Positions 1-64,000 of a DNA stretch of 64,000 nucleotides are shown in pieces; position 1 is the first letter of the stretch; each line of letters starts with the position of its first letter. The notes under the pieces were generated by a model, which saw only the letters and a list, made by a program, of their open reading frames with translations, ran no database searches and was not told the origin of the DNA. This stretch comes from Muribaculaceae bacterium Isolate-110 (HZI) (GTDB lineage: Bacteria > Bacteroidota > Bacteroidia > Bacteroidales > Muribaculaceae). A program made the translations under genes and the position numbers. Location: the NCBI GenBank assembly GCA_003762875.1, contig RIBL01000003.1, forward strand, positions 124,001 through 188,000, written 5' to 3'.

Positions 1-183
1 GAGAGCGCGCTCGAGATACTCGACGAATGCATGGCCGCCGGCAAGACGCGCATGCGCGACTTTCAGCGCGCGCTCGTAGCCTCAGGCATGCGGCTCAAGG
101 CGTGGCCTTTCGGACGCATAATCGACATAGACCACGCCTCCGACATCGACAAAGCGGCCCGCCTCCTCTCCCTGGCCCCATAA
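1..183 (+). CDS. Sugar/alcohol-phosphate nucleotidyltransferase, C-terminal fragment (5' end outside window)
   Basis: The reading frame is open from base 1 to a TAA at 181-183 and gives 60 residues. The end reads GRIIDIDHASDIDKAARLLS, which resembles the C-terminus of single-domain NTP transferases (LicC/IPCT-like), where a D-[IV]-D-x-x-x-D-[IL] segment closes the domain. Such enzymes activate a phosphorylated sugar or alcohol with CTP or another NTP. Its place directly before ATP-grasp, GtrA and CDP-alcohol phosphotransferase genes suggests that it supplies a CDP-alcohol to that pathway, possibly CDP-inositol. The substrate is inference; the catalytic N-terminus is not visible, so the family call is moderate. 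Confidence 0.6.
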   Translation, partial: ESALEILDECMAAGKTRMRDFQRALVASGMRLKAWPFGRIIDIDHASDIDKAARLLSLAP

Positions 184-185
184 CC

Positions 186-264
186 TTTGCCCACATGGCA
201 AAACAAAGCTCTCTTGCATAACCTCATAACCTTATAACCTCATAACCTTTGCCCGCAGGGCAAA
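186..264 (+). repeat. Intergenic hairpin repeat family R1, two copies (186-202, 248-264)
   Basis: The word ATAACCTCATAACC is followed by a small hairpin. Copy one is TTTGCC - 5 nt - GGCAAA (186-191/197-202). Copy two is TTTGCCC - GCA - GGGCAAA (248-254/258-264). The second copy ends 7 nt before the start codon of the ATP-grasp gene. The same word and hairpin plan, with different but complementary stem bases, recurs at 39303-39495 and 53691-53707. Confidence 0.8.
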
Positions 265-271
265 TAACAGT

Positions 272-1138
272 ATGGCCGACACTAAAATAGCAGCAATACT
301 CCGCGCCGGAGCCTATTCGCCCAACCACATAGGCAACGATGCGGCCATAATCAACCTCACGTGCGAACAGTTGCGCAAGCGTGGCTGCCAGGTGAAGACC
401 TATTCGGAGGAACAGCTCATAGCAGGAGCCGTCAAAGAGCCGATAGTCATACACATGTGCCGCGACCAACGCTCGTTTCCCATACTCCAGGCCATGGAAG
501 ACTCGGGCCGCCTCGTAATCAACTCGGGCTACGGAGTGGAAAACTGCACTCGCGAACGCCTCACACGCATCCTCCTCGGCTCAGGCATCCCCTATCCCGA
601 AAGCCTCATGGTCAACACCAACCAGACTGTCACCGAGCAGATGGAGCGCATCGGCATGGAGCGCGCCTGGATCAAGCGCGGCGACACGTATGCCATGCAC
701 AAGGAGGACGTCACCTATGTGCGTCATCCAGAAGAGGCTCAGGAAGTGCTTCAGGAATACTTTCTGCGCGGCATCAAGCGTGCCGTCATCAACCGTCACC
801 TGGATGGCGACCAGGTGAAATTTTACGGCGTGAGAGACACCGACTACTTCTACTGCTTCTACCCCTTCGAGAAAACCTACTCGTCAAAAGGCGATGACAA
901 AGCCCCGAGACGAGGAGGCGAGGAGGCGAGATTTGACATCGACAAGTTTCGCGACGCCTGCGACCGCGCGGCCGATATACTCGACATACGCATCTATGGC
1001 GGCGACGCCATCATCGACCCCGAGGGTAACTTCTCCATCATCGACTTCAACGACTGGCCCAGTTTCGCGCCCTGTCGCGTCGAGGCCTCGGGCGTGATAG
1101 CCCGTGCGATTCTCGCCGAAATCAAAAAGCGCAAATAA
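272..1138 (+). CDS. ATP-grasp family protein of the inositol-lipid operon
   Basis: The protein has 288 residues and starts at ATG 272, just after a hairpin repeat. The N-terminal third (about 1-95) looks like a pre-ATP-grasp Rossmann-like part. The middle carries an ATP-grasp lysine region (WIKRGDTYAMHKED). The end shows the metal-ligand pattern GGDAIIDPEGNFSIIDFNDW, matching the D ... D-x-N ligands of ATP-grasp enzymes. Inositol phosphate kinases of the ITPK type end similarly (IDxNxFPG), but so do many other ATP-grasp ligases and kinases. Reaction and substrate are not determinable. It lies 17 bp before gtrA in the same direction, so it is probably co-transcribed with the lipid genes. Confidence 0.75.
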   Translation: MADTKIAAILRAGAYSPNHIGNDAAIINLTCEQLRKRGCQVKTYSEEQLIAGAVKEPIVIHMCRDQRSFPILQAMEDSGRLVINSGYGVENCTRERLTRILLGSGIPYPESLMVNTNQTVTEQMERIGMERAWIKRGDTYAMHKEDVTYVRHPEEAQEVLQEYFLRGIKRAVINRHLDGDQVKFYGVRDTDYFYCFYPFEKTYSSKGDDKAPRRGGEEARFDIDKFRDACDRAADILDIRIYGGDAIIDPEGNFSIIDFNDWPSFAPCRVEASGVIARAILAEIKKRK

Positions 1139-1155
1139 CAAACCCGACAACAAAA

Positions 1156-1698
1156 ATGGCTACAAAAAGCATATCAAAAATAAAGGATAAATTTATCAAC
1201 GGCGGTGACATCGTGTCGACATTTCTGCGCTCGTCGGTGTCATCACAGATAGCTTCGTGGATCGACATGGGCGTGGGCTTTGTGTTCTTTGCCTTTGTCC
1301 ATCTGGCTCCGTGGATATCCACAGCCATCGGCGCGGTGTGTGGCGGCATAGTCAACTGTTGCATCAACTACCGCTTCACATTCCATGCCACCGACATCCC
1401 CGTCAAGGCCGTGGCCGTGAAATATTCGCTCGTATGGCTAGGCTCGCTCATGCTCAACGTCTACGGCACACAGGCCGCCTTTGAGCTGCTCAACCAGCTT
1501 AGTTTTCTCGAAGAGATGGGCTTCAAACCCAACGGATATTACGCGGCGGCCCGACTGAGCGTCTCGCTCATAGTGTCGATATTCTGGAACTTCCTAATGC
1601 AGAAAAACTTTGTATACCGTCACAACCGCATCGACCCCTATGCCATAAGGTTTGTCGACCTGTTCATGCATCCCGGCAAGAACGGTTCAGACAAGTGA
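1156..1698 (+). CDS. GtrA-like membrane protein
   Basis: The protein has 180 residues and about four hydrophobic segments: WIDMGVGFVFFAF, the segment ending in GGIVNCCINYRFTF, the LVWLGSLMLNVYG region, and LIVSIFWNFLMQKNFVY. This is the GtrA/DPMS_2 arrangement, including the short polar link with an NYRFTF motif and the terminal F-x-Y basic stretch. GtrA proteins are thought to move or position polyprenyl-linked sugars or lipid precursors across the inner membrane. Here it sits between an ATP-grasp gene and a CDP-alcohol phosphotransferase, so a role in handling an inositol- or sugar-lipid intermediate is likely but inferred. Confidence 0.85.
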   Translation: MATKSISKIKDKFINGGDIVSTFLRSSVSSQIASWIDMGVGFVFFAFVHLAPWISTAIGAVCGGIVNCCINYRFTFHATDIPVKAVAVKYSLVWLGSLMLNVYGTQAAFELLNQLSFLEEMGFKPNGYYAAARLSVSLIVSIFWNFLMQKNFVYRHNRIDPYAIRFVDLFMHPGKNGSDK

Positions 1699-1771
1699 CA
1701 GACATCCCCACGGCTGAAATCACATCAATATATATATCCAACGCTACCAATCATTTTCCATACGTATCTCT

Positions 1772-2476
1772 ATGCCCGATTCAGATATCACAATGCAACC
1801 CAAGACATCAACTTTCAAGAAGATGCGCGATGCTCTCCAGCAGGGCATCTATTGTGTCATCAACCCCTTCGTAAGACTGCTCATACGCATGGGCATCACT
1901 CCCAACATTGTCACGACCATAGGTCTGCTCGGCAATATCGCCGCCGCGGCCCTACTCGTCTATGCCGGATATACCGGCTCGGCCACCGACATGAATTATG
2001 AACTTGTGACATGGGCCGGAGCCATCATCATACTATTCTCGCTCTTTGACATGCTTGACGGCCAGGTGGCACGCCTTGGCGGCATGGCCTCGACATTCGG
2101 CGCGATGTATGACTCGGTGCTCGACCGCTATTGCGAGCTCTTCACTCTCGGCGGCATCAGCTATTATCTCATCCAGACCGGCTATGTGGGCGGTGCGCTC
2201 ATCACTTTCATAGCTCTTGTCGGCTCAATCATGGTAAGCTATGTGCGCGCCCGCGCAGAAGGCCTCGGCCTCGAGTGTAAGGTGGGCTTCATGCAGCGTC
2301 CCGAGCGAGTGGTGGTGACCAGCATCGGCGCGCTCGCCACGGGCATCACCGGCCAGTGTGTCAGCCCGGCTGAGTTTGACGCCACCACTATTCTCATCGT
2401 GTGCATGGGCATCATCGCAGTGTTTGCCAACATTACGGCCTTTGCACGCATCAACCATGTACGCAAGCAATTGTAG
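1772..2476 (+). CDS. CDP-alcohol phosphatidyltransferase, probable phosphatidylinositol-phosphate synthase
   Basis: The protein has 234 residues and about six membrane helices. It carries the full signature DxxDGxxAR ... GxxxDxxxD: FDMLDGQVAR, then eight residues, then GAMYDSVLD. All four metal and catalytic aspartates are present. These integral membrane enzymes join a CDP-linked alcohol to a second alcohol with release of CMP. In Bacteroides an enzyme of this kind makes phosphatidylinositol phosphate from CDP-diacylglycerol and inositol phosphate, as I recall for the locus near BT_1523 of B. thetaiotaomicron. The neighbouring Aur1-like and GtrA genes support the same role here. The start is ATG 1772; a second ATG lies at 1793. 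Confidence 0.85.
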   Translation: MPDSDITMQPKTSTFKKMRDALQQGIYCVINPFVRLLIRMGITPNIVTTIGLLGNIAAAALLVYAGYTGSATDMNYELVTWAGAIIILFSLFDMLDGQVARLGGMASTFGAMYDSVLDRYCELFTLGGISYYLIQTGYVGGALITFIALVGSIMVSYVRARAEGLGLECKVGFMQRPERVVVTSIGALATGITGQCVSPAEFDATTILIVCMGIIAVFANITAFARINHVRKQL

Positions 2477-2513
2477 TTTAGAGAGTTTAGAGTTTAGCCG
2501 CTGTGTCAGCGGC
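2473..2513 (+). repeat. Short GTTTAGAG repeat with 7-bp hairpin
   Basis: GTTTAGAGAGTTTAGAGTTTAG is followed by GCCGCTG - TGT - CAGCGGC (2497-2503/2507-2513), a perfect 7-bp stem with a 3-nt loop. The plan (short word plus 7-bp stem and triloop) is like that of repeat family R1. It lies between the stop of the upstream gene and the start of the Aur1-like gene. Confidence 0.55.
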
Positions 2514-2539
2514 CGAGAAATTTGAAGATATTCCGTAAA

Positions 2540-3487
2540 ATGCAGTTTCCCTCCAAGCGCGAAAGTGCCATCATAGTCATCAGCCTTGTGGTGTGGCTTG
2601 CCGTCACCGCCACTTTTGTAGGATTCCGGCCCGAACACCTGTATATCGCGGTGTTTCTCGCGGCCATGCTTCTTGTCACAGGCGTTACAAGAAAACTGGT
2701 CGTGGCCCTGCTGCCGTTTATAGTCTTCGGCATCTCCTATGACTGGATGAACATCTGCCCCAACTATGAGGTCAACCCGGTGGACATCTTCGGACTCTAT
2801 TCTGCCGAGTCGTCACTCTTCGGTATCACACTGCCGGCCGCCAACGAGGCCGTGGCGGGCACAATCGTCACCCCCAACGAGTGGTGGGCAATGCACACTA
2901 CCCCTGTGCTCGACTTTCTGGCCGGATGTTTCTACCTGTGCTGGGTGCCGGTGCCGATACTCTTCGGCCTGTGGCTCTATTTCGACAGACAATACAAGGT
3001 GTATCTCCACTTCTCACTCGTATTCCTTTTTGTCAATCTTTTAGGCTTTGCCCTCTATTATGTGCATCCCGCCGCTCCGCCGTGGTATGTGGCCATGCAC
3101 GGATTTGACTTCATCCCCGGCACACACGGCGAGACAGCCGGTCTCGGACGCTGGGACGAGATGATGGGCGTAGGGATTTTTGACGGTCTCTATTCGCGCA
3201 ACTCCAACGTGTTTGCCGCCCTCCCCTCGCTTCATGCCGCCTATATGCTCATAGCGTTTATCTACTCGCTGCGTGCGCGGTGTGGTGTGTGGCTGCGGGT
3301 GCTCTTTGCCGTGATATGTCTCGGCATATGGTTTACAGCCGTCTACACCTCCCACCACTATATCATCGACGTGCTCGCCGGCATAGGCGTGACCATCGTC
3401 GGCTGGCTAATATTCGAGCAGGGACTCATGCGCATCGGAGCCTTCGGCCGTTTTATCAACGCTTATAAAAACTACATAGCACGGTGA
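2540..3487 (+). CDS. Aur1/PAP2-like membrane phosphotransferase (inositolphosphoryl-ceramide synthase type)
   Basis: The protein has 315 residues from ATG 2540; a TTG at 2522 would add six. About seven hydrophobic segments alternate with loops. The hallmark motifs of the Aur1/PAP2_3 family are visible: YYVHPAAPPWYV, PSLHAAY with the first catalytic His, and YTSHHYIIDVLAG with the second His and the Asp. In fungi and in some Bacteroidetes this family moves phosphoinositol from phosphatidylinositol to ceramide. Bacteroidales make sphingolipids, so an inositol-phosphoceramide synthase is the best reading. A simple PAP2 phosphatase is the alternative. It overlaps the next gene by 4 bp. Confidence 0.8.
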   Translation: MQFPSKRESAIIVISLVVWLAVTATFVGFRPEHLYIAVFLAAMLLVTGVTRKLVVALLPFIVFGISYDWMNICPNYEVNPVDIFGLYSAESSLFGITLPAANEAVAGTIVTPNEWWAMHTTPVLDFLAGCFYLCWVPVPILFGLWLYFDRQYKVYLHFSLVFLFVNLLGFALYYVHPAAPPWYVAMHGFDFIPGTHGETAGLGRWDEMMGVGIFDGLYSRNSNVFAALPSLHAAYMLIAFIYSLRARCGVWLRVLFAVICLGIWFTAVYTSHHYIIDVLAGIGVTIVGWLIFEQGLMRIGAFGRFINAYKNYIAR

Positions 3488-4419
3488 GCGGCTGGAGAGA
3501 GGAATATCGCAAGTCGCTCAAGTCGATGGACACCGAGGAGCATATCGACCTGGCCTTCTACCGCCCCATAGGATTCATGTGGGCGCGTCTGGCCGCACGC
3601 GTCGGTGTCACCCCCAACGCCATCACCATCGCCTCGATATTTCTCGGAGTGGGAGCCGGAATACTCTTCTACTACCCTCAGTTGTGGATCAACGTCATCG
3701 GTATGCTGCTGCTCGTGTGGGCCAACTCGTTTGACAGTGCCGACGGACAACTGGCCCGGCTCACCAAGCAATATTCACGCCTCGGACGCATACTTGACGG
3801 CCTTAGCGGCGACTTCTGGTTTGCCGCTATCTACATAGCCATCGTGCTGCGCGAAAACCAGGCTGTCCCCCTCTTCGAGTCACACCTCTGGATAATGTGG
3901 GCCATGGCCATAGCGGCGGGCATATGCCATGCACGCCAGGCCTCGATGGCCGACTATTACCGCCAGTTTCACCTCTACTTTCTCAAGGGCGAGGAGGGGA
4001 GCGAGCTTGACAATGCCGCCGATCTGCGTCGCCAGCTCGAGGAGTCGGGCATGACGTGGCGCGGCAACTTCTGGCGTCGGCTCACCATGACCACCTATCT
4101 CGGCTACACACGCCGCCAGGAAGCGTCATCGCCCGCCATGCAGGGGCTGCGCCGCGCGCTCAAAGAGCGTTATCCCGACGGCCGCATCCCAGTGGAGTTC
4201 CGCGACCGTTTCCGCAGCCTCTCGCTCCCGCTGATGAAGTATACCAACATCCTGACCTTCAACTGGCGCACCATAGGCCTCTTCATCACTCTCCTGCTCG
4301 GAGAGCCATGGCTCTACTTTGTCTACGAGCTCACCCTCCTCAACGCCATCTATGCCTACATGGTGTGGCGTCACGAGAGCATATGCCGCAGTCTGACCCG
4401 AGAGCTTACAGCGCGATGA
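3484..4419 (+). CDS. Second CDP-alcohol phosphatidyltransferase-like protein with a shifted last aspartate
   Basis: The protein has 311 residues and starts with GTG at 3484 inside the stop of the previous gene. The signature begins normally (FDSADGQLAR, eight residues, GRILD) but continues GLSGD. The fourth aspartate, normally three residues after the third (DxxxD), is replaced by Gly, and an Asp stands one residue later. A long cytosolic insert (about residues 165-240) separates the early from the late membrane helices. Family knowledge says that the fourth Asp is catalytic, so either the register is shifted in this subfamily or the activity differs. Coupling by 4-bp overlaps on both sides ties it to the lipid operon. 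Confidence 0.75.
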   Translation: MSGWREEYRKSLKSMDTEEHIDLAFYRPIGFMWARLAARVGVTPNAITIASIFLGVGAGILFYYPQLWINVIGMLLLVWANSFDSADGQLARLTKQYSRLGRILDGLSGDFWFAAIYIAIVLRENQAVPLFESHLWIMWAMAIAAGICHARQASMADYYRQFHLYFLKGEEGSELDNAADLRRQLEESGMTWRGNFWRRLTMTTYLGYTRRQEASSPAMQGLRRALKERYPDGRIPVEFRDRFRSLSLPLMKYTNILTFNWRTIGLFITLLLGEPWLYFVYELTLLNAIYAYMVWRHESICRSLTRELTAR

Positions 4420-5108
4420 AAGAGACCGAGGGCATAATATTTGACTACGGCGGCACGCTCGACAGCCGCGGCGACCACTGGAGCGAGGTGATATGGCGCG
4501 CTTATGTGTCGGAGAGGGCCGAGGTGACACGCGAGGCGTTCAGAGAGGCATACGTGCACGCTGAGCGCGCTCTCGACCGTGACAAGAGTATCGGACCGCA
4601 AGACACGTTTCGCGATGTCATGCGCAAGAAAATCGGCCTCCAGCTCGATTATCTCGGCATATACACACCGGAGCTGCACGAGGCCATAGGCCGCAGGTGT
4701 TACGACAGCGCGCGCGAATGTGTGGCCGAGTCGGCCGTGACGCTGCACCGCCTGGCCGAAGACTATCCCCTGGCAATAGTCTCGAATTTTTACGGCAACC
4801 TGCGCGCGGTGCTCGCTGACTTCGGAGTGTCACACCTCTTCCGTGCAGTCATCGACAGCGGCGAGACCGGCATACGCAAACCCGACCCCGAAATATTCCG
4901 CGCAGGACTGCGCGCGCTCGGCATAACCGACCCCGGCAAGGTGCTCGTGGTCGGCGACAGCGTTGACAAGGACATACTGCCCGCCCACAGTCTCGGATGC
5001 CGGACGGCCCTGCTGCCCGGAGTGCCGTGGGATGCCTCGCGCCCCACGCCCCGGCTCCCCGAAGAGACTGTCACACTGCGGTCACTGAGCGATCTGACCG
5101 AGATGTAA
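4416..5108 (+). CDS. HAD-superfamily hydrolase, last gene of the lipid operon
   Basis: The protein has 230 residues; ATG 4416 overlaps the upstream TGA by 4 bp (ATGA), which decides the start over longer upstream frames. HAD motif I is FDYGGTLDSRGD (D10 as nucleophile), motif II is IVSNF, motif III is the Lys of GIRKPDPEIF, and motif IV is VVGDSVDKDI. The residue two after the nucleophile is Gly12 rather than the usual general-acid Asp, as seen in some haloacid-dehalogenase-like branches. The helical cap between motifs I and II fits subclass I. It could dephosphorylate an inositol or lipid phosphate made by the operon, but that is inference. Confidence 0.75.
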   Translation: MKETEGIIFDYGGTLDSRGDHWSEVIWRAYVSERAEVTREAFREAYVHAERALDRDKSIGPQDTFRDVMRKKIGLQLDYLGIYTPELHEAIGRRCYDSARECVAESAVTLHRLAEDYPLAIVSNFYGNLRAVLADFGVSHLFRAVIDSGETGIRKPDPEIFRAGLRALGITDPGKVLVVGDSVDKDILPAHSLGCRTALLPGVPWDASRPTPRLPEETVTLRSLSDLTEM

Positions 5109-5184
5109 CCAAATCAAACACATACGTTAATCCATACCTGACCCTCCCCTACACATATCCAAAGGCATATTACAAATCCATACG

Positions 5185-5220
5185 AATCCCACACATCGAC
5201 ACATGCCGATGTGTGGGATT
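5185..5220 (+). terminator. Hairpin terminator after the lipid operon
   Basis: AATCCCACACATCG (5185-5198) pairs perfectly with CGATGTGTGGGATT (5207-5220) around an 8-nt loop. It lies 77 bp after the HAD stop and 38 bp before the GH5 start, with a short T-containing tail. A perfect 14-bp stem between two unrelated genes is most simply an intrinsic terminator. Confidence 0.65.
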
Positions 5221-5258
5221 TGTCATACCTTTACGTCACACCAAATATCATAACAGTC

Positions 5259-7316
5259 ATGCACTTGATAAGAAACCTTTTGACCGGCGTGTCGCTGCTA
5301 TGCGCGACAGTCACGGCGTGGGGATGGCCGGGAATGCCGATGCCCCACCTACATGTGGAGGGAAGATACCTGAAAGATTCTGACGGCAATGTGGTCAACC
5401 TCCACGGCTTTGCCCAGACTTACAGTCCGTGGTTCAACGAGCAAAACACCAAGTGGGGCAACTATGACGTCGACGCGTGTCTCAGATACAACAAAGAGAA
5501 AATCGACCAACTCCTTGCGGCCGGATGGAAGATGAGTTTCATACGACTGCACATGGATCCCTACTGGTCCAACACTCCGGGAGTCAAGACAGAGGGCGAA
5601 CATGACATCTCGGCGTTTGACTTCTCACGCTTCACCAGATATCTTGATGAAGTATTTATCCCGATGGCTGAATATGCCGTCTCAAAAGGGCTTTATGTGG
5701 TGATGCGTCCGCCGGGCGTGTGCCCATCCAAGATAGCCGTGGGCGATGACTATCACAAATATCTCAAAAAAGTGTGGGGCCATGTGTCATCACACAGCCG
5801 TCTGACCGGCAACCCACACATAATGTTTGAGCTTGCCAACGAACCAATCGAAATCAAAGGCACCGATGGCAACTATACGTCATGGTCGGACGGAAGTTTC
5901 AAAAATCTGTCACAGTTTTTTCAGGAAATTGTCGATATCATGAGGGGCAACGGCTGTGACAACATACTATGGATACCCGGCACAGGCTATCAGTCGCAAT
6001 ATGCGGGATTTGCCAAATATCCCGTCAAAGGTGACAACATAGGTTATGCCGTACACGTCTATCCGGGATGGTATGGCAGCGACGCTATGGAGCCGAGCCA
6101 GGAGCTTGGAGGAAGCTATGGTGGGGGCTTCGAGGCATTCTCGGCCGGATGGGACGCACAGGTAGGTCCCGTAGCCGCCTTTGCCCCGATAATGGTGACC
6201 GAGATGGACTGGGCTCCGTCGAAATATAATGCTTCGTGGGGCAAAAGTATTACCGGCAAAATGTTTGGCGACGGATTTGGCGGCAACTTCAAGGTCATAG
6301 CCGACAATTGTGGCAACGTGAGCTGGCTGCTGTTCACGGGCTGCGAACATCTCGCCAAATTTACCGGCACTCAAGGCAGCGCGGGCAGCTACAGCTTTCT
6401 CAACGACCCGGAGGCATGTCCGTGGCCTGTATACCACTGGTATAAAGATTATGCCGGCGAGTCGCTCGGATCGGCCCCGACGTCTATGGAGCTGTCATTG
6501 CCTTCCGATGGCGACTGCTACCTCATCGCGACAGGCACGTCGCTTGTGCCGGCCATGGTGGCCGACTATGCCGGGGGCTTTCAGCTTAACGCAGTCACCA
6601 ACTTTGACGTCATGATCGACAACCCCGAGGTTGTGTCGTATGAAAACGGCCGCATAACAGGCAACGCCACAGGCACCACTCATGCCACAATCAGTTACAC
6701 ACTCAACGGCACGACACACAGCGACGGGATGACCCTCAACTGCGAGGCATTTCCTATGCACGCACGATATATCAATCCTTCGATATGGGAAACAGGGTCG
6801 TTTGACCAGAGTTCCCATACATTCGTGACAGGTCAATACGGATTTGCCGGATGGAAGTATCCCAAGGGCATTGACCTCTCGGCCCACAAGTATCTAATAG
6901 CCGAATTGGATGGAGCCAACACGTGTGGAGTGTCATTCAGACTCTTTGACAAAAACGACTATTGGAGCCAGCCGGCCACCGTTGATTTCGGCAACAACCG
7001 CCTTGCGGTATTTGACCTCTCGGCCCTCAGGGACGCCAACGGACAGAGTCTTGACCCGTCACACATCTATATAGCGGGCTTCTGGTCGTATGGCAATCAA
7101 CCGTTTAAAATCGCCCGTGTCTATCTCAGCGACCGTCCCGACGGGCCGTCGGGCATCGGAGAGATAACCGCCGAGACCGGCTTTCAGCTTGTAGACGTCT
7201 ACAATATGCAGGGCATGAAAGTCAAGTCGCAGACTCCACTCTCGCAGGCAGGCGAGGGGCTGCGTCCCGGCATCTACATAGCGGGGGGAAAGAAAATCAT
7301 CGTCACAGGACATTAA
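5259..7316 (+). CDS. Secreted multidomain glycoside hydrolase family 5 enzyme
   Basis: The protein has 685 residues from ATG 5259, chosen because MHLIRNLLTGVSLLCATVTA forms a signal peptide; an in-frame GTG upstream lies in the terminator hairpin. Residues about 30-420 are a GH5 barrel, with acid/base Glu195 in ELANEP and nucleophile Glu315 in VTEMDW. A BIG2-like Ig domain follows (about 425-520, with DNPEVVSYENGRITG), then a carbohydrate-binding-like beta-sandwich (about 525-640). The last 45 residues, with VDVYNMQGMKV and LRPGIYIAGGKK, form a Bacteroidetes C-terminal tail. The family cleaves beta-linked glucans or mannans; the substrate is unclear. No SusC/SusD genes are adjacent. Confidence 0.85.
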   Translation: MHLIRNLLTGVSLLCATVTAWGWPGMPMPHLHVEGRYLKDSDGNVVNLHGFAQTYSPWFNEQNTKWGNYDVDACLRYNKEKIDQLLAAGWKMSFIRLHMDPYWSNTPGVKTEGEHDISAFDFSRFTRYLDEVFIPMAEYAVSKGLYVVMRPPGVCPSKIAVGDDYHKYLKKVWGHVSSHSRLTGNPHIMFELANEPIEIKGTDGNYTSWSDGSFKNLSQFFQEIVDIMRGNGCDNILWIPGTGYQSQYAGFAKYPVKGDNIGYAVHVYPGWYGSDAMEPSQELGGSYGGGFEAFSAGWDAQVGPVAAFAPIMVTEMDWAPSKYNASWGKSITGKMFGDGFGGNFKVIADNCGNVSWLLFTGCEHLAKFTGTQGSAGSYSFLNDPEACPWPVYHWYKDYAGESLGSAPTSMELSLPSDGDCYLIATGTSLVPAMVADYAGGFQLNAVTNFDVMIDNPEVVSYENGRITGNATGTTHATISYTLNGTTHSDGMTLNCEAFPMHARYINPSIWETGSFDQSSHTFVTGQYGFAGWKYPKGIDLSAHKYLIAELDGANTCGVSFRLFDKNDYWSQPATVDFGNNRLAVFDLSALRDANGQSLDPSHIYIAGFWSYGNQPFKIARVYLSDRPDGPSGIGEITAETGFQLVDVYNMQGMKVKSQTPLSQAGEGLRPGIYIAGGKKIIVTGH

Positions 7317-7420
7317 AAATGACAGGAGTACTTTCACAGAAGTTTTGAATCTCACCACAGACCTTGATAATCGTACTCCAGCCTTATCCCTTGACTGTCT
7401 GTTTGTGAGGCGGCGTGTTA

Positions 7421-7451
7421 TTGGAAATATGGTGTATTTTGAGTAATTTTG
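7421..7451 (+). promoter_or_regulatory. Promoter of the antiporter gene
   Basis: TTGG (7421-7424), 19 bp, then a perfect TAATTTTG (7444-7451). The coding ATG follows 8 nt later at 7460, so the transcript would have almost no leader. Confidence 0.7.
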
Positions 7452-7459
7452 CACTCAGA

Positions 7460-9598
7460 ATGACACTCCTTACTGCTATCCTTGCGCGCACGCCGCTTAT
7501 CTCCGACCCTGTGCCTATATTTCTGTCGGTAATGGCCATCATACTTGTGACTCCGCTTCTGCTCAACCGGCTGAAGATACCCCACGTCATCGGTCTGATA
7601 CTTGCCGGCGTGGCTGTGGGTCCGCACGGATTCGGACTGCTCGACAAGGATATGAGTTTCGAGGTGTTCGGACAAGTAGGACTGTTCTATCTGATGTTTC
7701 TCGCAGGCATAGAGATAGACATGTATCATCTGAAGAAAAACCTGTCGAAAGGGCTTGTGTTCGGCCTGTTTACCTTCGGCATCCCCCTGGTCATCGGAGC
7801 CGTCGTGGCCATACTCGTGCTTGGGATGCAACTGCCAGAAGCCACACTGTTGGCGTCTATGTTTTCGGCACACACACTGCTGGCCTACCCGATAGTGGCA
7901 CGATTTGGCCTGACACGCTCGCCGGCCGTAATCATAGCCATCGCGGGCACCATCGTGACCGTGCTCGGCTCGCTCATCGTGCTGGCCGGAGTGCTCGGAG
8001 TGGTGAGAGACGGCTCCATACTGTCGCTCGTGAGAGTGCTTGGCTATCTGGTGATCTACAGCGCGGGCATCTATTATGTGTATCCGCGCCTCACGAGCTA
8101 CTTTTTCAAGAAATATCACGACGGTATACAGCAGTTTATCTACGTCATGGTGATGGTGTTTCTTGCCGCCGCCCTGGCCTCGTGGATAGGGCTGGAGGGC
8201 GTGTTTGGCGCATTTCTCGCCGGCCTTGTGCTCAACCGCTTCATCCCCGGCAGGTCTACACTGATGGGGCGACTGGAGTTTGTAGGCAACGCCATCTTTA
8301 TCCCCTACTTCCTCATAGGCGTGGGCATGCTCATAGACGTGAAGGTATTTACAAGCGGATGGGCCACCATCTATATAGCTGCCGTGATGTCGGCCGTGGC
8401 CATGTCGACCAAATGGCTCGCCGCGCTGCTGACACAAAAGGTGTTCGGACTCACCTCCACCGACCGTTCCATCATGTATCAGCTCTCCAACGCCCACACG
8501 GCCGTGGCTCTGGCGGTGGTTACCATCGGTTACAGCATGGGGCTCTTCGGCGTGGAGATACTCAACGGCACAGTGGTGATGATACTCATCACCTGCTCGG
8601 TCTCGTCAATGGGCACCGCTGCGGCCGCTGCCCGTCTGAAGGTGCAGATTATCGAGCAGACCGACGAGGAGCTGACCCGCGACGAGTCGAGCACCATGCC
8701 GCGCACACTGATAGCCGTGTCGAGCCCTCAGACGGCTCCCGGCATCGTCGACCTGGCTCTGTCAATGCGTTTTCCCGACTCGTCGGTGCCTGGCGATTTC
8801 TACGCGCTGCATGTGCGCAACGATAATTCGGCCTCGGCGCGCGCCATCAGCCACAGTTCGCTCGAGGTGGCTGAGAGAGCCGCTTCGTCGGTGGAGGTGT
8901 CGCTCACACCTATAGAGCGTTTTGATCTCAATTTCATCACCGGAGTGCTCAACACTATGGCCGAACGTGACATCACCGAGGTAATCATCGGTCTGCACAG
9001 GCGCAACGCTTTCATCGATTCGTTTCTTGGCGACAAGATAGAGCGTCTGCTCCAGACCACCAACCGCATGGTGGTCATAACGCGCTGCTACATACCGCTC
9101 CAGACCATGACGCGCATGGTGGTGGCTGTGCCTAAGAACGCACAGTTTGAGACAGGTTTCCGCCGTTGGGTGCAGGCTACGGGCAATCTGTGCCGACACA
9201 TAGGCTGCGAGGTAGAATACTGGTGCGAGCCGGCGACCGTCCCCATGATACGCACCGTGCTTGCCCAGGCCAAGATAGGCATACCGATGTCGTTTGCCAC
9301 GGTGGATGATTACGATGATTTTGTGGTGAAGTCCAACGAGATTTCCGATGACGACCTGCTGGTGGTAATCAGTTCGCGACGTGCCGCGGTGTCGTTTGAC
9401 AGCGACATGGAGGCTATGCCCGAGTTTCTGCACAAATATTTTGCCAATACCAACCTGGTGATTATCTATCCGAGTCAGTTTGGCACCGAGGCCCCCATGA
9501 CTATGGCCGAGACGATGGCTACCGACATAGCGGCTGCGCCGTCGACTATCTATCTGTGGGGTATGAGCATCATGCGCCGCCTACGCGGCAAACGGTAG
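7460..9598 (+). CDS. CPA2-family cation:proton antiporter with C-terminal USP-like region
   Basis: The protein has 712 residues from ATG 7460; an in-frame GTG at 7415 lies upstream of the promoter and is rejected. Residues about 15-395 hold some twelve membrane helices of the Na+/H+ or K+/H+ exchanger fold, with typical glycine-rich helices such as HVIGLILAGVAVGPHGFGLL and GVFGAFLAGLVLNRFIP. The remaining 310 residues are soluble and resemble two universal-stress-protein-like domains (LIAVSSPQTAPGIVDLAL; MVVAVPKNAQFETGFRRW). It probably exchanges Na+ or K+ for H+ at the inner membrane; the ion is not determinable. It appears to be a single-gene unit ending before a strong hairpin at 9752-9790. 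Confidence 0.9.
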   Translation: MTLLTAILARTPLISDPVPIFLSVMAIILVTPLLLNRLKIPHVIGLILAGVAVGPHGFGLLDKDMSFEVFGQVGLFYLMFLAGIEIDMYHLKKNLSKGLVFGLFTFGIPLVIGAVVAILVLGMQLPEATLLASMFSAHTLLAYPIVARFGLTRSPAVIIAIAGTIVTVLGSLIVLAGVLGVVRDGSILSLVRVLGYLVIYSAGIYYVYPRLTSYFFKKYHDGIQQFIYVMVMVFLAAALASWIGLEGVFGAFLAGLVLNRFIPGRSTLMGRLEFVGNAIFIPYFLIGVGMLIDVKVFTSGWATIYIAAVMSAVAMSTKWLAALLTQKVFGLTSTDRSIMYQLSNAHTAVALAVVTIGYSMGLFGVEILNGTVVMILITCSVSSMGTAAAAARLKVQIIEQTDEELTRDESSTMPRTLIAVSSPQTAPGIVDLALSMRFPDSSVPGDFYALHVRNDNSASARAISHSSLEVAERAASSVEVSLTPIERFDLNFITGVLNTMAERDITEVIIGLHRRNAFIDSFLGDKIERLLQTTNRMVVITRCYIPLQTMTRMVVAVPKNAQFETGFRRWVQATGNLCRHIGCEVEYWCEPATVPMIRTVLAQAKIGIPMSFATVDDYDDFVVKSNEISDDDLLVVISSRRAAVSFDSDMEAMPEFLHKYFANTNLVIIYPSQFGTEAPMTMAETMATDIAAAPSTIYLWGMSIMRRLRGKR

Positions 9599-9944
9599 TC
9601 TATTATGACCTATTTGAAAGAGTTAAGCCCGGGGAGTGCCTCTTGTAAATAGAGAGCTGAAAAGAGTCAATCAACAAGGTTTAAGAGGGTTTTTAATCAC
9701 AAATGTCAATAGGTTATTAAACACCCTATTACCATATAATTGACAAGAAATAAAGCCGTAGCGACCAAGGGAAAAGGTTGCTACGGCTTTGCTGTCGATG
9801 GGGGCGACGTAATCACTACGTCTATCCAAAAAAGAATAGTGTTTCTATGTCAAGCACGTCGTTCGTGCCAATGGTATGTCGAACCTATTGGAAAGTCAAT
9901 GAAAAGTGTTTTTATGTATATGGCTATAATCGTCTTATAGCGGA
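9599..9944. other. Non-coding interval between convergent genes
   Basis: About 346 bp lie between the antiporter stop and the stop of the leftward secreted-protein gene. It holds the strong hairpin at 9752-9790. No credible gene, tRNA or repeat is seen in the rest. Confidence 0.7.
9752..9790 (+). terminator. Bidirectional terminator hairpin
   Basis: AAAGCCGTAGCGACC (9752-9766) pairs with GGTTGCTACGGCTTT (9776-9790), 15 bp with one G-T pair and a 9-nt loop. It lies between convergent genes. The stem begins with A3 and ends in T3, so it could act in both directions. Confidence 0.8.
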
Positions 9945-10916
9945 TCAAATGATGACTTTTGTCACTTTGTTGCCCTGACGGCGTATGTAGAGACCGTTGG
10001 AGGGGTTCTCCACACGTACGCCCTGGAGGTTGTAGTATTCCACGGGAGCGTTCTCGTCGGCTGCCTCGATGTCGGTGATGGCTGTGCTGCCGCCACCATC
10101 AGCTCTTACAATATCTACCTGTGTGATATTGACACTCTCTTCACCGGCAATAAGGACACTACGCTCTTCCTGCAGGATCTTAAGAGTCGCAGCATCAACC
10201 GGAATCTCAATTGAGCCTGATGCTGATGAATAATATGTACCATATTCAGCATTTACCCCTTCAAGAGCGAGGAAAGGAGGAAGATCGGTCCATGTCCATC
10301 CTTGAGTCACATACTGCACTTTAAACGAACCGCCAGTGGCAGTGGTATAGGAAATCTTTATCTTGTCACCAACAGCAATCTTATTGGCGGTAAACTGTGA
10401 ACATGCAATCTGAAGAGGTTTACCGTCACTCCAACCACCAAGATTATGATTGCCACTCCACAACTCGACATCCATGGTGGGATCAAAAGGAACTGAGTTC
10501 TGCAGATAGGCAGACTTGAGAGTCAGAGAGCCGACGGCTGAGTTTTGAATATATATCTGCTTTACAGCATTTTTATAGGTCTCGTTAAGCGGACATGTCA
10601 CTTTTGTTGCTCCAGCCATAACAGTTGCATCAGAACTTTGGGCTTCGTCAGACACATATTCAACAACGAGTTTTACATCAAAAGCAGTAGGCTCAAACTC
10701 GATTACAGCCTCGTCATACTTGCTATAATCCACATCTCCGAGCCACCAACCTTTTCCAGTCCATGCGTCTACGTAGGTTATAGTTTTAGTAGCGGCATCA
10801 TATGTGGCATTACCCCATCCGGAACCAAGGTCGGCGAGAGTAAGATCCAACGTCTCGGCACTTGCACCGAGAGCAAAGAATGTCATTGCGGCGATTGAGA
10901 GTAAATTTTTAATCAT
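9945..10916 (-). CDS. Secreted beta-sandwich protein with Bacteroidetes C-terminal tail
   Basis: The protein has 323 residues from the second of two close ATG codons, which gives the signal peptide MIKNLLSIAAMTFFALGASA. Two consecutive beta-rich regions (about 22-150 and 155-265) contain aromatic patches (WTGKGWWLGDVDYSKYDEA; WSGNHNLGGWSDGKPLQI) like those of non-catalytic carbohydrate-binding modules. The tail EYYNLQGVRVENPSNGLYI ends in a basic stretch and is the usual end of exported proteins in this group. No catalytic motif is visible. A surface glycan-binding role is possible but unproven. Confidence 0.75.
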   Translation of the reverse strand: MIKNLLSIAAMTFFALGASAETLDLTLADLGSGWGNATYDAATKTITYVDAWTGKGWWLGDVDYSKYDEAVIEFEPTAFDVKLVVEYVSDEAQSSDATVMAGATKVTCPLNETYKNAVKQIYIQNSAVGSLTLKSAYLQNSVPFDPTMDVELWSGNHNLGGWSDGKPLQIACSQFTANKIAVGDKIKISYTTATGGSFKVQYVTQGWTWTDLPPFLALEGVNAEYGTYYSSASGSIEIPVDAATLKILQEERSVLIAGEESVNITQVDIVRADGGGSTAITDIEAADENAPVEYYNLQGVRVENPSNGLYIRRQGNKVTKVII

Positions 10917-11296
10917 AAGCATTTAAGGTTTTAAATTGACAAAAATGTGTCGGTTTGGTAAAAGGATGCAGATTTAGGCAAAAAAACTTGTGGTCCTGTA
11001 GAGGAAAATATAACGATATTAGGTAATGGGTATTTGCGGTAATAGATTCAACAGGTTTCTTTTACTAAAAACTACGAGGGCAAATTTAGTACAAATTTGC
11101 CCTCGTAAATAATACTATTTTACCACAGGCCGACACTTTCATGACAGACTGTGATTTTATGTCAATTTTATTGGTACCGACGCATGAATTTTTCTTGCAA
11201 AACGGTCAAAATGCCAACAAATAGCTCACGCCGGCCGCAACCATGCGCCAAGACGTAGATAAGGACGCCGGTTGTCATTTATTCTGTTTCAGCCTC
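10917..11296. other. Non-coding interval with one hairpin
   Basis: About 380 bp lie between metF and the secreted-protein gene, both leftward. It contains the perfect hairpin at 11073-11107. I see no perfect TAnnTTTG element for the downstream gene, only one with a mismatch (TAAATCTG on the minus strand). Nothing else is recognisable. Confidence 0.6.
11073..11107 (-). terminator. Terminator hairpin downstream of metF
   Basis: TACGAGGGCAAATTT (11073-11087) and AAATTTGCCCTCGTA (11093-11107) form a perfect 15-bp stem with a 5-nt loop. On the minus strand it is followed by GTTTTTAG. It lies about 190 nt past the metF stop. Confidence 0.75.
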
Positions 11297-12250
11297 TCAA
11301 TATATCTCTTTTGCCACTCGGGCCACTGAGTCAGTGGCCATGAGCGTGTAGAAGTGGAGCGAGGGGACTCCGTGGGCCATAAGGTCGCGACACTGAGCTA
11401 TGCACCATTCGACACCTACGGCTCTGGCCTGCTCGTCGGTGGTGCACCGGGCGAGCTCGGCTGCAAAAGGCTCGGGAATGTCGCTGCGAAACACCCTCGG
11501 CAACACTGTGAGCTGGCTGCATGTGACAACAGGCTTGATACCGGGAATGATGGGGACAGTGATGCCTTCTGCACGGCAGCGGGCTACGAAATCGTAATAT
11601 TTCTGATTGTCAAAAAACATCTGGGTCACGAGATATGACGCTCCGTTGTCGACTTTTATCCGCGCGTAACGCAGGTCGCTCTCCATGTTGGGCGCGGCCT
11701 CGTGCTTCTCGGGATAACAGGCCATGCCGTAGCTGAAAGGTGTGGCGTTGGCCTCGAAGGGCTCGCCGTCGGCATAGATGCCACGGTTGAAGTCGTTGAC
11801 CTGGGCCTGAAGATCGGTGGCATGAAGATTGACCAGTGACGGGTCGGTCGACTTGTCGGGCCCTTTGGCGTCGCCCTGAAGGAGCAGCAGGTCATGCACT
11901 CCTAGAAAGTTGAGGTCGATGAGGGCATATTCGGTCTCGTCGCGAGTGAATCCCTTGCATATGATATGGGGAACAGCCGTGATGCCATACTTGTTTTGTA
12001 TAGCCGAGGCAATGGCTACCGAGCCGGGACGCTTGCGTATCTTTTTCTTGACGATAGTGCCGTCGGGGCGTTCCTGATACTCGACGGTGCTGCGGTGTGA
12101 CGTTATGTTGATGTACTTAGGGTCAAACTCACGCAGACGGTCGATGATGCCGTATACGCGCGATATATTGTTGCCCTTGAGCGGGGGAAGTATCTCAAAA
12201 GAGAATGCCGTGCGCCCGTCATTGCGTGTAAGGTGGTCTATTACTCTCAT
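11297..12250 (-). CDS. metF: 5,10-methylenetetrahydrofolate reductase
   Basis: The protein has 317 residues, the usual size of a bacterial MetF. It begins with the family start FSFEILPPLKG (the catalytic Glu in FE) and continues with NITSHRSTV, VPHIICKGFTRDE, LLLLQGDAKG, SYGMACYPEKHEAAPN (FAD and folate contacts), LVTQMFFDN and PIIPGIKPV. It reduces methylene-THF to methyl-THF, the methyl donor for methionine synthase; metH is also in this window at 47518-51162 but is not linked in an operon. It follows the GT32 gene by 39 bp, and a weak 6-bp hairpin (12268-12291) in the gap may only partly stop transcription. Confidence 0.95.
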   Translation of the reverse strand: MRVIDHLTRNDGRTAFSFEILPPLKGNNISRVYGIIDRLREFDPKYINITSHRSTVEYQERPDGTIVKKKIRKRPGSVAIASAIQNKYGITAVPHIICKGFTRDETEYALIDLNFLGVHDLLLLQGDAKGPDKSTDPSLVNLHATDLQAQVNDFNRGIYADGEPFEANATPFSYGMACYPEKHEAAPNMESDLRYARIKVDNGASYLVTQMFFDNQKYYDFVARCRAEGITVPIIPGIKPVVTCSQLTVLPRVFRSDIPEPFAAELARCTTDEQARAVGVEWCIAQCRDLMAHGVPSLHFYTLMATDSVARVAKEIY

Positions 12251-12289
12251 TAATTATTTCAGTTCTAAGAGGGTGTTTGATAACGCCCT

Positions 12290-13066
12290 CTAATTTTTCT
12301 TGATTAAATCATAGCCTATTGTCGAGAGAATGGCTCTGAGCATGGCCACGATATGCCACTCTATCTTATAACGCCAGTCGACTTTAGGACGCGCTATGCG
12401 GCTTTCGCGCCATGAGCCGAGTGCCAGATGCTGTCCGTAGCTGCCTTGACCGGGAGGCTGAGGGTCGAAACATTCGCTCGGATAGACCGTGAGACCGTCG
12501 GGAAGCTCCTGCAACTCATCGCGCAGCGTCGAGGGGCTGTAGCCCCACTGTTTGGCTATCTCACTCTGGATATAGGGCATCAGTGTCATATCCAACGTGA
12601 GCGATACGGGCAGGTCGGGACATGTGCCGGTGACAAATCGCCGTCCTTCGTAATAGTCGAGACACCTCTTGATATAGGGATGACGGGGCTCGGCTCCGAA
12701 ACAGTGTGAGGTAAGGAAGTGCTCGGTGCGGTGCTCGATGAGATGAAACGAATGTTCACGCCCGATAAACGCGCGATGACGGAGCATAGGGTCGAGCGGC
12801 CGCAGCATCTTCATATCGGTGTCGAGATATATGCCTCCGTAATGATAGATGGCATGAAGACGCACAAAGTCGGCGGCAAATGCCCATTTGCGCTTGGCAA
12901 TGGCTTCGCGCATGAATATGTTGTCGATGTCGGCTATGCTCTCCAGGTCCCATTTCATTATGGTGTAGTCGGGCATATGTCGCTGCCAGGAGTCGATGCA
13001 GGCCTGTATGTCGGCTGAGAGCGGCTCATTGCTAAACCATGTATAATGAATTATCTTGGGAATCAT
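12290..13066 (-). CDS. GT32-type glycosyltransferase with DXD motif
   Basis: The protein has 258 residues. IPKIIHYTWFSNEPL at the start and DFVRLHAIYHYGGIYLDTDM about residue 65-85 are the hallmarks of the Gly_transf_sug family; the DTD is the metal- and nucleotide-sugar-binding DXD. Such enzymes add hexoses to capsule or lipopolysaccharide glycans in the cytosol. The C-terminal basic, hydrophobic helix (WHIVAMLRAILSTIGYDLIKK) may attach it to the membrane. It sits 23 bp after the WbqC-like gene, a glycan-linked family, so both may act on a surface polysaccharide. Donor and acceptor are unknown. Confidence 0.85.
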   Translation of the reverse strand: MIPKIIHYTWFSNEPLSADIQACIDSWQRHMPDYTIMKWDLESIADIDNIFMREAIAKRKWAFAADFVRLHAIYHYGGIYLDTDMKMLRPLDPMLRHRAFIGREHSFHLIEHRTEHFLTSHCFGAEPRHPYIKRCLDYYEGRRFVTGTCPDLPVSLTLDMTLMPYIQSEIAKQWGYSPSTLRDELQELPDGLTVYPSECFDPQPPGQGSYGQHLALGSWRESRIARPKVDWRYKIEWHIVAMLRAILSTIGYDLIKKN

Positions 13067-13089
13067 CGGTTAGTCAGATGTGTGAGTCG

Positions 13090-13728
13090 TTATAGGTCGT
13101 TATATAATGTGTTTGCGAGGTCGTTGAGATATATCTGTGACTCGGGGCCGAGATTGAATATGAGGTCGAGCACCGAGAGTCCCGGCAGAAAACCGAGTCG
13201 CGACGCTCTGACCTGACGGTAGGGGGGAATCTGCAGGTCGGCCGCTTCTTTAAGCCGGCTGTCGTGCTCCGTCGCCTCACGCTGGTTGTCACGGGTCAGC
13301 CCCAGGATGTCGGCTATCTGCTCATCCCAGGCCGAGGCGAGGTCACAGAGACGGGGATAGCGGTCGGTGACTCCGACGGAGAGCATGGGCAGGAAGCGGT
13401 CGATGTAAAACTCGAAGTAGGGTGTGCGGCCATAGGCACTCTCCAGAGCCACACGGTGTACGTCCCACCATGCCCCGTGGGTCGAGACTCCGATTTCACT
13501 CCACCGGCAACGGCTCGAGGCCGGTTTGGCAATCGGGACTGTCAGGTCAAGACGTCCGCGGGTGTCGGCTATGGTGAAACGATGGGTGGCTTTGTCGCGC
13601 TTGTCAAAAGCCGTATCCCAGTCCATGGCATAACTCCCGGCCGCCCACGCTCTGACATACAGTTCTATCCCCCCGCAAAGACGGGGAGGAAGAGTCAGAT
13701 GAACGGAAGGATAAAGTATCGGTCGCAA
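13090..13728 (-). CDS. WbqC-like family protein
   Basis: The protein has 212 residues. The pattern RPILYPSVHLTLPPRLCGGIELYVRA, followed by HRFTIADTRGRLDLTVPI and WWDVHRVALESAYGRTPYFEFY, resembles the WbqC family, found in O-antigen or capsule loci and next to lepB in Bacteroides. The biochemical role is unsettled. It lies between lepB and the GT32 gene, all leftward, and is probably part of a dapB-lepB-wbqC-GT-metF transcript, although an inverted repeat lies between it and lepB. Confidence 0.75.
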   Translation of the reverse strand: MRPILYPSVHLTLPPRLCGGIELYVRAWAAGSYAMDWDTAFDKRDKATHRFTIADTRGRLDLTVPIAKPASSRCRWSEIGVSTHGAWWDVHRVALESAYGRTPYFEFYIDRFLPMLSVGVTDRYPRLCDLASAWDEQIADILGLTRDNQREATEHDSRLKEAADLQIPPYRQVRASRLGFLPGLSVLDLIFNLGPESQIYLNDLANTLYNDL

Positions 13729-13741
13729 AGCCCCTTTTTTT

Positions 13742-13847
13742 AATTAGTAATGAGCAATTAGTAATTAGGATTTCGCAATTGACAGTCGGTAATCTCCGGC
13801 CAATAATCATTGGCATGCCCGGAATTACTAATTGATAATTACTAATT
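13742..13847. repeat. AATTAGTAATTA inverted repeat between lepB and wbqC-like gene (family R3)
   Basis: The left arm (13742-13765) and right arm (13824-13847) are 24 nt each and complementary except for two positions. Each arm holds two copies of AATTAGTAAT. The right arm overlaps the lepB stop and encodes its last residues (ISN). The same word recurs at 52086-52108, where it encodes the end of the CE2 esterase. Confidence 0.7.
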
Positions 13848-15281
13848 ACTAATTGAATTAAGTATGCGGTTCCAGCGGATGCCGCCGTCAAAGAGTGAAC
13901 GGTCTTTGTCAAACGAGATGAGCACACGTTCGGGACGACCTACAATGTGGTCTTCGGGGACAAAACCCCAGTAACGCGAGTCGAGCGAATTGTCACGGTT
14001 GTCGCCCATCATGAAGTAATAGTCCATCTTGAAGGTATAGGTGTCGACAGGCTTGCCGTCGATATACACCTTGCCATCCTCGCCCAGACGTGCCGAAGGA
14101 TTGCCTTCATAGTCACGTATCACACGTCCGTAACGCTGCCATGCTTCGGGCGAGAGACGCAGAGTGGAGCCTTTGGCCGGAATCCATATCTCGCCATAGT
14201 CGGCACGGGTCCATGAGGATGACACACCTTCGGGATAGAGATATTCCTCGTGCGTGGCCGGCATTTTCATCACCTTGGCCACCGCAGGATCGGCCTCGAG
14301 AGCCTTGACCATAGCCGAAGTAAGAGGCGAGGCGTAGACCTGGGGCACAGTGCCGTCGGGATTGACCGTAAAGCCGAGCTGACGCAGAGCCTCGACGTCA
14401 TCCGGACCAACGGGCACCATGTGGCGGTCGTCGGTCGAGATGCCGAGCGCGTCAAAGGTCTCGTCGCTCATGCGGCCGTTCTTGAGCTGGTAATAATAGT
14501 TGAACTGCACCATCTCGGGCTGCTCGATAGGCTCACCGTTGATATATATCACACCGTCGACTATCTTGAGCCGCTCGCCCGGGAGTCCGACAGCGCGCTT
14601 GACATAGTTCTCGCGACGGTCCACGGGACGATAGATAATCTCACCGAAGGTCTGCGGATTGGAGAGCACATTGTCGCGCCCGTACATCTTGCAGAGCGTA
14701 TAGTAGTCGGGGTTTTGAATCTTGACAGCCACAGTGTCGCCGGCAGGGAAGTTGAACACCACGATGTCGCCACGCTCCACACGACCGAGCCCTTTGAGAC
14801 GATGATATTTCCACTGAGGCGAGTCAAGATAGCTCTTGGTGTTGAGTATCGGGAAAGTGTTCTGCACCAGAGGGAAGTGAATCGGGGTGAAAGGCACGCG
14901 CGGGCCATAGGCCATCTTGTTGACCCACAGATAGTCGCCTACGAGAAGTGACTTTTCGAGCGAGGAGGAGGGTATCTGATAGTTCTGTCCGACGAAAGTG
15001 AAGACAAAATAGACGAGAATCAACGCGTAGACTATCGCGTCGACCCAGCTCATCACGGCCCGCACTGTGGCGTTTTTCGACTTCTTCCACCACGTGAAGG
15101 GTATATAGCCCGTGATGTAGATGTCAAAAAGCAATATCCACGCCAGAGCCACCCACCAGTTGCCCAGCCAGGCGACCCACAGGAAGAAAATGAGCGAGAC
15201 GATGCCGAAACGCACCCATCGCGACACACTGTTCTCGCGCACGCGACGCTTGAAACCGTCAATAAAAGTTTTAGAGTCCAT
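13842..15281 (-). CDS. lepB: Signal peptidase I, long Bacteroidetes form
   Basis: The protein has 479 residues, much longer than E. coli LepB (324), as is common in Bacteroidales. Three hydrophobic segments occupy about 22-98. The catalytic serine is S107 in QIPSSSLEKSL and the general-base lysine is K228 in YVKRAVGLPGE. The closing motif FMMGDNRDNSLDSRYWGFVPE is present. It removes signal peptides of exported proteins on the outer face of the inner membrane. An insert of about 150 residues sits between the Lys box and the GDNR box. It starts 10 bp after dapB, so the two are surely co-transcribed. The last residues (NSISN) come from an intergenic repeat. Confidence 0.95.
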   Translation of the reverse strand: MDSKTFIDGFKRRVRENSVSRWVRFGIVSLIFFLWVAWLGNWWVALAWILLFDIYITGYIPFTWWKKSKNATVRAVMSWVDAIVYALILVYFVFTFVGQNYQIPSSSLEKSLLVGDYLWVNKMAYGPRVPFTPIHFPLVQNTFPILNTKSYLDSPQWKYHRLKGLGRVERGDIVVFNFPAGDTVAVKIQNPDYYTLCKMYGRDNVLSNPQTFGEIIYRPVDRRENYVKRAVGLPGERLKIVDGVIYINGEPIEQPEMVQFNYYYQLKNGRMSDETFDALGISTDDRHMVPVGPDDVEALRQLGFTVNPDGTVPQVYASPLTSAMVKALEADPAVAKVMKMPATHEEYLYPEGVSSSWTRADYGEIWIPAKGSTLRLSPEAWQRYGRVIRDYEGNPSARLGEDGKVYIDGKPVDTYTFKMDYYFMMGDNRDNSLDSRYWGFVPEDHIVGRPERVLISFDKDRSLFDGGIRWNRILNSISN

Positions 15282-15291
15282 AGATGATGTT

Positions 15292-16083
15292 TCAGAGGAT
15301 GTCTTCCATCATTCGGTCAATTGTAAATATACCCTTGCGGTGGGCTATCCACTCGGCGGCGATTACCGCTCCGAGAGCAAAACCGTCGCGCGACTTGGCC
15401 GAATGTTCGATGGTGATGGTGTCGACGGCCGACTCCCATTTTACCTTGTGTATGCCCGGCACTTCGCCGTCGCGATAGGTGAGTATGCCGAGTTTGTCGT
15501 CGCCGAGCTCACGGGCGCGGGCCTCGGCGGCAGCCATCTGAGCGTCGCGCTCCTGCTCGGGAGCATTCTTCCACACCACACCGGTCTCGTCCCAGCACTT
15601 GATGCGCGGACACTCTTCCAGAATGCCGTCGGCGATGGTGATGGCCGTGCCCGAGGGATGGTCGAGCTTGTGGATGTGGTGGGTCTCGGTCATCGAGGGC
15701 TCATACTGCTCCAGCTTGTCCATGATGCGGGCCAGACGACGCGAGATGCTGTTGAACACATGCACGCCGATGCTGAAATTGCTTGAAGCTATCAATGCCG
15801 ACCCGGCGTTGAGCACAGCCTCCTCGACCTCGGCGCGACGGTCGGCCCAGCCGGTCGAACCACACACCACAGGCACTCCGCGCTCGGCCGAACGCACAAT
15901 GTTGACCGGAGCGGTCGAGGGGGTGGTAAACTCGATGGCCGCATCGGCCGACGCAAAGGCGTCGGAGTCAAACTCGGCGGTGTTGTCGGCATCTATCACC
16001 GACACTATCTGATGGCCACGCTCTAGAGCTATACGCTCGATGGCATGACCCATCTTTCCATATCCTATGATTGCTATTTTCAT
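15292..16083 (-). CDS. dapB: 4-hydroxy-tetrahydrodipicolinate reductase
   Basis: The protein has 263 residues. The start is the ATG at 16083, directly before MKIAIIGYGKMG, the NAD(P)-binding GxGxxG. Other DapB motifs are SSNFSIGVHVFN and the catalytic THHIHKLDHPSGTA. It makes tetrahydrodipicolinate in the lysine and diaminopimelate pathway in the cytosol. A perfect TACTTTTG element ends 7 nt before the start, so the mRNA probably has almost no leader. It leads the leftward group with lepB. Confidence 0.95.
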   Translation of the reverse strand: MKIAIIGYGKMGHAIERIALERGHQIVSVIDADNTAEFDSDAFASADAAIEFTTPSTAPVNIVRSAERGVPVVCGSTGWADRRAEVEEAVLNAGSALIASSNFSIGVHVFNSISRRLARIMDKLEQYEPSMTETHHIHKLDHPSGTAITIADGILEECPRIKCWDETGVVWKNAPEQERDAQMAAAEARARELGDDKLGILTYRDGEVPGIHKVKWESAVDTITIEHSAKSRDGFALGAVIAAEWIAHRKGIFTIDRMMEDIL

Positions 16084-16090
16084 GACTCTG

Positions 16091-16098
16091 CAAAAGTA
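16091..16098 (-). promoter_or_regulatory. -7 element of dapB promoter
   Basis: On the minus strand TACTTTTG is followed by 7 nt and then ATG. Tandem GAATTTTG words lie upstream; a clear -33 at 19-21 bp is not seen (a TTTTTG lies 22 bp away). Confidence 0.6.
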
Positions 16099-16149
16099 CA
16101 CAAAATTCAGCAAAATTCATCAAAAATCACATGTTCAGGTGTCAAAATA

Positions 16150-16851
16150 TCACTCAGAGACAGCTAATTTATCTTTTACGAACATATACCACCTCCCGAA
16201 CGAAGCAATGTGGCCTGTATCGTGCCACCGTTGTATTATCCTGTCGAGATAATGCTTTTCGCATACATCTCCGGGCCGGGCCTTGGAATAGATAATGTGT
16301 TGCTCGCGAAAAATACGTTTCAGATATGAATGATGAAACCGCGCTCTTGTAGAAAATTCCTCCACATTTATATTCTCCATCAATTCAGGATCATTTTCCC
16401 TGACGTTATAATGTGATATGTAACGTCGCAATTCGGCATCTTCAGGGTTGGACTTGAATATCCTGCGGTTGCCAAGAAACCATGACTCCATGCTGACTTT
16501 CTGCTCAAATACTTCAAGACCAAATGATTCTACACTTATCTTTCTTTGAACCAGGGTGTCATTAATCCGGTCAAGTATATATTCACGCGACTCCTCCTCC
16601 GTGTCAATACACACCAACAGCCAGTCAATCCTGACGTCCCCGGCAGCATTGATATTGTTGATATCCTCGACCGCATTGGCGATATGGCTATATATTGACG
16701 GTATTCCTCCACCGCTGAAAAGGTAATAGTTATTATCCTGCATATCACACACGTTGTCAACCCTGACAAGGCCGGGCGCAAGAATATCAAGCCATCGCGG
16801 ATAAACGATATACTCGGTACACGCGCCCTCAACTATGATATATGCATTCAT
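16150..16851 (-). CDS. RloB/DUF4276-like TOPRIM protein, partner of ATPase (putative defence effector)
   Basis: The protein has 233 residues. It begins YIIVEGACTE (E8) and carries LLVCIDTEEE (D83, E85), matching the Glu and the acidic pair of TOPRIM-type nuclease domains. It also has EQKVSMESWFLGN, like the conserved E-x-W-L/F-L segment of DUF4276/RloB proteins. Its ATG overlaps the end of the upstream ATPase gene by 4 bp. In known systems (AbiL, and in a broader sense PARIS) an ATPase sensor pairs with a TOPRIM effector that cleaves nucleic acid upon infection. The AT-rich composition, unlike the GC-rich neighbours, suggests horizontal gain. Naming a specific system would go beyond the evidence. 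Confidence 0.7.
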   Translation of the reverse strand: MNAYIIVEGACTEYIVYPRWLDILAPGLVRVDNVCDMQDNNYYLFSGGGIPSIYSHIANAVEDINNINAAGDVRIDWLLVCIDTEEESREYILDRINDTLVQRKISVESFGLEVFEQKVSMESWFLGNRRIFKSNPEDAELRRYISHYNVRENDPELMENINVEEFSTRARFHHSYLKRIFREQHIIYSKARPGDVCEKHYLDRIIQRWHDTGHIASFGRWYMFVKDKLAVSE

Positions 16852-17957
16852 GACTGCCCTGTGCGATAAGCCGATGTCTGCATCAATTGCATAAAAGCAT
16901 CGTGTCTGGAATGTGCGCCGATGCGTAACTCTCCGGCCGTATGTACGGTCACAACACTCCCGCTACGCGATACGATCCTCCAGTCATTTAACGGTATCGC
17001 ATTGATTATATAAGGATGATGACTTGTCATGATTATCTGGACGCTGACATCAGGATCCTTTGCCATATCGGCAAGACGGTCTATACAATTAATACCTAAT
17101 CCGTTTTCAAATTCATCTATAAGTATCACGTCTCCGTCGTCAGCAAGAGCAAGCGCGACAATCTGAGAGAGTGTGCGACACATTCCGGCCGATATGTCAG
17201 GCATATAAATCCATGCTTCGACGTTCCGCTCTTTGATTTTAAGCAGAGGGAGGACCTTATCTTTATAAAACGCTGTAATTTCAAAATCAATATCTTCGAC
17301 AAGCGGAAAAATATCTATAAAAATCTCCTTGATGAACTCAAAAAACTCCGGATCATTTTTTTGCACAAGGAAAAGTTTATCTATCGGAGTAAACATCCCG
17401 TGCTCTTTAATGTCCTTTCGGGCGAGAGGAGCATTAATATCATCCTGATGTGGAATCATACTCGGGAAACCGGCTGATTCAAGATGCAACCAGCTTATTT
17501 TTTTAAACGCTCTATTTATCGGAGCTACATCATCCTGCTCTTTCAGCAGCTCCACCGCACTTTGTGTCTGATCCAGTTTTACTGTCGGCACTCCGTGATA
17601 ATTCAATTGTCCGAAATCTCTCACAAATATTTCCTCTCCAGCCTTATTTACAAGAGTTTCTCTCTCTATTGCAAGATTGACTTCTCCTCCAAAAATTGGG
17701 TCCTCGTTCTTATATGGATCATACTCAAAGCGACCCGACCACATATAACTTTCTCCGTCTTCATCAAACTCCACACTCCATTCCAGGCCATTGTAGGAAC
17801 ATCCGGCAGCAATACGGCCCAACGTCCCTATAGCCTTTAGTATCTGGGTTTTGCCGACACCTGATGCTCCGACCAGAAGTGTTAGAGAGCCAAATTTGAC
17901 ATCTTCAAGACACCAGCCGGTCTTATGATTTTTGAAATAAAGTTTTTTAAGCCTCAT
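16848..17957 (-). CDS. AAA/ABC-type ATPase of a putative two-gene defence system
   Basis: The protein has 369 residues. Walker A is GASGVGKT (30-37), a signature-like stretch is SAGMCRTLSQ (256-265), Walker B is VILIDEFENGLG (277-288), and the switch His lies in TSHHPYIIN (311-319). This is the single-domain OLD/RloA-like AAA_21 arrangement, with about 220 residues inserted between Walker A and the signature. It ends in a 4-bp overlap with the TOPRIM gene, so the two are translationally coupled. A degenerate TGTCTTTG lies 5 nt before the start. Upstream DNA (17958-18096) is extremely AT-rich. A phage-defence ATPase is the best reading; a general OLD-like ATPase is the alternative. Confidence 0.75.
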   Translation of the reverse strand: MRLKKLYFKNHKTGWCLEDVKFGSLTLLVGASGVGKTQILKAIGTLGRIAAGCSYNGLEWSVEFDEDGESYMWSGRFEYDPYKNEDPIFGGEVNLAIERETLVNKAGEEIFVRDFGQLNYHGVPTVKLDQTQSAVELLKEQDDVAPINRAFKKISWLHLESAGFPSMIPHQDDINAPLARKDIKEHGMFTPIDKLFLVQKNDPEFFEFIKEIFIDIFPLVEDIDFEITAFYKDKVLPLLKIKERNVEAWIYMPDISAGMCRTLSQIVALALADDGDVILIDEFENGLGINCIDRLADMAKDPDVSVQIIMTSHHPYIINAIPLNDWRIVSRSGSVVTVHTAGELRIGAHSRHDAFMQLMQTSAYRTGQS

Positions 17958-17977
17958 ATTGACAAAGACAGATATAA

Positions 17978-18030
17978 GTAGGATTGTATATTATTTAAAT
18001 TTTTGACAAAAATACAATAAATAATCCTAC
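17978..18030. repeat. Inverted repeat at the edge of the ATPase/TOPRIM module
   Basis: GTAGGATT (17978-17985) and AATCCTAC (18023-18030) form an 8-bp inverted repeat within very AT-rich DNA just outside the ATPase start. It may be a junction scar or a regulatory site; nothing decides between these. Confidence 0.35.
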
Positions 18031-18096
18031 AATACAACAATCTAACTGACTGAATTTAAAAAAATAAAATATTCTTAACGGCCCCAAAGATGTTTA

Positions 18097-18948
18097 TTAA
18101 TAATCGCTAAACAGGCGGGGCTTGATGCCAAGGCCGATGCGAATGGTGGAGTGAAACTCCTTGTAGGCGAGAAGGCCCTCGCCATAGCCGTTATAATACT
18201 GGAGGAAGAGATACTGGTTGTCGCGCTTGAAGATGCGATAGTTGAGCTCGATGATGGTGTTGTAATTGAGCCGCCAGCCCTTGCGCTTGACCAGCGTCAC
18301 GGCCGCGCCAAACCGCTCGTTGCGCGTGGTAAACGAGGTGCCTATCTGATAGATGCCGCAATAGTCGAGTATGTCCTTGTTCTCCATGCCGTCGATGATA
18401 GGTATCCAGAATTTGCCGTGCACCGTAATCTGCGGGTCGATCATGATGCTTCCGCCCAGCGAGACACGGTTCCACGAGCGCGAGGCGGTGCCGTCGCGGC
18501 CGTTTGACTCATGCTCGAGTATGAGATTGACCTTGCCGACAAAACGGTTGCGCACAAAGAGCGGTTTGGTCAGACCGATGCCCGGATTGAAATTCAGGTC
18601 GGTCATGGGCATGGAGTTCTCGAGCACGTTCCAGAAACACTTCTGGGAATAGAACAGAAACAGATAGGTGCCCAGCGGGAGTGTACTCTTGGTGAGACGC
18701 TGCGCGATGGAAATCTGAAACTTTATATTAGTGTTGGTCTTGGATATATGCTGGCCGACGGGACATCCGAAGATAAAATAATTGTCTTTGTAAAGACCGA
18801 AATAAGGCCCCGAGTCAAAGGCCCGGCGTATGCTGTCGGAATTGACAGGGGCTTCAGACTCGGTGTTGACTATCTGAGCCACAGCGCGCGGGGCCGACAG
18901 CACGGTCAACGATATCGTGAGCAGAAGCAGACGGGTGATGAGATTCAT
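18097..18948 (-). CDS. pldA: Outer membrane phospholipase A1
   Basis: The protein has 283 residues from ATG 18948, which gives the signal peptide MNLITRLLLLTISLTVLSAP. The active-site block HESNGRDGTASRSWNR is that of OMPLA: H146, S148 and N160, with the same 14-residue His-to-Asn spacing as E. coli H142, S144 and N156. The rest alternates beta strands for a 12-strand barrel and ends in an aromatic-rich strand. It hydrolyses phospholipids that reach the outer leaflet. It is divergent from the lipoprotein gene at 19059, with separate promoters in the gap. Confidence 0.9.
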   Translation of the reverse strand: MNLITRLLLLTISLTVLSAPRAVAQIVNTESEAPVNSDSIRRAFDSGPYFGLYKDNYFIFGCPVGQHISKTNTNIKFQISIAQRLTKSTLPLGTYLFLFYSQKCFWNVLENSMPMTDLNFNPGIGLTKPLFVRNRFVGKVNLILEHESNGRDGTASRSWNRVSLGGSIMIDPQITVHGKFWIPIIDGMENKDILDYCGIYQIGTSFTTRNERFGAAVTLVKRKGWRLNYNTIIELNYRIFKRDNQYLFLQYYNGYGEGLLAYKEFHSTIRIGLGIKPRLFSDY

Positions 18949-18968
18949 TGTTGTGAGTGATTGTGATG

Positions 18969-18976
18969 CAAAATTA
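18969..18976 (-). promoter_or_regulatory. -7 element of pldA promoter
   Basis: A perfect TAATTTTG on the minus strand, 20 nt before the pldA ATG. No clear -33 is seen. Confidence 0.6.
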
Positions 18977-18995
18977 CGCAAAACCGCTAAATAAG

Positions 18996-19027
18996 TTGGC
19001 AGTAAGTGAAAAAATTGTCTACTTTTG
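18996..19027 (+). promoter_or_regulatory. Promoter of the DUF4369-like lipoprotein gene
   Basis: TTG (18996-18998), 21 bp, then TACTTTTG (19020-19027). The ATG is at 19059, giving a leader of roughly 25 nt. Confidence 0.65.
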
Positions 19028-19058
19028 CCAATAGTTTCAGATAATCCGCACAACCGCG

Positions 19059-20147
19059 ATGAGAAAAATTTTCACCATACTGTCATTTATCGTGCTGCTG
19101 GCCGTCACGGCCTGTGGCGGCGAGGAGGGCTTTGTAATCAAATGCGAAATCGAGGGGCTCGACACACGAGGCCTCGAGATGGTATATATGACCCGCGGCG
19201 GAGTGTCGCGCGCCTCGTTTCACCCGGTCGACGGGAAGGTGGAACTTAAAGGCACATCGTCCCAGCCGACACTGGTGGAAGTGTTCGCGCTTGACGGCTC
19301 GCGTCTGTGGAGCTGCGTGGCCTCGGACGGCGACCGGCTGAAGGTCAGGATGAAGCTCGGCGACCCTTCATCGCTTAAAGTCACGGGCCAGGACGCCTCG
19401 CGCGACTATGCCGCCTTTGTGGCCCAACACGACTCGATACTCGCCCACGGCTCGGACAGCGAGGTAAACCGCCTCATCACCGAGGCCGTCCGCTCCAACC
19501 CCTCGAGCATGGCGTCGACCCTGCTCATGGTCACACAGTTTCGCGCGGCGGGCCACGAACTGCTGGCCGACTCGCTGCTCAACGAGATAGCTCCCGAGGC
19601 GCGCCCCGCCCTACTCGCATCGGCCTATGCCTCGACCGTTGGCGAACAGGTGACCACCTCGGCCCGTGGCGATGTCAAATCGTTTACGCTCCGCACCGGG
19701 CTCGATTCGCTCGGCCACGACACCATAGTGAGATATGTACCGAGCATGCAGAGCTACTCGCTGCTGATGTTCAGCGACGCCGCCCGTCCCGACAGCATCA
19801 CTGCCCGTCTGCGCTCGCTGCGGCGCGCCCTGTCACAGCGCAGACTCAAGATTATCGAAATCTCGGTGGCTCCCGACTCGGCCATGTGGCATGCCTACTC
19901 CAAAGGCGACAGCATCAACTGGTATCAGGCCTGGGCCCCCGGCTCGACCTCAGGCCGTGAGATACGCCGTCTGGCCATACCACGCACCCCCTTCTACATC
20001 GTGGCCGACAGCTCCGGAGCGCAGCTCTACCGAGGCACATCGGCCTATGAGGCCGACAGGCTGATACGCTCGCGTATGCCTCAAAAAGCCCCCGCCGACA
20101 CCATCAAGGCCACTACCGACTCAATAACTCCCGAAACCACCCGATGA
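19059..20147 (+). CDS. Lipoprotein with DUF4369-like and thioredoxin-like regions
   Basis: The protein has 362 residues. LLAVTACGG gives a lipobox with Cys19. Residues about 24-110 (FVIKCEIEGLDTRGLEMVYM ... VELKG) fit DUF4369, often fused to thioredoxin-like domains in Bacteroidetes. The C-terminal half (about 205-335) has a thioredoxin-fold pattern (LLMFSDAARPDSITARLRSLRRAL; IPRTPFYIVADSSG) but lacks a CxxC, so redox activity is unlikely. The end is rich in Thr, Asp and Pro. It is probably a periplasm-facing lipoprotein of unknown role. Confidence 0.7.
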   Translation: MRKIFTILSFIVLLAVTACGGEEGFVIKCEIEGLDTRGLEMVYMTRGGVSRASFHPVDGKVELKGTSSQPTLVEVFALDGSRLWSCVASDGDRLKVRMKLGDPSSLKVTGQDASRDYAAFVAQHDSILAHGSDSEVNRLITEAVRSNPSSMASTLLMVTQFRAAGHELLADSLLNEIAPEARPALLASAYASTVGEQVTTSARGDVKSFTLRTGLDSLGHDTIVRYVPSMQSYSLLMFSDAARPDSITARLRSLRRALSQRRLKIIEISVAPDSAMWHAYSKGDSINWYQAWAPGSTSGREIRRLAIPRTPFYIVADSSGAQLYRGTSAYEADRLIRSRMPQKAPADTIKATTDSITPETTR

Positions 20148-20429
20148 CCCTTCTGCCGAAAAGATTACGGCTTGCGGTTTTACCGTATCCCGACTATCGT
20201 AGCTCTCGATAACGGCTCACTTGTGAACGTGGCCGACGAGCACATCAGCTGCATCAGAGAAATGAGGCGCATGTGCACACTATTGAGCTCGACCGACAAG
20301 GGTGTTGCCTGGAGCTGCCCGCAACAGGTGGTCACACGACTCGACCCGGATGTCAACGACGGCTACCGCATATGTCACACAAGGATTCCCGCCTCGGAGA
20401 TAGCAGGCCTTCGCAAAGCCGCACACTGA
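20148..20429 (+). pseudogene. Remnant of a BNR-repeat sialidase N-terminus
   Basis: An open stretch after the TGA at 20145-20147 reads YGLRFYRIPTIVALDNGSLV and later LLSSTDKGVAWSCPQQVVTR. This matches the start of exo-alpha-sialidases: the RIP motif, the strand T-I-V-x-x-x-x-G-x-L and an Asp-box-like S-T-D-K-G-x-x-W-S. The segment after VADE, where the arginine-rich active-site loop should follow, is scrambled. The frame stops after about 90 codons without barrel repeats, and there is no proper ATG (only a TTG at 20172). It therefore looks like a decayed GH33-type gene. Confidence 0.6.
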
Positions 20430-20474
20430 CGCCACACGATATACTAAACAAGGCTTTTTCACGTTGTTAAGATT

Positions 20475-21869
20475 ATGATGAAAAAGCTCTATGCGGCCAT
20501 TGCGGCCATCGTTATACTCCTCTCGTCCCAAAGCTGTATAGAGGACGGATATGCCACCTCGGCATTGTCGCAGCCGGTGTTTTCGGTCGACACCCTCGAC
20601 ATGGGCACCTACTTCACCGGGCAGCCCACACCGACGGCACGGTTTGTGGTGCACAACCGCCATAACAAGATACTCAGCATCTCAAGCATCTCGCTCCGCG
20701 AAGGGAGCGAGGGCTCATTCCGCGTGAATGTCGACGGCTTTGCGGGATCACAGTTTTCCGACGTCGAGATACGCCCCAACGACTCCATCTATGTGTTTGT
20801 CGAGGCCACACTCCCCGTCAACTCATCGCCACAGCCCTCGGACGTGCGCGGCCATCTCGATTTTCTCACCAACGGTGTCAGCTCGACAGTCGTGCTCAGC
20901 GCGCGGGGCCAGAACGTAATCAGGCGCGAGGCGGTCGAAATAACGGCCGACGAGACTTGGGACGCCACCTACCCTTACCAGATATTCGACTCGCTTGTCG
21001 TGGCTCCGGGAGCCACACTGCGCCTCGACCCGGGCGTGCGGCTGCACTTTCATGACGGAGCCTATATGGCCGTATACGGGTCGCTCATCTGTGACGGCAC
21101 CCCTCAACACAACGTGGAGCTGAGCGGCGACCGCACCGACAACGTGGTGGGCGACATATCGTTTGACCTCATGGCCTCGCAATGGAATGGTCTACGCTTC
21201 TCGCCCGAGAGCCGCGGCAACATGCTGTCACACACCATAGTCCGCAACACTGTCAGCGGCGTCTCGCTCGACTCCCTGTCGGCCGTGACTATGGTCAACT
21301 GCCGCCTGCGCAACTCGGCCGGCTACGCACTCTCCACCCGTCACGCCGAGGTCAGGCTATATGGATGCGAAGTGGCCGAGGCATCTTATGGCGCGATGCT
21401 GATGCACGGTGGCGACGTGCTGGCTAACCACTGCACCTTTGCCAATTATTACCTCTTCACCACGCCGCGCGGAGCCATCGTGCAGTTTGACCACTATGAC
21501 CGCGATTCGGACGACGGCTCGGGCCTCGCCTATCTACGGGCCTCGATTACCAACAGCATAGTCTACGGCCTCGGCACCGACCTCTCGGTGGGCGACTTCA
21601 CAGGCACGGACGTTACATTACGCTCATGCGTGCTCAAGAGCAAGGGCTCCGACGACGCCAACTTCATCAACTGCCTGTGGGACACCGACCCGCTCTATGC
21701 CACCGTGCGTAACGAATATCATTTCGACTACCGCCTGAAACACGACTCCCCTGCCCTGACCTACGCCGACTCGTCGCTCACCTCACCCGAGAGTGTCCTC
21801 GACCCCTACGGCACTCCGCGCCTCCCCGCCCCGCGTCCCGGAGCCTATCAGACACCCGCAGATGAATAG
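20475..21869 (+). CDS. Lipoprotein with Ig-like domain and right-handed beta-helix
   Basis: The protein has 464 residues; two adjacent ATG codons (20475, 20478) are possible starts. The signal peptide ends in LLSSQSC, a lipobox at about Cys21. Residues 30-145 form an Ig/ASH-like beta domain (VDTLDMGTYFTGQPTPTARFVVHNRHN). Residues about 160-420 show repeats of a parallel beta-helix (IVRNTVSGVSLDSLSAVTMVN; CRLRNSAGYALSTRHAEVRLYG). Such lipoproteins occur on the surface of Bacteroidales; a glycan- or matrix-related role is possible. No catalytic residues are recognised. Confidence 0.75.
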   Translation: MMKKLYAAIAAIVILLSSQSCIEDGYATSALSQPVFSVDTLDMGTYFTGQPTPTARFVVHNRHNKILSISSISLREGSEGSFRVNVDGFAGSQFSDVEIRPNDSIYVFVEATLPVNSSPQPSDVRGHLDFLTNGVSSTVVLSARGQNVIRREAVEITADETWDATYPYQIFDSLVVAPGATLRLDPGVRLHFHDGAYMAVYGSLICDGTPQHNVELSGDRTDNVVGDISFDLMASQWNGLRFSPESRGNMLSHTIVRNTVSGVSLDSLSAVTMVNCRLRNSAGYALSTRHAEVRLYGCEVAEASYGAMLMHGGDVLANHCTFANYYLFTTPRGAIVQFDHYDRDSDDGSGLAYLRASITNSIVYGLGTDLSVGDFTGTDVTLRSCVLKSKGSDDANFINCLWDTDPLYATVRNEYHFDYRLKHDSPALTYADSSLTSPESVLDPYGTPRLPAPRPGAYQTPADE

Positions 21870-21913
21870 ATAATAAGAGGGTGTTTTAATTAGGAGATTA
21901 AAACGGAAATTTG

Positions 21914-21921
21914 TAATTTTG
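21914..21921 (+). promoter_or_regulatory. -7 element of purC promoter
   Basis: A perfect TAATTTTG, 29 nt before the purC ATG. The -33 is not clear. Confidence 0.55.
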
Positions 21922-21950
21922 CCCTAAAATCAATTATTACGGCATATATT

Positions 21951-22898
21951 ATGGCAACAACACTGGTTAATACCGAATTTAACTTCCCCGGCCAGACGGC
22001 GGTATATCATGGCAAAGTACGTGACGTCTATTCGATAGGCGACGACCTCCTGGTGATGGTCGCTACCGACCGCATCTCGGCCTTTGACGTAATCCTCCCC
22101 AAAGGCATCCCCTACAAGGGACAGGCTCTCAATCAGATAGCGGCATCCATGCTCGACGCTACCGCCGACCTTGTGCCCAACTGGAAAATAGCCGTGCCCG
22201 ACCCCATGGTCACCGTAGGCTACCGCTGCGAGGGTCTGAAGCTCGAGATGATTATCCGCGGCTATCTCGCCGGCAGCGCGTGGCGCGAATACAAGGCCGG
22301 CATGCGTGAACTCTGCGGAGTGAAACTCCCCGAGGGAATGGTTGAAAACCAGCGTTTCCCCGAGCCCATCATCACCCCCACCACCAAGGCCGATGCCGGT
22401 CACGACGAGAATATCTCGCGCGAGGAAGCCATAGCACAGGGCATCGTCACCGCCGAGCAGTTTGACACCATGGCCGCCTACACACGCGCCCTCTTCAAGA
22501 AGGGTTCGGAGATGGCCGCCGAGAAGGGCCTCATACTCGTCGACACCAAGTATGAGTTTGGTCTGCGCGACGGCAAGGTGATACTCATCGACGAAATCCA
22601 CACCCCCGACTCGTCACGCTACTTCTATGCCGAAGGCTATGAGGAGCGTCTGGCCAAAGGCGAGCCCCAGAAACAGCTCTCCAAGGAGTTTGTACGCGAA
22701 TGGCTCATGGCCAACGGATTTATGGGCAAGGAAGGCCAGCAGGTGCCTGAGATGACCGACGCTTTCTGCGAGGAGGTCTCGGAGCGTTACATCGAGCTCT
22801 ACGAGCACATCACAGGCAAGAAATTCGAGAAAGCTCCAGAGCAGCACCTCGAGGACCGCATTGCCAAAAACGTGCTCGACTGTCTCAATCAACTCTAA
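21951..22898 (+). CDS. purC: Phosphoribosylaminoimidazole-succinocarboxamide synthase
   Basis: The protein has 315 residues and belongs to the long SAICAR synthetase form. Motifs seen are [26 protein letters not shown] (ATP site), [42 protein letters not shown] and [13 protein letters not shown] (catalytic and Mg residues). It joins CAIR with aspartate in purine synthesis. The menG gene follows 6 bp later, so the two are co-transcribed, as in other Bacteroidales. Confidence 0.95.
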
Positions 22899-22904
22899 CC
22901 CAAA

Positions 22905-23639
22905 TTGGACGTAGAACGCATCACCCCTTACGGCGACGGCTCGGGCGACAAGACCCGGCAAGTGCGCGAGATGTTTGACAGCATCGCCCCGGCTTATGAT
23001 TTCATGAACCGGGCCATGACCATGGGCATCGACCGACTGTGGCGACACAAAGCCGTGAGACTGCTGCGTGACTGTCAGCACGACGATATTCTCGACATAG
23101 CCACCGGCACGGGCGACCTGGCCATCAAGCTGGCCCGCGAGCTCGACCCCATAGCCGTCACCGGCGTTGACCTGTCGGAAGGCATGATAGAAATCGGACG
23201 TGCCAAAGTGGCTAAAGAAGGCTTGCAGGAAGTGGTGACGCTCGGCATCGGCGACTGTCTGCTGCTGCCGTTCACCGACGCCTCGTTTGACGCGGTGACA
23301 TGTGCCTACGGCGTGCGCAACTTTGCCGACCTCCTGGCCGGCTATCGCGAGATGCACCGTGTGCTCCGTCCCGGAGGACGGGCCGTCATACTCGAGCTCT
23401 CCACACCGACATCGCCTATGGTCAGACCGCTCTATAATTTCTACACCCGTCATGTCATCCCGACAGTCGGACGCCTGGTGTCGAAAGATGTGCGGGCCTA
23501 CAGCTATCTGCCCGAGTCGATTGCAGCCGTGCCGCAAGGCGACGCCATGACAGCCATAATGCTCGAGGCCGGATTTTCTCAGGCGCGCGCAATACCACTC
23601 ACCATGGGCGTATGCACAATCTATGAAGCAGTCTCTTAA
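22905..23639 (+). CDS. menG: Demethylmenaquinone methyltransferase (UbiE/MenG)
   Basis: The protein has 244 residues. The start is TTG 22905; the next ATG would delete the conserved region before EMFDSIAPAYDFMN. SAM-binding motifs are ILDIATGTGDLAIKLA and VTGVDLSEGMIEIGR. The UbiE signatures YDFMNRAMTMGIDRLWRHKAV and RVLRPGGRAVILELSTP are present. It methylates demethylmenaquinone, the last step of menaquinone synthesis. It follows purC by 6 bp. Confidence 0.93.
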   Translation: MDVERITPYGDGSGDKTRQVREMFDSIAPAYDFMNRAMTMGIDRLWRHKAVRLLRDCQHDDILDIATGTGDLAIKLARELDPIAVTGVDLSEGMIEIGRAKVAKEGLQEVVTLGIGDCLLLPFTDASFDAVTCAYGVRNFADLLAGYREMHRVLRPGGRAVILELSTPTSPMVRPLYNFYTRHVIPTVGRLVSKDVRAYSYLPESIAAVPQGDAMTAIMLEAGFSQARAIPLTMGVCTIYEAVS

Positions 23640-23702
23640 CCGCAAGGCTGGATAAAGACAATACACACCCTGAAATATACAACATTAAAAATCATAAATA
23701 AA

Positions 23703-24026
23703 ATGGATAAGCAACAGGAAATCAAGATAGAGCTCACTCCCGAGGTAGCCAAAGGCATCTACTCCAACCTCGCAGTAATCACCCACGGCCCCAACGAATT
23801 TTTCGTTGACTTCATCACCATGGCCCCCAACATGCCCGGAGCCAAGGTGCAGAGCCGCATCATCATGAGCCCCGAGAACGCCAAAAACCTCCTCGGCGCA
23901 CTCATGGACAACGTGAAAAAGTACGAGCAGACCTTCGGTCCCATCGTACCCAAGCGTCCCGTAAGCGGCCAGAACGGCAACAACGGCGAGATACCCAACC
24001 CCTTTATCATGGGTGGCAAAGCCTGA
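23703..24026 (+). CDS. DUF3467 family protein
   Basis: The protein has 107 residues. It matches the small DUF3467 family: IELTPEVAKGIYSNLAVITHGPNEFFVDF, then QSRIIMSPENAKNLLGALMDNVKKYEQ. These are short cytosolic proteins of unknown function, common and conserved in Bacteroidetes and often near nucleotide or ribosome genes. The C-terminus is Gly-, Asn- and Pro-rich and probably flexible. It is followed by a hairpin region before cysS. Confidence 0.85.
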   Translation: MDKQQEIKIELTPEVAKGIYSNLAVITHGPNEFFVDFITMAPNMPGAKVQSRIIMSPENAKNLLGALMDNVKKYEQTFGPIVPKRPVSGQNGNNGEIPNPFIMGGKA

Positions 24027-24050
24027 TAGAGTTTTAAAACAATAAACATT

Positions 24051-24109
24051 AAAATGGAAAATTGGGCTTCGCATCCACCGCGAGGTAAATTTTCCATTTT
24101 TCCAATTTT
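24051..24109 (+). terminator. Two mutually exclusive hairpins before cysS
   Basis: AAAATGGAAAATT (24051-24063) can pair with AATTTTCCATTTT (24088-24100), 13 bp. Alternatively AAAATTGG (24058-24065) can pair with CCAATTTT (24102-24109), 8 bp. The left arms overlap, so only one can form at a time. The structure ends 14 nt before the cysS GTG. It may be a leaky terminator of the DUF3467 gene or an attenuator-like switch; no T-box or leader peptide is seen. Confidence 0.5.
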
Positions 24110-24122
24110 AAATCCAACCCCC

Positions 24123-25598
24123 GTGAGTCTGACTATTTACAACACCCTCACCCGCACCAAGCAGGAGTTCAAGCCTCTCCACGAGGGACGCGTGGGCATG
24201 TATGTGTGCGGCCCGACAGTGTATGGCGACGGCCACCTGGGCCACGCCCGTCCGGCCATCACGTTCGACATACTGTTTCGCTACCTGCGCCACCTCGGCT
24301 ACAAGGTGCGCTATGTGCGCAACATCACCGACGTAGGCCACCTCGAGCACGATGCCGACGAGGGCGAAGACAAGATTGCCAAGAAAGCGCGCCTTGAGCA
24401 GCTCGAACCGATGGAAGTGGTACAGCACTACCTCACCCGCTATCACAAGGCTATGGAGGCTCTCAACGTGCTGCCCCCCTCGATCGAGCCGCATGCCTCT
24501 GGCCATATCATCGAGCAGATAGAATATGTCAAGAAGATACTCGAGAGCGGATATGCCTACATATCTGACGGCTCAGTCTACTTCGATGTGCCCAAATACA
24601 ACCGCGACCACCGTTACGGCAAGCTCTCGGGCCGAAATATCGACGAACTGCTCTCGACCACCCGCGCCCTTGACGGACAGGAGCAGAAACACAATCCCGC
24701 CGACTTCGCGCTGTGGAAAAAAGCATCACCCGAACACATCATGCACTGGCCCTCGCCCTGGAGCGAAGGCTTCCCAGGCTGGCACCTCGAGTGCTCGGCC
24801 ATGGGCGAGAAATATCTCGGCGAGAGCTTCGATATACACGGCGGCGGCATGGACCTCATGTTTCCCCATCATGAGTGCGAGATAGCCCAGTCAATGGCCC
24901 ACAACGGCCACGAGACCGTGCGCTACTGGATGCACAACAACATGATTACAATCAACGGCAAGAAGATGGGCAAGTCGCTGGGCAACTTCATCACGCTCGA
25001 CGAGTTTTTCAACGGCTCACACCCGCTGCTCACACAGCCCTACAGCCCGATGACCATACGCTTCTTCATACTCCAGGCCCACTATCGCGGCACGGTCGAC
25101 TTCTCCAACGAAGCCCTCCAGGCCTCTGAAAAGGCTCTCGGACGCATGCTCGAAGGCTATCGCCGTCTTCAGGAACTCACTCCGTCACCCGCCTCGACTG
25201 TCGATGTCAAGGGCATACGCGAGCGTTGCTACGAAGCTCTCGACGACGACCTCAACACCCCGATAGTCATAGCCCACCTCTTTGACGCGCTGCGCATCGT
25301 CAACTCCGTAAAGGACGGCAAGGCCACAGCCACTCAGGCCGACATCGACGAGCTAAAGGGTGTGTTTGACACCTTCCTCATCGACATTCTCGGCATTCGT
25401 CCCGAGATAGCCGGAGGTGCCGACAACGCCGAGGCCATGAAACCGTTTGAAAAAGCCATGGAACTCATCCTCGAGATGCGCGCCAAGGCCAAAAACGCCA
25501 AGGACTGGGCCACCAGCGACCTCATACGCGACCGTCTCGCCCAGGCTGGCTTCACAATCAAAGACACCAAGGACGGTGCCGAGTGGTCGGTACATTGA
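24123..25598 (+). CDS. cysS: Cysteinyl-tRNA synthetase
   Basis: The protein has 491 residues. GTG 24123 gives the usual start [15 protein letters not shown]; the longer frame from 24054 runs through the hairpins and is rejected. Class I motifs are [20 protein letters not shown] (HIGH-type GHLGHAR plus the first Zn ligand Cys in VCGPTVY), [23 protein letters not shown] (Zn ligands), HHECE and KKMGKSLGN (KMSKS). It charges tRNA-Cys. It ends before a very strong bidirectional terminator. Confidence 0.96.
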
Positions 25599-25623
25599 CT
25601 GCTACATAATAAGAAACAAAAAT

Positions 25624-25676
25624 AAACACTGATGAGGTGCAAAGATGTCATACATTTTTGCACCTCATCAGTGTTT
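25624..25676 (+). terminator. Strong bidirectional terminator between cysS and alkaline phosphatase
   Basis: Two 20-nt arms (25624-25643 and 25657-25676) are perfect reverse complements around a 13-nt loop. The left arm starts AAACACTG and the right arm ends CAGTGTTT, followed by more T. It lies between convergent genes. Confidence 0.9.
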
Positions 25677-25717
25677 TTATTAAGTGCGGTGACGGGTCAC
25701 ATCCACGTCATAACATG

Positions 25718-27112
25718 TCATTGCTCTAAGCCGCATATCGTACGGATACGCGCCGGGAGAAGGGCATTGTCAGTGAGAGGGATGAAGAGCTCCGAGCCGA
25801 CTCCTACGGCATAGACGGGCACAAGGCCGCCCGAATGGCCGTTGGTAGTGAAGCCGAGTCCTGTCACACTGTCCTGAATCCTGTAGACCATCTCGGTAAA
25901 GGTATTGAACGAGTTGTAAAGCGTATGCTTGTCGGCCGGCAGTTCACCCTTGAAACAACGCTCAAACTCCTGCTCGAGCGACGCGGTCTGCTCGTCAGTC
26001 ACGGGCACTGCGTGCCAGAATCCCATTCTTTCTTCAAGAAACGCCTTCATGTCGGGCCAGTCATAGATGCGACGCGAGCGGCGCATGGCACGGCAATAGT
26101 CGGCAAATCGGTCTTTGGAAATCCTCTGCCAGTCAATATAACGCAGATGCAGGTCATAGCCTACCGAATTGTTGCCCAATCCCATGCCGCCGGTCTCATG
26201 GTCGGCAGAGACGAGAATAAGGGTCTCGTCGGGATGAGCAAGGTAGAAGTCATAGGCATGACGCAGAGCCTGGTTGAAGTTAATCACCTCCTTGATGATG
26301 GTGCCGCCGTCATTGGCATGTCCGCCATAGTCGATATTACCACCTTCGACCATCATGAAGAAGCGGTCCCGGCCGTTTCTTTTCAGGTGCTCGAGAGCCG
26401 CAAGAGTCATGTCGGGGAGATTCATGGCCCCTTTCACCGAGTCGATGGTAAAATTGATCTGGCTCTCGGTTATCTCTTCGGGATTGAGCAGCAGCACACG
26501 GCGCGACTTCATGTCCTTGAGCTGGTCAAGCCCGCGGGCAATGTCGACACCGTTGGCACGGAATGTGTCCATGAGGTCATTGGGATTACCATCCTTATCC
26601 TTGTTGCCGCGCAGTTTGGAGCCGGCAATGAAGTCATAGCCCGACGCCGCGGCTTGGAGACCGATCTCGTAATACATGGAGCGCGACGGCACATGGGCGT
26701 AAAACGCACCGGGCGTCGCATCGTCAGGCGGCACGGATGTTACGAGTGCCACTCCGTAGCCACGGTCAAAGAGCTCCTTGGCCACCGATGTTACGGCCGC
26801 TGAGTCGGGCGTCATGCCGAGCATGCCGTTGTTGGTCTTATGGCCTGTGGCAAGTGCGGTGCCTGCGGCAGCCGAGTCGGTTACCGGCGAGGAGGCCGAG
26901 TGGGTGGTGGACTGTGAGGCTACCGGAAACTGCATCATGAGCAGAGGCTCGTCATTGCCAAGCACAGTGCGGTTATACACCTGTGCGGCCTGCACCTGGC
27001 CCATGCCCATGCCGTCGCCGATGAAATAGAATATATACCTGGGAGCTGAGGCTTCACAGGCTGAGGCTACAGCCCAAAGGCTAAGCAGAAACGTGATAAT
27101 TCCGGTTTTCAT
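25718..27112 (-). CDS. Secreted alkaline phosphatase
   Basis: The protein has 464 residues with an N-terminal export signal; Cys19 in VASAC could be lipidated or simply precede the cleavage site. Alkaline phosphatase motifs are IGDGMG (metal Asp), VTDSAAAGTALATGHKT with nucleophile Ser80, EGGNIDYGGHAND, SADHETGG and TTNGHSGGLVPVY (metal His and Asp). It releases phosphate from organic phosphates in the periplasm. It is leftward and probably heads its own unit, with the GH3 gene 38 bp upstream in the same direction. Confidence 0.92.
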   Translation of the reverse strand: MKTGIITFLLSLWAVASACEASAPRYIFYFIGDGMGMGQVQAAQVYNRTVLGNDEPLLMMQFPVASQSTTHSASSPVTDSAAAGTALATGHKTNNGMLGMTPDSAAVTSVAKELFDRGYGVALVTSVPPDDATPGAFYAHVPSRSMYYEIGLQAAASGYDFIAGSKLRGNKDKDGNPNDLMDTFRANGVDIARGLDQLKDMKSRRVLLLNPEEITESQINFTIDSVKGAMNLPDMTLAALEHLKRNGRDRFFMMVEGGNIDYGGHANDGGTIIKEVINFNQALRHAYDFYLAHPDETLILVSADHETGGMGLGNNSVGYDLHLRYIDWQRISKDRFADYCRAMRRSRRIYDWPDMKAFLEERMGFWHAVPVTDEQTASLEQEFERCFKGELPADKHTLYNSFNTFTEMVYRIQDSVTGLGFTTNGHSGGLVPVYAVGVGSELFIPLTDNALLPARIRTICGLEQ

Positions 27113-27150
27113 TGTGTATATCTAAGGTTGTTTTTGATAGCGTCTGAGCG

Positions 27151-28668
27151 TCAGGTCTCACCGTTGATGCGGAGTATCCTGTCAATGATGTCGCGGTTGT
27201 TGGACAGACGCGGCACCTTGCGTTGGCCTCCGAGCTTACCTGTCGAAGCGAGCCAGTCGTCAAACACGCCGCGGCGACCTCTGACCACCGTGAGAGGATC
27301 GAGAAATATGCCGTGGGCACGTTTGGCCTGATAGTCCGAATTTACATCCTGCAAAGCCCGGTCGAGGGCTTCGGCAAAAGCGTCAATCGAAGCCGGCTCA
27401 CACACAAACTCTATGAGCCATTCGTGACGTCCGCGACGATTGTCGGAGGCATAGACAGGCGCGGCCGTATAGTTGGCCACCTCGCAGTCCATCTCGCGGC
27501 ATACGCGCGTCATGGCGGCCTCGGCATTCTCCACCATCAGTTCCTCGCCAAAAGCGTTGATAAACGATTTGGTGCGACCCGCAATGGTGATGCGCAGCGG
27601 GTCGACGCTCTCCACTCTCACCGTGTCGCCGGGAGTATAACGCCACAGCCCGTTGCACGATGTGATGACAAGCGAGTAGACCTCACCCTCTTCAACCAGC
27701 CATGCTGGTATCAGTTGAGGACGGTCGCTGTCGACCTGCGAGAGCGGTATGAACTCGTAGAACACCCCGCTGTCGAGAAGCAGGAGCATTGCGTGTGACT
27801 CAAGCGTATCCTGAACGGCAAAAAAACCTTCCGACGCATTGTAGCTCTCGAGATAGCGCATGCCCTGACGAGTGATATGAGCATACTGCCCGCGATAAGG
27901 AAGCATGGAGATACCACCGTGAAAAAACACTTCAAGATTGGGCCACACGTCATGTATGCAATCCACACCGGCCTTGGCCATAACGCCTTTGAGCACCGTG
28001 AGAAACCACGACGGCACCCCTGAGATATTGGTGATATTCTCATGCAGCGAGGCCTCGATGAGAGCCGGCAGCTTGGTAGCCCAGTCGGGCATCAGTGCCA
28101 CGCTCTTGGAGGGGACACGCACTCTCTCGGCCAAAGGATTTATGCAGTCGATAAGTGTGGCCGACAGGTCGCCGACACGCACTCCGGAAGGAAGCGACAG
28201 CTCGTTGGCATAACTGCCGCCGAGGATGAAACTCTTGCCTGAAAACAGACGGCTGTCGGGATATAGACGCAGATATTGCGCCACCACCTGCGCCCCGCCG
28301 TCATAATGGTTGTGACGAAGCGAATCGTCGGTAATCGGAATGTATTTGCTTTTGCCGTCCGACGTGCCCGAGCTCTGGGCATAACGCTTCGTGACTCCGG
28401 GCCACAACACGTCGGCCTCACCGCCCACCATGCGCATCACAAGTTCTCTTATCTGAGGATATGTCTGCGGAGCGGGCACCGCGCGGCTGTAACCCTCATA
28501 GTCCTGCACACGGTCCAGTCCGCGCTCATGGCCCCATTTAGTGTGAGAGCCGTGCGAAATCAGCCATGACAATGTGGCGCGCTGCACATCCTCGACCCTG
28601 CCTCGCCACGTGAGAGGCTGTCCGGCCTTGTGAATAAACCATGGTCGTACCAAAGGCGTATAATTCAT
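27151..28668 (-). CDS. GH3 auxin-responsive promoter family protein (acyl-acid amido synthetase-like)
   Basis: The protein has 505 residues. It matches the bacterial GH3 family of adenylate-forming enzymes: RYAQSSGTSDGKSKYIPIT is the phosphate-binding P-loop, VPSWFLTVLKG and VFFHGGISMLPYRGQY follow, YNASEGFFAVQD is the adenine motif, and GLWRYTPGDTVRV and INAFGEELMVENAE form the hinge and C-terminal part. Plant members link amino acids to acyl acids; the substrate in Bacteroidales is unknown. The gene is common in the phylum and its neighbours give no clue. Confidence 0.88.
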   Translation of the reverse strand: MNYTPLVRPWFIHKAGQPLTWRGRVEDVQRATLSWLISHGSHTKWGHERGLDRVQDYEGYSRAVPAPQTYPQIRELVMRMVGGEADVLWPGVTKRYAQSSGTSDGKSKYIPITDDSLRHNHYDGGAQVVAQYLRLYPDSRLFSGKSFILGGSYANELSLPSGVRVGDLSATLIDCINPLAERVRVPSKSVALMPDWATKLPALIEASLHENITNISGVPSWFLTVLKGVMAKAGVDCIHDVWPNLEVFFHGGISMLPYRGQYAHITRQGMRYLESYNASEGFFAVQDTLESHAMLLLLDSGVFYEFIPLSQVDSDRPQLIPAWLVEEGEVYSLVITSCNGLWRYTPGDTVRVESVDPLRITIAGRTKSFINAFGEELMVENAEAAMTRVCREMDCEVANYTAAPVYASDNRRGRHEWLIEFVCEPASIDAFAEALDRALQDVNSDYQAKRAHGIFLDPLTVVRGRRGVFDDWLASTGKLGGQRKVPRLSNNRDIIDRILRINGET

Positions 28669-28720
28669 GACTCAGAACGGGTGTTTTTAGTGGCTGCTGA
28701 ATAAACTTTTTAATGCGGGC

Positions 28721-29431
28721 TTAAAGCTCGTCGGGATGCTTGCGGTAATACTCCTCAAGCAAAGGGCCGATATTGAAATAATAGCCTCCGGCATCCTTGG
28801 CCGACGAATTTTTGACGGTCAGGTATTCATATGAGGGGTCGTAAAACACGTGGTCGCTCACACTGTAATCCATCATGTTGAGGAGCACATACTCATGCTG
28901 CGGCTCTATGACATACCATGCATTTTCCTCGTCAAGTCCTGTGCCGGTCGAGACGATAGCCATGAGCAGATAATTGAGCTTGTATTGCCATATGTTGGCA
29001 AGATTATTCTTGCCCTTGCCGCGCAGAGCGTTGATGAGCATCACCATCTCGCCAAGATTAAACGGATTGTCGGCCAGAGCCTGCTCGGCATACGCTATGA
29101 CCGAGTCACACTCCTGACGTGTCAGCTCCTTGGAGCGATTGAGTGTGGCGTCATAAGTGATGGTGCGCTCGCTTGACCGATAGGGATTATAGTCCTCCTG
29201 AAACATATAACCGAGATACAAGTGTCGAAACTTGTCAATTTTCATCAGCGTGTCGTTGCGCTGAAACTCCTTCATGAGACGGGGATAGTAATAGGGCGAA
29301 GTGCGGTCGAGCGTGGCCTGACGTATTGCCGCAAGATCTGGCTTCTCGCGTTTGAGTTGCGGCAACACCTGGGCTTGCGAGCCCACACATGCCGCAATGG
29401 CTATGATTATGAGAGTGAATATTCGGGTCAT
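28721..29431 (-). CDS. DUF4919-like exported protein
   Basis: The protein has 236 residues with signal peptide MTRIFTLIIIAIAACVGSQAQ. The body is mainly helical and TPR-like: IDKFRHLYLGYMFQEDYNPYR, then AYAEQALADNPFNLGEMVMLINALRGKGK, and a C-terminal EYLTVKNSSAKDAGGYYFNIGPLLEEY. This fits DUF4919, found in Bacteroidetes, function unknown. A perfect TAACTTTG ends only 4 nt before the ATG, so the mRNA is probably leaderless. Confidence 0.75.
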   Translation of the reverse strand: MTRIFTLIIIAIAACVGSQAQVLPQLKREKPDLAAIRQATLDRTSPYYYPRLMKEFQRNDTLMKIDKFRHLYLGYMFQEDYNPYRSSERTITYDATLNRSKELTRQECDSVIAYAEQALADNPFNLGEMVMLINALRGKGKNNLANIWQYKLNYLLMAIVSTGTGLDEENAWYVIEPQHEYVLLNMMDYSVSDHVFYDPSYEYLTVKNSSAKDAGGYYFNIGPLLEEYYRKHPDEL

Positions 29432-29435
29432 ATGG

Positions 29436-29443
29436 CAAAGTTA
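29436..29443 (-). promoter_or_regulatory. -7 element of the DUF4919 gene
   Basis: TAACTTTG on the minus strand is followed by CCAT and then the ATG of the gene. No convincing -33 lies at the usual spacing. Confidence 0.55.
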
Positions 29444-29588
29444 ACAATTTTATTCATTACATCTCCCCGCCTCAATCACCCTTAACAAAGTTTAAGAGCC
29501 CGGGAGCACGACATTATAACAACCCCACCCCGACTTACGTTGCATCGATTGCATGCCAGTAATGGCATAATAATTGCACCCCGTGTAA

Positions 29589-30068
29589 TTAGAATCCGCT
29601 TGTGAGTATGGGGATTGTGGTGCCTATGATGCTGAACGATATGACCGCGGGAAGACCTTTGGCACACAGATAGTTCCAGAATCTGTGAGAGGGATAGGCC
29701 AGTTGGAGCCCCTTGGGTGTTCGTCCGTAGGCCACCCCTCCGAGTATGGCCGCGAAAAAGGCCCCGACAATCATCGCCGCATGCGAGACGGTCAATCCGA
29801 TGAGCATACCCGCCAGAGAGGCGGTGAAGATGTATGGCACCCCGAGACGCGAAGCCGTCACTCCCTGTGGCAATATGAAGTTAAGAGCTATGACTATAAG
29901 CATAGCCACACCCCAGAACATATAGGTGGACGCCCCGAGATGAACACCCGGCATAAGCCCCGACGTACACAGCGCGAGAAAAGCCACCGCCGTGCCGTAG
30001 GTGGATGAATAAAATGTGAGGGCGACCGCCAGCACAAGAAGAATAATGCAGACTACGAGTATAAACAT
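29589..30068 (-). CDS. Small integral membrane protein, unknown
   Basis: The protein has 159 residues and is almost wholly hydrophobic, with about five segments: FILVVCIILLVLAVALTFY, the AVAFLALCTSGLMPG region, YMFWGVAMLIVIALNFILP, ASLAGMLIGLTVSHAAMIVGAFFAAILGGVAYG, and ISFSIIGTTIPIL at the end. I do not recognise the family. A glycine-rich double helix in the middle could line a channel or pack tightly. It lies downstream of sufE but is separated from it by a terminator. Confidence 0.6.
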   Translation of the reverse strand: MFILVVCIILLVLAVALTFYSSTYGTAVAFLALCTSGLMPGVHLGASTYMFWGVAMLIVIALNFILPQGVTASRLGVPYIFTASLAGMLIGLTVSHAAMIVGAFFAAILGGVAYGRTPKGLQLAYPSHRFWNYLCAKGLPAVISFSIIGTTIPILTSGF

Positions 30069-30106
30069 GTCTTGAAAGGATTGCGGAATACTTTGGTGAT
30101 AAGAAA

Positions 30107-30152
30107 AAACTCACCCACGCCGGATAAATATAACAACGGCGAAGGTGAGTTT
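30107..30152 (-). terminator. Terminator after sufE
   Basis: AAACTCACC (30107-30115) pairs with GGTGAGTTT (30144-30152), and inside them CGCCG (30118-30122) pairs with CGGCG (30137-30141). On the minus strand the hairpin is followed by TTTTTTCTT. Confidence 0.75.
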
Positions 30153-30194
30153 GTGCATATGTATTGTCAAAAACTTTTGTTTCTCACATGCTGA

Positions 30195-30626
30195 TTATTG
30201 CTGTCCCTGCCTGGCCTTGAACGCCAGCGCGTAGAGACGCATCTGCTTGAGCATGGCCAGCAGTCCGTTGGAACGGGTGGGCGAAAGATGCTCGCTGAGG
30301 CCGATGTCGTCGATAAAGTGAAGGTCAGCGTTGATTATATCGTCGGGGGTCTGATTGTCAAGGACCTTGACAAGAAGCGATATGATGCCCTTGACGATGA
30401 TAGCGTCGGAGTCGGCCGTATAGTGCACACGTCCCTCGGGAGTAAGCTCGGCATTGACCCACACGCGGCTCTGGCATCCCTCGATGAGATGGGCCGGGTC
30501 GCGGTATTGTTCATCAATGGGAGGCAGACTGTTACCGAGATCTATAATCATGCCGTAGCGGTCCATCCAGTCGTCGACCTCGGAAAACTCCGCTACAATA
30601 TCGTCTTGTATTTCGTTGATAGTCAT
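30195..30626 (-). CDS. sufE: SufE-like cysteine desulfurase partner
   Basis: The protein has 143 residues from ATG 30626; an ATG three codons upstream is also possible. It has the SufE pattern: helix INEIQDDIVAEFSEVDDWMDRYGMII, then IEGCQSRVWV with the sulfur-accepting Cys, DSDAIIVKGIISLLV, and FIDDIGLSEHLSPTRSNGLLAMLKQM. It takes persulfide sulfur from SufS for Fe-S assembly. No other suf genes are nearby. It lies 32 bp after the large membrane protein gene. Confidence 0.9.
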   Translation of the reverse strand: MTINEIQDDIVAEFSEVDDWMDRYGMIIDLGNSLPPIDEQYRDPAHLIEGCQSRVWVNAELTPEGRVHYTADSDAIIVKGIISLLVKVLDNQTPDDIINADLHFIDDIGLSEHLSPTRSNGLLAMLKQMRLYALAFKARQGQQ

Positions 30627-30657
30627 AATTGGCAATTTTTTACATTAATTTTTAACT

Positions 30658-32673
30658 CTACTTGGCAGGTCTCGGAGCAGTATTGACATTCTCCGAGGGA
30701 CGCACTCTGGCAAGCAGATTGACCATCTCACGGAGATCTACCGAGCCGTTCTTGACACCTTGACGCATCTTGCGCGAATTGCCGCGTTCGTTGGGCGAAC
30801 CGATTGCCTGCCATGCCATGTCGGCAATCTGAATAGCCTGAGTATTGGTGCAACGGCCCTTCACCGCAAAATAGTCGTTGTTGGCAAGGGCGTTGAGGTC
30901 TCCGTCAACGAGAGCCTGTGCGAGAGCCTTGCCCATAGGGCTGGTCAGCTTGGCAAGCACCCAGGCGGCATTGTTGTTGAGATATTCGACGTCAGCAGTC
31001 TCCTCGGGAGTCATAGGAGCCGGTGCCGGGGCTGTCTGGCCGGGGGTGCCATCCTCCGAAATCATCTCGGTCTCGGCAGCCGGAGTCACATCATATTTGT
31101 CACCTTCGGGCAGAAGAAACACCACTGCAACGACAACAAGTATGGCCACCAGTCCGCCGGCAAGCCACATCAGAGCCTTGCGGCGATAGGGACGGGTGTG
31201 AGCCTCGTCGTCATCCTCCTCTTCGGCCGAATCATAACCCTGTGTCTCGGCCGGAACCTCATGGCGACGTGGGTCGGTAGGCACGGTGGTGTCAATGCGC
31301 GGACGCGGGTCGGAAGCCTCGTCAGACACGTTGACAAACTTTGGCGCGTTTTTCTTCACCTCCGAGCTTCCGTTCTCCAAGCGCGCGGTCTCGAAGTTGG
31401 GAGCCACAGGCGGATTGGTCAGACGCACATCTACATTGTAGACCTCCGAATGGTCGGATGTCACTTGACGGTGGGCACGGAATCCATGGAAATTGCCCGA
31501 ATGGAGGCGATTATACTCCGGAGTGTTTTTCTCGATGGAAATCTGCTGCTCAAACACACGGCCTTCGCCGAAATCGAGACGCAACGTCACTCCCTGCTCC
31601 ACCGGCTGAAGCTCGAGCACAAGTTCCTCGGTGGTAAGCATCTCAGCCGAGGGACGCTTGAGCTTAAGCGGGCGATAATTGTTTGACGCTACCTGTATCT
31701 CCACATCCTCGTCGGGAGCCAGGTCGCGCTCGGTAAAGTCGATATACGGGTCGGCCGTACTCACGGAGTGACCGTTGACCGAAATAGTATAGCCGTTGAG
31801 GGGCACCCCTTTGGTCGAAGTCACCTTGACCGGGATGCGGCGTATGAATCGTATGCCCGTCTGGGCGGCTGTGCGCACCTGTATGGTCGAACCCTCATAT
31901 TTCGTATAGGCCGCAGGATTGCCCACCACGACAGTCTCGGTGTGGGTGTTGAAACCCTCCTTGCTATAGGTAAGCACCAGACGGTCGCCGTCATAGACCA
32001 GCGGAGCCGAAGCGGTCACCCCATCGGGACACACCACACCATACTGCTTGCGAATAGACACCGTGATACGCGGCATCTTCACACCCGGACGGAGCGATGT
32101 GGTGGCCGACACCACTATGATACAGCGATAGGCGGCATATTCGGGCTGGCCGGGAAATGAGAAGATAGACTCAAGTTCCTGCACGGAGATATATGTGCGA
32201 TAGGCGGCCTCGCCCTTAGGCTCGGTATTGCCCTCGGCCGATGCAGTATATTTCCACGCCTCGAGCATGAGCGGCTCGAGGGGCACACCGGCCTCGAGAA
32301 GCGCGGCCTCCACAGCTTCATCGGTAAGATTCTCATCTTCGATAAAAGCCTTCTTGAGCGCGGTAAACGTGTTGAGAACCTGACGGCCGGTGAGAGCACA
32401 CCCATTGGATATAAGCAGCGATATCATCATGAAACCCCGCTCGGGGGCCACAGTGTTGCGCGTGATGAGCGAAATGTAATGTCCCGCCTCCGACTGCTGG
32501 AGCACATAACACTCCGACGCGTTGAGAAAACGCTTGACAGCCGCGCCGGGCTCTACCATCATGCTCCCCCAGCGGGGATCGATGTCACTACCGGCCGGAG
32601 AGTAGGAATAAAGAGTGCGTGTCGCACCCTGAGCCTCGCCACGAATGGCTACGTGTATATAGTTAAAATCCAT
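30658..32673 (-). CDS. Large single-pass membrane protein, unknown function
   Basis: The protein has 671 residues from ATG 32673, placed 27 nt after a perfect promoter. The N-terminal 120 residues (FNYIHVAIRGEAQGATRTLY ... SLITRNTVAPERGFMMISLL) form a globular domain that I cannot assign with confidence; a faint likeness to GTPase-associated GAP1 N-domains is noted. Several beta-domain segments follow (about 190-440). An acidic, disordered linker (SAEEEDDDEAHTRP) leads to one membrane helix near 500-523, and an Ala-rich C-terminal part of about 145 residues follows. No signal peptide is seen, so the large N-part should be cytosolic. It may scaffold or sense. Confidence 0.55.
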   Translation of the reverse strand: MDFNYIHVAIRGEAQGATRTLYSYSPAGSDIDPRWGSMMVEPGAAVKRFLNASECYVLQQSEAGHYISLITRNTVAPERGFMMISLLISNGCALTGRQVLNTFTALKKAFIEDENLTDEAVEAALLEAGVPLEPLMLEAWKYTASAEGNTEPKGEAAYRTYISVQELESIFSFPGQPEYAAYRCIIVVSATTSLRPGVKMPRITVSIRKQYGVVCPDGVTASAPLVYDGDRLVLTYSKEGFNTHTETVVVGNPAAYTKYEGSTIQVRTAAQTGIRFIRRIPVKVTSTKGVPLNGYTISVNGHSVSTADPYIDFTERDLAPDEDVEIQVASNNYRPLKLKRPSAEMLTTEELVLELQPVEQGVTLRLDFGEGRVFEQQISIEKNTPEYNRLHSGNFHGFRAHRQVTSDHSEVYNVDVRLTNPPVAPNFETARLENGSSEVKKNAPKFVNVSDEASDPRPRIDTTVPTDPRRHEVPAETQGYDSAEEEDDDEAHTRPYRRKALMWLAGGLVAILVVVAVVFLLPEGDKYDVTPAAETEMISEDGTPGQTAPAPAPMTPEETADVEYLNNNAAWVLAKLTSPMGKALAQALVDGDLNALANNDYFAVKGRCTNTQAIQIADMAWQAIGSPNERGNSRKMRQGVKNGSVDLREMVNLLARVRPSENVNTAPRPAK

Positions 32674-32700
32674 TTCTTGGTCTGTGAGATAATATACGGA

Positions 32701-32732
32701 CAAAATTAGTGAAAATACTCCTCTTCCACAAA
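32701..32732 (-). promoter_or_regulatory. Promoter of the large membrane protein gene
   Basis: On the minus strand TTTG (32732-32729), 20 bp, TAATTTTG (32708-32701). A full match to the Bacteroidetes consensus, 27 nt before ATG 32673. Confidence 0.8.
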
Positions 32733-32819
32733 CATTACAGATGCAAACCCTCTATGAAAAAACAAACGACAGCAAACGACAGCATAGCTATACATCATCA
32801 TATTTAATGGATGAAAATT

Positions 32820-33248
32820 TTAAATATTGTTTTTCCAGCCAGAACGGCGCATTTTCCAAAGCGTGGAAAGGAGGCGCAGGGCAGAAAAAATGTCGGTGCG
32901 GTGGGGTGAGTTTTCGGCGATGCTTCGGGCTTCGATGAGTGCGAGCGAGAGTGCGCCGAGGGTGGTGAGATAAGGAAAGGGAGGGAGGGCTATAGCAGCT
33001 CTGTCAAGTCCTGCAAACGTGATTAGGGCTGCAATAATCATGCCGTCGACCACCGTAAGGCAAAAGAGGGCGAGATAGTATGACGAGAGTTTGGCTACGG
33101 TGCGCCGCAGACCGCGCGAGGTGCACGGCCGGCCGGCACGTCGGGCCTTGCGGAGCCCGCTTACAAGGTCTGCGGAGACGGCAAGAAATATGCCGAGATA
33201 TTCGACCACAAGAAGTGCGAGAAGCGATGAAAAGGTGTGGGATGACAT
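32820..33248 (-). CDS. Phage holin family protein (orphan)
   Basis: The protein has 142 residues. The start, SSLLALLVVEYLGIFLAVSADLVSGLRKARRAGR, is like the first helix and loop of Phage_holin_4 (toxin-secretion/phage-lysis holin) proteins, with two more hydrophobic segments (YYLALFCLTVVDGMIIAALIT; PYLTTLGALSLALIEA). Holins form lesions in the inner membrane. No phage genes are next to it; it is alone between uvrC and the large membrane protein gene. It could be a domesticated holin or a membrane protein of similar shape. Confidence 0.6.
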   Translation of the reverse strand: MSSHTFSSLLALLVVEYLGIFLAVSADLVSGLRKARRAGRPCTSRGLRRTVAKLSSYYLALFCLTVVDGMIIAALITFAGLDRAAIALPPFPYLTTLGALSLALIEARSIAENSPHRTDIFSALRLLSTLWKMRRSGWKNNI

Positions 33249-33440
33249 GATGCGGAAATGTTTTTTTAGATTACTTGCTTAAAATCCCGGAGCGCGTGAA
33301 TTATAGTGCCTGTCGTGATTTCAGCTCGCAATGTTTTGTTGATTGGAATTGCTAAAACACTTCTGCAAAATTAACGTTACAGCCCACACAAAAGGTGCGA
33401 TAATGACGCGTAGAGGCCTGTCCGCATCTCCTCAAACTAC

Positions 33441-35252
33441 CTAATCAGTTGGATGGAGCGAGGAGTATACTATCGATGCCTTGGCCGGACCGATGAGGTC
33501 GGCTATTGCGTCGAGATCGGCTTCGCGCAGACGCTTTACGCTCTTGAAATGCGTCAGGAGCGAAGTGCGGGTTTTCTCGCCGATCCCCTTGATGCCGTCA
33601 AGTTGCGATACTGCCTGAGTCTTGCTGCGGCGATTGCGGTGATGGGTGATGCCGAAGCGGTGAGCCTCGTCGCGCAACTGCTGCACGATGCGCAGACTCT
33701 CGCTATTCTTGTCGATATAAAGAGGTATGCTGTCTCCGGGAAAATAGATTTCCTCGAGCCGTTTTGCAATACCGACCACGGCTATCACGCCGCGCAGCCC
33801 CATGTCGTCGAGAGCCTCGACAGCGGCCGACAACTGACCTTTGCCGCCGTCAACAACTATGAGCTGAGGCAAGGGTTCACCCTCGTTGACAAGACGGGTG
33901 TAACGGCGTGTGAGCACCTCCTTCATCGAAGCGAAATCATCGGGGCCTTCGACCGTCTTGATATTGAAATGTCGATAATCTTTTTTGGACGGTTTGGCAT
34001 CCTTGAACACCACACACGATGCGACAGGATTTGAGCCCTGAATATTGGAGTTGTCAAAACACTCTATGTGGCGTGGAAGCTGAGAGAGACGAAAATCCGA
34101 CTGCATACGCTGAAGTATACGGTCGGTGCGGGCTGCCGGGTCGCGCTTCTCTATGCTCTTGATTTTATCCACCCGATGCTGGCGCGCGTTCTTCTCCGAC
34201 ACCTCGAGTAGCTTGGCCTTGTCGCCGCGCTTGGGGATGATAAATCTCACGCCCTCCATCTCACAGTCGGGCTCCTGTGCCACGATAACCTCGTCATATT
34301 TCACGCCGAGACTCTCGGCTATCTCGGCCATGGCATACCCCAACAGTTGCGGCACCGATTCGTCAAGTCTGCGACGATACTCGAGAGTGACCGACTTGAC
34401 CACCGCGCCGCGTCGGATGTGCATGTAATTTATGTTGACTTCATCATCCTCGTCGTGCACACCGAAGACGTCAATATCCTCGATGGTCTGCGAGACTATG
34501 ACACTCTTGGACTGGTAACGCTTTATGAGGTCATATTGCTCCTTGAGCTCCTGAGCTTCCTCAAAACGCAGCTCCATTGACAGCCTCTGCATCTCGCCGC
34601 ATAGATAATCGAGAAGTTCTGAAATATCGCCGCGGAGTATGGCCCGCACCCGGTCGATGTCGGCTCCATACTGCTCGGGGCTGACCAGACCGGTGCAGCA
34701 CCCCTTACACCGTTTGAGGTGATAGTCGAGACACAGCCTTCCCTTTCCGGCTCGTATATAATCGGGCGTGATGAGGTGGCGGCACGAGCGCAACTGATAG
34801 AGCCGACGCACCAGCTCGAGCGTCGCGCGGGCCGAGCCGGCGTCGGTGTAAGGTCCGTAATATTTCGACCCGTCCTTGATGCGCTGGCGGGTCATGAACA
34901 CGCGCGGATAAGGCTCGTTGGTAACCACTATCCAGGGATAGGATTTGTCATCCTTGAGCAGCACATTGTAACGCGGCTGGTGCTCCTTGATCATGGAGGC
35001 CTCGAGATTGAGTGCGTCCTGCTCGGTGGGCACCACTATGTATGACATGTCAGTGATGGCACGGACAAGGAGATTGGTGCGGAGCGAGTCGTGAGTGCGG
35101 TTGAAATATGAGCTGACGCGCCGCTTCAGATTCTTGGCCTTGCCTACATATATGACAGAGCCCTCGGAGTCGTAATACATATACACTCCGGGGGTGGAGG
35201 GAAGGATGGATATCTTCTCCTCAAGAGCGGCTGACTTGCGGTGCTTGGGCAT
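33441..35252 (-). CDS. uvrC: Excinuclease ABC subunit C
   Basis: The protein has 603 residues. The GIY-YIG nuclease opens it (TPGVYMYYDSEGSVIYVGKAKNLKRRVSSYF). A Cys-rich patch CLDYHLKRCKGCC follows, then a UVR-like helix (LRFEEAQELKEQYDLIKRYQ), the RNase H-like C-nuclease (HIECFDNSNIQGSNPVASCVVFKDAKP; IVVDGGKGQLSAA) and helix-hairpin-helix motifs (LDGIKGIGEKTRTSLLTHF). It makes both incisions in nucleotide excision repair with UvrA and UvrB. It is leftward, followed upstream by apt. Confidence 0.96.
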   Translation of the reverse strand: MPKHRKSAALEEKISILPSTPGVYMYYDSEGSVIYVGKAKNLKRRVSSYFNRTHDSLRTNLLVRAITDMSYIVVPTEQDALNLEASMIKEHQPRYNVLLKDDKSYPWIVVTNEPYPRVFMTRQRIKDGSKYYGPYTDAGSARATLELVRRLYQLRSCRHLITPDYIRAGKGRLCLDYHLKRCKGCCTGLVSPEQYGADIDRVRAILRGDISELLDYLCGEMQRLSMELRFEEAQELKEQYDLIKRYQSKSVIVSQTIEDIDVFGVHDEDDEVNINYMHIRRGAVVKSVTLEYRRRLDESVPQLLGYAMAEIAESLGVKYDEVIVAQEPDCEMEGVRFIIPKRGDKAKLLEVSEKNARQHRVDKIKSIEKRDPAARTDRILQRMQSDFRLSQLPRHIECFDNSNIQGSNPVASCVVFKDAKPSKKDYRHFNIKTVEGPDDFASMKEVLTRRYTRLVNEGEPLPQLIVVDGGKGQLSAAVEALDDMGLRGVIAVVGIAKRLEEIYFPGDSIPLYIDKNSESLRIVQQLRDEAHRFGITHHRNRRSKTQAVSQLDGIKGIGEKTRTSLLTHFKSVKRLREADLDAIADLIGPAKASIVYSSLHPTD

Positions 35253-35281
35253 GTTTCAAGTTTAGAGGGTGGCTTAATTCA

Positions 35282-35327
35282 GAGAAGGGGCACGTCCCGT
35301 CATACCGACAAGGACACACCCCTTCTC
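35282..35327. terminator. Stem-loop between apt and uvrC
   Basis: GAGAAGGGG (35282-35290) and CCCCTTCTC (35319-35327) form a 9-bp stem with a 28-nt loop. It lies 18 nt past the apt stop in the leftward direction. No T-run follows on the minus strand, so its role as a terminator is doubtful. Confidence 0.4.
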
Positions 35328-35345
35328 CATGTTCTTTTTAGAGGT

Positions 35346-35864
35346 TTAATAAGTGATGAGCGATGACACCTCGGCCTCGGCGGGAAGGTTGGCGCGGCCG
35401 TTGAGAGCCGACAGCTCAATGATGAAGTTGATGTAAATCTTTTTAGGGTTCATCTGCTTCACGAGTTCATAGGCAGCAGCCATTGTGCCGCCGGTCGCGA
35501 GCACGTCGTCGTGTATCACCACGATGTCATCGGGGGTGATTGCATCGCGGTGAATCTCGATGGTGTCCTTGCCATACTCTTTGTCATACGAAGCCTGTAT
35601 GGTGTCGGCAGGCAACTTGCCGGGTTTGCGCACTGGCACAAATCCTGCACCGAGCTCAAAGGCCAGCATTGACCCGCCTATAAAGCCACGCGACTCGATA
35701 CCCACTACTTTAGTAACACCTTTGTCGCGGTAAAGTTGCGACAGGTCCCAGCCCACGATGTGCAGACCGCGGGGGTCTTTGAACAGCGTGGTGATGTCTC
35801 TGAAGATTACTCCCTTTTGGGGGAAGTCTACTACGTCACGGATGTGTGATTTCAGGTATTCCAT
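35346..35864 (-). CDS. apt: Adenine phosphoribosyltransferase
   Basis: The protein has 172 residues, the normal size. It has the APRT motifs IRDVVDFPQKGVIFRDITTLF, VVGIESRGFIGGSMLAFELGAGFVPVRKPGKLP and the PRPP-binding loop VVIHDDVLATGGTMAA. It salvages adenine to AMP in the cytosol. It is followed upstream by the parS site and mnmG. Confidence 0.95.
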   Translation of the reverse strand: MEYLKSHIRDVVDFPQKGVIFRDITTLFKDPRGLHIVGWDLSQLYRDKGVTKVVGIESRGFIGGSMLAFELGAGFVPVRKPGKLPADTIQASYDKEYGKDTIEIHRDAITPDDIVVIHDDVLATGGTMAAAYELVKQMNPKKIYINFIIELSALNGRANLPAEAEVSSLITY

Positions 35865-35946
35865 ATCTTATGTTTTTTGAATGTTATATTTTCTAATGAT
35901 GTTATCGTGTTAAAGTAAACAAAATCGCAGACAAAAAAGGTGCGAT

Positions 35947-35962
35947 TGTTCCACGTGAAACA
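35947..35962. other. parS centromere-like site
   Basis: TGTTCCACGTGAAACA is an exact match to the ParB-binding consensus TGTTNCACGTGAAACA, and the flanking AT and AT extend the palindrome. It lies in the 106-bp gap between mnmG (stop at 35971) and apt. ParB loaded at parS organises and segregates the origin region. The parAB genes are not in the window. Confidence 0.9.
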
Positions 35963-35970
35963 ATTTTTCG

Positions 35971-37851
35971 CTATCTTCCTAAGAGCAACAGCAGTATGTT
36001 GACATCAGCCGGAGATATACCCGGGATACGCGAAGCCTGCGCCACGGTTTCGGGGTCAATCTTCTCGAGCTTCTGACGAGCCTCGGTCGACAGTGCCTTG
36101 ACCGAAGCATAGTCGATCTTGCCGCGCAATTTGAGATTTTCAAGACGGTGGAGCTTCTCGGCATTGAGCTGCTCGCGCTTGATGTAGCCCTGATATTTCA
36201 TTAATATCTCGGCCGCCTCGACTATCTCCTCGCGACGGGCCTCTTCAATATTTTCATTGATATAACTGTCAAGCGCGGGCACTCCTTCACGCAGAAGCGC
36301 GAGGTTAAGCCCCGGACGTAACACGAGGTCTTCGAGCTTCACCCCCTGCTTGAGAGGCTGCTCGCCTCGCTCCTCAAGCCAAGGATTTACGAGGGCCGAC
36401 TTGACCGAATAAGAGCGGCAAAAATCTATCAGTCCGTCGCGCTGCTCACGCTTGGATAGCATGGCGGCATAACGCTCGTAGGTGGCAAGACCTATGGCAT
36501 GGCCTCGCGGAGTGAGACGCATATCGGCGTCATCTTGCCGCAGGAGTATACGGTGTTCGGCTCTCGATGTAAACATTCGGTAAGGCTCGTCGACCCCTTT
36601 GGTCACAAGGTCATCGATAAGCACTCCGATATATGCCTCGTCGCGCGCAAGAGTAAAAGGCTCGGCTCCCTGCACACTCAAAGCGGCGTTGGCTCCGGCC
36701 ACAAGCCCCTGCCCCGCGGCTTCCTCATAACCGGTGGTGCCGTTGACCTGACCTGCAAAATAGAGCCCTTTGACGAGCTTCGTCTCAAGTGTGTGATGAA
36801 GCTGCGTGGGGTCAAAAAAGTCATATTCTATCGCGTAACCCGGACGGAAAAGCATCACGTCACGCAGCGCGGGTATCGTCTCCAGAGCCTCAATCTGTAT
36901 GTTGATCGGGAGCGATGAAGAGAAGCCGTTGAGATAATATTCAGTGGTCGTCTCGCCCTCCGGCTCGAGAAAGAGCTGATGCTCGTTCTTGTCGGCGAAG
37001 GTCACTATTTTGGTCTCGATGCTGGGACAATAACGGGGACCGATACTTTGTATCTGGCCGTTGTAAAGCGGCGAGTCGGGCAGTCCGCGACGCAATATTT
37101 CATGGGTCTGCGTGTTGGTATAGACTGTGTGACACGCGCGTTGCGGAAGCTCTCGCGCCACATCGGAAAGATAGGAAAACTTGTGAAAATCATTGTCGCC
37201 TTCCTGCAGGGTGGTCATTGACCAGTCTACGGAACGGCCGTCGATACGCACAGGTGTACCGGTCTTCATGCGGTCGGTCGTAAAACCTAATTCACACAAC
37301 TGCTCCGTTAATCCATAGGCAGCAGGCTCGGCCACTCGGCCACCCTCGATTTTGACCGGACCGGTGTGCATGAGTCCATTGAGAAAGGTACCTGCCGTGA
37401 GCACCACGGCACGCGCCGAAAACTCCACTCCGAGTGCGGTGACGATGCCGCATACGCGTCCGTCATCCACCTTGACTGCCCTCACGGAGTCTTGCCACAT
37501 ATTGAGATTGGGAGTATTCTCGAGAGTCTCGCGCCACATCTGCGAGAATTTCATGCGGTCGCTTTGGGCACGCGGACTCCACATGGCCGGTCCCTTCGAA
37601 CGGTTGAGCATGCGAAACTGTATGGCCGTGCGGTCGGTAATGACACCGGTCATGCCGCCGAGCGCGTCAATCTCGCGTACTATCTGCCCCTTGGCTATAC
37701 CCCCTATGGCGGGATTACAGCTCATCTGGGCAATCTTGTTCATGTCCATAGTGACGAGCAGAGTCGACGCGCCCATGCGTGCGGCAGCATGTGCAGCCTC
37801 GCATCCGGCATGACCGGCTCCGATCACTATCACATCAAATGAAAATTTCAT
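35971..37851 (-). CDS. mnmG: tRNA uridine-5-carboxymethylaminomethyl modification enzyme MnmG (GidA)
   Basis: The protein has 626 residues. The FAD-binding start is DVIVIGAGHAGCEAAHAAARMG. GidA signatures CNPAIGGIAKGQIVREIDALGGMTG and GLYFAGQVNGTTGYEEAAGQGLVAGANAAL are present, and the C-terminal helical domain ends in IPGISPADVNILLLLLGR. With MnmE it installs cmnm5U at the wobble position of tRNAs. In many bacteria this gene is close to oriC, and here a parS site adjoins its 3' end. Confidence 0.97.
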   Translation of the reverse strand: MKFSFDVIVIGAGHAGCEAAHAAARMGASTLLVTMDMNKIAQMSCNPAIGGIAKGQIVREIDALGGMTGVITDRTAIQFRMLNRSKGPAMWSPRAQSDRMKFSQMWRETLENTPNLNMWQDSVRAVKVDDGRVCGIVTALGVEFSARAVVLTAGTFLNGLMHTGPVKIEGGRVAEPAAYGLTEQLCELGFTTDRMKTGTPVRIDGRSVDWSMTTLQEGDNDFHKFSYLSDVARELPQRACHTVYTNTQTHEILRRGLPDSPLYNGQIQSIGPRYCPSIETKIVTFADKNEHQLFLEPEGETTTEYYLNGFSSSLPINIQIEALETIPALRDVMLFRPGYAIEYDFFDPTQLHHTLETKLVKGLYFAGQVNGTTGYEEAAGQGLVAGANAALSVQGAEPFTLARDEAYIGVLIDDLVTKGVDEPYRMFTSRAEHRILLRQDDADMRLTPRGHAIGLATYERYAAMLSKREQRDGLIDFCRSYSVKSALVNPWLEERGEQPLKQGVKLEDLVLRPGLNLALLREGVPALDSYINENIEEARREEIVEAAEILMKYQGYIKREQLNAEKLHRLENLKLRGKIDYASVKALSTEARQKLEKIDPETVAQASRIPGISPADVNILLLLLGR

Positions 37852-37961
37852 ATATAGCGAATTTCAGATATATTCCGAATGGAAAGAGACACACCACAGG
37901 CTCCTCACTCCGCCGCATAAACTGTGTCGGAGCATCCCGGGGCGTGTTCGTCATGCCGACA

Positions 37962-38390
37962 CTACATCTGCTCCAGAAGAGCGAGGGCCTCGTTTTCGTG
38001 ACGCTCCATAATCTCACGCTCACCCGGGCCCTTGTCATTGATGCCGCAGAGGTGAAGCACCCCGTGGACAATCACACGGCGCAACTCGGTGGCATAGTCC
38101 GCCCCCACCGTCTCGGCATTGGTTGCCACGGTGTCGAGCGAGATAAACATATCGCCGCTGATACGACGTCCGCGCGTGTAGTCAAAGGTTATAATGTCGG
38201 TATAATAATCGTGCTGTAAAAACTGACGGTTGACCTCGATGATTTTCTCATCATCACAAAAGATATAAGTCAACGGCCCGAGTATGCGGTCATGCCTCCG
38301 GGCCACTTCGTCAACCCAGCGTCCCAACTTCTCCGTGTCAATATCAGGCATCGGAGTCTGCGCGTCAGTGAGCCATTGTATATCGTTCAT
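37962..38390 (-). CDS. ybeY: Endoribonuclease YbeY
   Basis: The protein has 142 residues. It carries the metal motif HGVLHLCGINDKGPGE (HxxxHLxGxD/NH-type; the third ligand position varies) and the preceding DIITFDYTRGRRISGDMFIS. It is needed for 16S rRNA 3' maturation and ribosome quality control. A perfect TAACTTTG ends 5 nt before the ATG, so the transcript is probably leaderless. Confidence 0.92.
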   Translation of the reverse strand: MNDIQWLTDAQTPMPDIDTEKLGRWVDEVARRHDRILGPLTYIFCDDEKIIEVNRQFLQHDYYTDIITFDYTRGRRISGDMFISLDTVATNAETVGADYATELRRVIVHGVLHLCGINDKGPGEREIMERHENEALALLEQM

Positions 38391-38395
38391 GAGAG

Positions 38396-38403
38396 CAAAG
38401 TTA
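38396..38403 (-). promoter_or_regulatory. -7 element of ybeY promoter
   Basis: TAACTTTG on the minus strand, 5 nt before the ybeY ATG. No clear -33 at 19-21 bp. Confidence 0.55.
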
Positions 38404-38476
38404 GTGAAAATTTGGAGAGCTTGGCCGCTACGGAGCCAACTTTTTTATTTCACCAAAAATCCCGAACAAAAAATCT

Positions 38477-38511
38477 CGGCCCAACACGCTATATATTAAC
38501 GCATTGAGCCG
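38477..38511 (-). terminator. Terminator after the DUF4254 gene
   Basis: On the minus strand CGGCTCAA (38511-38504) pairs with TTGGGCCG (38484-38477) with one G-U pair. It is followed by AGATTTTTTG, a T-run. Confidence 0.6.
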
Positions 38512-38605
38512 ATTTTAACCCTCTGAGATTTTAATATTCACAGCCTCACGTGGGTGTGGAGGCAAAATCTCGGATGCATTTTGTTAAAATATGTAAAACC
38601 GATTT

Positions 38606-39211
38606 TTACTTACCTTTATATAAAACCGGATTTGTATCGGCGTCATTATACATCTTCATCTGCCGATACACCTTCATATATTTTATGCCGGCGGCGATGT
38701 CGTCGAGCAGAGTGTCGATCGCAGTGGTGAGGTCGACCTGCTGCTGGAGGAGGATATTGAGTTTAGCCTCACACTTGGCTTTATGTTCGGCCGACGCATC
38801 CGGGCGGCCCACCTCGGCAGCCATATGATAAATCTTCAGCGCGAGTATCGACAGACGGTCGAGAGCCCAGGCGGGTGACTCAGTGTTGATAGTAGCCGAA
38901 GCAAGCGGTTTGACATCGGCATACTTCTCGCGGAAGTAAGTGTCAATCTCCTCCACCATATCTGTACGGTCCTGATTGGAGCGGTCAATGCGACGTTTGA
39001 GCGCGAGTGCGGCCACCGGGTCAATCTCCGGGTCACGGATTATATCCTCGAGATGCCACTGCACGGCATCAATCCAATTTTTGGCAAACAGTGTATGCTC
39101 TATAGTACCCTCGGCATAAGGATTCTCGACCACAGCGTCTACACGGTCGGTCTCGTGATACTTCTTTGTCGTCGCAAAGAAAATATCGTAATAGTTTTGG
39201 GCAAGTTTCAT
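38606..39211 (-). CDS. DUF4254 family protein
   Basis: The protein has 201 residues and is almost wholly helical. It matches the Bacteroidetes DUF4254 pattern: HTLFAKNWIDAVQWHLEDIIRDP, KRRIDRSNQDRTDMVEEID, SPAWALDRLSILALKIYHM. The polar stretch RRIDRSNQDRTDMVE is typical of this family. It is cytosolic, of unknown function, and often near glycosyltransferase genes elsewhere. A near-consensus promoter (CAAATTTG) lies upstream, and the gene has its own terminator at 38477-38511. Confidence 0.8.
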   Translation of the reverse strand: MKLAQNYYDIFFATTKKYHETDRVDAVVENPYAEGTIEHTLFAKNWIDAVQWHLEDIIRDPEIDPVAALALKRRIDRSNQDRTDMVEEIDTYFREKYADVKPLASATINTESPAWALDRLSILALKIYHMAAEVGRPDASAEHKAKCEAKLNILLQQQVDLTTAIDTLLDDIAAGIKYMKVYRQMKMYNDADTNPVLYKGK

Positions 39212-39286
39212 GCGAAAAACATTTAAGGTTAATGTCTATGTGCAAATTTGCGAAAAATAATCTCAAAAACCAAACGAAAAATTGAT

Positions 39287-39294
39287 TACCTTTG
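39287..39294 (+). promoter_or_regulatory. -7 element upstream of the radical SAM gene
   Basis: A perfect TACCTTTG. The start codon at 39503 is 208 nt away, and the leader between them consists of hairpin repeats. No good -33. Confidence 0.5.
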
Positions 39295-39302
39295 TAAAAA
39301 AC

Positions 39303-39495
39303 TTGGCTTTCAGCCAAAGGTTATAAGGTTATTACTTGCCCTACGGGCAAAGGTTATGAGGTTATAAGGTTAAAGACATATAACCGTATTACTCTATAAT
39401 CTTATAACCTTTGGCTGAAAGCCAAACAATAACCAACTCAATAACCTTTGCCCGTGGGGCAACTAATAACCTCATAACCTTTGGCTGAAAGCCAA
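39303..39495. repeat. Cluster of R1 hairpin repeats, five copies in two orientations
   Basis: Stem/loop/stem positions: TTGGCT-TTC-AGCCAA 39303-39317; TTGCCC-TAC-GGGCAA 39336-39350; TTTGGCT-GAA-AGCCAAA 39410-39426; TTGCCC-GTG-GGGCAA 39448-39462; TTGGCT-GAA-AGCCAA 39481-39495. The first two are followed by AGGTTATAAGG-like words (reverse), the last three preceded by ATAACCT words (forward). Stem sequences differ but stay complementary. The last copy ends 7 nt before the radical SAM ATG. Confidence 0.8.
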
Positions 39496-39502
39496 GTAAA
39501 AT

Positions 39503-40282
39503 ATGCAGACTGTATTATTTCATTCAACGATATTCGGGCCCATACATTCACGCCGACTGGGCGTATCGCTCGGAGTAAACCTAACGCCCAATGACGGCAA
39601 AGTATGCACCTTTGACTGCCTATATTGCGAGGCCGGTTTCAACGCCCAAGGCACCGGCACCACAGGTCTGCCCCCGCGCGAGAAAGTCGCCCGACTGCTC
39701 GAGCAGAAACTCTCCGAAATGAAAGCTGCCGGAAGCCCGCTCGACGTAATCACCTTCTCGGGCAACGGAGAGCCTACCGTCCATCCCGACTTTCCGGGAA
39801 TAATCGACGATACCATCCGCATACGCGACAAATACTATCCCGAAGCTAAGGTAAGCGTCCTGAGCAATGCCACCCGCATCGACCGGCCCGAAATATTTAA
39901 AGCATTACTTAAAGTCGATAATAACATTCTCAAGCTCGACTCAGCCCTCACTCCCACCATCCGACAGGTCGACCGCCCTACCCTACCCCACCTCGACGCA
40001 GACACTATTATTGAAAATCTCACCCGTTTCGGCACCGACTGCATAGTCCAGACCATGCTGCTGCGGGGCGAATATGACGGAAAACCTATTGACAACACCA
40101 CCCCCGAGGAAATCGACGCTCTCATCGAGGCCTATCGCCGCATAGGTCCGCGCGAAGTGATGATATACTCCATCGACCGCGCCACCCCTGCCCGACAGCT
40201 TGTCAAAGTGCCACGCGAAGAGCTCGAGGTCATCGGCTCGCGCATCACCGCTGAAACCGGCATTCCCGTACAGATAGCCTGA
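39503..40282 (+). CDS. Radical SAM protein
   Basis: The protein has 259 residues. The 4Fe-4S cluster motif is CTFDCLYC (CxxxCxxC) near residue 35, followed by the glycine-rich ITFSGNGEPTVHPDF (SAM-binding GGE-like motif) and KVSVLSNATRIDRPEIFKALLKVDNNILKLDSA. The start FGPIHSRRLGVSLGVNL is typical of a subfamily annotated only as radical SAM, near the wyosine-type TYW1 group. Substrate unknown. It is followed by the S66 peptidase gene 53 bp later. Confidence 0.85.
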   Translation: MQTVLFHSTIFGPIHSRRLGVSLGVNLTPNDGKVCTFDCLYCEAGFNAQGTGTTGLPPREKVARLLEQKLSEMKAAGSPLDVITFSGNGEPTVHPDFPGIIDDTIRIRDKYYPEAKVSVLSNATRIDRPEIFKALLKVDNNILKLDSALTPTIRQVDRPTLPHLDADTIIENLTRFGTDCIVQTMLLRGEYDGKPIDNTTPEEIDALIEAYRRIGPREVMIYSIDRATPARQLVKVPREELEVIGSRITAETGIPVQIA

Positions 40283-40335
40283 TATAACCAAAAAACATTC
40301 GGCTCTTTCGCCCCATCAGCCCCACCCTCCTGACA

Positions 40336-41241
40336 ATGGACATCCTCACCCCGCGCCCGCTTCGTCACGGCGACCGTATAGCAGTGCTCTCCCCATCGAG
40401 CATCATCAAACCACAGACAGTCTACAACGCCCTGCCCATCCTTGCCGACCGCGGCTGGGTGACCTATGTAGGCGAGCATACGTTTGACCGCCACGGCACC
40501 TATGCCGGCACCGACGACGCCCGCTATACCGACCTCGAGACAGCCCTGCTCGACCCCGACACTCGTGCCATCATATGCTCGCGCGGCGGCTACGGGGCCG
40601 TCCACCTGCTTGAGCGGCTCGACCGTCTGCCTCTGCGCGACGACCCCAAATGGATTGTGGGCTACTCCGACATATCGGCCCTCCACGCACTCATGTCAAA
40701 GCACGGCATAGAGTCAATCCACGCCCCGATGTGCAGACACATAGCCTCACACAAAGGCAAAGACGACGACTCGCTCCGGCTCTTCTCGCTGCTCGAGGGC
40801 ACACGCCGTGACGTGACACTCTCCCCCAACCGTCACAACCGCCACGGACGCGTCACGGGACGTCTGCTCGGCGGAAATCTCGCGGTAATAGCCGGACTCA
40901 TCTCCACACCCTTTGACGCACTCAGGCCCGACACAATCCTCTTTATCGAAGATATAGCCGAGCCTGTATATAAAATCGAACGTATGCTCTATAACCTGCG
41001 GCTCAACGGCACGCTAAGTTCACTGCGAGGACTGATCGTAGGCCGTTTCACAGACTACACGCCCGGAGCCGACGACGAGACCATGGAACAGATGATAGCC
41101 CGCATGGTCAGCGCGTATGACTATCCCGTAGCCTTCGGAGTGCCTGTCGGTCATGTCGACCACAACATACCTCTCGTATGCTCCTCGACAGTAACCCTCG
41201 ACATCACCCCCTCCGCAACGACAATACACTACGAGGCCTAA
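40336..41241 (+). CDS. Peptidase S66, muramoyltetrapeptide (LD-)carboxypeptidase
   Basis: The protein has 301 residues. The nucleophile serine lies in IVGYSDISALHAL, the Glu in FIEDIAEPVYKIERML and the His in GVPVGHVDHNIPL, the Ser-Glu-His triad of family S66. SRGGYGAVHLLERLD precedes it. It removes the terminal D-Ala from tetrapeptide muropeptides in cell-wall recycling. No signal peptide is seen, consistent with a cytosolic LdcA. Confidence 0.9.
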   Translation: MDILTPRPLRHGDRIAVLSPSSIIKPQTVYNALPILADRGWVTYVGEHTFDRHGTYAGTDDARYTDLETALLDPDTRAIICSRGGYGAVHLLERLDRLPLRDDPKWIVGYSDISALHALMSKHGIESIHAPMCRHIASHKGKDDDSLRLFSLLEGTRRDVTLSPNRHNRHGRVTGRLLGGNLAVIAGLISTPFDALRPDTILFIEDIAEPVYKIERMLYNLRLNGTLSSLRGLIVGRFTDYTPGADDETMEQMIARMVSAYDYPVAFGVPVGHVDHNIPLVCSSTVTLDITPSATTIHYEA

Positions 41242-41311
41242 AGGGATGTTTAATAGAGAATTATAACCAATCCATTAGCCACAAAAAGCCAAGATAGCCA
41301 AGTATCCCGCC

Positions 41312-42448
41312 TCACTCCCTCTTGCTCAGCGCGAAGAGCATCACAGCCCCCACCGCCGCAAAAGGAATACCGACAAGAGCCGGAGACGCCAGGCCGAAAC
41401 CATGCTGTATGGCCAGGCCGCCGAGAGCAGCCGACATCGCGTTTGACACATTAAACGCGATCTGTATTCCGGCCCCGCCGAGCATCTCGCCACCCTTGGC
41501 AAACCTCACTATTATATATTGCAACGGACCGCCGATGCCAAAGAGGCCGGCAGTAGCGACAAACATCAGTATGAGCGACGGCACCTTCATCGACACACAC
41601 AGATACACTGCCGCCATTACAAACACCAGTGCCGCCGATATACACCCCGTCACGACCGAAGCCTTGTAACGGTCGGCCAGCTTGCCCGAAAGCATATTGC
41701 CGACCACCATGCCAGCTCCGGCTATCACCATGACCCAGCTCATCGACGGCGTGGAAAATCCAGTGACCCTGGTCATAATCGGCTCTATGTAACTGAACCA
41801 GCAGTATACACTCGCCTGTCCGAAAAACACGCCTCCATATATCAGCCACGGAGCCGCGTTGCGCAGAAATCTGAATTGTCCCTTGATACCGCTGTCGGGC
41901 AGCGGAGCAAGATAAGGCAACCACACGCGTATGCACACCAGCGACAGCAATCCCACCGTCGCAACTATGCCGAAAGCCACTCGCCAGCCAAAGAGATTAC
42001 ATACAAACGTGGCCGACGGCACTCCGAAAAGATTGGCTATGGTCATGCCGCCGACAAGCACCGCCACTGCCTGCGCGCCGTGACCCTTCTCGGCAAGACG
42101 GGCACACACTATGGCCCCGGCACCGAAAAATGCACCGTGAGGCAAGCCCGATACAAACCTTGCACATAACAACGTCACATAACCCGGCGACAATGCTACC
42201 CCGAGATTTCCAACAAATATCACCGCACTCAGTAGAAGCATAAGCCGCTTCAACGGCATGCGGCGCAACACGATGAGCATCGGTGCGCCCACAGCCACTC
42301 CGAGCGAATAAGCCGAAATCAGATGCCCGGCCTCGGTGATGCTTACTCCCACTCCCGATGCCACCTCGCCAAGTACTCCCATCATGCCAAACTCGGCTAT
42401 CCCAAGCGCGAACGTGCCGATGGCAAGCGCGTATAAACCTTTATTCAT
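41312..42448 (-). CDS. MFS exporter, AraJ-like
   Basis: The protein has 378 residues and twelve hydrophobic segments. The first, LYALAIGTFALGIAEFGMMGVL, and LISAYSLGVAVGAPML with LRRMPLKRLML between helices 2 and 3 fit the drug/sugar efflux (DHA1, AraJ/YdhP) branch. It probably exports sugars or small drugs by proton antiport; the substrate is unknown. A full promoter lies 32 nt upstream of the ATG. Confidence 0.88.
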   Translation of the reverse strand: MNKGLYALAIGTFALGIAEFGMMGVLGEVASGVGVSITEAGHLISAYSLGVAVGAPMLIVLRRMPLKRLMLLLSAVIFVGNLGVALSPGYVTLLCARFVSGLPHGAFFGAGAIVCARLAEKGHGAQAVAVLVGGMTIANLFGVPSATFVCNLFGWRVAFGIVATVGLLSLVCIRVWLPYLAPLPDSGIKGQFRFLRNAAPWLIYGGVFFGQASVYCWFSYIEPIMTRVTGFSTPSMSWVMVIAGAGMVVGNMLSGKLADRYKASVVTGCISAALVFVMAAVYLCVSMKVPSLILMFVATAGLFGIGGPLQYIIVRFAKGGEMLGGAGIQIAFNVSNAMSAALGGLAIQHGFGLASPALVGIPFAAVGAVMLFALSKRE

Positions 42449-42480
42449 TACCTATTGAGAACCTTAAAATTTTTCGGCTG

Positions 42481-42513
42481 CAAAGTTAGCCACAAAAACA
42501 CACAAATCTCAAA
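42481..42513 (-). promoter_or_regulatory. Promoter of the MFS exporter gene
   Basis: On the minus strand TTTG (42513-42510), 21 bp, TAACTTTG (42488-42481), then 32 nt to the ATG. Confidence 0.75.
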
Positions 42514-42533
42514 AAATTCCAGCCAAAAAACAT

Positions 42534-42568
42534 GAGTACGGAAGTTAAAAATTTCTACTCCCGTACTC
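42534..42568 (-). terminator. Terminator after the GH97 gene
   Basis: GAGTACGG (42534-42541) pairs with CCGTACTC (42561-42568). On the minus strand it is followed by ATGTTTTTTGG, a T-run; on the plus strand by GGTTTTTTA, so it may work both ways. Confidence 0.7.
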
Positions 42569-42599
42569 CTGGTTTTTTATCAATTTTGCGTCTGTTGTA

Positions 42600-44579
42600 T
42601 CACTCTATTTTCAAGGCAAACCCTCCACCCGGAGCGAGATGGACTGACAGAGGCGACCCCTGCGACAGTGTAATCTCACTGCGACGGTAATCGCGGCCGC
42701 TGCGATGAGCATTAACTCCGTCGGCAAACATTATGGCCTTATGAGAACCTTGAGAAAGGAATGAGAGGTCTACGGCAAGGTCGCGCGGAGTCTTGTCGGT
42801 AATGCCGCCAACATACCACGTAGTCCCCTTTCGGCGGGCTGTCACTATATATTCGCCCATAGAGGCGGCGAGAACGCGTGTCTCGTCCCATGTGGTGGGT
42901 ACCTCGGCGATAAAGTCGGTACACTCCTGCTCACGCATATAATTGGACGGCGTGTCACACAGCATGTTGACCGGCGAGTCAAACACCATATAGAGAGCCA
43001 ACTGATGACAGCGTGTGCCCTGGCTCATAGGCTCGTTGTGACATGGATAATAGTTGCCGGGAGCGGCGTTGCGCATGGCTCCCTGAGTGTAGTCAAGCGG
43101 GCCGGCGACCTGACGCAGAAACGGCACCATGACATTATATTTCAGATGGTCGCAGTCCTTGTCGGCCCACTTCATGTTTTCAAGACCAAACACCCCCTCG
43201 AAGTTGAGCAGATTGGGATAAGTGCGGTTGAGACCGGCGGGTTTGTACATGCCGTGAAGGTCAAGCACGAGACGATGACGCGCGGCAGTCTCGGCGGCGC
43301 GAGCTATAAATTCGGTAAGCGGCTGGTCATCACGGTTCATGAAATCGACCTTGAAACCCTTTATACCCATATCGGCATAATGCTTGCACACTCGCTCCAT
43401 ATCCTTGTCAAAAGCACGGTATCCGGCCCATAGTATGAGTCCGACATTACGGTCGGAGGCATATTTTATGAGCATCGGCAGGTCGATATTGTCATTGACC
43501 TTAAAAAGATCGGCATTGTCATTGTCCGACCATCCATCGTCAAGAATCACATACTCTATACCGTTTTTTGACGCAAAATCTATGTAGTACTTATATGTAT
43601 CGTTATTGATGCCGCTCACAAAGTCCACGCCGTCGATATTCCAGTCATTCCACCAGTCCCACGCCACTTTGCCCGGACGTATCCACGAGATGTCCTGTAT
43701 TTTTGAGGGTGCGGCAAGCAGATAGGTCATGTCAGTGGCGGCAAGGTCTTTGTCGTCGGCTGTGACCACGGCCATGCGCCACGGCAGCTCGCGCGGCCCG
43801 TCGACCTTAGCTATATAATTCTCCACATCCTTGACCATCAACTGTATGTAGCCTCCTGACTCGATCTCGCTCGGATAGGGAGGAAAGACACCTTTGAGAG
43901 TGGTGGACGGAGCTGTCGAGTTGAGATACAAGCCCGGATAATTGTCAAGCCCCGACTCGGAGATACACACTTTCACCCCCTCGGGACGCTCAACGACAAG
44001 CGGCAGAAAGGCAAGTCGGGCATTGTTGAGCTGCGACAATGGTGCTTGGGTATACATGTTTTCAAACGAGTTGGAAAACTGCGACCGGAAGTCTCCGTCA
44101 TTACCCGTAGCCACATAGGGGACAGCCGTCATGGCATCGTCGGGAAACTGAAACTCAACGGTCTCGGATAGAATCTCAAACGGTTTCTTCTCACGGGTCA
44201 CAAACCTGTAGGCCACGCCGTCGTTGAAAGCCCTGAACTCCACGCTCCAGTTTTTACCGAGCCCGAGAGTCAGTCCGTTATAGTTTTCACGGATGCTGTC
44301 GGCACGATAGAAAGGCGAGGCCATCATGCGGTCGACACTGCCTCGCCAGGCGCGTTTCACTTTGACACGTTCACCCACCACACTGCCGTCCGACAGCGTG
44401 AGGCCGAGTTGCGAGGGCGCAAAAGCCACTACACCGTCACGTTCCACACTCCATGTGAGCCGGTCGGAGGCGGCAATTGTGGCGGTAATGTGTCCGTCAG
44501 GCGACGAGAGGCGATACTCCACTCCTCCTGCATTCATGGCCATAGCTGCCATGAACCACATCAAAACTACTTTTTTCAT
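42600..44579 (-). CDS. Glycoside hydrolase family 97, probable alpha-galactosidase or alpha-glucosidase
   Basis: The protein has 659 residues from ATG 44579, giving signal peptide MKKVVLMWFMAAMAMNAGG. The N-terminal GH97 super-sandwich (about 20-270) is followed by the barrel with WDWWNDWNIDGVDF, YVILDDGWSD, GIKGFKVDFMNRDDQ and LNFEGVFGLENMKW, and by a C-terminal beta domain. The Asp in KVDFM falls where retaining GH97 alpha-galactosidases have their nucleophile, whereas inverting SusB-type alpha-glucosidases use a Glu base elsewhere; this leans to the retaining type. It acts in the periplasm on alpha-linked sugars. No SusC/D pair is adjacent. Confidence 0.9.
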   Translation of the reverse strand: MKKVVLMWFMAAMAMNAGGVEYRLSSPDGHITATIAASDRLTWSVERDGVVAFAPSQLGLTLSDGSVVGERVKVKRAWRGSVDRMMASPFYRADSIRENYNGLTLGLGKNWSVEFRAFNDGVAYRFVTREKKPFEILSETVEFQFPDDAMTAVPYVATGNDGDFRSQFSNSFENMYTQAPLSQLNNARLAFLPLVVERPEGVKVCISESGLDNYPGLYLNSTAPSTTLKGVFPPYPSEIESGGYIQLMVKDVENYIAKVDGPRELPWRMAVVTADDKDLAATDMTYLLAAPSKIQDISWIRPGKVAWDWWNDWNIDGVDFVSGINNDTYKYYIDFASKNGIEYVILDDGWSDNDNADLFKVNDNIDLPMLIKYASDRNVGLILWAGYRAFDKDMERVCKHYADMGIKGFKVDFMNRDDQPLTEFIARAAETAARHRLVLDLHGMYKPAGLNRTYPNLLNFEGVFGLENMKWADKDCDHLKYNVMVPFLRQVAGPLDYTQGAMRNAAPGNYYPCHNEPMSQGTRCHQLALYMVFDSPVNMLCDTPSNYMREQECTDFIAEVPTTWDETRVLAASMGEYIVTARRKGTTWYVGGITDKTPRDLAVDLSFLSQGSHKAIMFADGVNAHRSGRDYRRSEITLSQGSPLSVHLAPGGGFALKIE

Positions 44580-44615
44580 GATAATTGTACCTGAATAATA
44601 CAACAAAGGCTCCTA

Positions 44616-44635
44616 AAAGTCCGACAAAAGACTTT
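44616..44635 (-). terminator. Weak hairpin after frr
   Basis: AAAGTC (44616-44621) and GACTTT (44630-44635) form a 6-bp stem with an 8-nt loop, downstream of the leftward frr. Short, with no long T-run. Confidence 0.35.
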
Positions 44636-44673
44636 CAAGAACCCTTATTGACGAATGATATATTCTATTATGA

Positions 44674-45231
44674 TTATACGGTAAGGATTTCTTTTTCTTT
44701 TGCAGCGAAAAGTTCGTCGATTTTCTTCATGTAGCGGTCATGAAGTTTCTGGGCCTGAGCCTCGGCATCCTTCTCGACATCCTCGCTCATACCCTGCTTG
44801 ATAGCTTTCTTCAGACCCTCGATAGCATCGCGGCGGGCATTGCGCACCGACACCTTGGCGGTCTCGGCCTCAGCCTTTGACTGCTTCACAAGATTCTTAC
44901 GACGCTCCTCGGTGAGCGGGGGGATGCTCAGACGTATCACCTCGCCGTTGTTTTCGGGCATGATGCCGAGCTCGGAGTTTATGATAGCCTTTTCGATTTC
45001 CTTAAACATGGCCTTCTCCCAAGGTGTAATGGTTATGGTACGCGCATCGGGGACAGCCACATTGGCCACCTGCGAGATGGGCATTGCCGAGCCATAATAC
45101 TCCACACGTATGCCGTCGAGGATTTTAGGATTGGCCTTGCCGGCACGGATGTGGGCGAGAGCCTCGTCAAGATAAGCCACGGCCATTTCCATTTTTTCTT
45201 CGGCCGGATTGAGATAGTCGGAGGGTTCCAT
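44674..45231 (-). CDS. frr: Ribosome recycling factor
   Basis: The protein has 185 residues, the standard size. RRF motifs include [53 protein letters not shown] and the coiled-coil part [33 protein letters not shown]. With EF-G it splits the post-termination ribosome. It follows pyrH by 61 bp in the conserved pyrH-frr order. Confidence 0.97.
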
Positions 45232-45292
45232 TATATTTGCTTTAATTTAGTATTACGATTTATATGTCAGGCACACCGGTCTGCGCATCTTA

Positions 45293-46003
45293 TCAATACA
45301 CTTTTGTGCCTATATTTTCGCCTGCTATCACCTTGGCAAGATTGCCGGGGGTATCCATGTCAAACACCACGATGGGCAGATGATTTTCCCTGCACATGGC
45401 AGTAGCTGTGATGTCCATCACCTTGAGTCCGCGGGCAAGCACTTCGTCATAAGTGATTTCGTCAAACTTGGTGGCCGTCGGGTCTTTCTCGGGGTCGGCC
45501 GTATACACGCCGTCAACACGTGTGCCCTTGAGCATCACGTCGGCACCGATTTCAATGCCGCGTAGCGCGCTGCCGGTGTCGGTCGTAAAGAAGGGGTTGC
45601 CGGTTCCGGCAGCCATGATGGCGACAGTGCCCCCCTCGATGGTCTCGATGGCGCGGCGGTTGGAATACTGCTCGCCGATAGGAAACATGTTGATAGCCGT
45701 GAGCACCCGGGCCGGCTGGCCTATGTCCTCGAGTGCCGACGAGAGGGCAAGCGAGTTGATGACAGTGGCGAGCATACCCATTTGGTCACCCTTCACGCGG
45801 TCAAATCCCTTGGCCGCACCCGAGATGCCGCGAAATATGTTGCCGCCACCTATCACGATAGCCACTTCTACACCTTTGCTTACTATATCGGCAATCTGAC
45901 GGGCATATTCGCCCAGTCTGACAGTGTCTATGCCATAACCCTGCGCTCCCATCAGCGACTCGCCGCTGAGTTTGAGCAATACTCGCTTATACTTTGTTTC
46001 CAT
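45293..46003 (-). CDS. pyrH: UMP kinase
   Basis: The protein has 236 residues. Amino-acid-kinase fold motifs are RVLLKLSGESLMG, VAIVIGGGNIFRG, DQMGMLATVINSLAL and GTGNPFFTTDTGSALRGIEIGADVMLKGTRVDGVY. It phosphorylates UMP to UDP. A complete promoter ends 4 nt before the ATG, pointing to a leaderless pyrH-frr mRNA. It is divergent from the response regulator gene. Confidence 0.97.
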   Translation of the reverse strand: METKYKRVLLKLSGESLMGAQGYGIDTVRLGEYARQIADIVSKGVEVAIVIGGGNIFRGISGAAKGFDRVKGDQMGMLATVINSLALSSALEDIGQPARVLTAINMFPIGEQYSNRRAIETIEGGTVAIMAAGTGNPFFTTDTGSALRGIEIGADVMLKGTRVDGVYTADPEKDPTATKFDEITYDEVLARGLKVMDITATAMCRENHLPIVVFDMDTPGNLAKVIAGENIGTKVY

Positions 46004-46007
46004 ATCA

Positions 46008-46040
46008 CAAATTTAGACAAAATAACACATTAACTCCAAA
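46008..46040 (-). promoter_or_regulatory. Promoter of pyrH
   Basis: On the minus strand TTTG (46040-46037), 21 bp, TAAATTTG (46015-46008), then 4 nt to the pyrH ATG. A full consensus match. Confidence 0.8.
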
Positions 46041-46120
46041 TTTTCAGTTGAAAGTTTACTTACCCTCGGATGTCGTATAATTACAATTCCATTACAAAGC
46101 ATGCACAATTCAGTTACTCA

Positions 46121-46152
46121 TTTGCCGATATTTCGCACATTTTGTACATTTG
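46121..46152 (+). promoter_or_regulatory. Promoter of the response regulator gene
   Basis: TTTG (46121-46124), 20 bp, TACATTTG (46145-46152), then 5 nt to GTG 46158. It lies downstream of the upstream in-frame ATG at 46101, so it decides the start. Confidence 0.8.
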
Positions 46153-46157
46153 CAGTT

Positions 46158-46871
46158 GTGAACACACATTCTAACATATCTTCCCCGCAAATACTCATCG
46201 TAGATAACGACCCGACCATATTGTCACTGCTATCTGAGAATCTCCAGAGCGAAGGCTATGGCGTACAGACCATATCTGACGCAAGCCAGGCTCTGATGTT
46301 GCCGCTTGACCGATACGCGCTCATAATATCGGAAGTGGAGCTGCCGGGCGAGATTGACGGGTTTGAACTGCTCGAACGCATCAAGGACGACCCCGTCACA
46401 TGTGCTGTGCCTGTGATGTTCTGCACCGTGCGTGACGGCGAAAACGACATCATACAGGGCCTCAACGCCGGAGCCGATGACTACATCGTGCGTCCGTTCT
46501 CCCTGCGCGAGATGCTGGCGCGAGTGCGCTCGGTGTTGCGACGACACCGCAATATGGCTCCCGCCGCCAATCTGCGCACCATCGAATATCGCACTCTCAT
46601 ACTCAACATCGACTCGCACGGTCTGCTTATCGACGGAGAGTCGGTATCGCTGTCCCCCACCGAATTTTCAATACTAACACTGCTGCTGCGCTCACGCAAC
46701 AAGATGTTCTCGCGCGAAGAGATATTCGCGGCGGCATGGCCCGGCGAGGAGTTTAACAACCCGCGCCTTGTCGACGTAAACATCTCACGTCTGCGCAAAA
46801 AGCTCTCGGCCTATTCGTGCAATCTGGTCAACAAGTCGGGCCTCGGATATGGTTTCCTCGATGAAATCTGA
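46158..46871 (+). CDS. OmpR-type orphan response regulator with degenerate receiver
   Basis: The protein has 237 residues from GTG 46158, placed by the promoter. The receiver (about 10-125) reads [11 protein letters not shown], where the second of the usual acidic pair is Asn17. At the phosphoacceptor position the sequence is IISEVELPG, Glu59 instead of Asp. The switch Thr90 is kept (FCTVRD). The conserved Lys is Arg112 in DDYIVRPFS. The C-terminal winged helix is standard ([42 protein letters not shown]). No histidine kinase adjoins. A phosphorylation-independent regulator is inferred. Its end overlaps rnhB by 11 bp. Confidence 0.88.
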
Positions 46872-47481
46872 ACCACTGCCCGCAGCCACCGCATCGTTTG
46901 TGCTCGAAGCCGGATGCGACGAAGCCGGACGTGGATGTCTGGCCGGACCGGTGTGCGCGGCTGCCGTGATACTGCCCGACGGATACACACATCCTCTGCT
47001 CAACGACTCAAAAAAACTCACCGAACGCCAGCGCGAGCTGCTGCGGCCGGTCATCGAGCGCGACGCCGTCGCATGGGCTGTGGCATGGGCCTCCAACGAG
47101 GAGATTGACTCCATCAACATCCTCAACGCTTCAATCCTTGCCATGCACCGCGCTCTTGAGGCTCTCGAGGTGACTCCGGGCCAGATTGTGGTCGACGGAA
47201 ACCGTTTCAAGCCGTTTCGCGACATCCCCTATCAGACCATCGTGAAAGGCGACGGCAAACTGGGCAACATCGCCGCCGCGTCAATCCTGGCCAAAACCCA
47301 CCGTGACGAGTGGATGAGACGCGCGGCCGAAGAGTTTCCGCTATATCACTGGGAAATCAACAAGGGCTACCCCACCCGCGACCACCGCGCAGCCATCGCC
47401 GCCCACGGTCTGACCCCGCTTCACAGGCTCACATTCAAAGGCTCAGGGAAAAACGACAATTCTGAAGACACAAAAAAATGA
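46861..47481 (+). CDS. rnhB: Ribonuclease HII
   Basis: The protein has 206 residues from ATG 46861, inside the end of the regulator gene (11-bp overlap). Catalytic motifs are [13 protein letters not shown] (Asp-Glu), [19 protein letters not shown] (third acidic residue) and [24 protein letters not shown]. It removes ribonucleotides and RNA primers from DNA. The stop codon lies within the left arm of a long bidirectional hairpin. Confidence 0.96.
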
Positions 47482-47519
47482 CAAAAGTATCGACGATACT
47501 TTTGTCATTTTTTTGTGTC
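47467..47519. terminator. Bidirectional terminator palindrome overlapping rnhB and metH stops
   Basis: Two 26-nt arms, 47467-47492 and 47494-47519, are perfect reverse complements separated by a single A. The arms include A7 and T7 runs. The rnhB TGA (47479-47481) lies in the left arm and the metH stop (47518-47520) at the end of the right arm. Confidence 0.9.
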
Positions 47520-50500
47520 ACTTATTGAGCAACCTGCGCACCCGCTCAAGCGGCATGGCGCGGCGGCGGGCATAATCGGCAAGCTGGTCATCACCCACTG
47601 AGCCGAGCATGAAATATCGGGCGGCGGGATTGGATATATACAGACCGCTCACACTTGCCGAGGGGTGCATGGCACCGTTTTCGGTCAGCGTTATGCCTAT
47701 CTCACCCATCGACAGCAGTCTGTCAAGCTCGAGATTGAGAGTCTGGTCGGGCATCGAGGGATAACCCATAGCCGGACGTATGCCTGAATATTTACCCTCG
47801 TAAAGCTCGTCAAGACTCATGTCTGGCTCATCCTTGGCATAACCCCACAGCTCGCGGCGCACATGGCGGTGCAGCCATTCGGCCGCAGCCTCGGCCACAC
47901 GGTGCGACACCGTCTGCACCAGCAGCGATCCGTAGCTGTCGCCCTCGGCCTCGAGACGAGCCACATCATCCTCAGTATGCACGGCCACGGCAAACGCTCC
48001 TATATAATCACCCTTGGGGGCCACATAGTCGGCCACAGCCGGATAACGGCCCGACTCATCGGGCTGCTGACGGCGCAGAGTAGGAAATCTCACCTCTCCG
48101 GCCACTATATCGTCACCCTCCGAACGGCCCTCCACAATTGTCGTCACGCCGCATATCTTGCCCGGCGTGCCACATATCTCCTCTATCACGCGACGCGCGT
48201 CACGGGCAAGTCTGAGTGCTTCCGAGGCCTTGTCGCGCCCCTCCTTCTCCTCCTTCGACTGCAACCACGCCTCCTCGCAGGCCCGGCAGCCGTGCACACC
48301 AAAGGCATCGGCAAGCGTGGCCGGGAGTTTCCATGCACTCATAAAGGCTCGATAATTGATCAGTGGCAGCAGTTCCTCACCGGGTATATCTGTCACAGTG
48401 CGGCCCGGACAGGCAGGGGCAGGGGAGACATATGTGTCACCCGCTCCGCGCACACTCCGCATGCGGGCCTCGGCGAGCGTAGCCATCTCTCGGGCGGCTG
48501 TCTCGCGCTCATGCTCCTCGCGCAGACGGCGGGCCTCCTCCTTGAGCGAGGCGATATAAGCCTCCCTCACCTCGGGGTTGAGCAGACGCGCTGCGAGCAG
48601 AGGATTCTGCGAGGCGTCTCTTACATGTATCACGGCCCCTTCATACCGAGGGTCAATCTTAAGCGCGGTGTGCAGACGCGAAGTGGTCGCTCCGCCCACC
48701 ATCAGCGGTATATGCAGCCCGGCCTTGCGCATCTCCTCGGCCACATGGGCCATCTCGTCGAGCGACGGGGTAATGAGGCCCGACAGACACACTATATCGG
48801 GCCTCTCTCTCAGAGCGGTCTCCACAATAGTCTCGGCCGGCACCATCACACCAAGGTCTATCACCTCATAGTTGTTGCAGGCCAGCACTATCGACACTAT
48901 ATTCTTGCCTATGTCATGCACATCACCCTTCACTGTGGCAAAGAGCACCTTGCCGCTCTTGCCTGTCGAGGCGGCCGCCACACTCTTGCGGCGGTCTATC
49001 TCGGGCTGCAGTATGGCCACCGCGCTCTTCATGGTGCGGGCGGTCTTGACCACCTGGGGCAAAAACATCTTGCCTTCGCCAAACAGGGTGCCCACCCTGT
49101 TCATCCCCTCCATGAGCGGACCGTCAATAATGGCCACCGGCTCCATGCCTGCCTCGAGAGCTTCGCGCAGGTCCTCGGCGAGATAAGTACCCGTCCCGTG
49201 CACGAGTGCGTAGCTCAGACGCTCGTTCAGCGGCAGTGCACGCCACTGCTCGGCCTTAGGCGTGTCGTTTTTAGCCTCTTCGGCCCCTTTGGCTGCCATT
49301 GAGGCAGCCAGGGCGGCCAGCTCCTCCGACGCTTCCTTGCGGCGATAGAGCACCACATCCTCGAGCAACTGACGCAACTCCGGCTCGACATCGGCATATG
49401 TCACGGCCGTGGCCGGATTGACTATGCCCATGTCCATGCCTTTGCTTATGGCATGGTAGAGAAACACCGCATGCATCGACTCGCGCAGACGATTGTTGCC
49501 GCGGAAGGCAAACGACAGGTTGCTCACTCCGCCGCTCACCTTGGCTCCCGGCAGATTGCTCTTGATCCACTCCACGGCCCGTATGAAGTCAAGTCCATAG
49601 CGGTCATGCTCCTCGATGCCGGTGGCGATGGAGAGTATGTTGGGGTCAAAGATTATGTCCTCGGGCGGAAACTGTGCCTGCTCCGTGAGCAGACGGTAGG
49701 CCCGGCCACACACCTCGATTTTTCTTTCATACGTGTCGGCCTGACCCTTCTCGTCAAATGCCATGACCACCACGGCCGCCCCGAGACGGCGTATGCGGCG
49801 CGCACGCTTCACAAATGTCTCTTCGCCCTCTTTGAGCGATATGGAGTTGACTATACCCTTGCCCTGCACACATTTGAGGCCGCTCTCTATCACTTCCCAT
49901 TTTGACGAGTCAATCATCACGGGCACACGCGCTATGTCGGGCTCGGCGGCAAGAAGATTCAGAAATCTGCACATCTCGCGCCCGGCGTCAAGCAGTCCGT
50001 CGTCCATGTTTATGTCTATCACCTGCGCTCCGTCCTCGACCTGTTTGCGGGCTATCGCTATGGCCTCTTCATAGGCTCCCTCCTTGATCAGTCTCAGAAA
50101 CTTGCGTGAGCCGGCTACGTTACACCTCTCCCCTACGTTGATAAAATTCTTGTCGGGGGTCACCTCGAGCATCTCGAGGCCCGACAGCCTCATCTCGGGC
50201 TTCACCGACGGGGGCACATGCGGAGCCTTGCCCTTCACTATGGCCGGATAGCGGGCTATATGCTCGGGCGTGGTGCCGCAGCAGCCACCTATTATATTGA
50301 CAAGCCCTTCGTCCACAAGCTCGCTCATCACGGTAGCCATGCTCTCGGGGGTCTCGCCATAATTGCCCGAGGCGTCGGGCAGTCCGGCATTGGGATGACA
50401 CGACACCGGCCACGGACTCTTGCGGGCCAGTTCGGCTATCCATGGCTTGATTTCCCTCGGGCCGAACGAACAGTTCAGTCCCAACGACGCTATCGGCGCA

Positions 50501-51162
50501 TGACTCACCGATGCTATGAACGCCTCGAGCGTCTGGCCCGAGAATGTGCGCCCGTCCCTGCCGGCAATGGTCACCGACAGCATTACGGGCAGCTTCACCC
50601 CTCTGGCCTTCATCACCGACACAGCCGCGTCAAGGCCGGCCTTGAGGTTGAGCGTATCAAAGATTGTCTCGAAAAGCAGCATATCGACCCCGCCGTCCAT
50701 CAGCCCCTCTATCTGCTCGCTGTAAGCGTCAAAGAGCTCGTCATACTTCACGGCTCTCATGCCGGGGTCATTGATGTCGGGACTCATCGAGGCCGTCTTG
50801 TTGGTAGGGCCTATCGAACCGGCCACTCTCACCCTGCGCTCCGACGAGTCGGCAGCCCGACGGGCTATCTCGGCCCCTGCCCGGCTTATCTCGCGGGCAA
50901 GTCCGGCCATGTCATAGTCGGCAAGCGATATGGCATTGGCGTTAAACGTATTGGTGCTGATAATATCACATCCGGCCCCGACATATTCGCGGGCTATATC
51001 CTCGATAACATCAGGCCGCGTCAGACACAGCAGGTCATTGTTGCCGCGCAGGTCCACATGCCATCCGGCAAAACGATCGCCGCGAAAATCCTTCTCCGTA
51101 AGCCCGCGACGCTGTATCATGGTGCCCATCGCACCGTCGAGTATCAATATCCTGTCTTCCAT
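47518..51162 (-). CDS. metH: Cobalamin-dependent methionine synthase
   Basis: The protein has 1214 residues, the full four-module size. The homocysteine domain starts LILDGAMGTMIQRRGL and has Zn ligands in GGCCGTTPEH near residue 294. The pterin domain has NFINVGERCNVAGSRKFLRLI and MDDGLLDA. The B12 domain has DVHDIGKNIVSIVLACNNYEV near 744, with the cobalt-binding His. The activation domain ends with GYPSMPDQTLNLELDRLL. It methylates homocysteine from methyl-THF. No cobalamin riboswitch fits the 83-bp upstream gap. Confidence 0.97.
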   Translation of the reverse strand: MEDRILILDGAMGTMIQRRGLTEKDFRGDRFAGWHVDLRGNNDLLCLTRPDVIEDIAREYVGAGCDIISTNTFNANAISLADYDMAGLAREISRAGAEIARRAADSSERRVRVAGSIGPTNKTASMSPDINDPGMRAVKYDELFDAYSEQIEGLMDGGVDMLLFETIFDTLNLKAGLDAAVSVMKARGVKLPVMLSVTIAGRDGRTFSGQTLEAFIASVSHAPIASLGLNCSFGPREIKPWIAELARKSPWPVSCHPNAGLPDASGNYGETPESMATVMSELVDEGLVNIIGGCCGTTPEHIARYPAIVKGKAPHVPPSVKPEMRLSGLEMLEVTPDKNFINVGERCNVAGSRKFLRLIKEGAYEEAIAIARKQVEDGAQVIDINMDDGLLDAGREMCRFLNLLAAEPDIARVPVMIDSSKWEVIESGLKCVQGKGIVNSISLKEGEETFVKRARRIRRLGAAVVVMAFDEKGQADTYERKIEVCGRAYRLLTEQAQFPPEDIIFDPNILSIATGIEEHDRYGLDFIRAVEWIKSNLPGAKVSGGVSNLSFAFRGNNRLRESMHAVFLYHAISKGMDMGIVNPATAVTYADVEPELRQLLEDVVLYRRKEASEELAALAASMAAKGAEEAKNDTPKAEQWRALPLNERLSYALVHGTGTYLAEDLREALEAGMEPVAIIDGPLMEGMNRVGTLFGEGKMFLPQVVKTARTMKSAVAILQPEIDRRKSVAAASTGKSGKVLFATVKGDVHDIGKNIVSIVLACNNYEVIDLGVMVPAETIVETALRERPDIVCLSGLITPSLDEMAHVAEEMRKAGLHIPLMVGGATTSRLHTALKIDPRYEGAVIHVRDASQNPLLAARLLNPEVREAYIASLKEEARRLREEHERETAAREMATLAEARMRSVRGAGDTYVSPAPACPGRTVTDIPGEELLPLINYRAFMSAWKLPATLADAFGVHGCRACEEAWLQSKEEKEGRDKASEALRLARDARRVIEEICGTPGKICGVTTIVEGRSEGDDIVAGEVRFPTLRRQQPDESGRYPAVADYVAPKGDYIGAFAVAVHTEDDVARLEAEGDSYGSLLVQTVSHRVAEAAAEWLHRHVRRELWGYAKDEPDMSLDELYEGKYSGIRPAMGYPSMPDQTLNLELDRLLSMGEIGITLTENGAMHPSASVSGLYISNPAARYFMLGSVGDDQLADYARRRAMPLERVRRLLNK

Positions 51163-51181
51163 CTACCTTAATTTATATAAA

Positions 51182-51218
51182 TCAAGCCCGTTAGACCCTT
51201 GGAGCCTGACGGGCTTGA
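51182..51218 (-). terminator. Terminator after the M48 peptidase gene
   Basis: TCAAGCCCGTTAG (51182-51194) pairs with CTGACGGGCTTGA (51206-51218), 13 bp with one G-U pair. On the minus strand ATTTATAT follows. Confidence 0.75.
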
Positions 51219-51245
51219 CATTAAAAGTTGTTGTTATTTAACATC

Positions 51246-52031
51246 TTACGGCTTCTCAAACCCGTCCTTGGTGGCACGCTCGCTCATACGCTTGATGCGG
51301 GCCTTGGTCTCGGGATGCGACGAGAACATCTTATCGATATAGCTGGCCTGCGCACCTGCGCCCTGCTCCATTTCGAGAAATTTCTCAAAAGCCTTGACCA
51401 TACCCCAGGGGTTGCGGCCATTCTGCACCAGGAAGTCATAGCCACAGTCATCGGCCTCTTTCTCCTGCTTCTGCGAGAACTTTGCCCCGGCGAGCGATTC
51501 GCCGAGAGTGCCGAGCTGCGACTCGGTAAGGGCTGCTGCCACACCGCCGGTCGAGGCCACGGCATCCTTGAGCGCGCCTGTAAGCAACTCCTGCTTGAAA
51601 GCATTCTTGCTGTGACGCTTCATCACGTGACCGATTTCATGACCGATAATACCCATCAGAGCGTCATCGTCCATAATGTCCATCAGCGACGAAAACACTC
51701 TCACGCTGCCGTCGGGACATGCGAAAGCATTCACATCGATTACCTCATACACCTTGAAATTCAAAGGTATACCGTCGGCATCCTTTAATCCCTCGGTGAG
51801 CTTGTTGAGGCGGATAGTATAGGGGCTGTCGGCATCCGACACCTTGTTGTGGGTATCCATCCAGTCGACCGACTCCTTGACATAAGCTGCCATCTGAGCA
51901 TCCGTGATTGTCAGAGCCTGAACCCCCTTAGCGGCTGCTCCGACAAGTTTACCGACCTTAAACTGTGCATTCACAGGCACTGCCACCATCATCATAAGAA
52001 AAGCGGCAATAATCGTAGTTACCTTTTTCAT
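51246..52031 (-). CDS. M48 family zinc metallopeptidase, exported
   Basis: The protein has 261 residues with signal peptide MKKVTTIIAAFLMMMVAVPVNA. The zinc motif is IIGHEIGHVMKRHS (HExxH), and the third ligand Glu lies in SQKQEKEADDCGYDFL. VNAFACPDGSVRVFSSLMDIM precedes the motif, as in M48B/LoiP/BepA-type proteases. It probably acts in periplasmic protein quality control. It has its own terminator and lies between metH and the esterase gene. Confidence 0.9.
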   Translation of the reverse strand: MKKVTTIIAAFLMMMVAVPVNAQFKVGKLVGAAAKGVQALTITDAQMAAYVKESVDWMDTHNKVSDADSPYTIRLNKLTEGLKDADGIPLNFKVYEVIDVNAFACPDGSVRVFSSLMDIMDDDALMGIIGHEIGHVMKRHSKNAFKQELLTGALKDAVASTGGVAAALTESQLGTLGESLAGAKFSQKQEKEADDCGYDFLVQNGRNPWGMVKAFEKFLEMEQGAGAQASYIDKMFSSHPETKARIKRMSERATKDGFEKP

Positions 52032-52085
52032 AATGTTGAAATGTTGAATTATATAATAGATATTTTGATTATGGATTAAAAAATT

Positions 52086-52108
52086 TGCTAATTGCTAATT
52101 ACTAATTG
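52086..52108. repeat. AATTAGTAATTAG repeat at the 3' end of the CE2 gene (family R3)
   Basis: The plus strand reads TAATTGCTAATTACTAATTG across 52089-52108. On the minus strand it supplies the codons QLVISN and the stop of the esterase. The same word ends lepB at 13842-13847. Confidence 0.6.
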
Positions 52109-53161
52109 TATAAATTCAGTCAGTTCCTCAGCCATCCTGGCATGCTGCCGGGCCGAAGGATGCCCGTCGGCACCCATACCGAGCTCACCCGTCTGGGGAG
52201 ACATATCGAAACGATAAGTACCCTCATGTCGCGAAGCCAGTCGGTCGAGTGCACTCTTTACATCCTCAAGCGGCTGCCCCTGAAGCATAGACCCCGTCAG
52301 CAACACAATCTTGGCCGAAGGATACACCTCCCGCAGATGTGTCAGAAAACGGTCATAAGCCCTTTCAAAGAGCGATATATCATAATTATCGGTCGACGTA
52401 TCGTTAGTGCCCAGATTGATACACACCACATCAGGCTGAAAACGGCTGAAATCCCACTTATGCTCAGCATCATAGAGTAGCGTGCGGTCATACTCCATAG
52501 GCATCGTACCCACGCTGTCACCCTCAAGCGGACCATTATAGTTGCGATACATGCCTATACCCGAGCGGGCCACGACATTGACATCCGCATCAAGAGCACG
52601 TCCAGTCAGATAAGCATAAGTCAGACAATGATTCTCCGTGTCATAGCTGAAACCGCGCGCCCCGTCGGGAGCAGCCGCACCATAGCCACACGTAATCGAA
52701 TTGCCGATAAACTCCATCTTCAGCTTACCCTTTTTCGGAGCATCCAGCAGACGCGAACCGCCCGGCATCACAAAGCCCCTTATCACAGGACTCTTCTCAT
52801 AGCCCTCTATAGCATACGTGATGCGTACACTGTGGGGGCCCTCGCCAAGCGAATCAGCCACCGTCAGCAGCGAATCATTCTCTCCGTAATGAAGTCTGCG
52901 GGGCACACCGCCGTCAACCTCGACCATAAAATCGCCGCAGCCACGGCTCGCAAGCATATCCAGGCGACTCCCCTCAAAAGAAAGCAAAGCCGTAACACCC
53001 GGATAATTGAACGCCACACCGCCATTATCGGTAACATAAGTACGACCCATATAAGTAATGTGGGACGAATCAGCTCTAAACTCTACATCCTGCTGTCGGC
53101 AAGCATTCCAGCTTAGCACGAAAAAAAGAAGGAGAGCCGGAAGAATACTCTTTTTTTCCAT
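52088..53161 (-). CDS. CE2-like SGNH carbohydrate esterase, exported
   Basis: The protein has 357 residues from ATG 53161 (MEKKSILPALLLFFVLSWNAC); an ATG 13 codons upstream lacks a signal-like start. Cys21 may be a lipid site, though the lipobox is poor. An N-terminal beta-sandwich (about 25-135, SSHITYMGRTYVTDNGGVAFNYPG) precedes the SGNH domain, with Ser in EFIGNSITCGYG, VVARSGIGMYRN, NLGTNDTS and a final D-x-H in GADGHPSARQHARMA. This is the plan of CE2 acetyl esterases that deacetylate xylan or mannan. It may serve a polysaccharide pathway elsewhere in the genome. Confidence 0.85.
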   Translation of the reverse strand: MEKKSILPALLLFFVLSWNACRQQDVEFRADSSHITYMGRTYVTDNGGVAFNYPGVTALLSFEGSRLDMLASRGCGDFMVEVDGGVPRRLHYGENDSLLTVADSLGEGPHSVRITYAIEGYEKSPVIRGFVMPGGSRLLDAPKKGKLKMEFIGNSITCGYGAAAPDGARGFSYDTENHCLTYAYLTGRALDADVNVVARSGIGMYRNYNGPLEGDSVGTMPMEYDRTLLYDAEHKWDFSRFQPDVVCINLGTNDTSTDNYDISLFERAYDRFLTHLREVYPSAKIVLLTGSMLQGQPLEDVKSALDRLASRHEGTYRFDMSPQTGELGMGADGHPSARQHARMAEELTEFIQLVISN

Positions 53162-53213
53162 AGTCTGTAAATATCTGGCCACGTGCATACAGCCACACAC
53201 AGCAAAATATCCA

Positions 53214-53246
53214 CAAATTTAATACAAATTTTTCGCTTACCACCAA
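53214..53246 (-). promoter_or_regulatory. Promoter of the CE2 esterase gene
   Basis: On the minus strand TTGG (53246-53243), 21 bp, TAAATTTG (53221-53214), then 52 nt to ATG 53161. Confidence 0.65.
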
Positions 53247-53288
53247 TCGACGCGACATTATCGCACCATTTCCCACCAAAACCCACCC

Positions 53289-53296
53289 TAACTTTG
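53289..53296 (+). promoter_or_regulatory. -7 element upstream of the proline-rich gene
   Basis: A perfect TAACTTTG, 35 nt before ATG 53332. The -33 region (TTTC) is weak. It supports expression of the small gene. Confidence 0.6.
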
Positions 53297-53331
53297 CAAC
53301 ATCAAACATAACCCCATTAAAAACACCATCC

Positions 53332-53571
53332 ATGACCCCCACCCCACACCAACAGCAATCACCCCAGCCACCCCACCCTGTCCCCCAGCCTCAAAGCCCA
53401 TCAGCCCCATCCGGCTCATTAGCCCCACAGTCCGAAGAGCCACCCCACCCGGCCCCTACCCATCCGGCCCTCAGCCTCTGGGAACTGATGCGAAAAGAAG
53501 CCACCCCCACCCCCGACGACCCCACGTCAAGAGTCCTCACCGCCACCCGGCCAAGCATCTGGGACCTATAG
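53332..53571 (+). CDS. Small proline-rich protein upstream of the capsid gene
   Basis: The protein has 79 residues. The first 45 are Pro/Gln/Ser-rich and surely disordered. The last 34 contain two similar short words, SLWEL and SIWDL, the second forming the exact C-terminus. A promoter element lies 35 nt upstream of the ATG, which supports a real gene even though the coding strand is unusually C-rich. No family is recognised. Next to an isolated capsid gene the repeated S-[LI]-W-[ED]-L words could be docking peptides, but this is speculative. No terminator is seen before the capsid gene 145 bp on. Confidence 0.5.
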   Translation: MTPTPHQQQSPQPPHPVPQPQSPSAPSGSLAPQSEEPPHPAPTHPALSLWELMRKEATPTPDDPTSRVLTATRPSIWDL

Positions 53572-53599
53572 AGCCTCACCACGCCCCGGCCTCCCTTTT

Positions 53600-53672
53600 A
53601 AAAAGTAAGAGCACGTAAGCGCGACTTCCACCAGCGCGAAGCTTTGTCTAAGCCGCGAGCTTCAGCTCGCCC
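53600..53672. repeat. R2 repeat, copy upstream of the capsid gene
   Basis: AGCGCGAAGCTTTGTC and CGAGCTTCAGCTCGCCC within 53633-53672 match 56267-56306 at 37 of 40 positions. GCGAGC - TTCA - GCTCGC forms a 6-bp hairpin (53655-53670). A preceding AAAAAGTAAGAGC word also has a relative near 56351. Confidence 0.75.
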
Positions 53673-53690
53673 CCCTATAACCTCATAACC

Positions 53691-53707
53691 TTTGGCCGAA
53701 GGCCAAA
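53691..53707 (+). repeat. R1 hairpin repeat before the capsid gene
   Basis: TATAACCTCATAACC is followed by TTTGGCC - GAA - GGCCAAA (53691-53697/53701-53707), a perfect 7-bp stem with triloop, 9 nt before ATG 53717. Confidence 0.8.
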
Positions 53708-53716
53708 TTAACAACC

Positions 53717-54895
53717 ATGACAACAACACAAGTAACCCAGCAAGTCTCCCCCACCCTTCTCCGCAGCCACATCGACGAACGCGTAGCCCGCATACGTCCC
53801 TCCTCCACCCCCCTCGACCAGATCTCACGAATGGCAGGTGCGCGCAACAGCGGATCAATGAAAGTCGACTACTACTCCGTCGACATAAAACCCGGCACAA
53901 CCGCCGTAAAAACCACACTCCACTCACGGAGCTACGCCAAAGGCGAGCCCTTCATCCTATCAGTCATCGACAACTCCTACCTCTCCGAGTCCGACACAGT
54001 ATTCTTCCCAACCGTAAAAACCGACGAAGGCCGGCAGCTCATAGGCTACATCTCCCAATCAGACGGACGCTCAGTCACCATCCATCCCATCAACATCGAA
54101 TATAACGACGACGGACAATACAACCTCCCGACAATCACAAAAGACACCAAAATCGTACGCATGGGCCGCGCAGCAGGCGAGCTCGACGTCCAGACGCCAC
54201 GCTACAACGCCCTGCCAGTCAAAAACTCCAACTACTGTCAGATATTCAAGAGCCAGATTGAAGAATCCCTCCTCCAGCGTCTCTCCGACAAAGAAGTAGG
54301 CTGGACATTCTCCGACCAGGAAGAAGTAGCCATCCTCGACATGCGCATGTGCATGGAGCGATCATTCATGTTTGGCAACAAAGCCAAAATATCACTCGAA
54401 GAAGGCACCGAAATCATGCTCACAGGCGGCATATGGCATCAGACCGACCACGACTTCACCTACAAGACCATTGACAACCCCACAATGACATCCCTGATGC
54501 GACAAGCATTCTCAGGCTCTAACGGATCGACACGCAAAGTACTCCTTGCCGGCTCGGGACTCATCGAACATCTCAGCAACCAAAACTACCACAAAGTAAT
54601 GTCGGTCAACGACCGCGTAGTCAAATGGGGTGTCGACTTCGACCTCATAGTCTCAAAATTCGGCACACTCTACGTAGTCCGAAGCGAAGTCTTCGACCTC
54701 TGTGGCATGGACAACCACGGCATGGTCATCGACCCCGAGTACATCACCAAATACTCCCACATCCCCTTCTCGGCCGACCGCATCAGCTTCCACAAGCAAG
54801 GCGTACGCAACACCGAAGCCGTAGTCCTCACCGAAGCCTCCTGTCTCGTTCTCCGCTACCCCACAGCCCATATGCGCATCATCCCCGAGGCTTAG
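53717..54895 (+). CDS. Orphan phage major capsid protein, SU10/HK97-like
   Basis: The protein has 392 residues. The N-arm IDERVARIRPSSTPLDQISRM is the typical opening of SU10-type (DUF5309-like) major capsid proteins. A beta-rich E-loop and P-domain part follows. The long spine helix reads WTFSDQEEVAILDMRMCMERSFMFG (about 196-220), and an A-domain-like end follows: STRKVLLAGSGLIEHLSN, KWGVDFDLIVSKFGTLYVVRSE, GVRNTEAVVLTEASCLVLRYP. No portal, protease, terminase or tail genes are nearby. It has its own terminator. A domesticated capsid or nanocompartment shell, or a prophage remnant, are the main options. Confidence 0.75.
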   Translation: MTTTQVTQQVSPTLLRSHIDERVARIRPSSTPLDQISRMAGARNSGSMKVDYYSVDIKPGTTAVKTTLHSRSYAKGEPFILSVIDNSYLSESDTVFFPTVKTDEGRQLIGYISQSDGRSVTIHPINIEYNDDGQYNLPTITKDTKIVRMGRAAGELDVQTPRYNALPVKNSNYCQIFKSQIEESLLQRLSDKEVGWTFSDQEEVAILDMRMCMERSFMFGNKAKISLEEGTEIMLTGGIWHQTDHDFTYKTIDNPTMTSLMRQAFSGSNGSTRKVLLAGSGLIEHLSNQNYHKVMSVNDRVVKWGVDFDLIVSKFGTLYVVRSEVFDLCGMDNHGMVIDPEYITKYSHIPFSADRISFHKQGVRNTEAVVLTEASCLVLRYPTAHMRIIPEA

Positions 54896-54901
54896 CCTAC
54901 G

Positions 54902-54945
54902 AGTCCGGACACATCGAAATCACACCTCGATGTGCCCGGACTTTT
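54902..54945 (+). terminator. Terminator directly after the capsid gene
   Basis: AGTCCGGACACATCGA (54902-54917) and TCGATGTGCCCGGACT (54927-54942) pair with one A-C mismatch, then TTTT. It begins 7 nt after the stop codon. Confidence 0.85.
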
Positions 54946-55040
54946 AACTGTTTAACCATCTCAATAAACCACCACGCTATTTTGCAAAATAAAACAAATT
55001 GAGTAATTTAGCAACCTGCATCGTATTATATAGATATACA

Positions 55041-55071
55041 TTGCATTATTTATCCAATAGTTGTACTTTTC
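55041..55071 (+). promoter_or_regulatory. Promoter of manA
   Basis: TTGC (55041-55044), 19 bp, TACTTTTC (55064-55071), one mismatch at the last base of the -7. The ATG follows 2 nt later, at 55074. Confidence 0.5.
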
Positions 55072-55073
55072 AT

Positions 55074-56036
55074 ATGCTCAATCAACCCCTTCACTTCACC
55101 CCCTACCTCAAATCGGTAATATGGGGAGGCGAACGCATCGCACCGTTCAAAGGCATCGCCACCGACCAGACTCAGATAGGCGAAAGCTGGGAAATTTCAG
55201 CCGTCCCAGGCCACATATCGGTCGTTGACCGCGGCCCGCTCGCCGGACAATCGCTCACCGAGCTCATCGACACATACGGAGCCGACCTCGTAGGCCGACA
55301 CATCTACGAGCGTTACGGCTCGGCATTTCCCCTCCTCATCAAGCTCATCGACGCCAAAGCCGACCTCTCCGTACAGGTTCACCCCGACGACACTCTCGCC
55401 CGGGCACGCCACAACTCACCCGGCAAAACCGAAATGTGGCACATCATCGACGCCGACCCCGACGCCAGAATCTATGCCGGCCTCAACACATCCATCACTC
55501 CCGACGACTACGAACGTCGTGTAGCCGACAACACCATCATGGACGTCATCGCCGCCTACGACTCCGCTCCCGGACAGACCTACTTCCTCCCCGCCGGACG
55601 CATCCACGCCATCGGTGCAGGCAACCTCCTGGCCGAGATACAGCAGACAAGCGACATCACCTACCGCATCTACGACTACGACCGACGCGACAAAGACGGT
55701 AATCCCCGCGAACTCCACACAGCCCAGGCCAAAGACGCCATCGACTACACCGTCTATCCCGACTATAAGAGCCACCCCGAGGGTGACCTCCTGGCCCAAT
55801 GTCAATACTTCGACACACGCCGTCTCAGCCTCAACTCATCCGACACCCCTGAGCCCATAGCCAATCCCCGCGGCTCATTCACCATCATAATGTGTCTCGA
55901 CGGACAGGCCGAAATCATCAACAACACCGATGGCCGCACCTTCCCCGTCACCCGCGGCGAGACACTCCTCTTCCCCGCCGTCATGACCTCACTCTCCGCC
56001 CGCGGCACCGCCACCCTCCTCTCCGTCCAGGCATAA
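55074..56036 (+). CDS. manA: Mannose-6-phosphate isomerase, class I
   Basis: The protein has 320 residues from ATG 55074 (MLNQPLHFTPYLKSVIWGG); upstream in-frame starts lie before the promoter and add a non-conserved tail. Zn-site motifs are LSVQVHPDD, GKTEMWHIID and YFLPAGRIHAIGAG. It interconverts mannose-6-phosphate and fructose-6-phosphate. It is followed by a strong hairpin at 56079-56131. Confidence 0.93.
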   Translation: MLNQPLHFTPYLKSVIWGGERIAPFKGIATDQTQIGESWEISAVPGHISVVDRGPLAGQSLTELIDTYGADLVGRHIYERYGSAFPLLIKLIDAKADLSVQVHPDDTLARARHNSPGKTEMWHIIDADPDARIYAGLNTSITPDDYERRVADNTIMDVIAAYDSAPGQTYFLPAGRIHAIGAGNLLAEIQQTSDITYRIYDYDRRDKDGNPRELHTAQAKDAIDYTVYPDYKSHPEGDLLAQCQYFDTRRLSLNSSDTPEPIANPRGSFTIIMCLDGQAEIINNTDGRTFPVTRGETLLFPAVMTSLSARGTATLLSVQA

Positions 56037-56078
56037 ACAGAATAGCCATAAAAATAGCATAAAAAATAGCCGTAACAT

Positions 56079-56131
56079 AAAAAACGCGCCCCGCGACATA
56101 GCTCTAAAAAGCATCGCGAAGCGCGTTTTTT
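56079..56131 (+). terminator. Terminator after manA
   Basis: AAAAAACGCGC (56079-56089) and GCGCGTTTTTT (56121-56131) pair perfectly, followed by AATTATT. The loop can form further GC pairs. Confidence 0.8.
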
Positions 56132-56266
56132 AATTATTCCTCTCTATGATTGTCCCTTGCTTGATTCGTATCCTGCTTTTGATTGTATCCTGCCATTATT
56201 TTGTCCCTTGCTCCGCAGCTTTAGCTGCGCGTGAGCCAAACGGAAGCGCGAGAGCGCGACAACAGC

Positions 56267-56306
56267 AGCGCGAAGCTTTGTCCCAGCCACGAGCTTCAGC
56301 TCGCCC
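56267..56306. repeat. R2 repeat, copy downstream of manA
   Basis: A 40-nt segment in the same orientation as 53633-53672, with 3 mismatches. The CGAGC - TTCA - GCTCG hairpin is kept with a stem one pair shorter. Confidence 0.75.
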
Positions 56307-56387
56307 TCATGCCGGCACCCTTGAAAAAGCACCCCCTCTTACTTCTCTTTGAAAAAGTGGTAGCGCGCAAGCGCGACACATCAGCCC

Positions 56388-57194
56388 CTAAAAGTAAACA
56401 TTAGCCACCGTATTCTTATCGGCCGGATTATACTTGAAGTGACCGATATTAGCCTTTCTGAAATTAAGATTAACCTTTTTGGGCTTGCGATATGCACCGT
56501 CGATATACATACTGTCTATCATCGACGAATCATCCTTACATACCACTGTAAACTTCTTGCCCACCGAACGAATATCAGCCTTTCCCACAGTCGAGTCCTC
56601 AAGTTTAAGCTCACTTATGGTCTTTGAGCGGCTCTCGAGCCTGACGATATGCGAATGGTTCAGCACCAGGCGATCATCAACCTTGGTCACAAGCACATCG
56701 GTCTTAAGCGAATCGACATAGACCGTGCCCCATCGTGCATCAACCTCCCTCAATATTCCCTTGGGCACATTGACACAGGCTATGACAAAATCTTCCGAAT
56801 TAAGAAACACACGCCTCTTGGTTACATCCACATCATAATATCTGTGCATGGCCTCATAATTGATGCTCACCGTGAGGGCTCCGCTGTCGACGCGACAGTC
56901 AAGAAAACCGGCCCAGTCCGACGCAACATCCACTGTCACCTCCGTCGCCGTGTCACTCTCCCTGACCTTGAGCCCTTTTATGCCCCTTATCACTACCCCG
57001 CCGTCGGTTGTGTCATTGTCGACATAAACCACCTTATGCACAGGGTTGTCAAACTTAAGACTCACAGTCTCACCGCTCATTTTATAACGTGCCACATCCA
57101 GCTTGTAACTGTGCATGAACACAGCCATCACTCCCATCGCACACACCACTCCGGCCACCATAAGCCCGAGCATTATATATGTTGTCTTCTTCAT
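56388..57194 (-). CDS. Membrane-anchored beta-rich protein, DUF2807-like
   Basis: The protein has 268 residues. One N-terminal membrane helix (TYIMLGLMVAGVVCAMGVMAVFM) is followed by an extracytoplasmic region of repeated short strands (VDARWGTVYVDSLKTDVLVTKVDDRLVLNHSHIVRLESRSKT), like the beta-helix or adhesin-like DUF2807 family. It is the last gene of the ABC exporter/GntR operon, 4 bp after the regulator. It may be a cargo or envelope sensor of that system; this is inference. Confidence 0.6.
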   Translation of the reverse strand: MKKTTYIMLGLMVAGVVCAMGVMAVFMHSYKLDVARYKMSGETVSLKFDNPVHKVVYVDNDTTDGGVVIRGIKGLKVRESDTATEVTVDVASDWAGFLDCRVDSGALTVSINYEAMHRYYDVDVTKRRVFLNSEDFVIACVNVPKGILREVDARWGTVYVDSLKTDVLVTKVDDRLVLNHSHIVRLESRSKTISELKLEDSTVGKADIRSVGKKFTVVCKDDSSMIDSMYIDGAYRKPKKVNLNFRKANIGHFKYNPADKNTVANVYF

Positions 57195-57198
57195 TGGT

Positions 57199-57564
57199 TT
57201 ATTGCTCTAAGTATTTTACATAATATGCATATAGATCGTCGGGCGACACACCGAGCTGACTCAACTGACGGAAAAATTCCTGCATCTCTCCGTTGAAAAA
57301 TGCCTCGTGGCGCATCACTCTTATGCGTGCCTTGGCATCCTCGGCTATAAAATAGCCTATGCCGCGCTTGTTGTAAAGCACACCCTCCTGGGCCAGATAC
57401 TCATACGTGCGCATAAGCGTGTTGGCATTGACCTGAATCGAGGCGGCATACTCGCGTAGCGACGCCATACGCTCTCCCTCGATAAATGTCCCGTTTATCA
57501 CGGCGTCACATATACCATCGGCTATCTGAAGATAGATGGCTTTGTTTTTCTGTTTGAATATCAT
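57199..57564 (-). CDS. GntR-family regulator, YtrA subfamily
   Basis: The protein has 121 residues from ATG 57564 (MIFKQKNKAIYLQIADGIC); a longer upstream frame overlaps the permease gene and is rejected. The winged helix-turn-helix reads VINGTFIEGERMASLREYAASIQVNANTLMRTYEYLAQEGVLYNKRGIGYFI. The short C-terminal part, about 45 residues without a ligand domain, is typical of the YtrA group, which represses neighbouring ABC transporter operons. The octamer-repeat operator at 59287-59326 before the ABC ATPase is its likely target. Confidence 0.9.
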   Translation of the reverse strand: MIFKQKNKAIYLQIADGICDAVINGTFIEGERMASLREYAASIQVNANTLMRTYEYLAQEGVLYNKRGIGYFIAEDAKARIRVMRHEAFFNGEMQEFFRQLSQLGVSPDDLYAYYVKYLEQ

Positions 57565-57587
57565 GTAGCTATCCTCCTCTTCTTGAT

Positions 57588-58379
57588 TTAAAGACGATGA
57601 ATTATATCCGACTCGCGCAGACGCATCACAGTGAGAGTGTAATTGATTATCACTGTCAGCCACAGCAATATCTGAAACGGTGCATAGAGAAGATAATCTC
57701 TTTTGCCCATGCTTATGTAACCGCTATTGGCATATATGTCGGTTATAATGGCCGACACACAAAAATAGGCCATAAACAGCAATCCGACCACTAAAAATGT
57801 CTTCACGAAGTTATGCTTGCGCCACACCACCGAACCAAGAAAATAAAACGACTGGGTGACAAGAAATATCAGCAATATCGTGTATGAATTGATTAGATAC
57901 TCTGCTTCACCGATGCCCGATAGTCTGAGCCACGGTATCATACTCAATTCGCGGCCAAATACATAATTGGCCGTCAGATACTTTACCATATCGGCAAACA
58001 TCGCGCTCACCAGCGACCACACTACGAAGCCCGGCACCACGAAAATCCATCTCACCAGACACTGCTCAAAGGCTGTGGCGGGGGTCATGAGCACTCCCGT
58101 CGCGCTCTTGTTGTCCCACATCTGCCTGAAAGCCAGCGAGGCGATAAGACAACCTGTGACACCAAACACCACGAGCATAAAACCAATCTCCGTACTTATA
58201 CCAAAGTCGGGATCACTTTTATGCATTGTCGACAGGCCGTTGATTACAGCGATAAGCATCATCACCAGCGTGACAAACGCTCCCGACATCAGCAGAGTGC
58301 CGCGGTTCTCTACAAAATATTTCTTCATCAGCCACATCGTCCTCGAAGGGCTGAAAATATTGTCAGTATTCATATCCAT
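57588..58379 (-). CDS. ABC exporter permease subunit
   Basis: The protein has 263 residues and about six hydrophobic segments (LLMSGAFVTLVMMLIAVINGL, IGFMLVVFGVTGCLIASLAF, IFVVPGFVVWSLVSAMF, YTILLIFLVTQSFYFLGSVV, FLVVGLLFMAYFCVSAII, LLYAPFQILLWLTVII). This is the usual build of ABC-2 type membrane subunits paired with YtrA-type regulators. It lies 27 bp after the ATPase gene and 23 bp before the regulator. Substrate unknown, possibly a peptide or an antimicrobial. Confidence 0.8.
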   Translation of the reverse strand: MDMNTDNIFSPSRTMWLMKKYFVENRGTLLMSGAFVTLVMMLIAVINGLSTMHKSDPDFGISTEIGFMLVVFGVTGCLIASLAFRQMWDNKSATGVLMTPATAFEQCLVRWIFVVPGFVVWSLVSAMFADMVKYLTANYVFGRELSMIPWLRLSGIGEAEYLINSYTILLIFLVTQSFYFLGSVVWRKHNFVKTFLVVGLLFMAYFCVSAIITDIYANSGYISMGKRDYLLYAPFQILLWLTVIINYTLTVMRLRESDIIHRL

Positions 58380-58406
58380 TGTCTGAATTATAAAAGAATT
58401 TACGTC

Positions 58407-59264
58407 CTATCCCCTGTCAGGCTCTCCGCTCCTAAACACATACTCCAGCAGTCCCGGATTGGAAGTGGCCAGATCAAACAGCATCTCTATGTCCACATTG
58501 GTCTCCTCTCCTCCGTCGTTGGGCAGCACCACCGCCACTCCGCCTATGGTCTGACGCGAGATGAAGGCGCGCTTTATATCCTCGGGCGAGTCGGTGAGCG
58601 CAAACTTCAGACGCTCGCTTATCTCGACCATGCTGCGGTCAAACACCACCTTGGCATCATCCATGATTATCACATGGTCGAGCAGACAATCTATGTCGCG
58701 CACCTGGTGGGTGGATATCACGATGGCACGCTCGTCGGTCATGCCGCCGGCTATGAAACTGCGAAACATCTCCTTGCCCGGGATGTCGAGACCGTTGGTA
58801 GGCTCGTCCATGAGCAGCAGCGGCGTGTTGCACGCGAGCGCGAAACTCATGAACACTTTTTTCTTCTGACCCATCGACAGCTCTCCGAGATTCACGTCGC
58901 CTCTCATGCCCATGATGTCGAGATTACGGCTCATGTCCTCGTCGGAAAAACGCGGATAGAACGGAGCGTTGAGCCTCACATATTCTTTCAGTTTTATAGC
59001 AGGGAGCATCACCTCCTCGGGCATAAGAAAAATGTCGGCGAGGGTCGCGGGCTCACGGAGCCGGGTGCTGACACCGTTCATCGTCACGACGCCCGACTGA
59101 GGGGTGAGCAATCCGGCCATGACATAGAGAAGCGTGCTCTTGCCCACACCGTTCTTGCCCATGAGTCCATACACTCCGCCCGGCATGACGTCGAGCGACA
59201 GGTCGCGCAACACCGGCCACTTCTTGCGGCTGTAGGAAAATGTGACATCTTTTACTTTCAACAT
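58407..59264 (-). CDS. ABC exporter ATP-binding subunit
   Basis: The protein has 285 residues from ATG 59264 (MLKVKDVTFSYSRKKW). Walker A is MGKNGVGKST, the signature LGELSMGQKKKV, Walker B LLLMDEPTNGLD, and the switch His is in VISTHQV. The C-terminal 75 residues are specific to this type. It powers the permease encoded next. The gene starts 6 nt after a perfect TAATTTTG, with the operator array directly upstream, so it heads the operon and is probably leaderless. Confidence 0.92.
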   Translation of the reverse strand: MLKVKDVTFSYSRKKWPVLRDLSLDVMPGGVYGLMGKNGVGKSTLLYVMAGLLTPQSGVVTMNGVSTRLREPATLADIFLMPEEVMLPAIKLKEYVRLNAPFYPRFSDEDMSRNLDIMGMRGDVNLGELSMGQKKKVFMSFALACNTPLLLMDEPTNGLDIPGKEMFRSFIAGGMTDERAIVISTHQVRDIDCLLDHVIIMDDAKVVFDRSMVEISERLKFALTDSPEDIKRAFISRQTIGGVAVVLPNDGGEETNVDIEMLFDLATSNPGLLEYVFRSGEPDRG

Positions 59265-59270
59265 AAATGG

Positions 59271-59278
59271 CAAAATTA
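59271..59278 (-). promoter_or_regulatory. -7 element of the ABC operon promoter
   Basis: TAATTTTG on the minus strand, 6 nt before ATG 59264. The place of the -33 is occupied by the octamer array at 59287-59326. A second TAnnTTTG (TACTTTTG, minus strand) lies upstream at 59327-59334. Confidence 0.65.
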
Positions 59279-59286
59279 AGATTGTG

Positions 59287-59326
59287 GTGTAATAGTGTAT
59301 TGGTGTACTAGTGCACTAGTACACTA
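59287..59326. promoter_or_regulatory. Octamer-repeat operator of the ABC/GntR operon
   Basis: Five exact 8-bp steps read GTGTAATA, GTGTATTG, GTGTACTA, GTGCACTA, GTACACTA. Positions 59303-59324 form a perfect 22-bp palindrome whose half is GTGTACTAGTG. A further half-site TAGTACAC lies at 59333-59340. Its position over the -33 region of the operon that encodes the GntR/YtrA regulator points to autoregulation. Confidence 0.75.
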
Positions 59327-59501
59327 CAAAAGTAGTACACCTTTTTCACTCCTCCAAATATTCTCTCGAAAAAATTTTTTCATCTCTTCCGCCACCGCAA
59401 AAACGCCCTCAAATCACGAGGCCGGAACAGCCGCATCACCCCTCTCCTCAATAAGCCCGGGACCCTGATTACAGAGCACGCACGAGAGTGAAAAAACGCC
59501 C

Positions 59502-59775
59502 TTTTCAACAGTGTTGATAACTGTGTAGAAAACTGTCAAAAACTTTTCAAAAGATTTTAATAACTTACTATTGACATTAAGCCCCCTGTTGCCGTATAAT
59601 CATACTCCGCTCATAGCCAAAATAGTTATTGTTTTACTATCAATGCGTTTTCAAGCCCCTTTTCAACATTTTTGCGTTGTAAAACTCACAAAAACTTATT
59701 AACTTTGCACATTATTAACACAATGTTAATAACTATAAAAATCAAATGAATATCAGGTAGTTGCGATGTTAATAA
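59502..59775. other. Candidate replication origin (DnaA-box-like cluster)
   Basis: Nonamers close to TTATNCACA: TTTTCAACA at 59502-59510 and 59661-59669, TGTTGATAA (reverse of TTATCAACA) at 59512-59520, TGTAGAAAA (reverse of TTTTCTACA) at 59524-59532, TTATTAACA at 59712-59720, and TGTTAATAA at 59724-59732 and 59767-59775. Genes on both sides mostly point away. A parS site lies 24 kb to the left. dnaA itself is not in the window. Confidence 0.5.
59678..59707 (+). promoter_or_regulatory. Promoter in the leader region of nadA
   Basis: TTG (59678-59680), 19 bp, TAACTTTG (59700-59707), a full match. The nadA ATG is about 205 nt downstream, leaving a long untranslated leader. Confidence 0.65.
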
Positions 59776-59913
59776 CTCGTCAGATAATGTAAGTCTGCAT
59801 CAATAACCCATATATGCAAGCAAACGGCTGAAAAGTTATCTTACGTTTCTACAACCTTTATTCTTCTTCTTTTAAACTTCTTTTACAAAAAAATTTTTTT
59901 CAAATATAAATAA

Positions 59914-60879
59914 ATGAAAGTCGAAAACGGCTGTGTTGTCGCCCCGGTCCCAGAGGGTGTCGATTTGCGAGAGGAGATAATCCGACTCAAGAAAGAAAAA
60001 AACGCCATCGTCCTTGCCCACTACTACACGGTGGGCGACATTCAGGATGTGGCCGACTTTGTGGGAGATTCTCTGGCCCTGGCCCAGATTGCCGAGAAGC
60101 TTGACAATGACATCATCGTCATGTGTGGAGTCCACTTCATGGGCGAGACAGTCAAAATACTCTGTCCCGACAAAAAGGTGCTTGTGCCCGACCTCAACGC
60201 CGGGTGCTCGCTCGCCGACAGTTGCCCTGCCTCGGAGCTGGAAAAATTTATCAAGGAACACCCGGGTCACACGGTGGTGTCGTATGTCAACACGTCGGCC
60301 GCCGTCAAGGCTCTCACCGACATCGTGGTCACTTCAGGCAACGCCATGAAGGTAATCAAGTCGCTTCCGGCCGACGAGAAAATCATCTTTGGCCCCGACC
60401 GCAATCTCGGCAATTACATCAACGCCGAGACGGGCCGCGACATGCTGCTGTGGGACGGTGCTTGTCACGTGCACGAAAAGTTCTCGCTTGAAAAAATCAT
60501 CGAGCTCAAGCGTCAGCACCCCTCGGCCAAAGTACTTGTGCATCCCGAATGTCCGGCACCCGTCCGGCTCGTGGCCGACAAGGTGGGTTCGACAGCCGTA
60601 TTGCTCAAGTGGGCCTCAGAGACCGATGCCGATGAGTTTATCGTGGCCACCGAGAGTGGCATTCTGCACGAGATGAAGCGTCAGTGTCCCGACAAGAGAT
60701 TCATCCCCGCCCCACCCGATGACTCGACCTGCGCATGCAACGACTGCGCCTACATGAAGCTCAACACCATGGAGAAGCTCTATCTCACGCTGCTCCACGA
60801 GGCTCCCGAGGTGCATGTCGACCCCGCCGTCATCGACCGCGCACGCCTTCCCATCACACGCATGCTTTCGCTCTCCTGA
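59914..60879 (+). CDS. nadA: Quinolinate synthase A
   Basis: The protein has 321 residues. It has the NadA motifs IVLAHYYTVGDIQDVADFVGDSLALAQIA, VMCGVHFMGETVKIL (first cluster Cys), LNAGCSLADSC, VVTSGNAMKV, VHPECPAPVRLVADKVGST and the last Cys ligands in DDSTCACNDCAYMKLNTMEKL. It condenses iminoaspartate with DHAP to quinolinate using a 4Fe-4S cluster. No nadB or nadC follows; leuS is next, 56 bp on. Confidence 0.96.
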   Translation: MKVENGCVVAPVPEGVDLREEIIRLKKEKNAIVLAHYYTVGDIQDVADFVGDSLALAQIAEKLDNDIIVMCGVHFMGETVKILCPDKKVLVPDLNAGCSLADSCPASELEKFIKEHPGHTVVSYVNTSAAVKALTDIVVTSGNAMKVIKSLPADEKIIFGPDRNLGNYINAETGRDMLLWDGACHVHEKFSLEKIIELKRQHPSAKVLVHPECPAPVRLVADKVGSTAVLLKWASETDADEFIVATESGILHEMKRQCPDKRFIPAPPDDSTCACNDCAYMKLNTMEKLYLTLLHEAPEVHVDPAVIDRARLPITRMLSLS

Positions 60880-60935
60880 CTGGCAAAATCATTCATAGAA
60901 TATTCAACTCATTATCCATTTAATAAAATTTTCAC

Positions 60936-63710
60936 GTGGATTACAACCATAAATCAATCGAATCACGCTGGCAGCAGTATTGGCGCGATAACAATGTATA
61001 TAAGGCTGAAATCAATGCCGACAAGCCCAAGTACTATGTGCTTGACATGTTCCCCTACCCTTCGGGAGCCGGACTTCACGTAGGCCATCCTCTCGGCTAT
61101 ATAGCATCCGACATCTTTTCGCGCTACAAGCGTCTGAGAGGCTTCAATGTGCTTCATCCAATGGGTTATGATGCCTATGGTCTGCCTGCCGAGCAGTATG
61201 CGATACAGACGGGTCAGCATCCCGAGAAGACCACCATGCAGAACATCGCCCGCTATCGTCAGCAGCTCGACAAGATAGGTTTCTGCTATGACTGGGACCG
61301 CGAAATCAAGACCTGCGATCCTTCGTTCTACAAGTGGACACAGTGGGCATTCATGAAGATGTTTGACAGCTATTACTGCAAGGACGAGCAGAAGGCCCGC
61401 CCCGTCAGCGAGCTTGTCGAGGCTTTTGCCAGACATGGCAACGCCGGTCTCAACGCCGCGTGCAGCGAGGAGATGAGTTTTACGGCCGACGAGTGGAACG
61501 CCATGACTCCCAAGCAGCAGAGCGACGTGCTCATGAACTACCGCATAGCCTATCTGGGCAACACGATGGTCAACTGGTGTCCCGAACTGGGCACTGTGCT
61601 TGCCAACGACGAGGTGAGCGAAGGCCTGTCGCTGCGCGGCGGCTATCCCGTTGAGCAGAAGCTGATGTATCAGTGGTGTCTGCGTGTATCGGCCTATGCC
61701 CAGCGTCTTCTCGACGGTCTTGACACCATAGACTGGACCGAATCGCTCAAGGAGACCCAGCGCAACTGGATTGGCCGCTCGGAGGGTGCCGAGATGCACT
61801 TCCCCATCGCCGGCTCGGACGTAGTGCTCGACATCTTCACCACAAGAGCCGACACAGTGTTTGGCGTGACATTCATGGTGCTCGCACCCGAGAGCGAATA
61901 TGTGGCTCAGGTCACCACTCCCGACCAGGCCGAGGCCGTGAAGGAGTATATCGACTCGATCAAGCACAAGACTGAGCGCGAGCGTATGATTGACAAGAAG
62001 GTGTCGGGTGTATTCACTGGCAGCTATGCAGTCAATCCGCTTACCGGCAAGCAGATACCCGTCTATGTATCGGACTACGTGCTCGCCGGCTACGGCACAG
62101 GAGCCATCATGGCCGTGCCAGCCCACGACTCGCGCGACTATGCCTTTGCCCGTCACTTTGACCTCCCCGTCATACCTCTTATCGAGGGTTGCGACGTGAG
62201 CGAACAGAGTTTTGACGCCAAGAGCGGCAAGATGATCAACAGTGCCTCGGCCGAGCTTGATCTCAACGGCATGGAGGTCAAGGACGCTATCGCCGCCACC
62301 AAGAAATTTATCGAAGAGAAAGGCATAGGCCGTGTCAAGGTCAACTATCGTCTGCGCGACGCCATCTTCTCGCGTCAGCGTTACTGGGGCGAGCCTTTCC
62401 CTGTATATTATAAGGAAGGCATCCCCACCCTCATGGACGAGAGCAAGCTGCCGCTGCTGCTGCCCGAGGTGGACAAATATCTGCCCACCGAGACCGGCGA
62501 GCCCCCGCTGGGACGTGCCAAGGGATGGGTCACCGAGGACGGCTGTCCGATAGAGCTTAACACGATGCCCGGTTTTGCCGGCTCGTCGGCCTACTATCTG
62601 CGCTACATGGATCCCCACAACGACTCGGCTCTCGTGAGCAAGGAGGCCGACGGGTATTGGCGCAATGTCGACCTGTATATAGGCGGCACGGAGCACGCCA
62701 CAGGCCACCTTATATATTCGCGTTTCTGGAACAAATTTCTCTATGACCTCGGCTATGTATGCGAGCCCGAGCCTTTCAAGAAGCTCATCAACCAGGGCAT
62801 GATACAGGGCCGAAGCAACTTTGTATATCGCATACAGGGCACAAATACATTTGTCTCGCACGGTCTGAAGGGAGAGTATGATGTGACCCCTATCCATGTC
62901 GACGTAAACATCGTGAGCAACGACTTACTCGACCTCGACGCCTTCCGCGCATGGCGTCCCGACTACAAGGATGCCGAGTTTATCCTCGAGGACGGCAAGT
63001 ATGTGTGCGGCTGGGCTGTGGAAAAGATGTCAAAGTCGATGTTTAACGTTGTCAACCCTGATGACATCGTGGAGCGTTACGGAGCCGACACTCTGAGACT
63101 CTACGAGATGTTCCTCGGTCCGCTCGAGCAGAGCAAGCCCTGGGACACCAACGGCATAGACGGTGTGAACCGCTTCCTCAAGAAACTGTGGGCTCTCTTC
63201 TATAAGGGTGACACACTGCTTGTCGATGACTCCACCCCTGCCCCCGAGGCTCTGAAAGCTATCCACAAGCTCATCAAGAAGGTTACGGGCGACATCGAGA
63301 CGTTCAGCTACAACACTTCGATTGCTGCTTTCATGATATGTGTCAACGAGCTTACATCGCTCAAATGCCATTCACGCGCTGTGCTCTCCGATCTACTGGT
63401 GGTGCTCGCGCCGTTCGCTCCCCACATTACCGAGGAGCTGTGGCATTCGGCTCTCGGCAACGACAGCACTATCTGCGATGCAACATGGCCCGAGTGGGAC
63501 GAGAAGTATCTCGTGGAGTCTATGGTCAATTATGCCGTATCGTTCAACGGCAAGGCCCGTTTCAACATCCAGGTGCCCGCCGATACTCCCAAGGAAGAGG
63601 TGGAGCGCATAGCTCTTGACCATGAAAGCTCGCTCAAGTGGATCGACGGCCACGCTGTGAGAAAAGTCATCGTGGTACCCAACAAGATTGTCAACATCGT
63701 CCTCGGATAA
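60936..63710 (+). CDS. leuS: Leucyl-tRNA synthetase
   Basis: The protein has 924 residues. GTG 60936 gives [16 protein letters not shown], the usual start. HIGH-type motif: [18 protein letters not shown]. The CP1 editing domain has [20 protein letters not shown], and the KMSKS motif is [10 protein letters not shown]. The anticodon-binding part and a C-terminal domain follow ([15 protein letters not shown]). It charges tRNA-Leu and is followed by a strong terminator. Confidence 0.97.
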
Positions 63711-63764
63711 GGAAGGATACAAAAGATTCACAAGGACATAAGAATCATAAGTTTTTCTTAATAT

Positions 63765-63822
63765 AAAAGACAGGAGCACAGGAGGTTATTATATAAGTAA
63801 CCTGCTGTGCTCCTGTCTTTTT
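63765..63822 (+). terminator. Strong terminator after leuS
   Basis: Two 24-nt arms (63765-63788 and 63798-63821) pair with a single mismatch around a 9-nt loop. The left arm begins AAAAGACAGGAGC and the right arm ends in a T5 run. Confidence 0.9.
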
Positions 63823-63936
63823 AGGCTGACTCACTGCTGCTTCAGCCGCAGCACCCGAAACAAATAGCGTGAGTATAGGGAGAAATTAATCCTTTTATAT
63901 CAATCAAGTGTAATTATGATATTTTTGTATCTATGT

Positions 63937-64000
63937 TCAAAGGCGGATTTTGGTGGTCTTTCCGGCAGAGGTGCGGAGGATGTAGAGGCCGGGAGCAAGG
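63937..64000 (-). CDS. C-terminal end of a secreted protein (5' part outside window)
   Basis: On the minus strand the last 21 codons read LAPGLYILRTSAGKTTKIRL and a TGA at 63937-63939. The LxPGLYI and K-T-x-K pattern is the usual C-terminal tail of exported Bacteroidetes proteins, as in the GH5 enzyme at 5259 and the protein at 9945. Nothing more of the gene is visible. Confidence 0.7.
   Translation of the reverse strand, partial: LAPGLYILRTSAGKTTKIRL

Follow-up and report, generated by a model that had tools for sequence, protein, structure and literature searches.

Gene transfer agents (GTAs) are known by their genes from few lineages, and they are hard to find because they look like phage debris. 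In encapsulins the shell protein is of the HK97 type and is accompanied by a C-terminal peptide encoded nearby. According to a review, GTAs are multi-locus, have evolved repeatedly and hold 4-14 kb (PMC11841831). The nearest case that we found in print is FpGTA of Faecalibacterium. FpGTA resembles the genes presented here in that it belongs to a gut anaerobe and is podovirus-like; its genes for TerL, portal, scaffold and capsid form a compact structural operon, and a second locus contributes additional structural genes as well as lysis genes (PMC12946183). Titles, beginnings of abstracts and passages from the literature (mostly open-access, preprints not included) held no description of GTA genes in Bacteroidota or Muribaculaceae. 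Judging from its sequence and that of its partner genes, the capsid gene described here, from Muribaculaceae bacterium Isolate-110 (HZI), is most probably part of a domesticated, multi-locus, podovirus-derived GTA.

The scaffold-capsid operon

The analysed stretch of DNA (the window) comprises 64,000 nucleotides of a draft assembly of 100 contigs. Its scaffold-capsid operon consists of the following features, in the order promoter, 79-aa ORF, capsid gene, hairpin terminator:

53259..53296, + strand: regulon promoter TATCGCAC-N22-TAACTTTG with GCGACAT in front (dyad GCGA-N5-TCGC), from a genome-wide pattern search
53332..53571, + strand: small proline-rich protein (79 aa), by our reading a reduced phage scaffold, from its C-terminal RPSIWD motif and position
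53717..54895, + strand: major capsid protein of the SU10-type HK97-fold family (392 aa), from profile matches, tree and dN/dS
54901..54943, + strand: intrinsic terminator at the end of the operon, from its hairpin

An earlier note on this DNA, made from the letters alone, had taken the product of the intact 392-aa frame for a phage major capsid protein. This was borne out by a match to SU10_MCP in the Pfam scan (E 5.2e-49, cut-off passed), by phrog_26635 (4.2e-68) and by a profile of 18 capsid relatives, which matched the solved major capsid protein 9in6 (1.9e-11). The motif TPLDQISRM, which had served for recognition, occupies residues 31-39. The terminator, described as perfect and 7 nt past the stop, is indeed a strong hairpin (-25.4 kcal/mol, z -8.05, 0/200 shuffles equally good), but its first base lies 5 nt past the capsid stop, and since it contains one internal mismatch it is near-perfect, not perfect. 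The small proline-rich gene upstream and its own -7 element (TAACTTTG) are as the note had them; the second conserved element of the promoter, just upstream of the -7 element, had been missed.

The neighbours of the capsid gene are host-like genes, which we take to be metH, a CE2 esterase and manA (names partly adopted from the earlier note), and no portal is found beside the capsid operon in the window genus (g1). A contiguous array of integration, replication, head, tail and lysis modules, as in a functional prophage, is not present at this locus. That the capsid gene is a lone one holds for this neighbourhood, but not for the genome, where portal, terminase and tail genes lie elsewhere.

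By sequence, the 79-aa proline-rich protein appears to be a scaffold in reduced form whose C-terminal motif is conserved. An ORF ending in [SGD]-[IVAF]-W was found upstream of the capsid gene in 30/30 testable loci, using a loose pattern with no chance control; this count excludes the prophage and outgroup loci L060, L065, L066, L068 and L070, also L061 and L064, as well as L051, whose upstream DNA is too short. Prophage scaffolds in the same position have similar ends (SVWDM, SIFD, SIFE) and comprise 246-269 aa, in contrast to about 60-175 aa for the small proteins upstream of the capsid. We link the small protein to the phage because of its position and this shared motif. Most of the gene tables used throughout were made with a simple purpose-written ORF caller instead of a trained gene finder.

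Portal, terminase and tail genes

The window genome contains one capsid match, one portal gene, one terminase gene and one adaptor match, the latter three all on another contig (C7), where two blocks were detected:

C7:30406-33298: adaptor, portal and two small ORFs in one block, frames open
C7:76758-81103: 822-aa tail protein and terminase in one block, frames open

Portal (431 aa), adaptor (179 aa), terminase (626 aa) and tail protein (822 aa) are all intact. The portal matches P22_portal (1.2e-16) and phrog_156 (2.8e-33), and the terminase profile matches T4 gp17 (7.7e-14). Searched against solved structures, the portal and adaptor profiles gave nothing convincing, and the tail profile gave weak propeller and other matches, nothing more. 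More could be learned from a structure search with a model of the Heminiphilus homologue of the tail protein (pLDDT 90.2, pTM 0.84). Its best PDB matches were chains of the SU10 virion and tail and of the tails of phicrAss001, Pa223, Pan3 and A4 (E 2.9e-11 to 2.9e-9), chains which we presume to be those of the nozzle. T7 and P22 tail entries rank lower, among unrelated propellers. On this basis the 822-aa protein resembles a tail nozzle of the short-tail type; because the TM-scores are low, the match supports the kind of protein and not a close relation. A receptor-binding protein or a protease was not identified among the genes of the set.

Some congeneric relatives carry prophages of the same phage lineage; such prophages are present in G002, G025 and G028, at loci apart from the domesticated genes; that of G025 spans about 60 kb. 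By BLAST, portal, terminase and tail of the window genome match the G025 prophage (the tail at 3.4e-6 only), and its capsid is 40% identical to the prophage capsid. In profile comparisons, the tail protein reached 97% with PH35 of G025 and a protein of about 160 aa 89% with PH32, while a protein of about 140 aa reached 97% with a profile of three prophage proteins (92% with that of G025 alone) and the adaptor 98% with a profile of four (74% with that of G025 alone). Each domesticated gene pairs with a different gene of the prophage. A common phage origin of the set can be read from sequence for seven genes, and from position and motif for the scaffold. Capsid, portal, packaging and tail genes from a tailed phage, one feature of GTAs, are accordingly at hand.

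An intact packaging motor is a further GTA feature. In an alignment of 104 terminases (ORFs of at least 560 aa from the terminase-profile loci, plus 30 terminase loci of family genomes) the residues K126, R128, Q129, G131, T134, E232, D434, D591 and D592 are kept in all sequences, D443 and E496 in 103 and H590 in 101, so that by sequence the motor appears intact in 101-104 of 104 depending on the position. We assign these positions to the ATPase and nuclease centres on the basis of terminase motifs. A smaller alignment showed the nuclease residues in 13/14 sequences, the nuclease part being decayed in G098.

The same gene content would also serve a killer or decoy particle, which, filled with DNA or empty, kills or distracts rivals without useful gene transfer. 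PBSX of Bacillus, the model for such a particle, packages DNA without delivering it, as stated in two papers (PMC7667829, PMC12946183). In our set, however, we recognised no gene for a long or contractile tail, its tail part resembling short-tail nozzles instead, and the terminase is catalytically intact by sequence in 104 sequences. We consider a mere killing or decoy role unlikely.

Arrangement of the genes

In G142 and G071, two genomes of one genus other than that of the window, the genes form a block of eight with the same host genes on both flanks:

G142 and G071: tail, terminase, scaffold, capsid, adaptor, portal, protein of about 140 aa, protein of about 160 aa, in this order

The ORF caller missed the scaffold of G142. 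No integrase was recognised by eye in these two full clusters, nor were own integration or replication genes recognised by eye there or beside the window locus. The tail-terminase pair and the head block lie apart in other genera, and the window genus shows a further split within the head block. Scattering is also seen within single contigs: terminase and capsid of G137 are 46 kb apart on its one contig, and capsid and portal of G004, a genome in which no terminase was found, are 129 kb apart on one long contig. One cluster in some genera and separate loci in others show a virus genome dissolving into its host.

A promoter common to separate loci

The pattern search detected a second copy of the promoter in the window, and behind it a gene that the earlier note had overlooked:

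33366..33402, - strand: second regulon promoter TATCGCAC-N21-TAATTTTG, from the pattern search
32820..33248, - strand: holin-like protein (142 aa), from matches of its relatives

The holin shares 52% identity with one that follows the same promoter in the congener G002. Its identity was assigned via relatives, two of which match Phage_holin_4_1 (PF05105).

In much of the window genus, the sequence TATCGCAC-N22-TANNTTTG precedes the operons of capsid, portal and tail. With spacings of N20-25 allowed, the window genome has 18 sites, 12 with N22, 6 with N21 and none with other spacings, and the reversed pattern gave 0 sites. All 18 sites have TATCGCAC in common because the search pattern required it. 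Beyond the pattern, GCGACAT precedes TATCGCAC in 14 to 18 of the 18 sites, depending on the position, and mostly CTTTT follows it, which results in the dyad GCGA-N5-TCGC. This operator dyad resembles sites of the Crp/Fnr family. At locus L283, beside a gene of the small basic family described below, a gene convergent to the regulon gene reads like a Crp/Fnr-type regulator, which we regard as a lead for the activator only.

The genes behind the sites are scaffold-capsid, the holin, adaptor-portal, tail-terminase and an Amidase_2 endolysin (Amidase 3.3e-16, phrog_822 1.1e-55); further ones encode a DUF6808 protein, an AAA_25 protein with weak C-terminal HTH matches and a protein of 231-260 aa. 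At eight of the 18 sites the gene that follows belongs to the head, packaging, tail, lysis or accessory group. The likeness of the AAA_25 protein to replicative helicases is odd for a GTA. The 231-260-aa protein (at L280:1960-2739, + strand) has a faint likeness to the start of the terminase ATPase without the Walker A residues; that it may be a second terminase was suggested, for the protein behind the C20 promoter, by one weak match of 52 columns (hhalign probability 31%).

A family of small basic proteins has its own promoter copy for each member. Seven intact members and a broken-looking one lie behind the promoter in the window genome, and the family accounts for 32 of 71 sites in nine genomes. 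Its members mostly comprise about 145-215 aa (one is longer), with R/K-rich tails and DUF6291 matches below the cut-off; they were seen at L277, L281, L283, L382, L384, L385 and L386 of the window genome and at many of L335-L354 of G025. These proteins may steer packaging, regulation or immunity. Altogether 55 of the 71 sites precede regulon families and 16 precede other or no clear genes (the 71 sites correspond to 72 stretches among the sites listed, those of relatives already seen before capsid genes being omitted). At L278 and L279 a perfect promoter is followed by no clear gene of the set; the genes there are presumably fba-like and gyrA-like, respectively. Here either host genes were drawn into the regulon or the promoters are remnants of lost genes.

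Within the window genus, sites were found in 23/27 genomes, that of the window included, and the reversed control gave 0 in all 27; the other four lack the exact site and possess the capsid. No site was detected in 146,620 bases of prophage-bearing loci or in 1,139,577 bases of IMG/VR capsid loci. The latter comprise 80 of 102 capsid relatives, 75 at 32-38% identity and five at 44-52%, and the pattern is absent even from the five nearer ones. In other genera the exact promoter was not seen in front of the capsid gene, although look-alikes were. For the lysis genes, AAA_25 and the small basic family, no counterpart was found in the G025 prophage, the only prophage compared gene by gene, so that part of the set has another origin. 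Several loci under common control together with lysis genes are a GTA feature, and the sequences of the window genus point to it.

These data also bear on the proposal of the earlier note that the capsid gene might encode a new nanocompartment, that is, an encapsulin-like closed shell made of the capsid protein alone, for which the small upstream protein would be a cargo or adaptor addressed by its C-terminal peptide. Such a shell would agree with the HK97-type capsid protein, with the lack of a portal beside the capsid operon in g1 and with the short adjoining protein and its motif conserved in 30/30 testable loci, which recalls encapsulin targeting peptides. However, prophage scaffolds in the same position have this motif in common, and no linked enzyme gene was seen. 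Unlike encapsulins, which would have a shell without portal and packaging motor, the capsid is accompanied by portal, adaptor, catalytically intact terminase and nozzle-like protein in the same genome and behind the same promoter, clustered with the capsid in other genera; this argues for DNA packaging rather than a closed enzyme shell. Pfam matched no encapsulin family, SU10_MCP being the only hit of the shell protein. A closed nanocompartment, which we rejected once portal and terminase had been found in the same genome, is very improbable.

Distribution, inheritance and selection

Of 61 genomes searched initially, 38 contain the capsid, namely 27/27 of the window genus (at least as a fragment), 9/10 of other genera of the family and 2/24 of other families. 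Among 109 Muribaculaceae genomes there were matches to the capsid in 100, to the terminase in 100 and to the portal in 101; 94 contain all three core genes and three none, counts which are upper bounds for the domesticated set since weak capsid and prophage-type terminase matches are included. The weak capsid matches in G079, G116, G145 and G147 (E 1.2e-9 to 1.7e-4) have the strength of those to prophage copies and may represent prophage copies only, and some terminase matches (41-45% identity) are of the prophage type. No core gene was matched in G075, G095 and G130, three of the four g50 genomes. Among nearly complete genomes, G004, G031, G100 and G125 lack the terminase, G086 and G136 both capsid and portal, and G061 and G068 the portal.

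Frames without stops were observed in nearly all listed capsid, terminase and portal matches, with single stops in the terminase of G123 and the portal of G072. As to broken copies of the isolated capsid gene, which the earlier note had named as evidence against domestication, that of G013 is split into two parts on contigs C15 and C4, one with an internal stop, and that of G026 (C33) lacks the N-terminal half, only the C-terminal half matching; in G024 the gene runs to the contig end. Relatives do hold distant copies in prophages, a second such point (22-40% identity), but these lie at separate loci and, for those included in the tree, outside the clade. The refuting conditions set in the earlier note thus gave a mixed outcome.

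The capsid tree (50 domesticated and 5 outgroup sequences) separates the two sets with a support of 0.98 and places the 24 sequences of the window genus together (0.996). The genera g46, g39 and g53 are monophyletic (0.96-1.0), g36 and g6 have low support, and g48 is not monophyletic. Capsid and terminase distances correlate (r 0.77, 14 shared genomes, 0/2000 permutations). The comparison of orthologues suggested in the earlier note yielded dN/dS values of 0.033-0.145 for the capsid (13 computable of 15 listed pairs); those for the terminase are 0.037-0.133 (7 of 8 pairs). Vertical inheritance and purifying selection in the host lineage, as in GTAs, are observed with the caveats given by g48, g36 and g6. 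Domestication of the capsid, the other proposal of the earlier note, is supported: the isolated copy occurs family-wide, is nearly always intact, and is mostly inherited vertically under purifying selection.

It is scarcely credible that the genes are remnants of a decaying prophage or satellite without present function, as lost genes, stops and truncated copies in some genomes and the scattering, which could be rearranged debris, might suggest, since dN/dS is 0.03-0.15, frames are free of stops in nearly all listed matches, capsid and terminase evolve in a correlated manner, separate loci have one promoter in common and no integrase was recognised by eye in the two full clusters; dN/dS and the catalytic residues had already led us to disfavour it.

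G057, a genome from a different family of the order, has at L060 a block with genes for scaffold (251 aa), capsid (465 aa), a 302-aa protein and adaptor, with host-like genes, judged by eye, on either side. This locus, whose capsid is one of the outgroup rows of the tree, may perhaps be an older relative or state of the same domesticated system. Of 80 named loci obtained with the terminase profile, 49 have both tail and terminase annotated, and the taxa in their titles are Muribaculaceae, Duncaniella, Muribaculum, Paramuribaculum, Heminiphilus faecis and Barnesiella sp. WM24. The terminase was also seen on contigs titled Paenibacillus, Desulfovibrio, Pseudoflavonifractor, Clostridiales and Lachnospiraceae (L184, L189, L214, L218, L225), which are probably mislabelled genome bins. 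Heminiphilus faecis AM35 and Barnesiella sp. WM24, strains not derived from metagenome bins, possess the tail-terminase pair (the pair alone was looked up), so a direct test looks possible.

A probable domesticated gene transfer agent

Motor, portal, shell, short tail, lysis genes, a joint promoter and mostly vertical descent are the picture expected of a GTA-like system. The best explanation, as far as sequences indicate, is that its source was a SU10/P22-like short-tailed phage acquired before the Muribaculaceae radiated. Scattered intact genes with one switch suggest a machine for packaging and exporting DNA.

The activator, the assembly of particles, their loading with host DNA, cell lysis and DNA transfer are inferred from the gene content. 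A dedicated activator would bind GCGA-N5-TCGC, the dyad immediately before the -7 box, and turn on the scattered operons together; GCGACATTATCGCAC could be used as DNA bait for it. The scaffold might, via its C-terminal motif, help the capsid protein to form a procapsid, probably smaller than that of the ancestor. Adaptor and portal would form the entry vertex, through its kept ATPase and nuclease residues the terminase would fill the head with DNA, the nozzle would close the short tail, and holin and amidase would burst the cell.

Against the GTA reading we counted the missing exact promoter outside the genus and in four of its 27 genomes, the separate origin of the lysis, AAA_25 and small basic genes, the absence of a recognised receptor-binding protein or protease, the gene losses and damaged copies, the weak capsid matches, the poorly supported or non-monophyletic genera in the tree, the 16 of 71 sites before other or no clear genes and the helicase-like AAA_25 protein. 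Published results were counted on both sides. In favour, mouse-gut virus-like particles yielded 46 contigs with a pattern of generalised transduction or GTA of unknown agent, and 83/186 contigs with a mobilisation pattern belong to Bacteroidetes (PMC7667829). Against it, the share of Bacteroidetes among the mobilised contigs of that study was similar to that among all contigs (PMC7667829), and in human faeces GTA events were reported in Gram-positive families and only lateral transduction for Bacteroidota (PMC12946183). If the GTA reading is true, a GTA would explain part of this packaging of host DNA in mouse-gut virus-like particles. We are evenly divided about the fuller proposal of a working GTA, the first with genes known from Bacteroidota, near-core in a dominant mouse-gut family, dissolved into the chromosome, with one dedicated activator site and with an expanding, recruited group of small basic proteins. 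Were it active, members of a gut family abundant in mice would have a permanent route for exchanging genes. A family-wide scattered set with one promoter also offers a search route for others, by a shared operator and not by a gene cluster.

Comparison with known systems

Among phage records, the capsid matched only those of the Bacteroides phages BF1-TP2 (PQ571263), BS-TP4 (PQ571277) and BKO1-TP3 (PQ571269), at 33-35% identity, and the same three are the top phage records for the terminase (39-40%). They are whole phages of 64-68 kb, whereas next to the Muribaculaceae loci we recognised neither replication nor integration genes. In these three records the terminase-matching stretch is annotated as tail spike and the capsid-matching stretch as DUF5309 or DUF2951. 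The best structural matches of the tail protein, the tails of SU10, phicrAss001 and other podoviruses (7z4b, 7qol, 7z47; E 2.9e-11 to 9.7e-10), have TM-scores of 0.25-0.41 and 7% identity, with other beta-propeller proteins from rank 12.

RcGTA-type agents of Alphaproteobacteria have a different phage ancestor and different regulators. They resemble the Muribaculaceae set in having vertically inherited phage-derived genes at several loci (PMC11841831), together with a headful terminase and lysis genes. For FpGTA particles have been shown, whereas the Muribaculaceae set is known from genes alone, and the two protein sets are compared here by description. FpGTA belongs to one genus of Bacillota and consists of two operons (PMC12946183). 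The Bacteroidota set, in contrast, is found in most of the sampled family, in the window genome at more loci and with a shared promoter.
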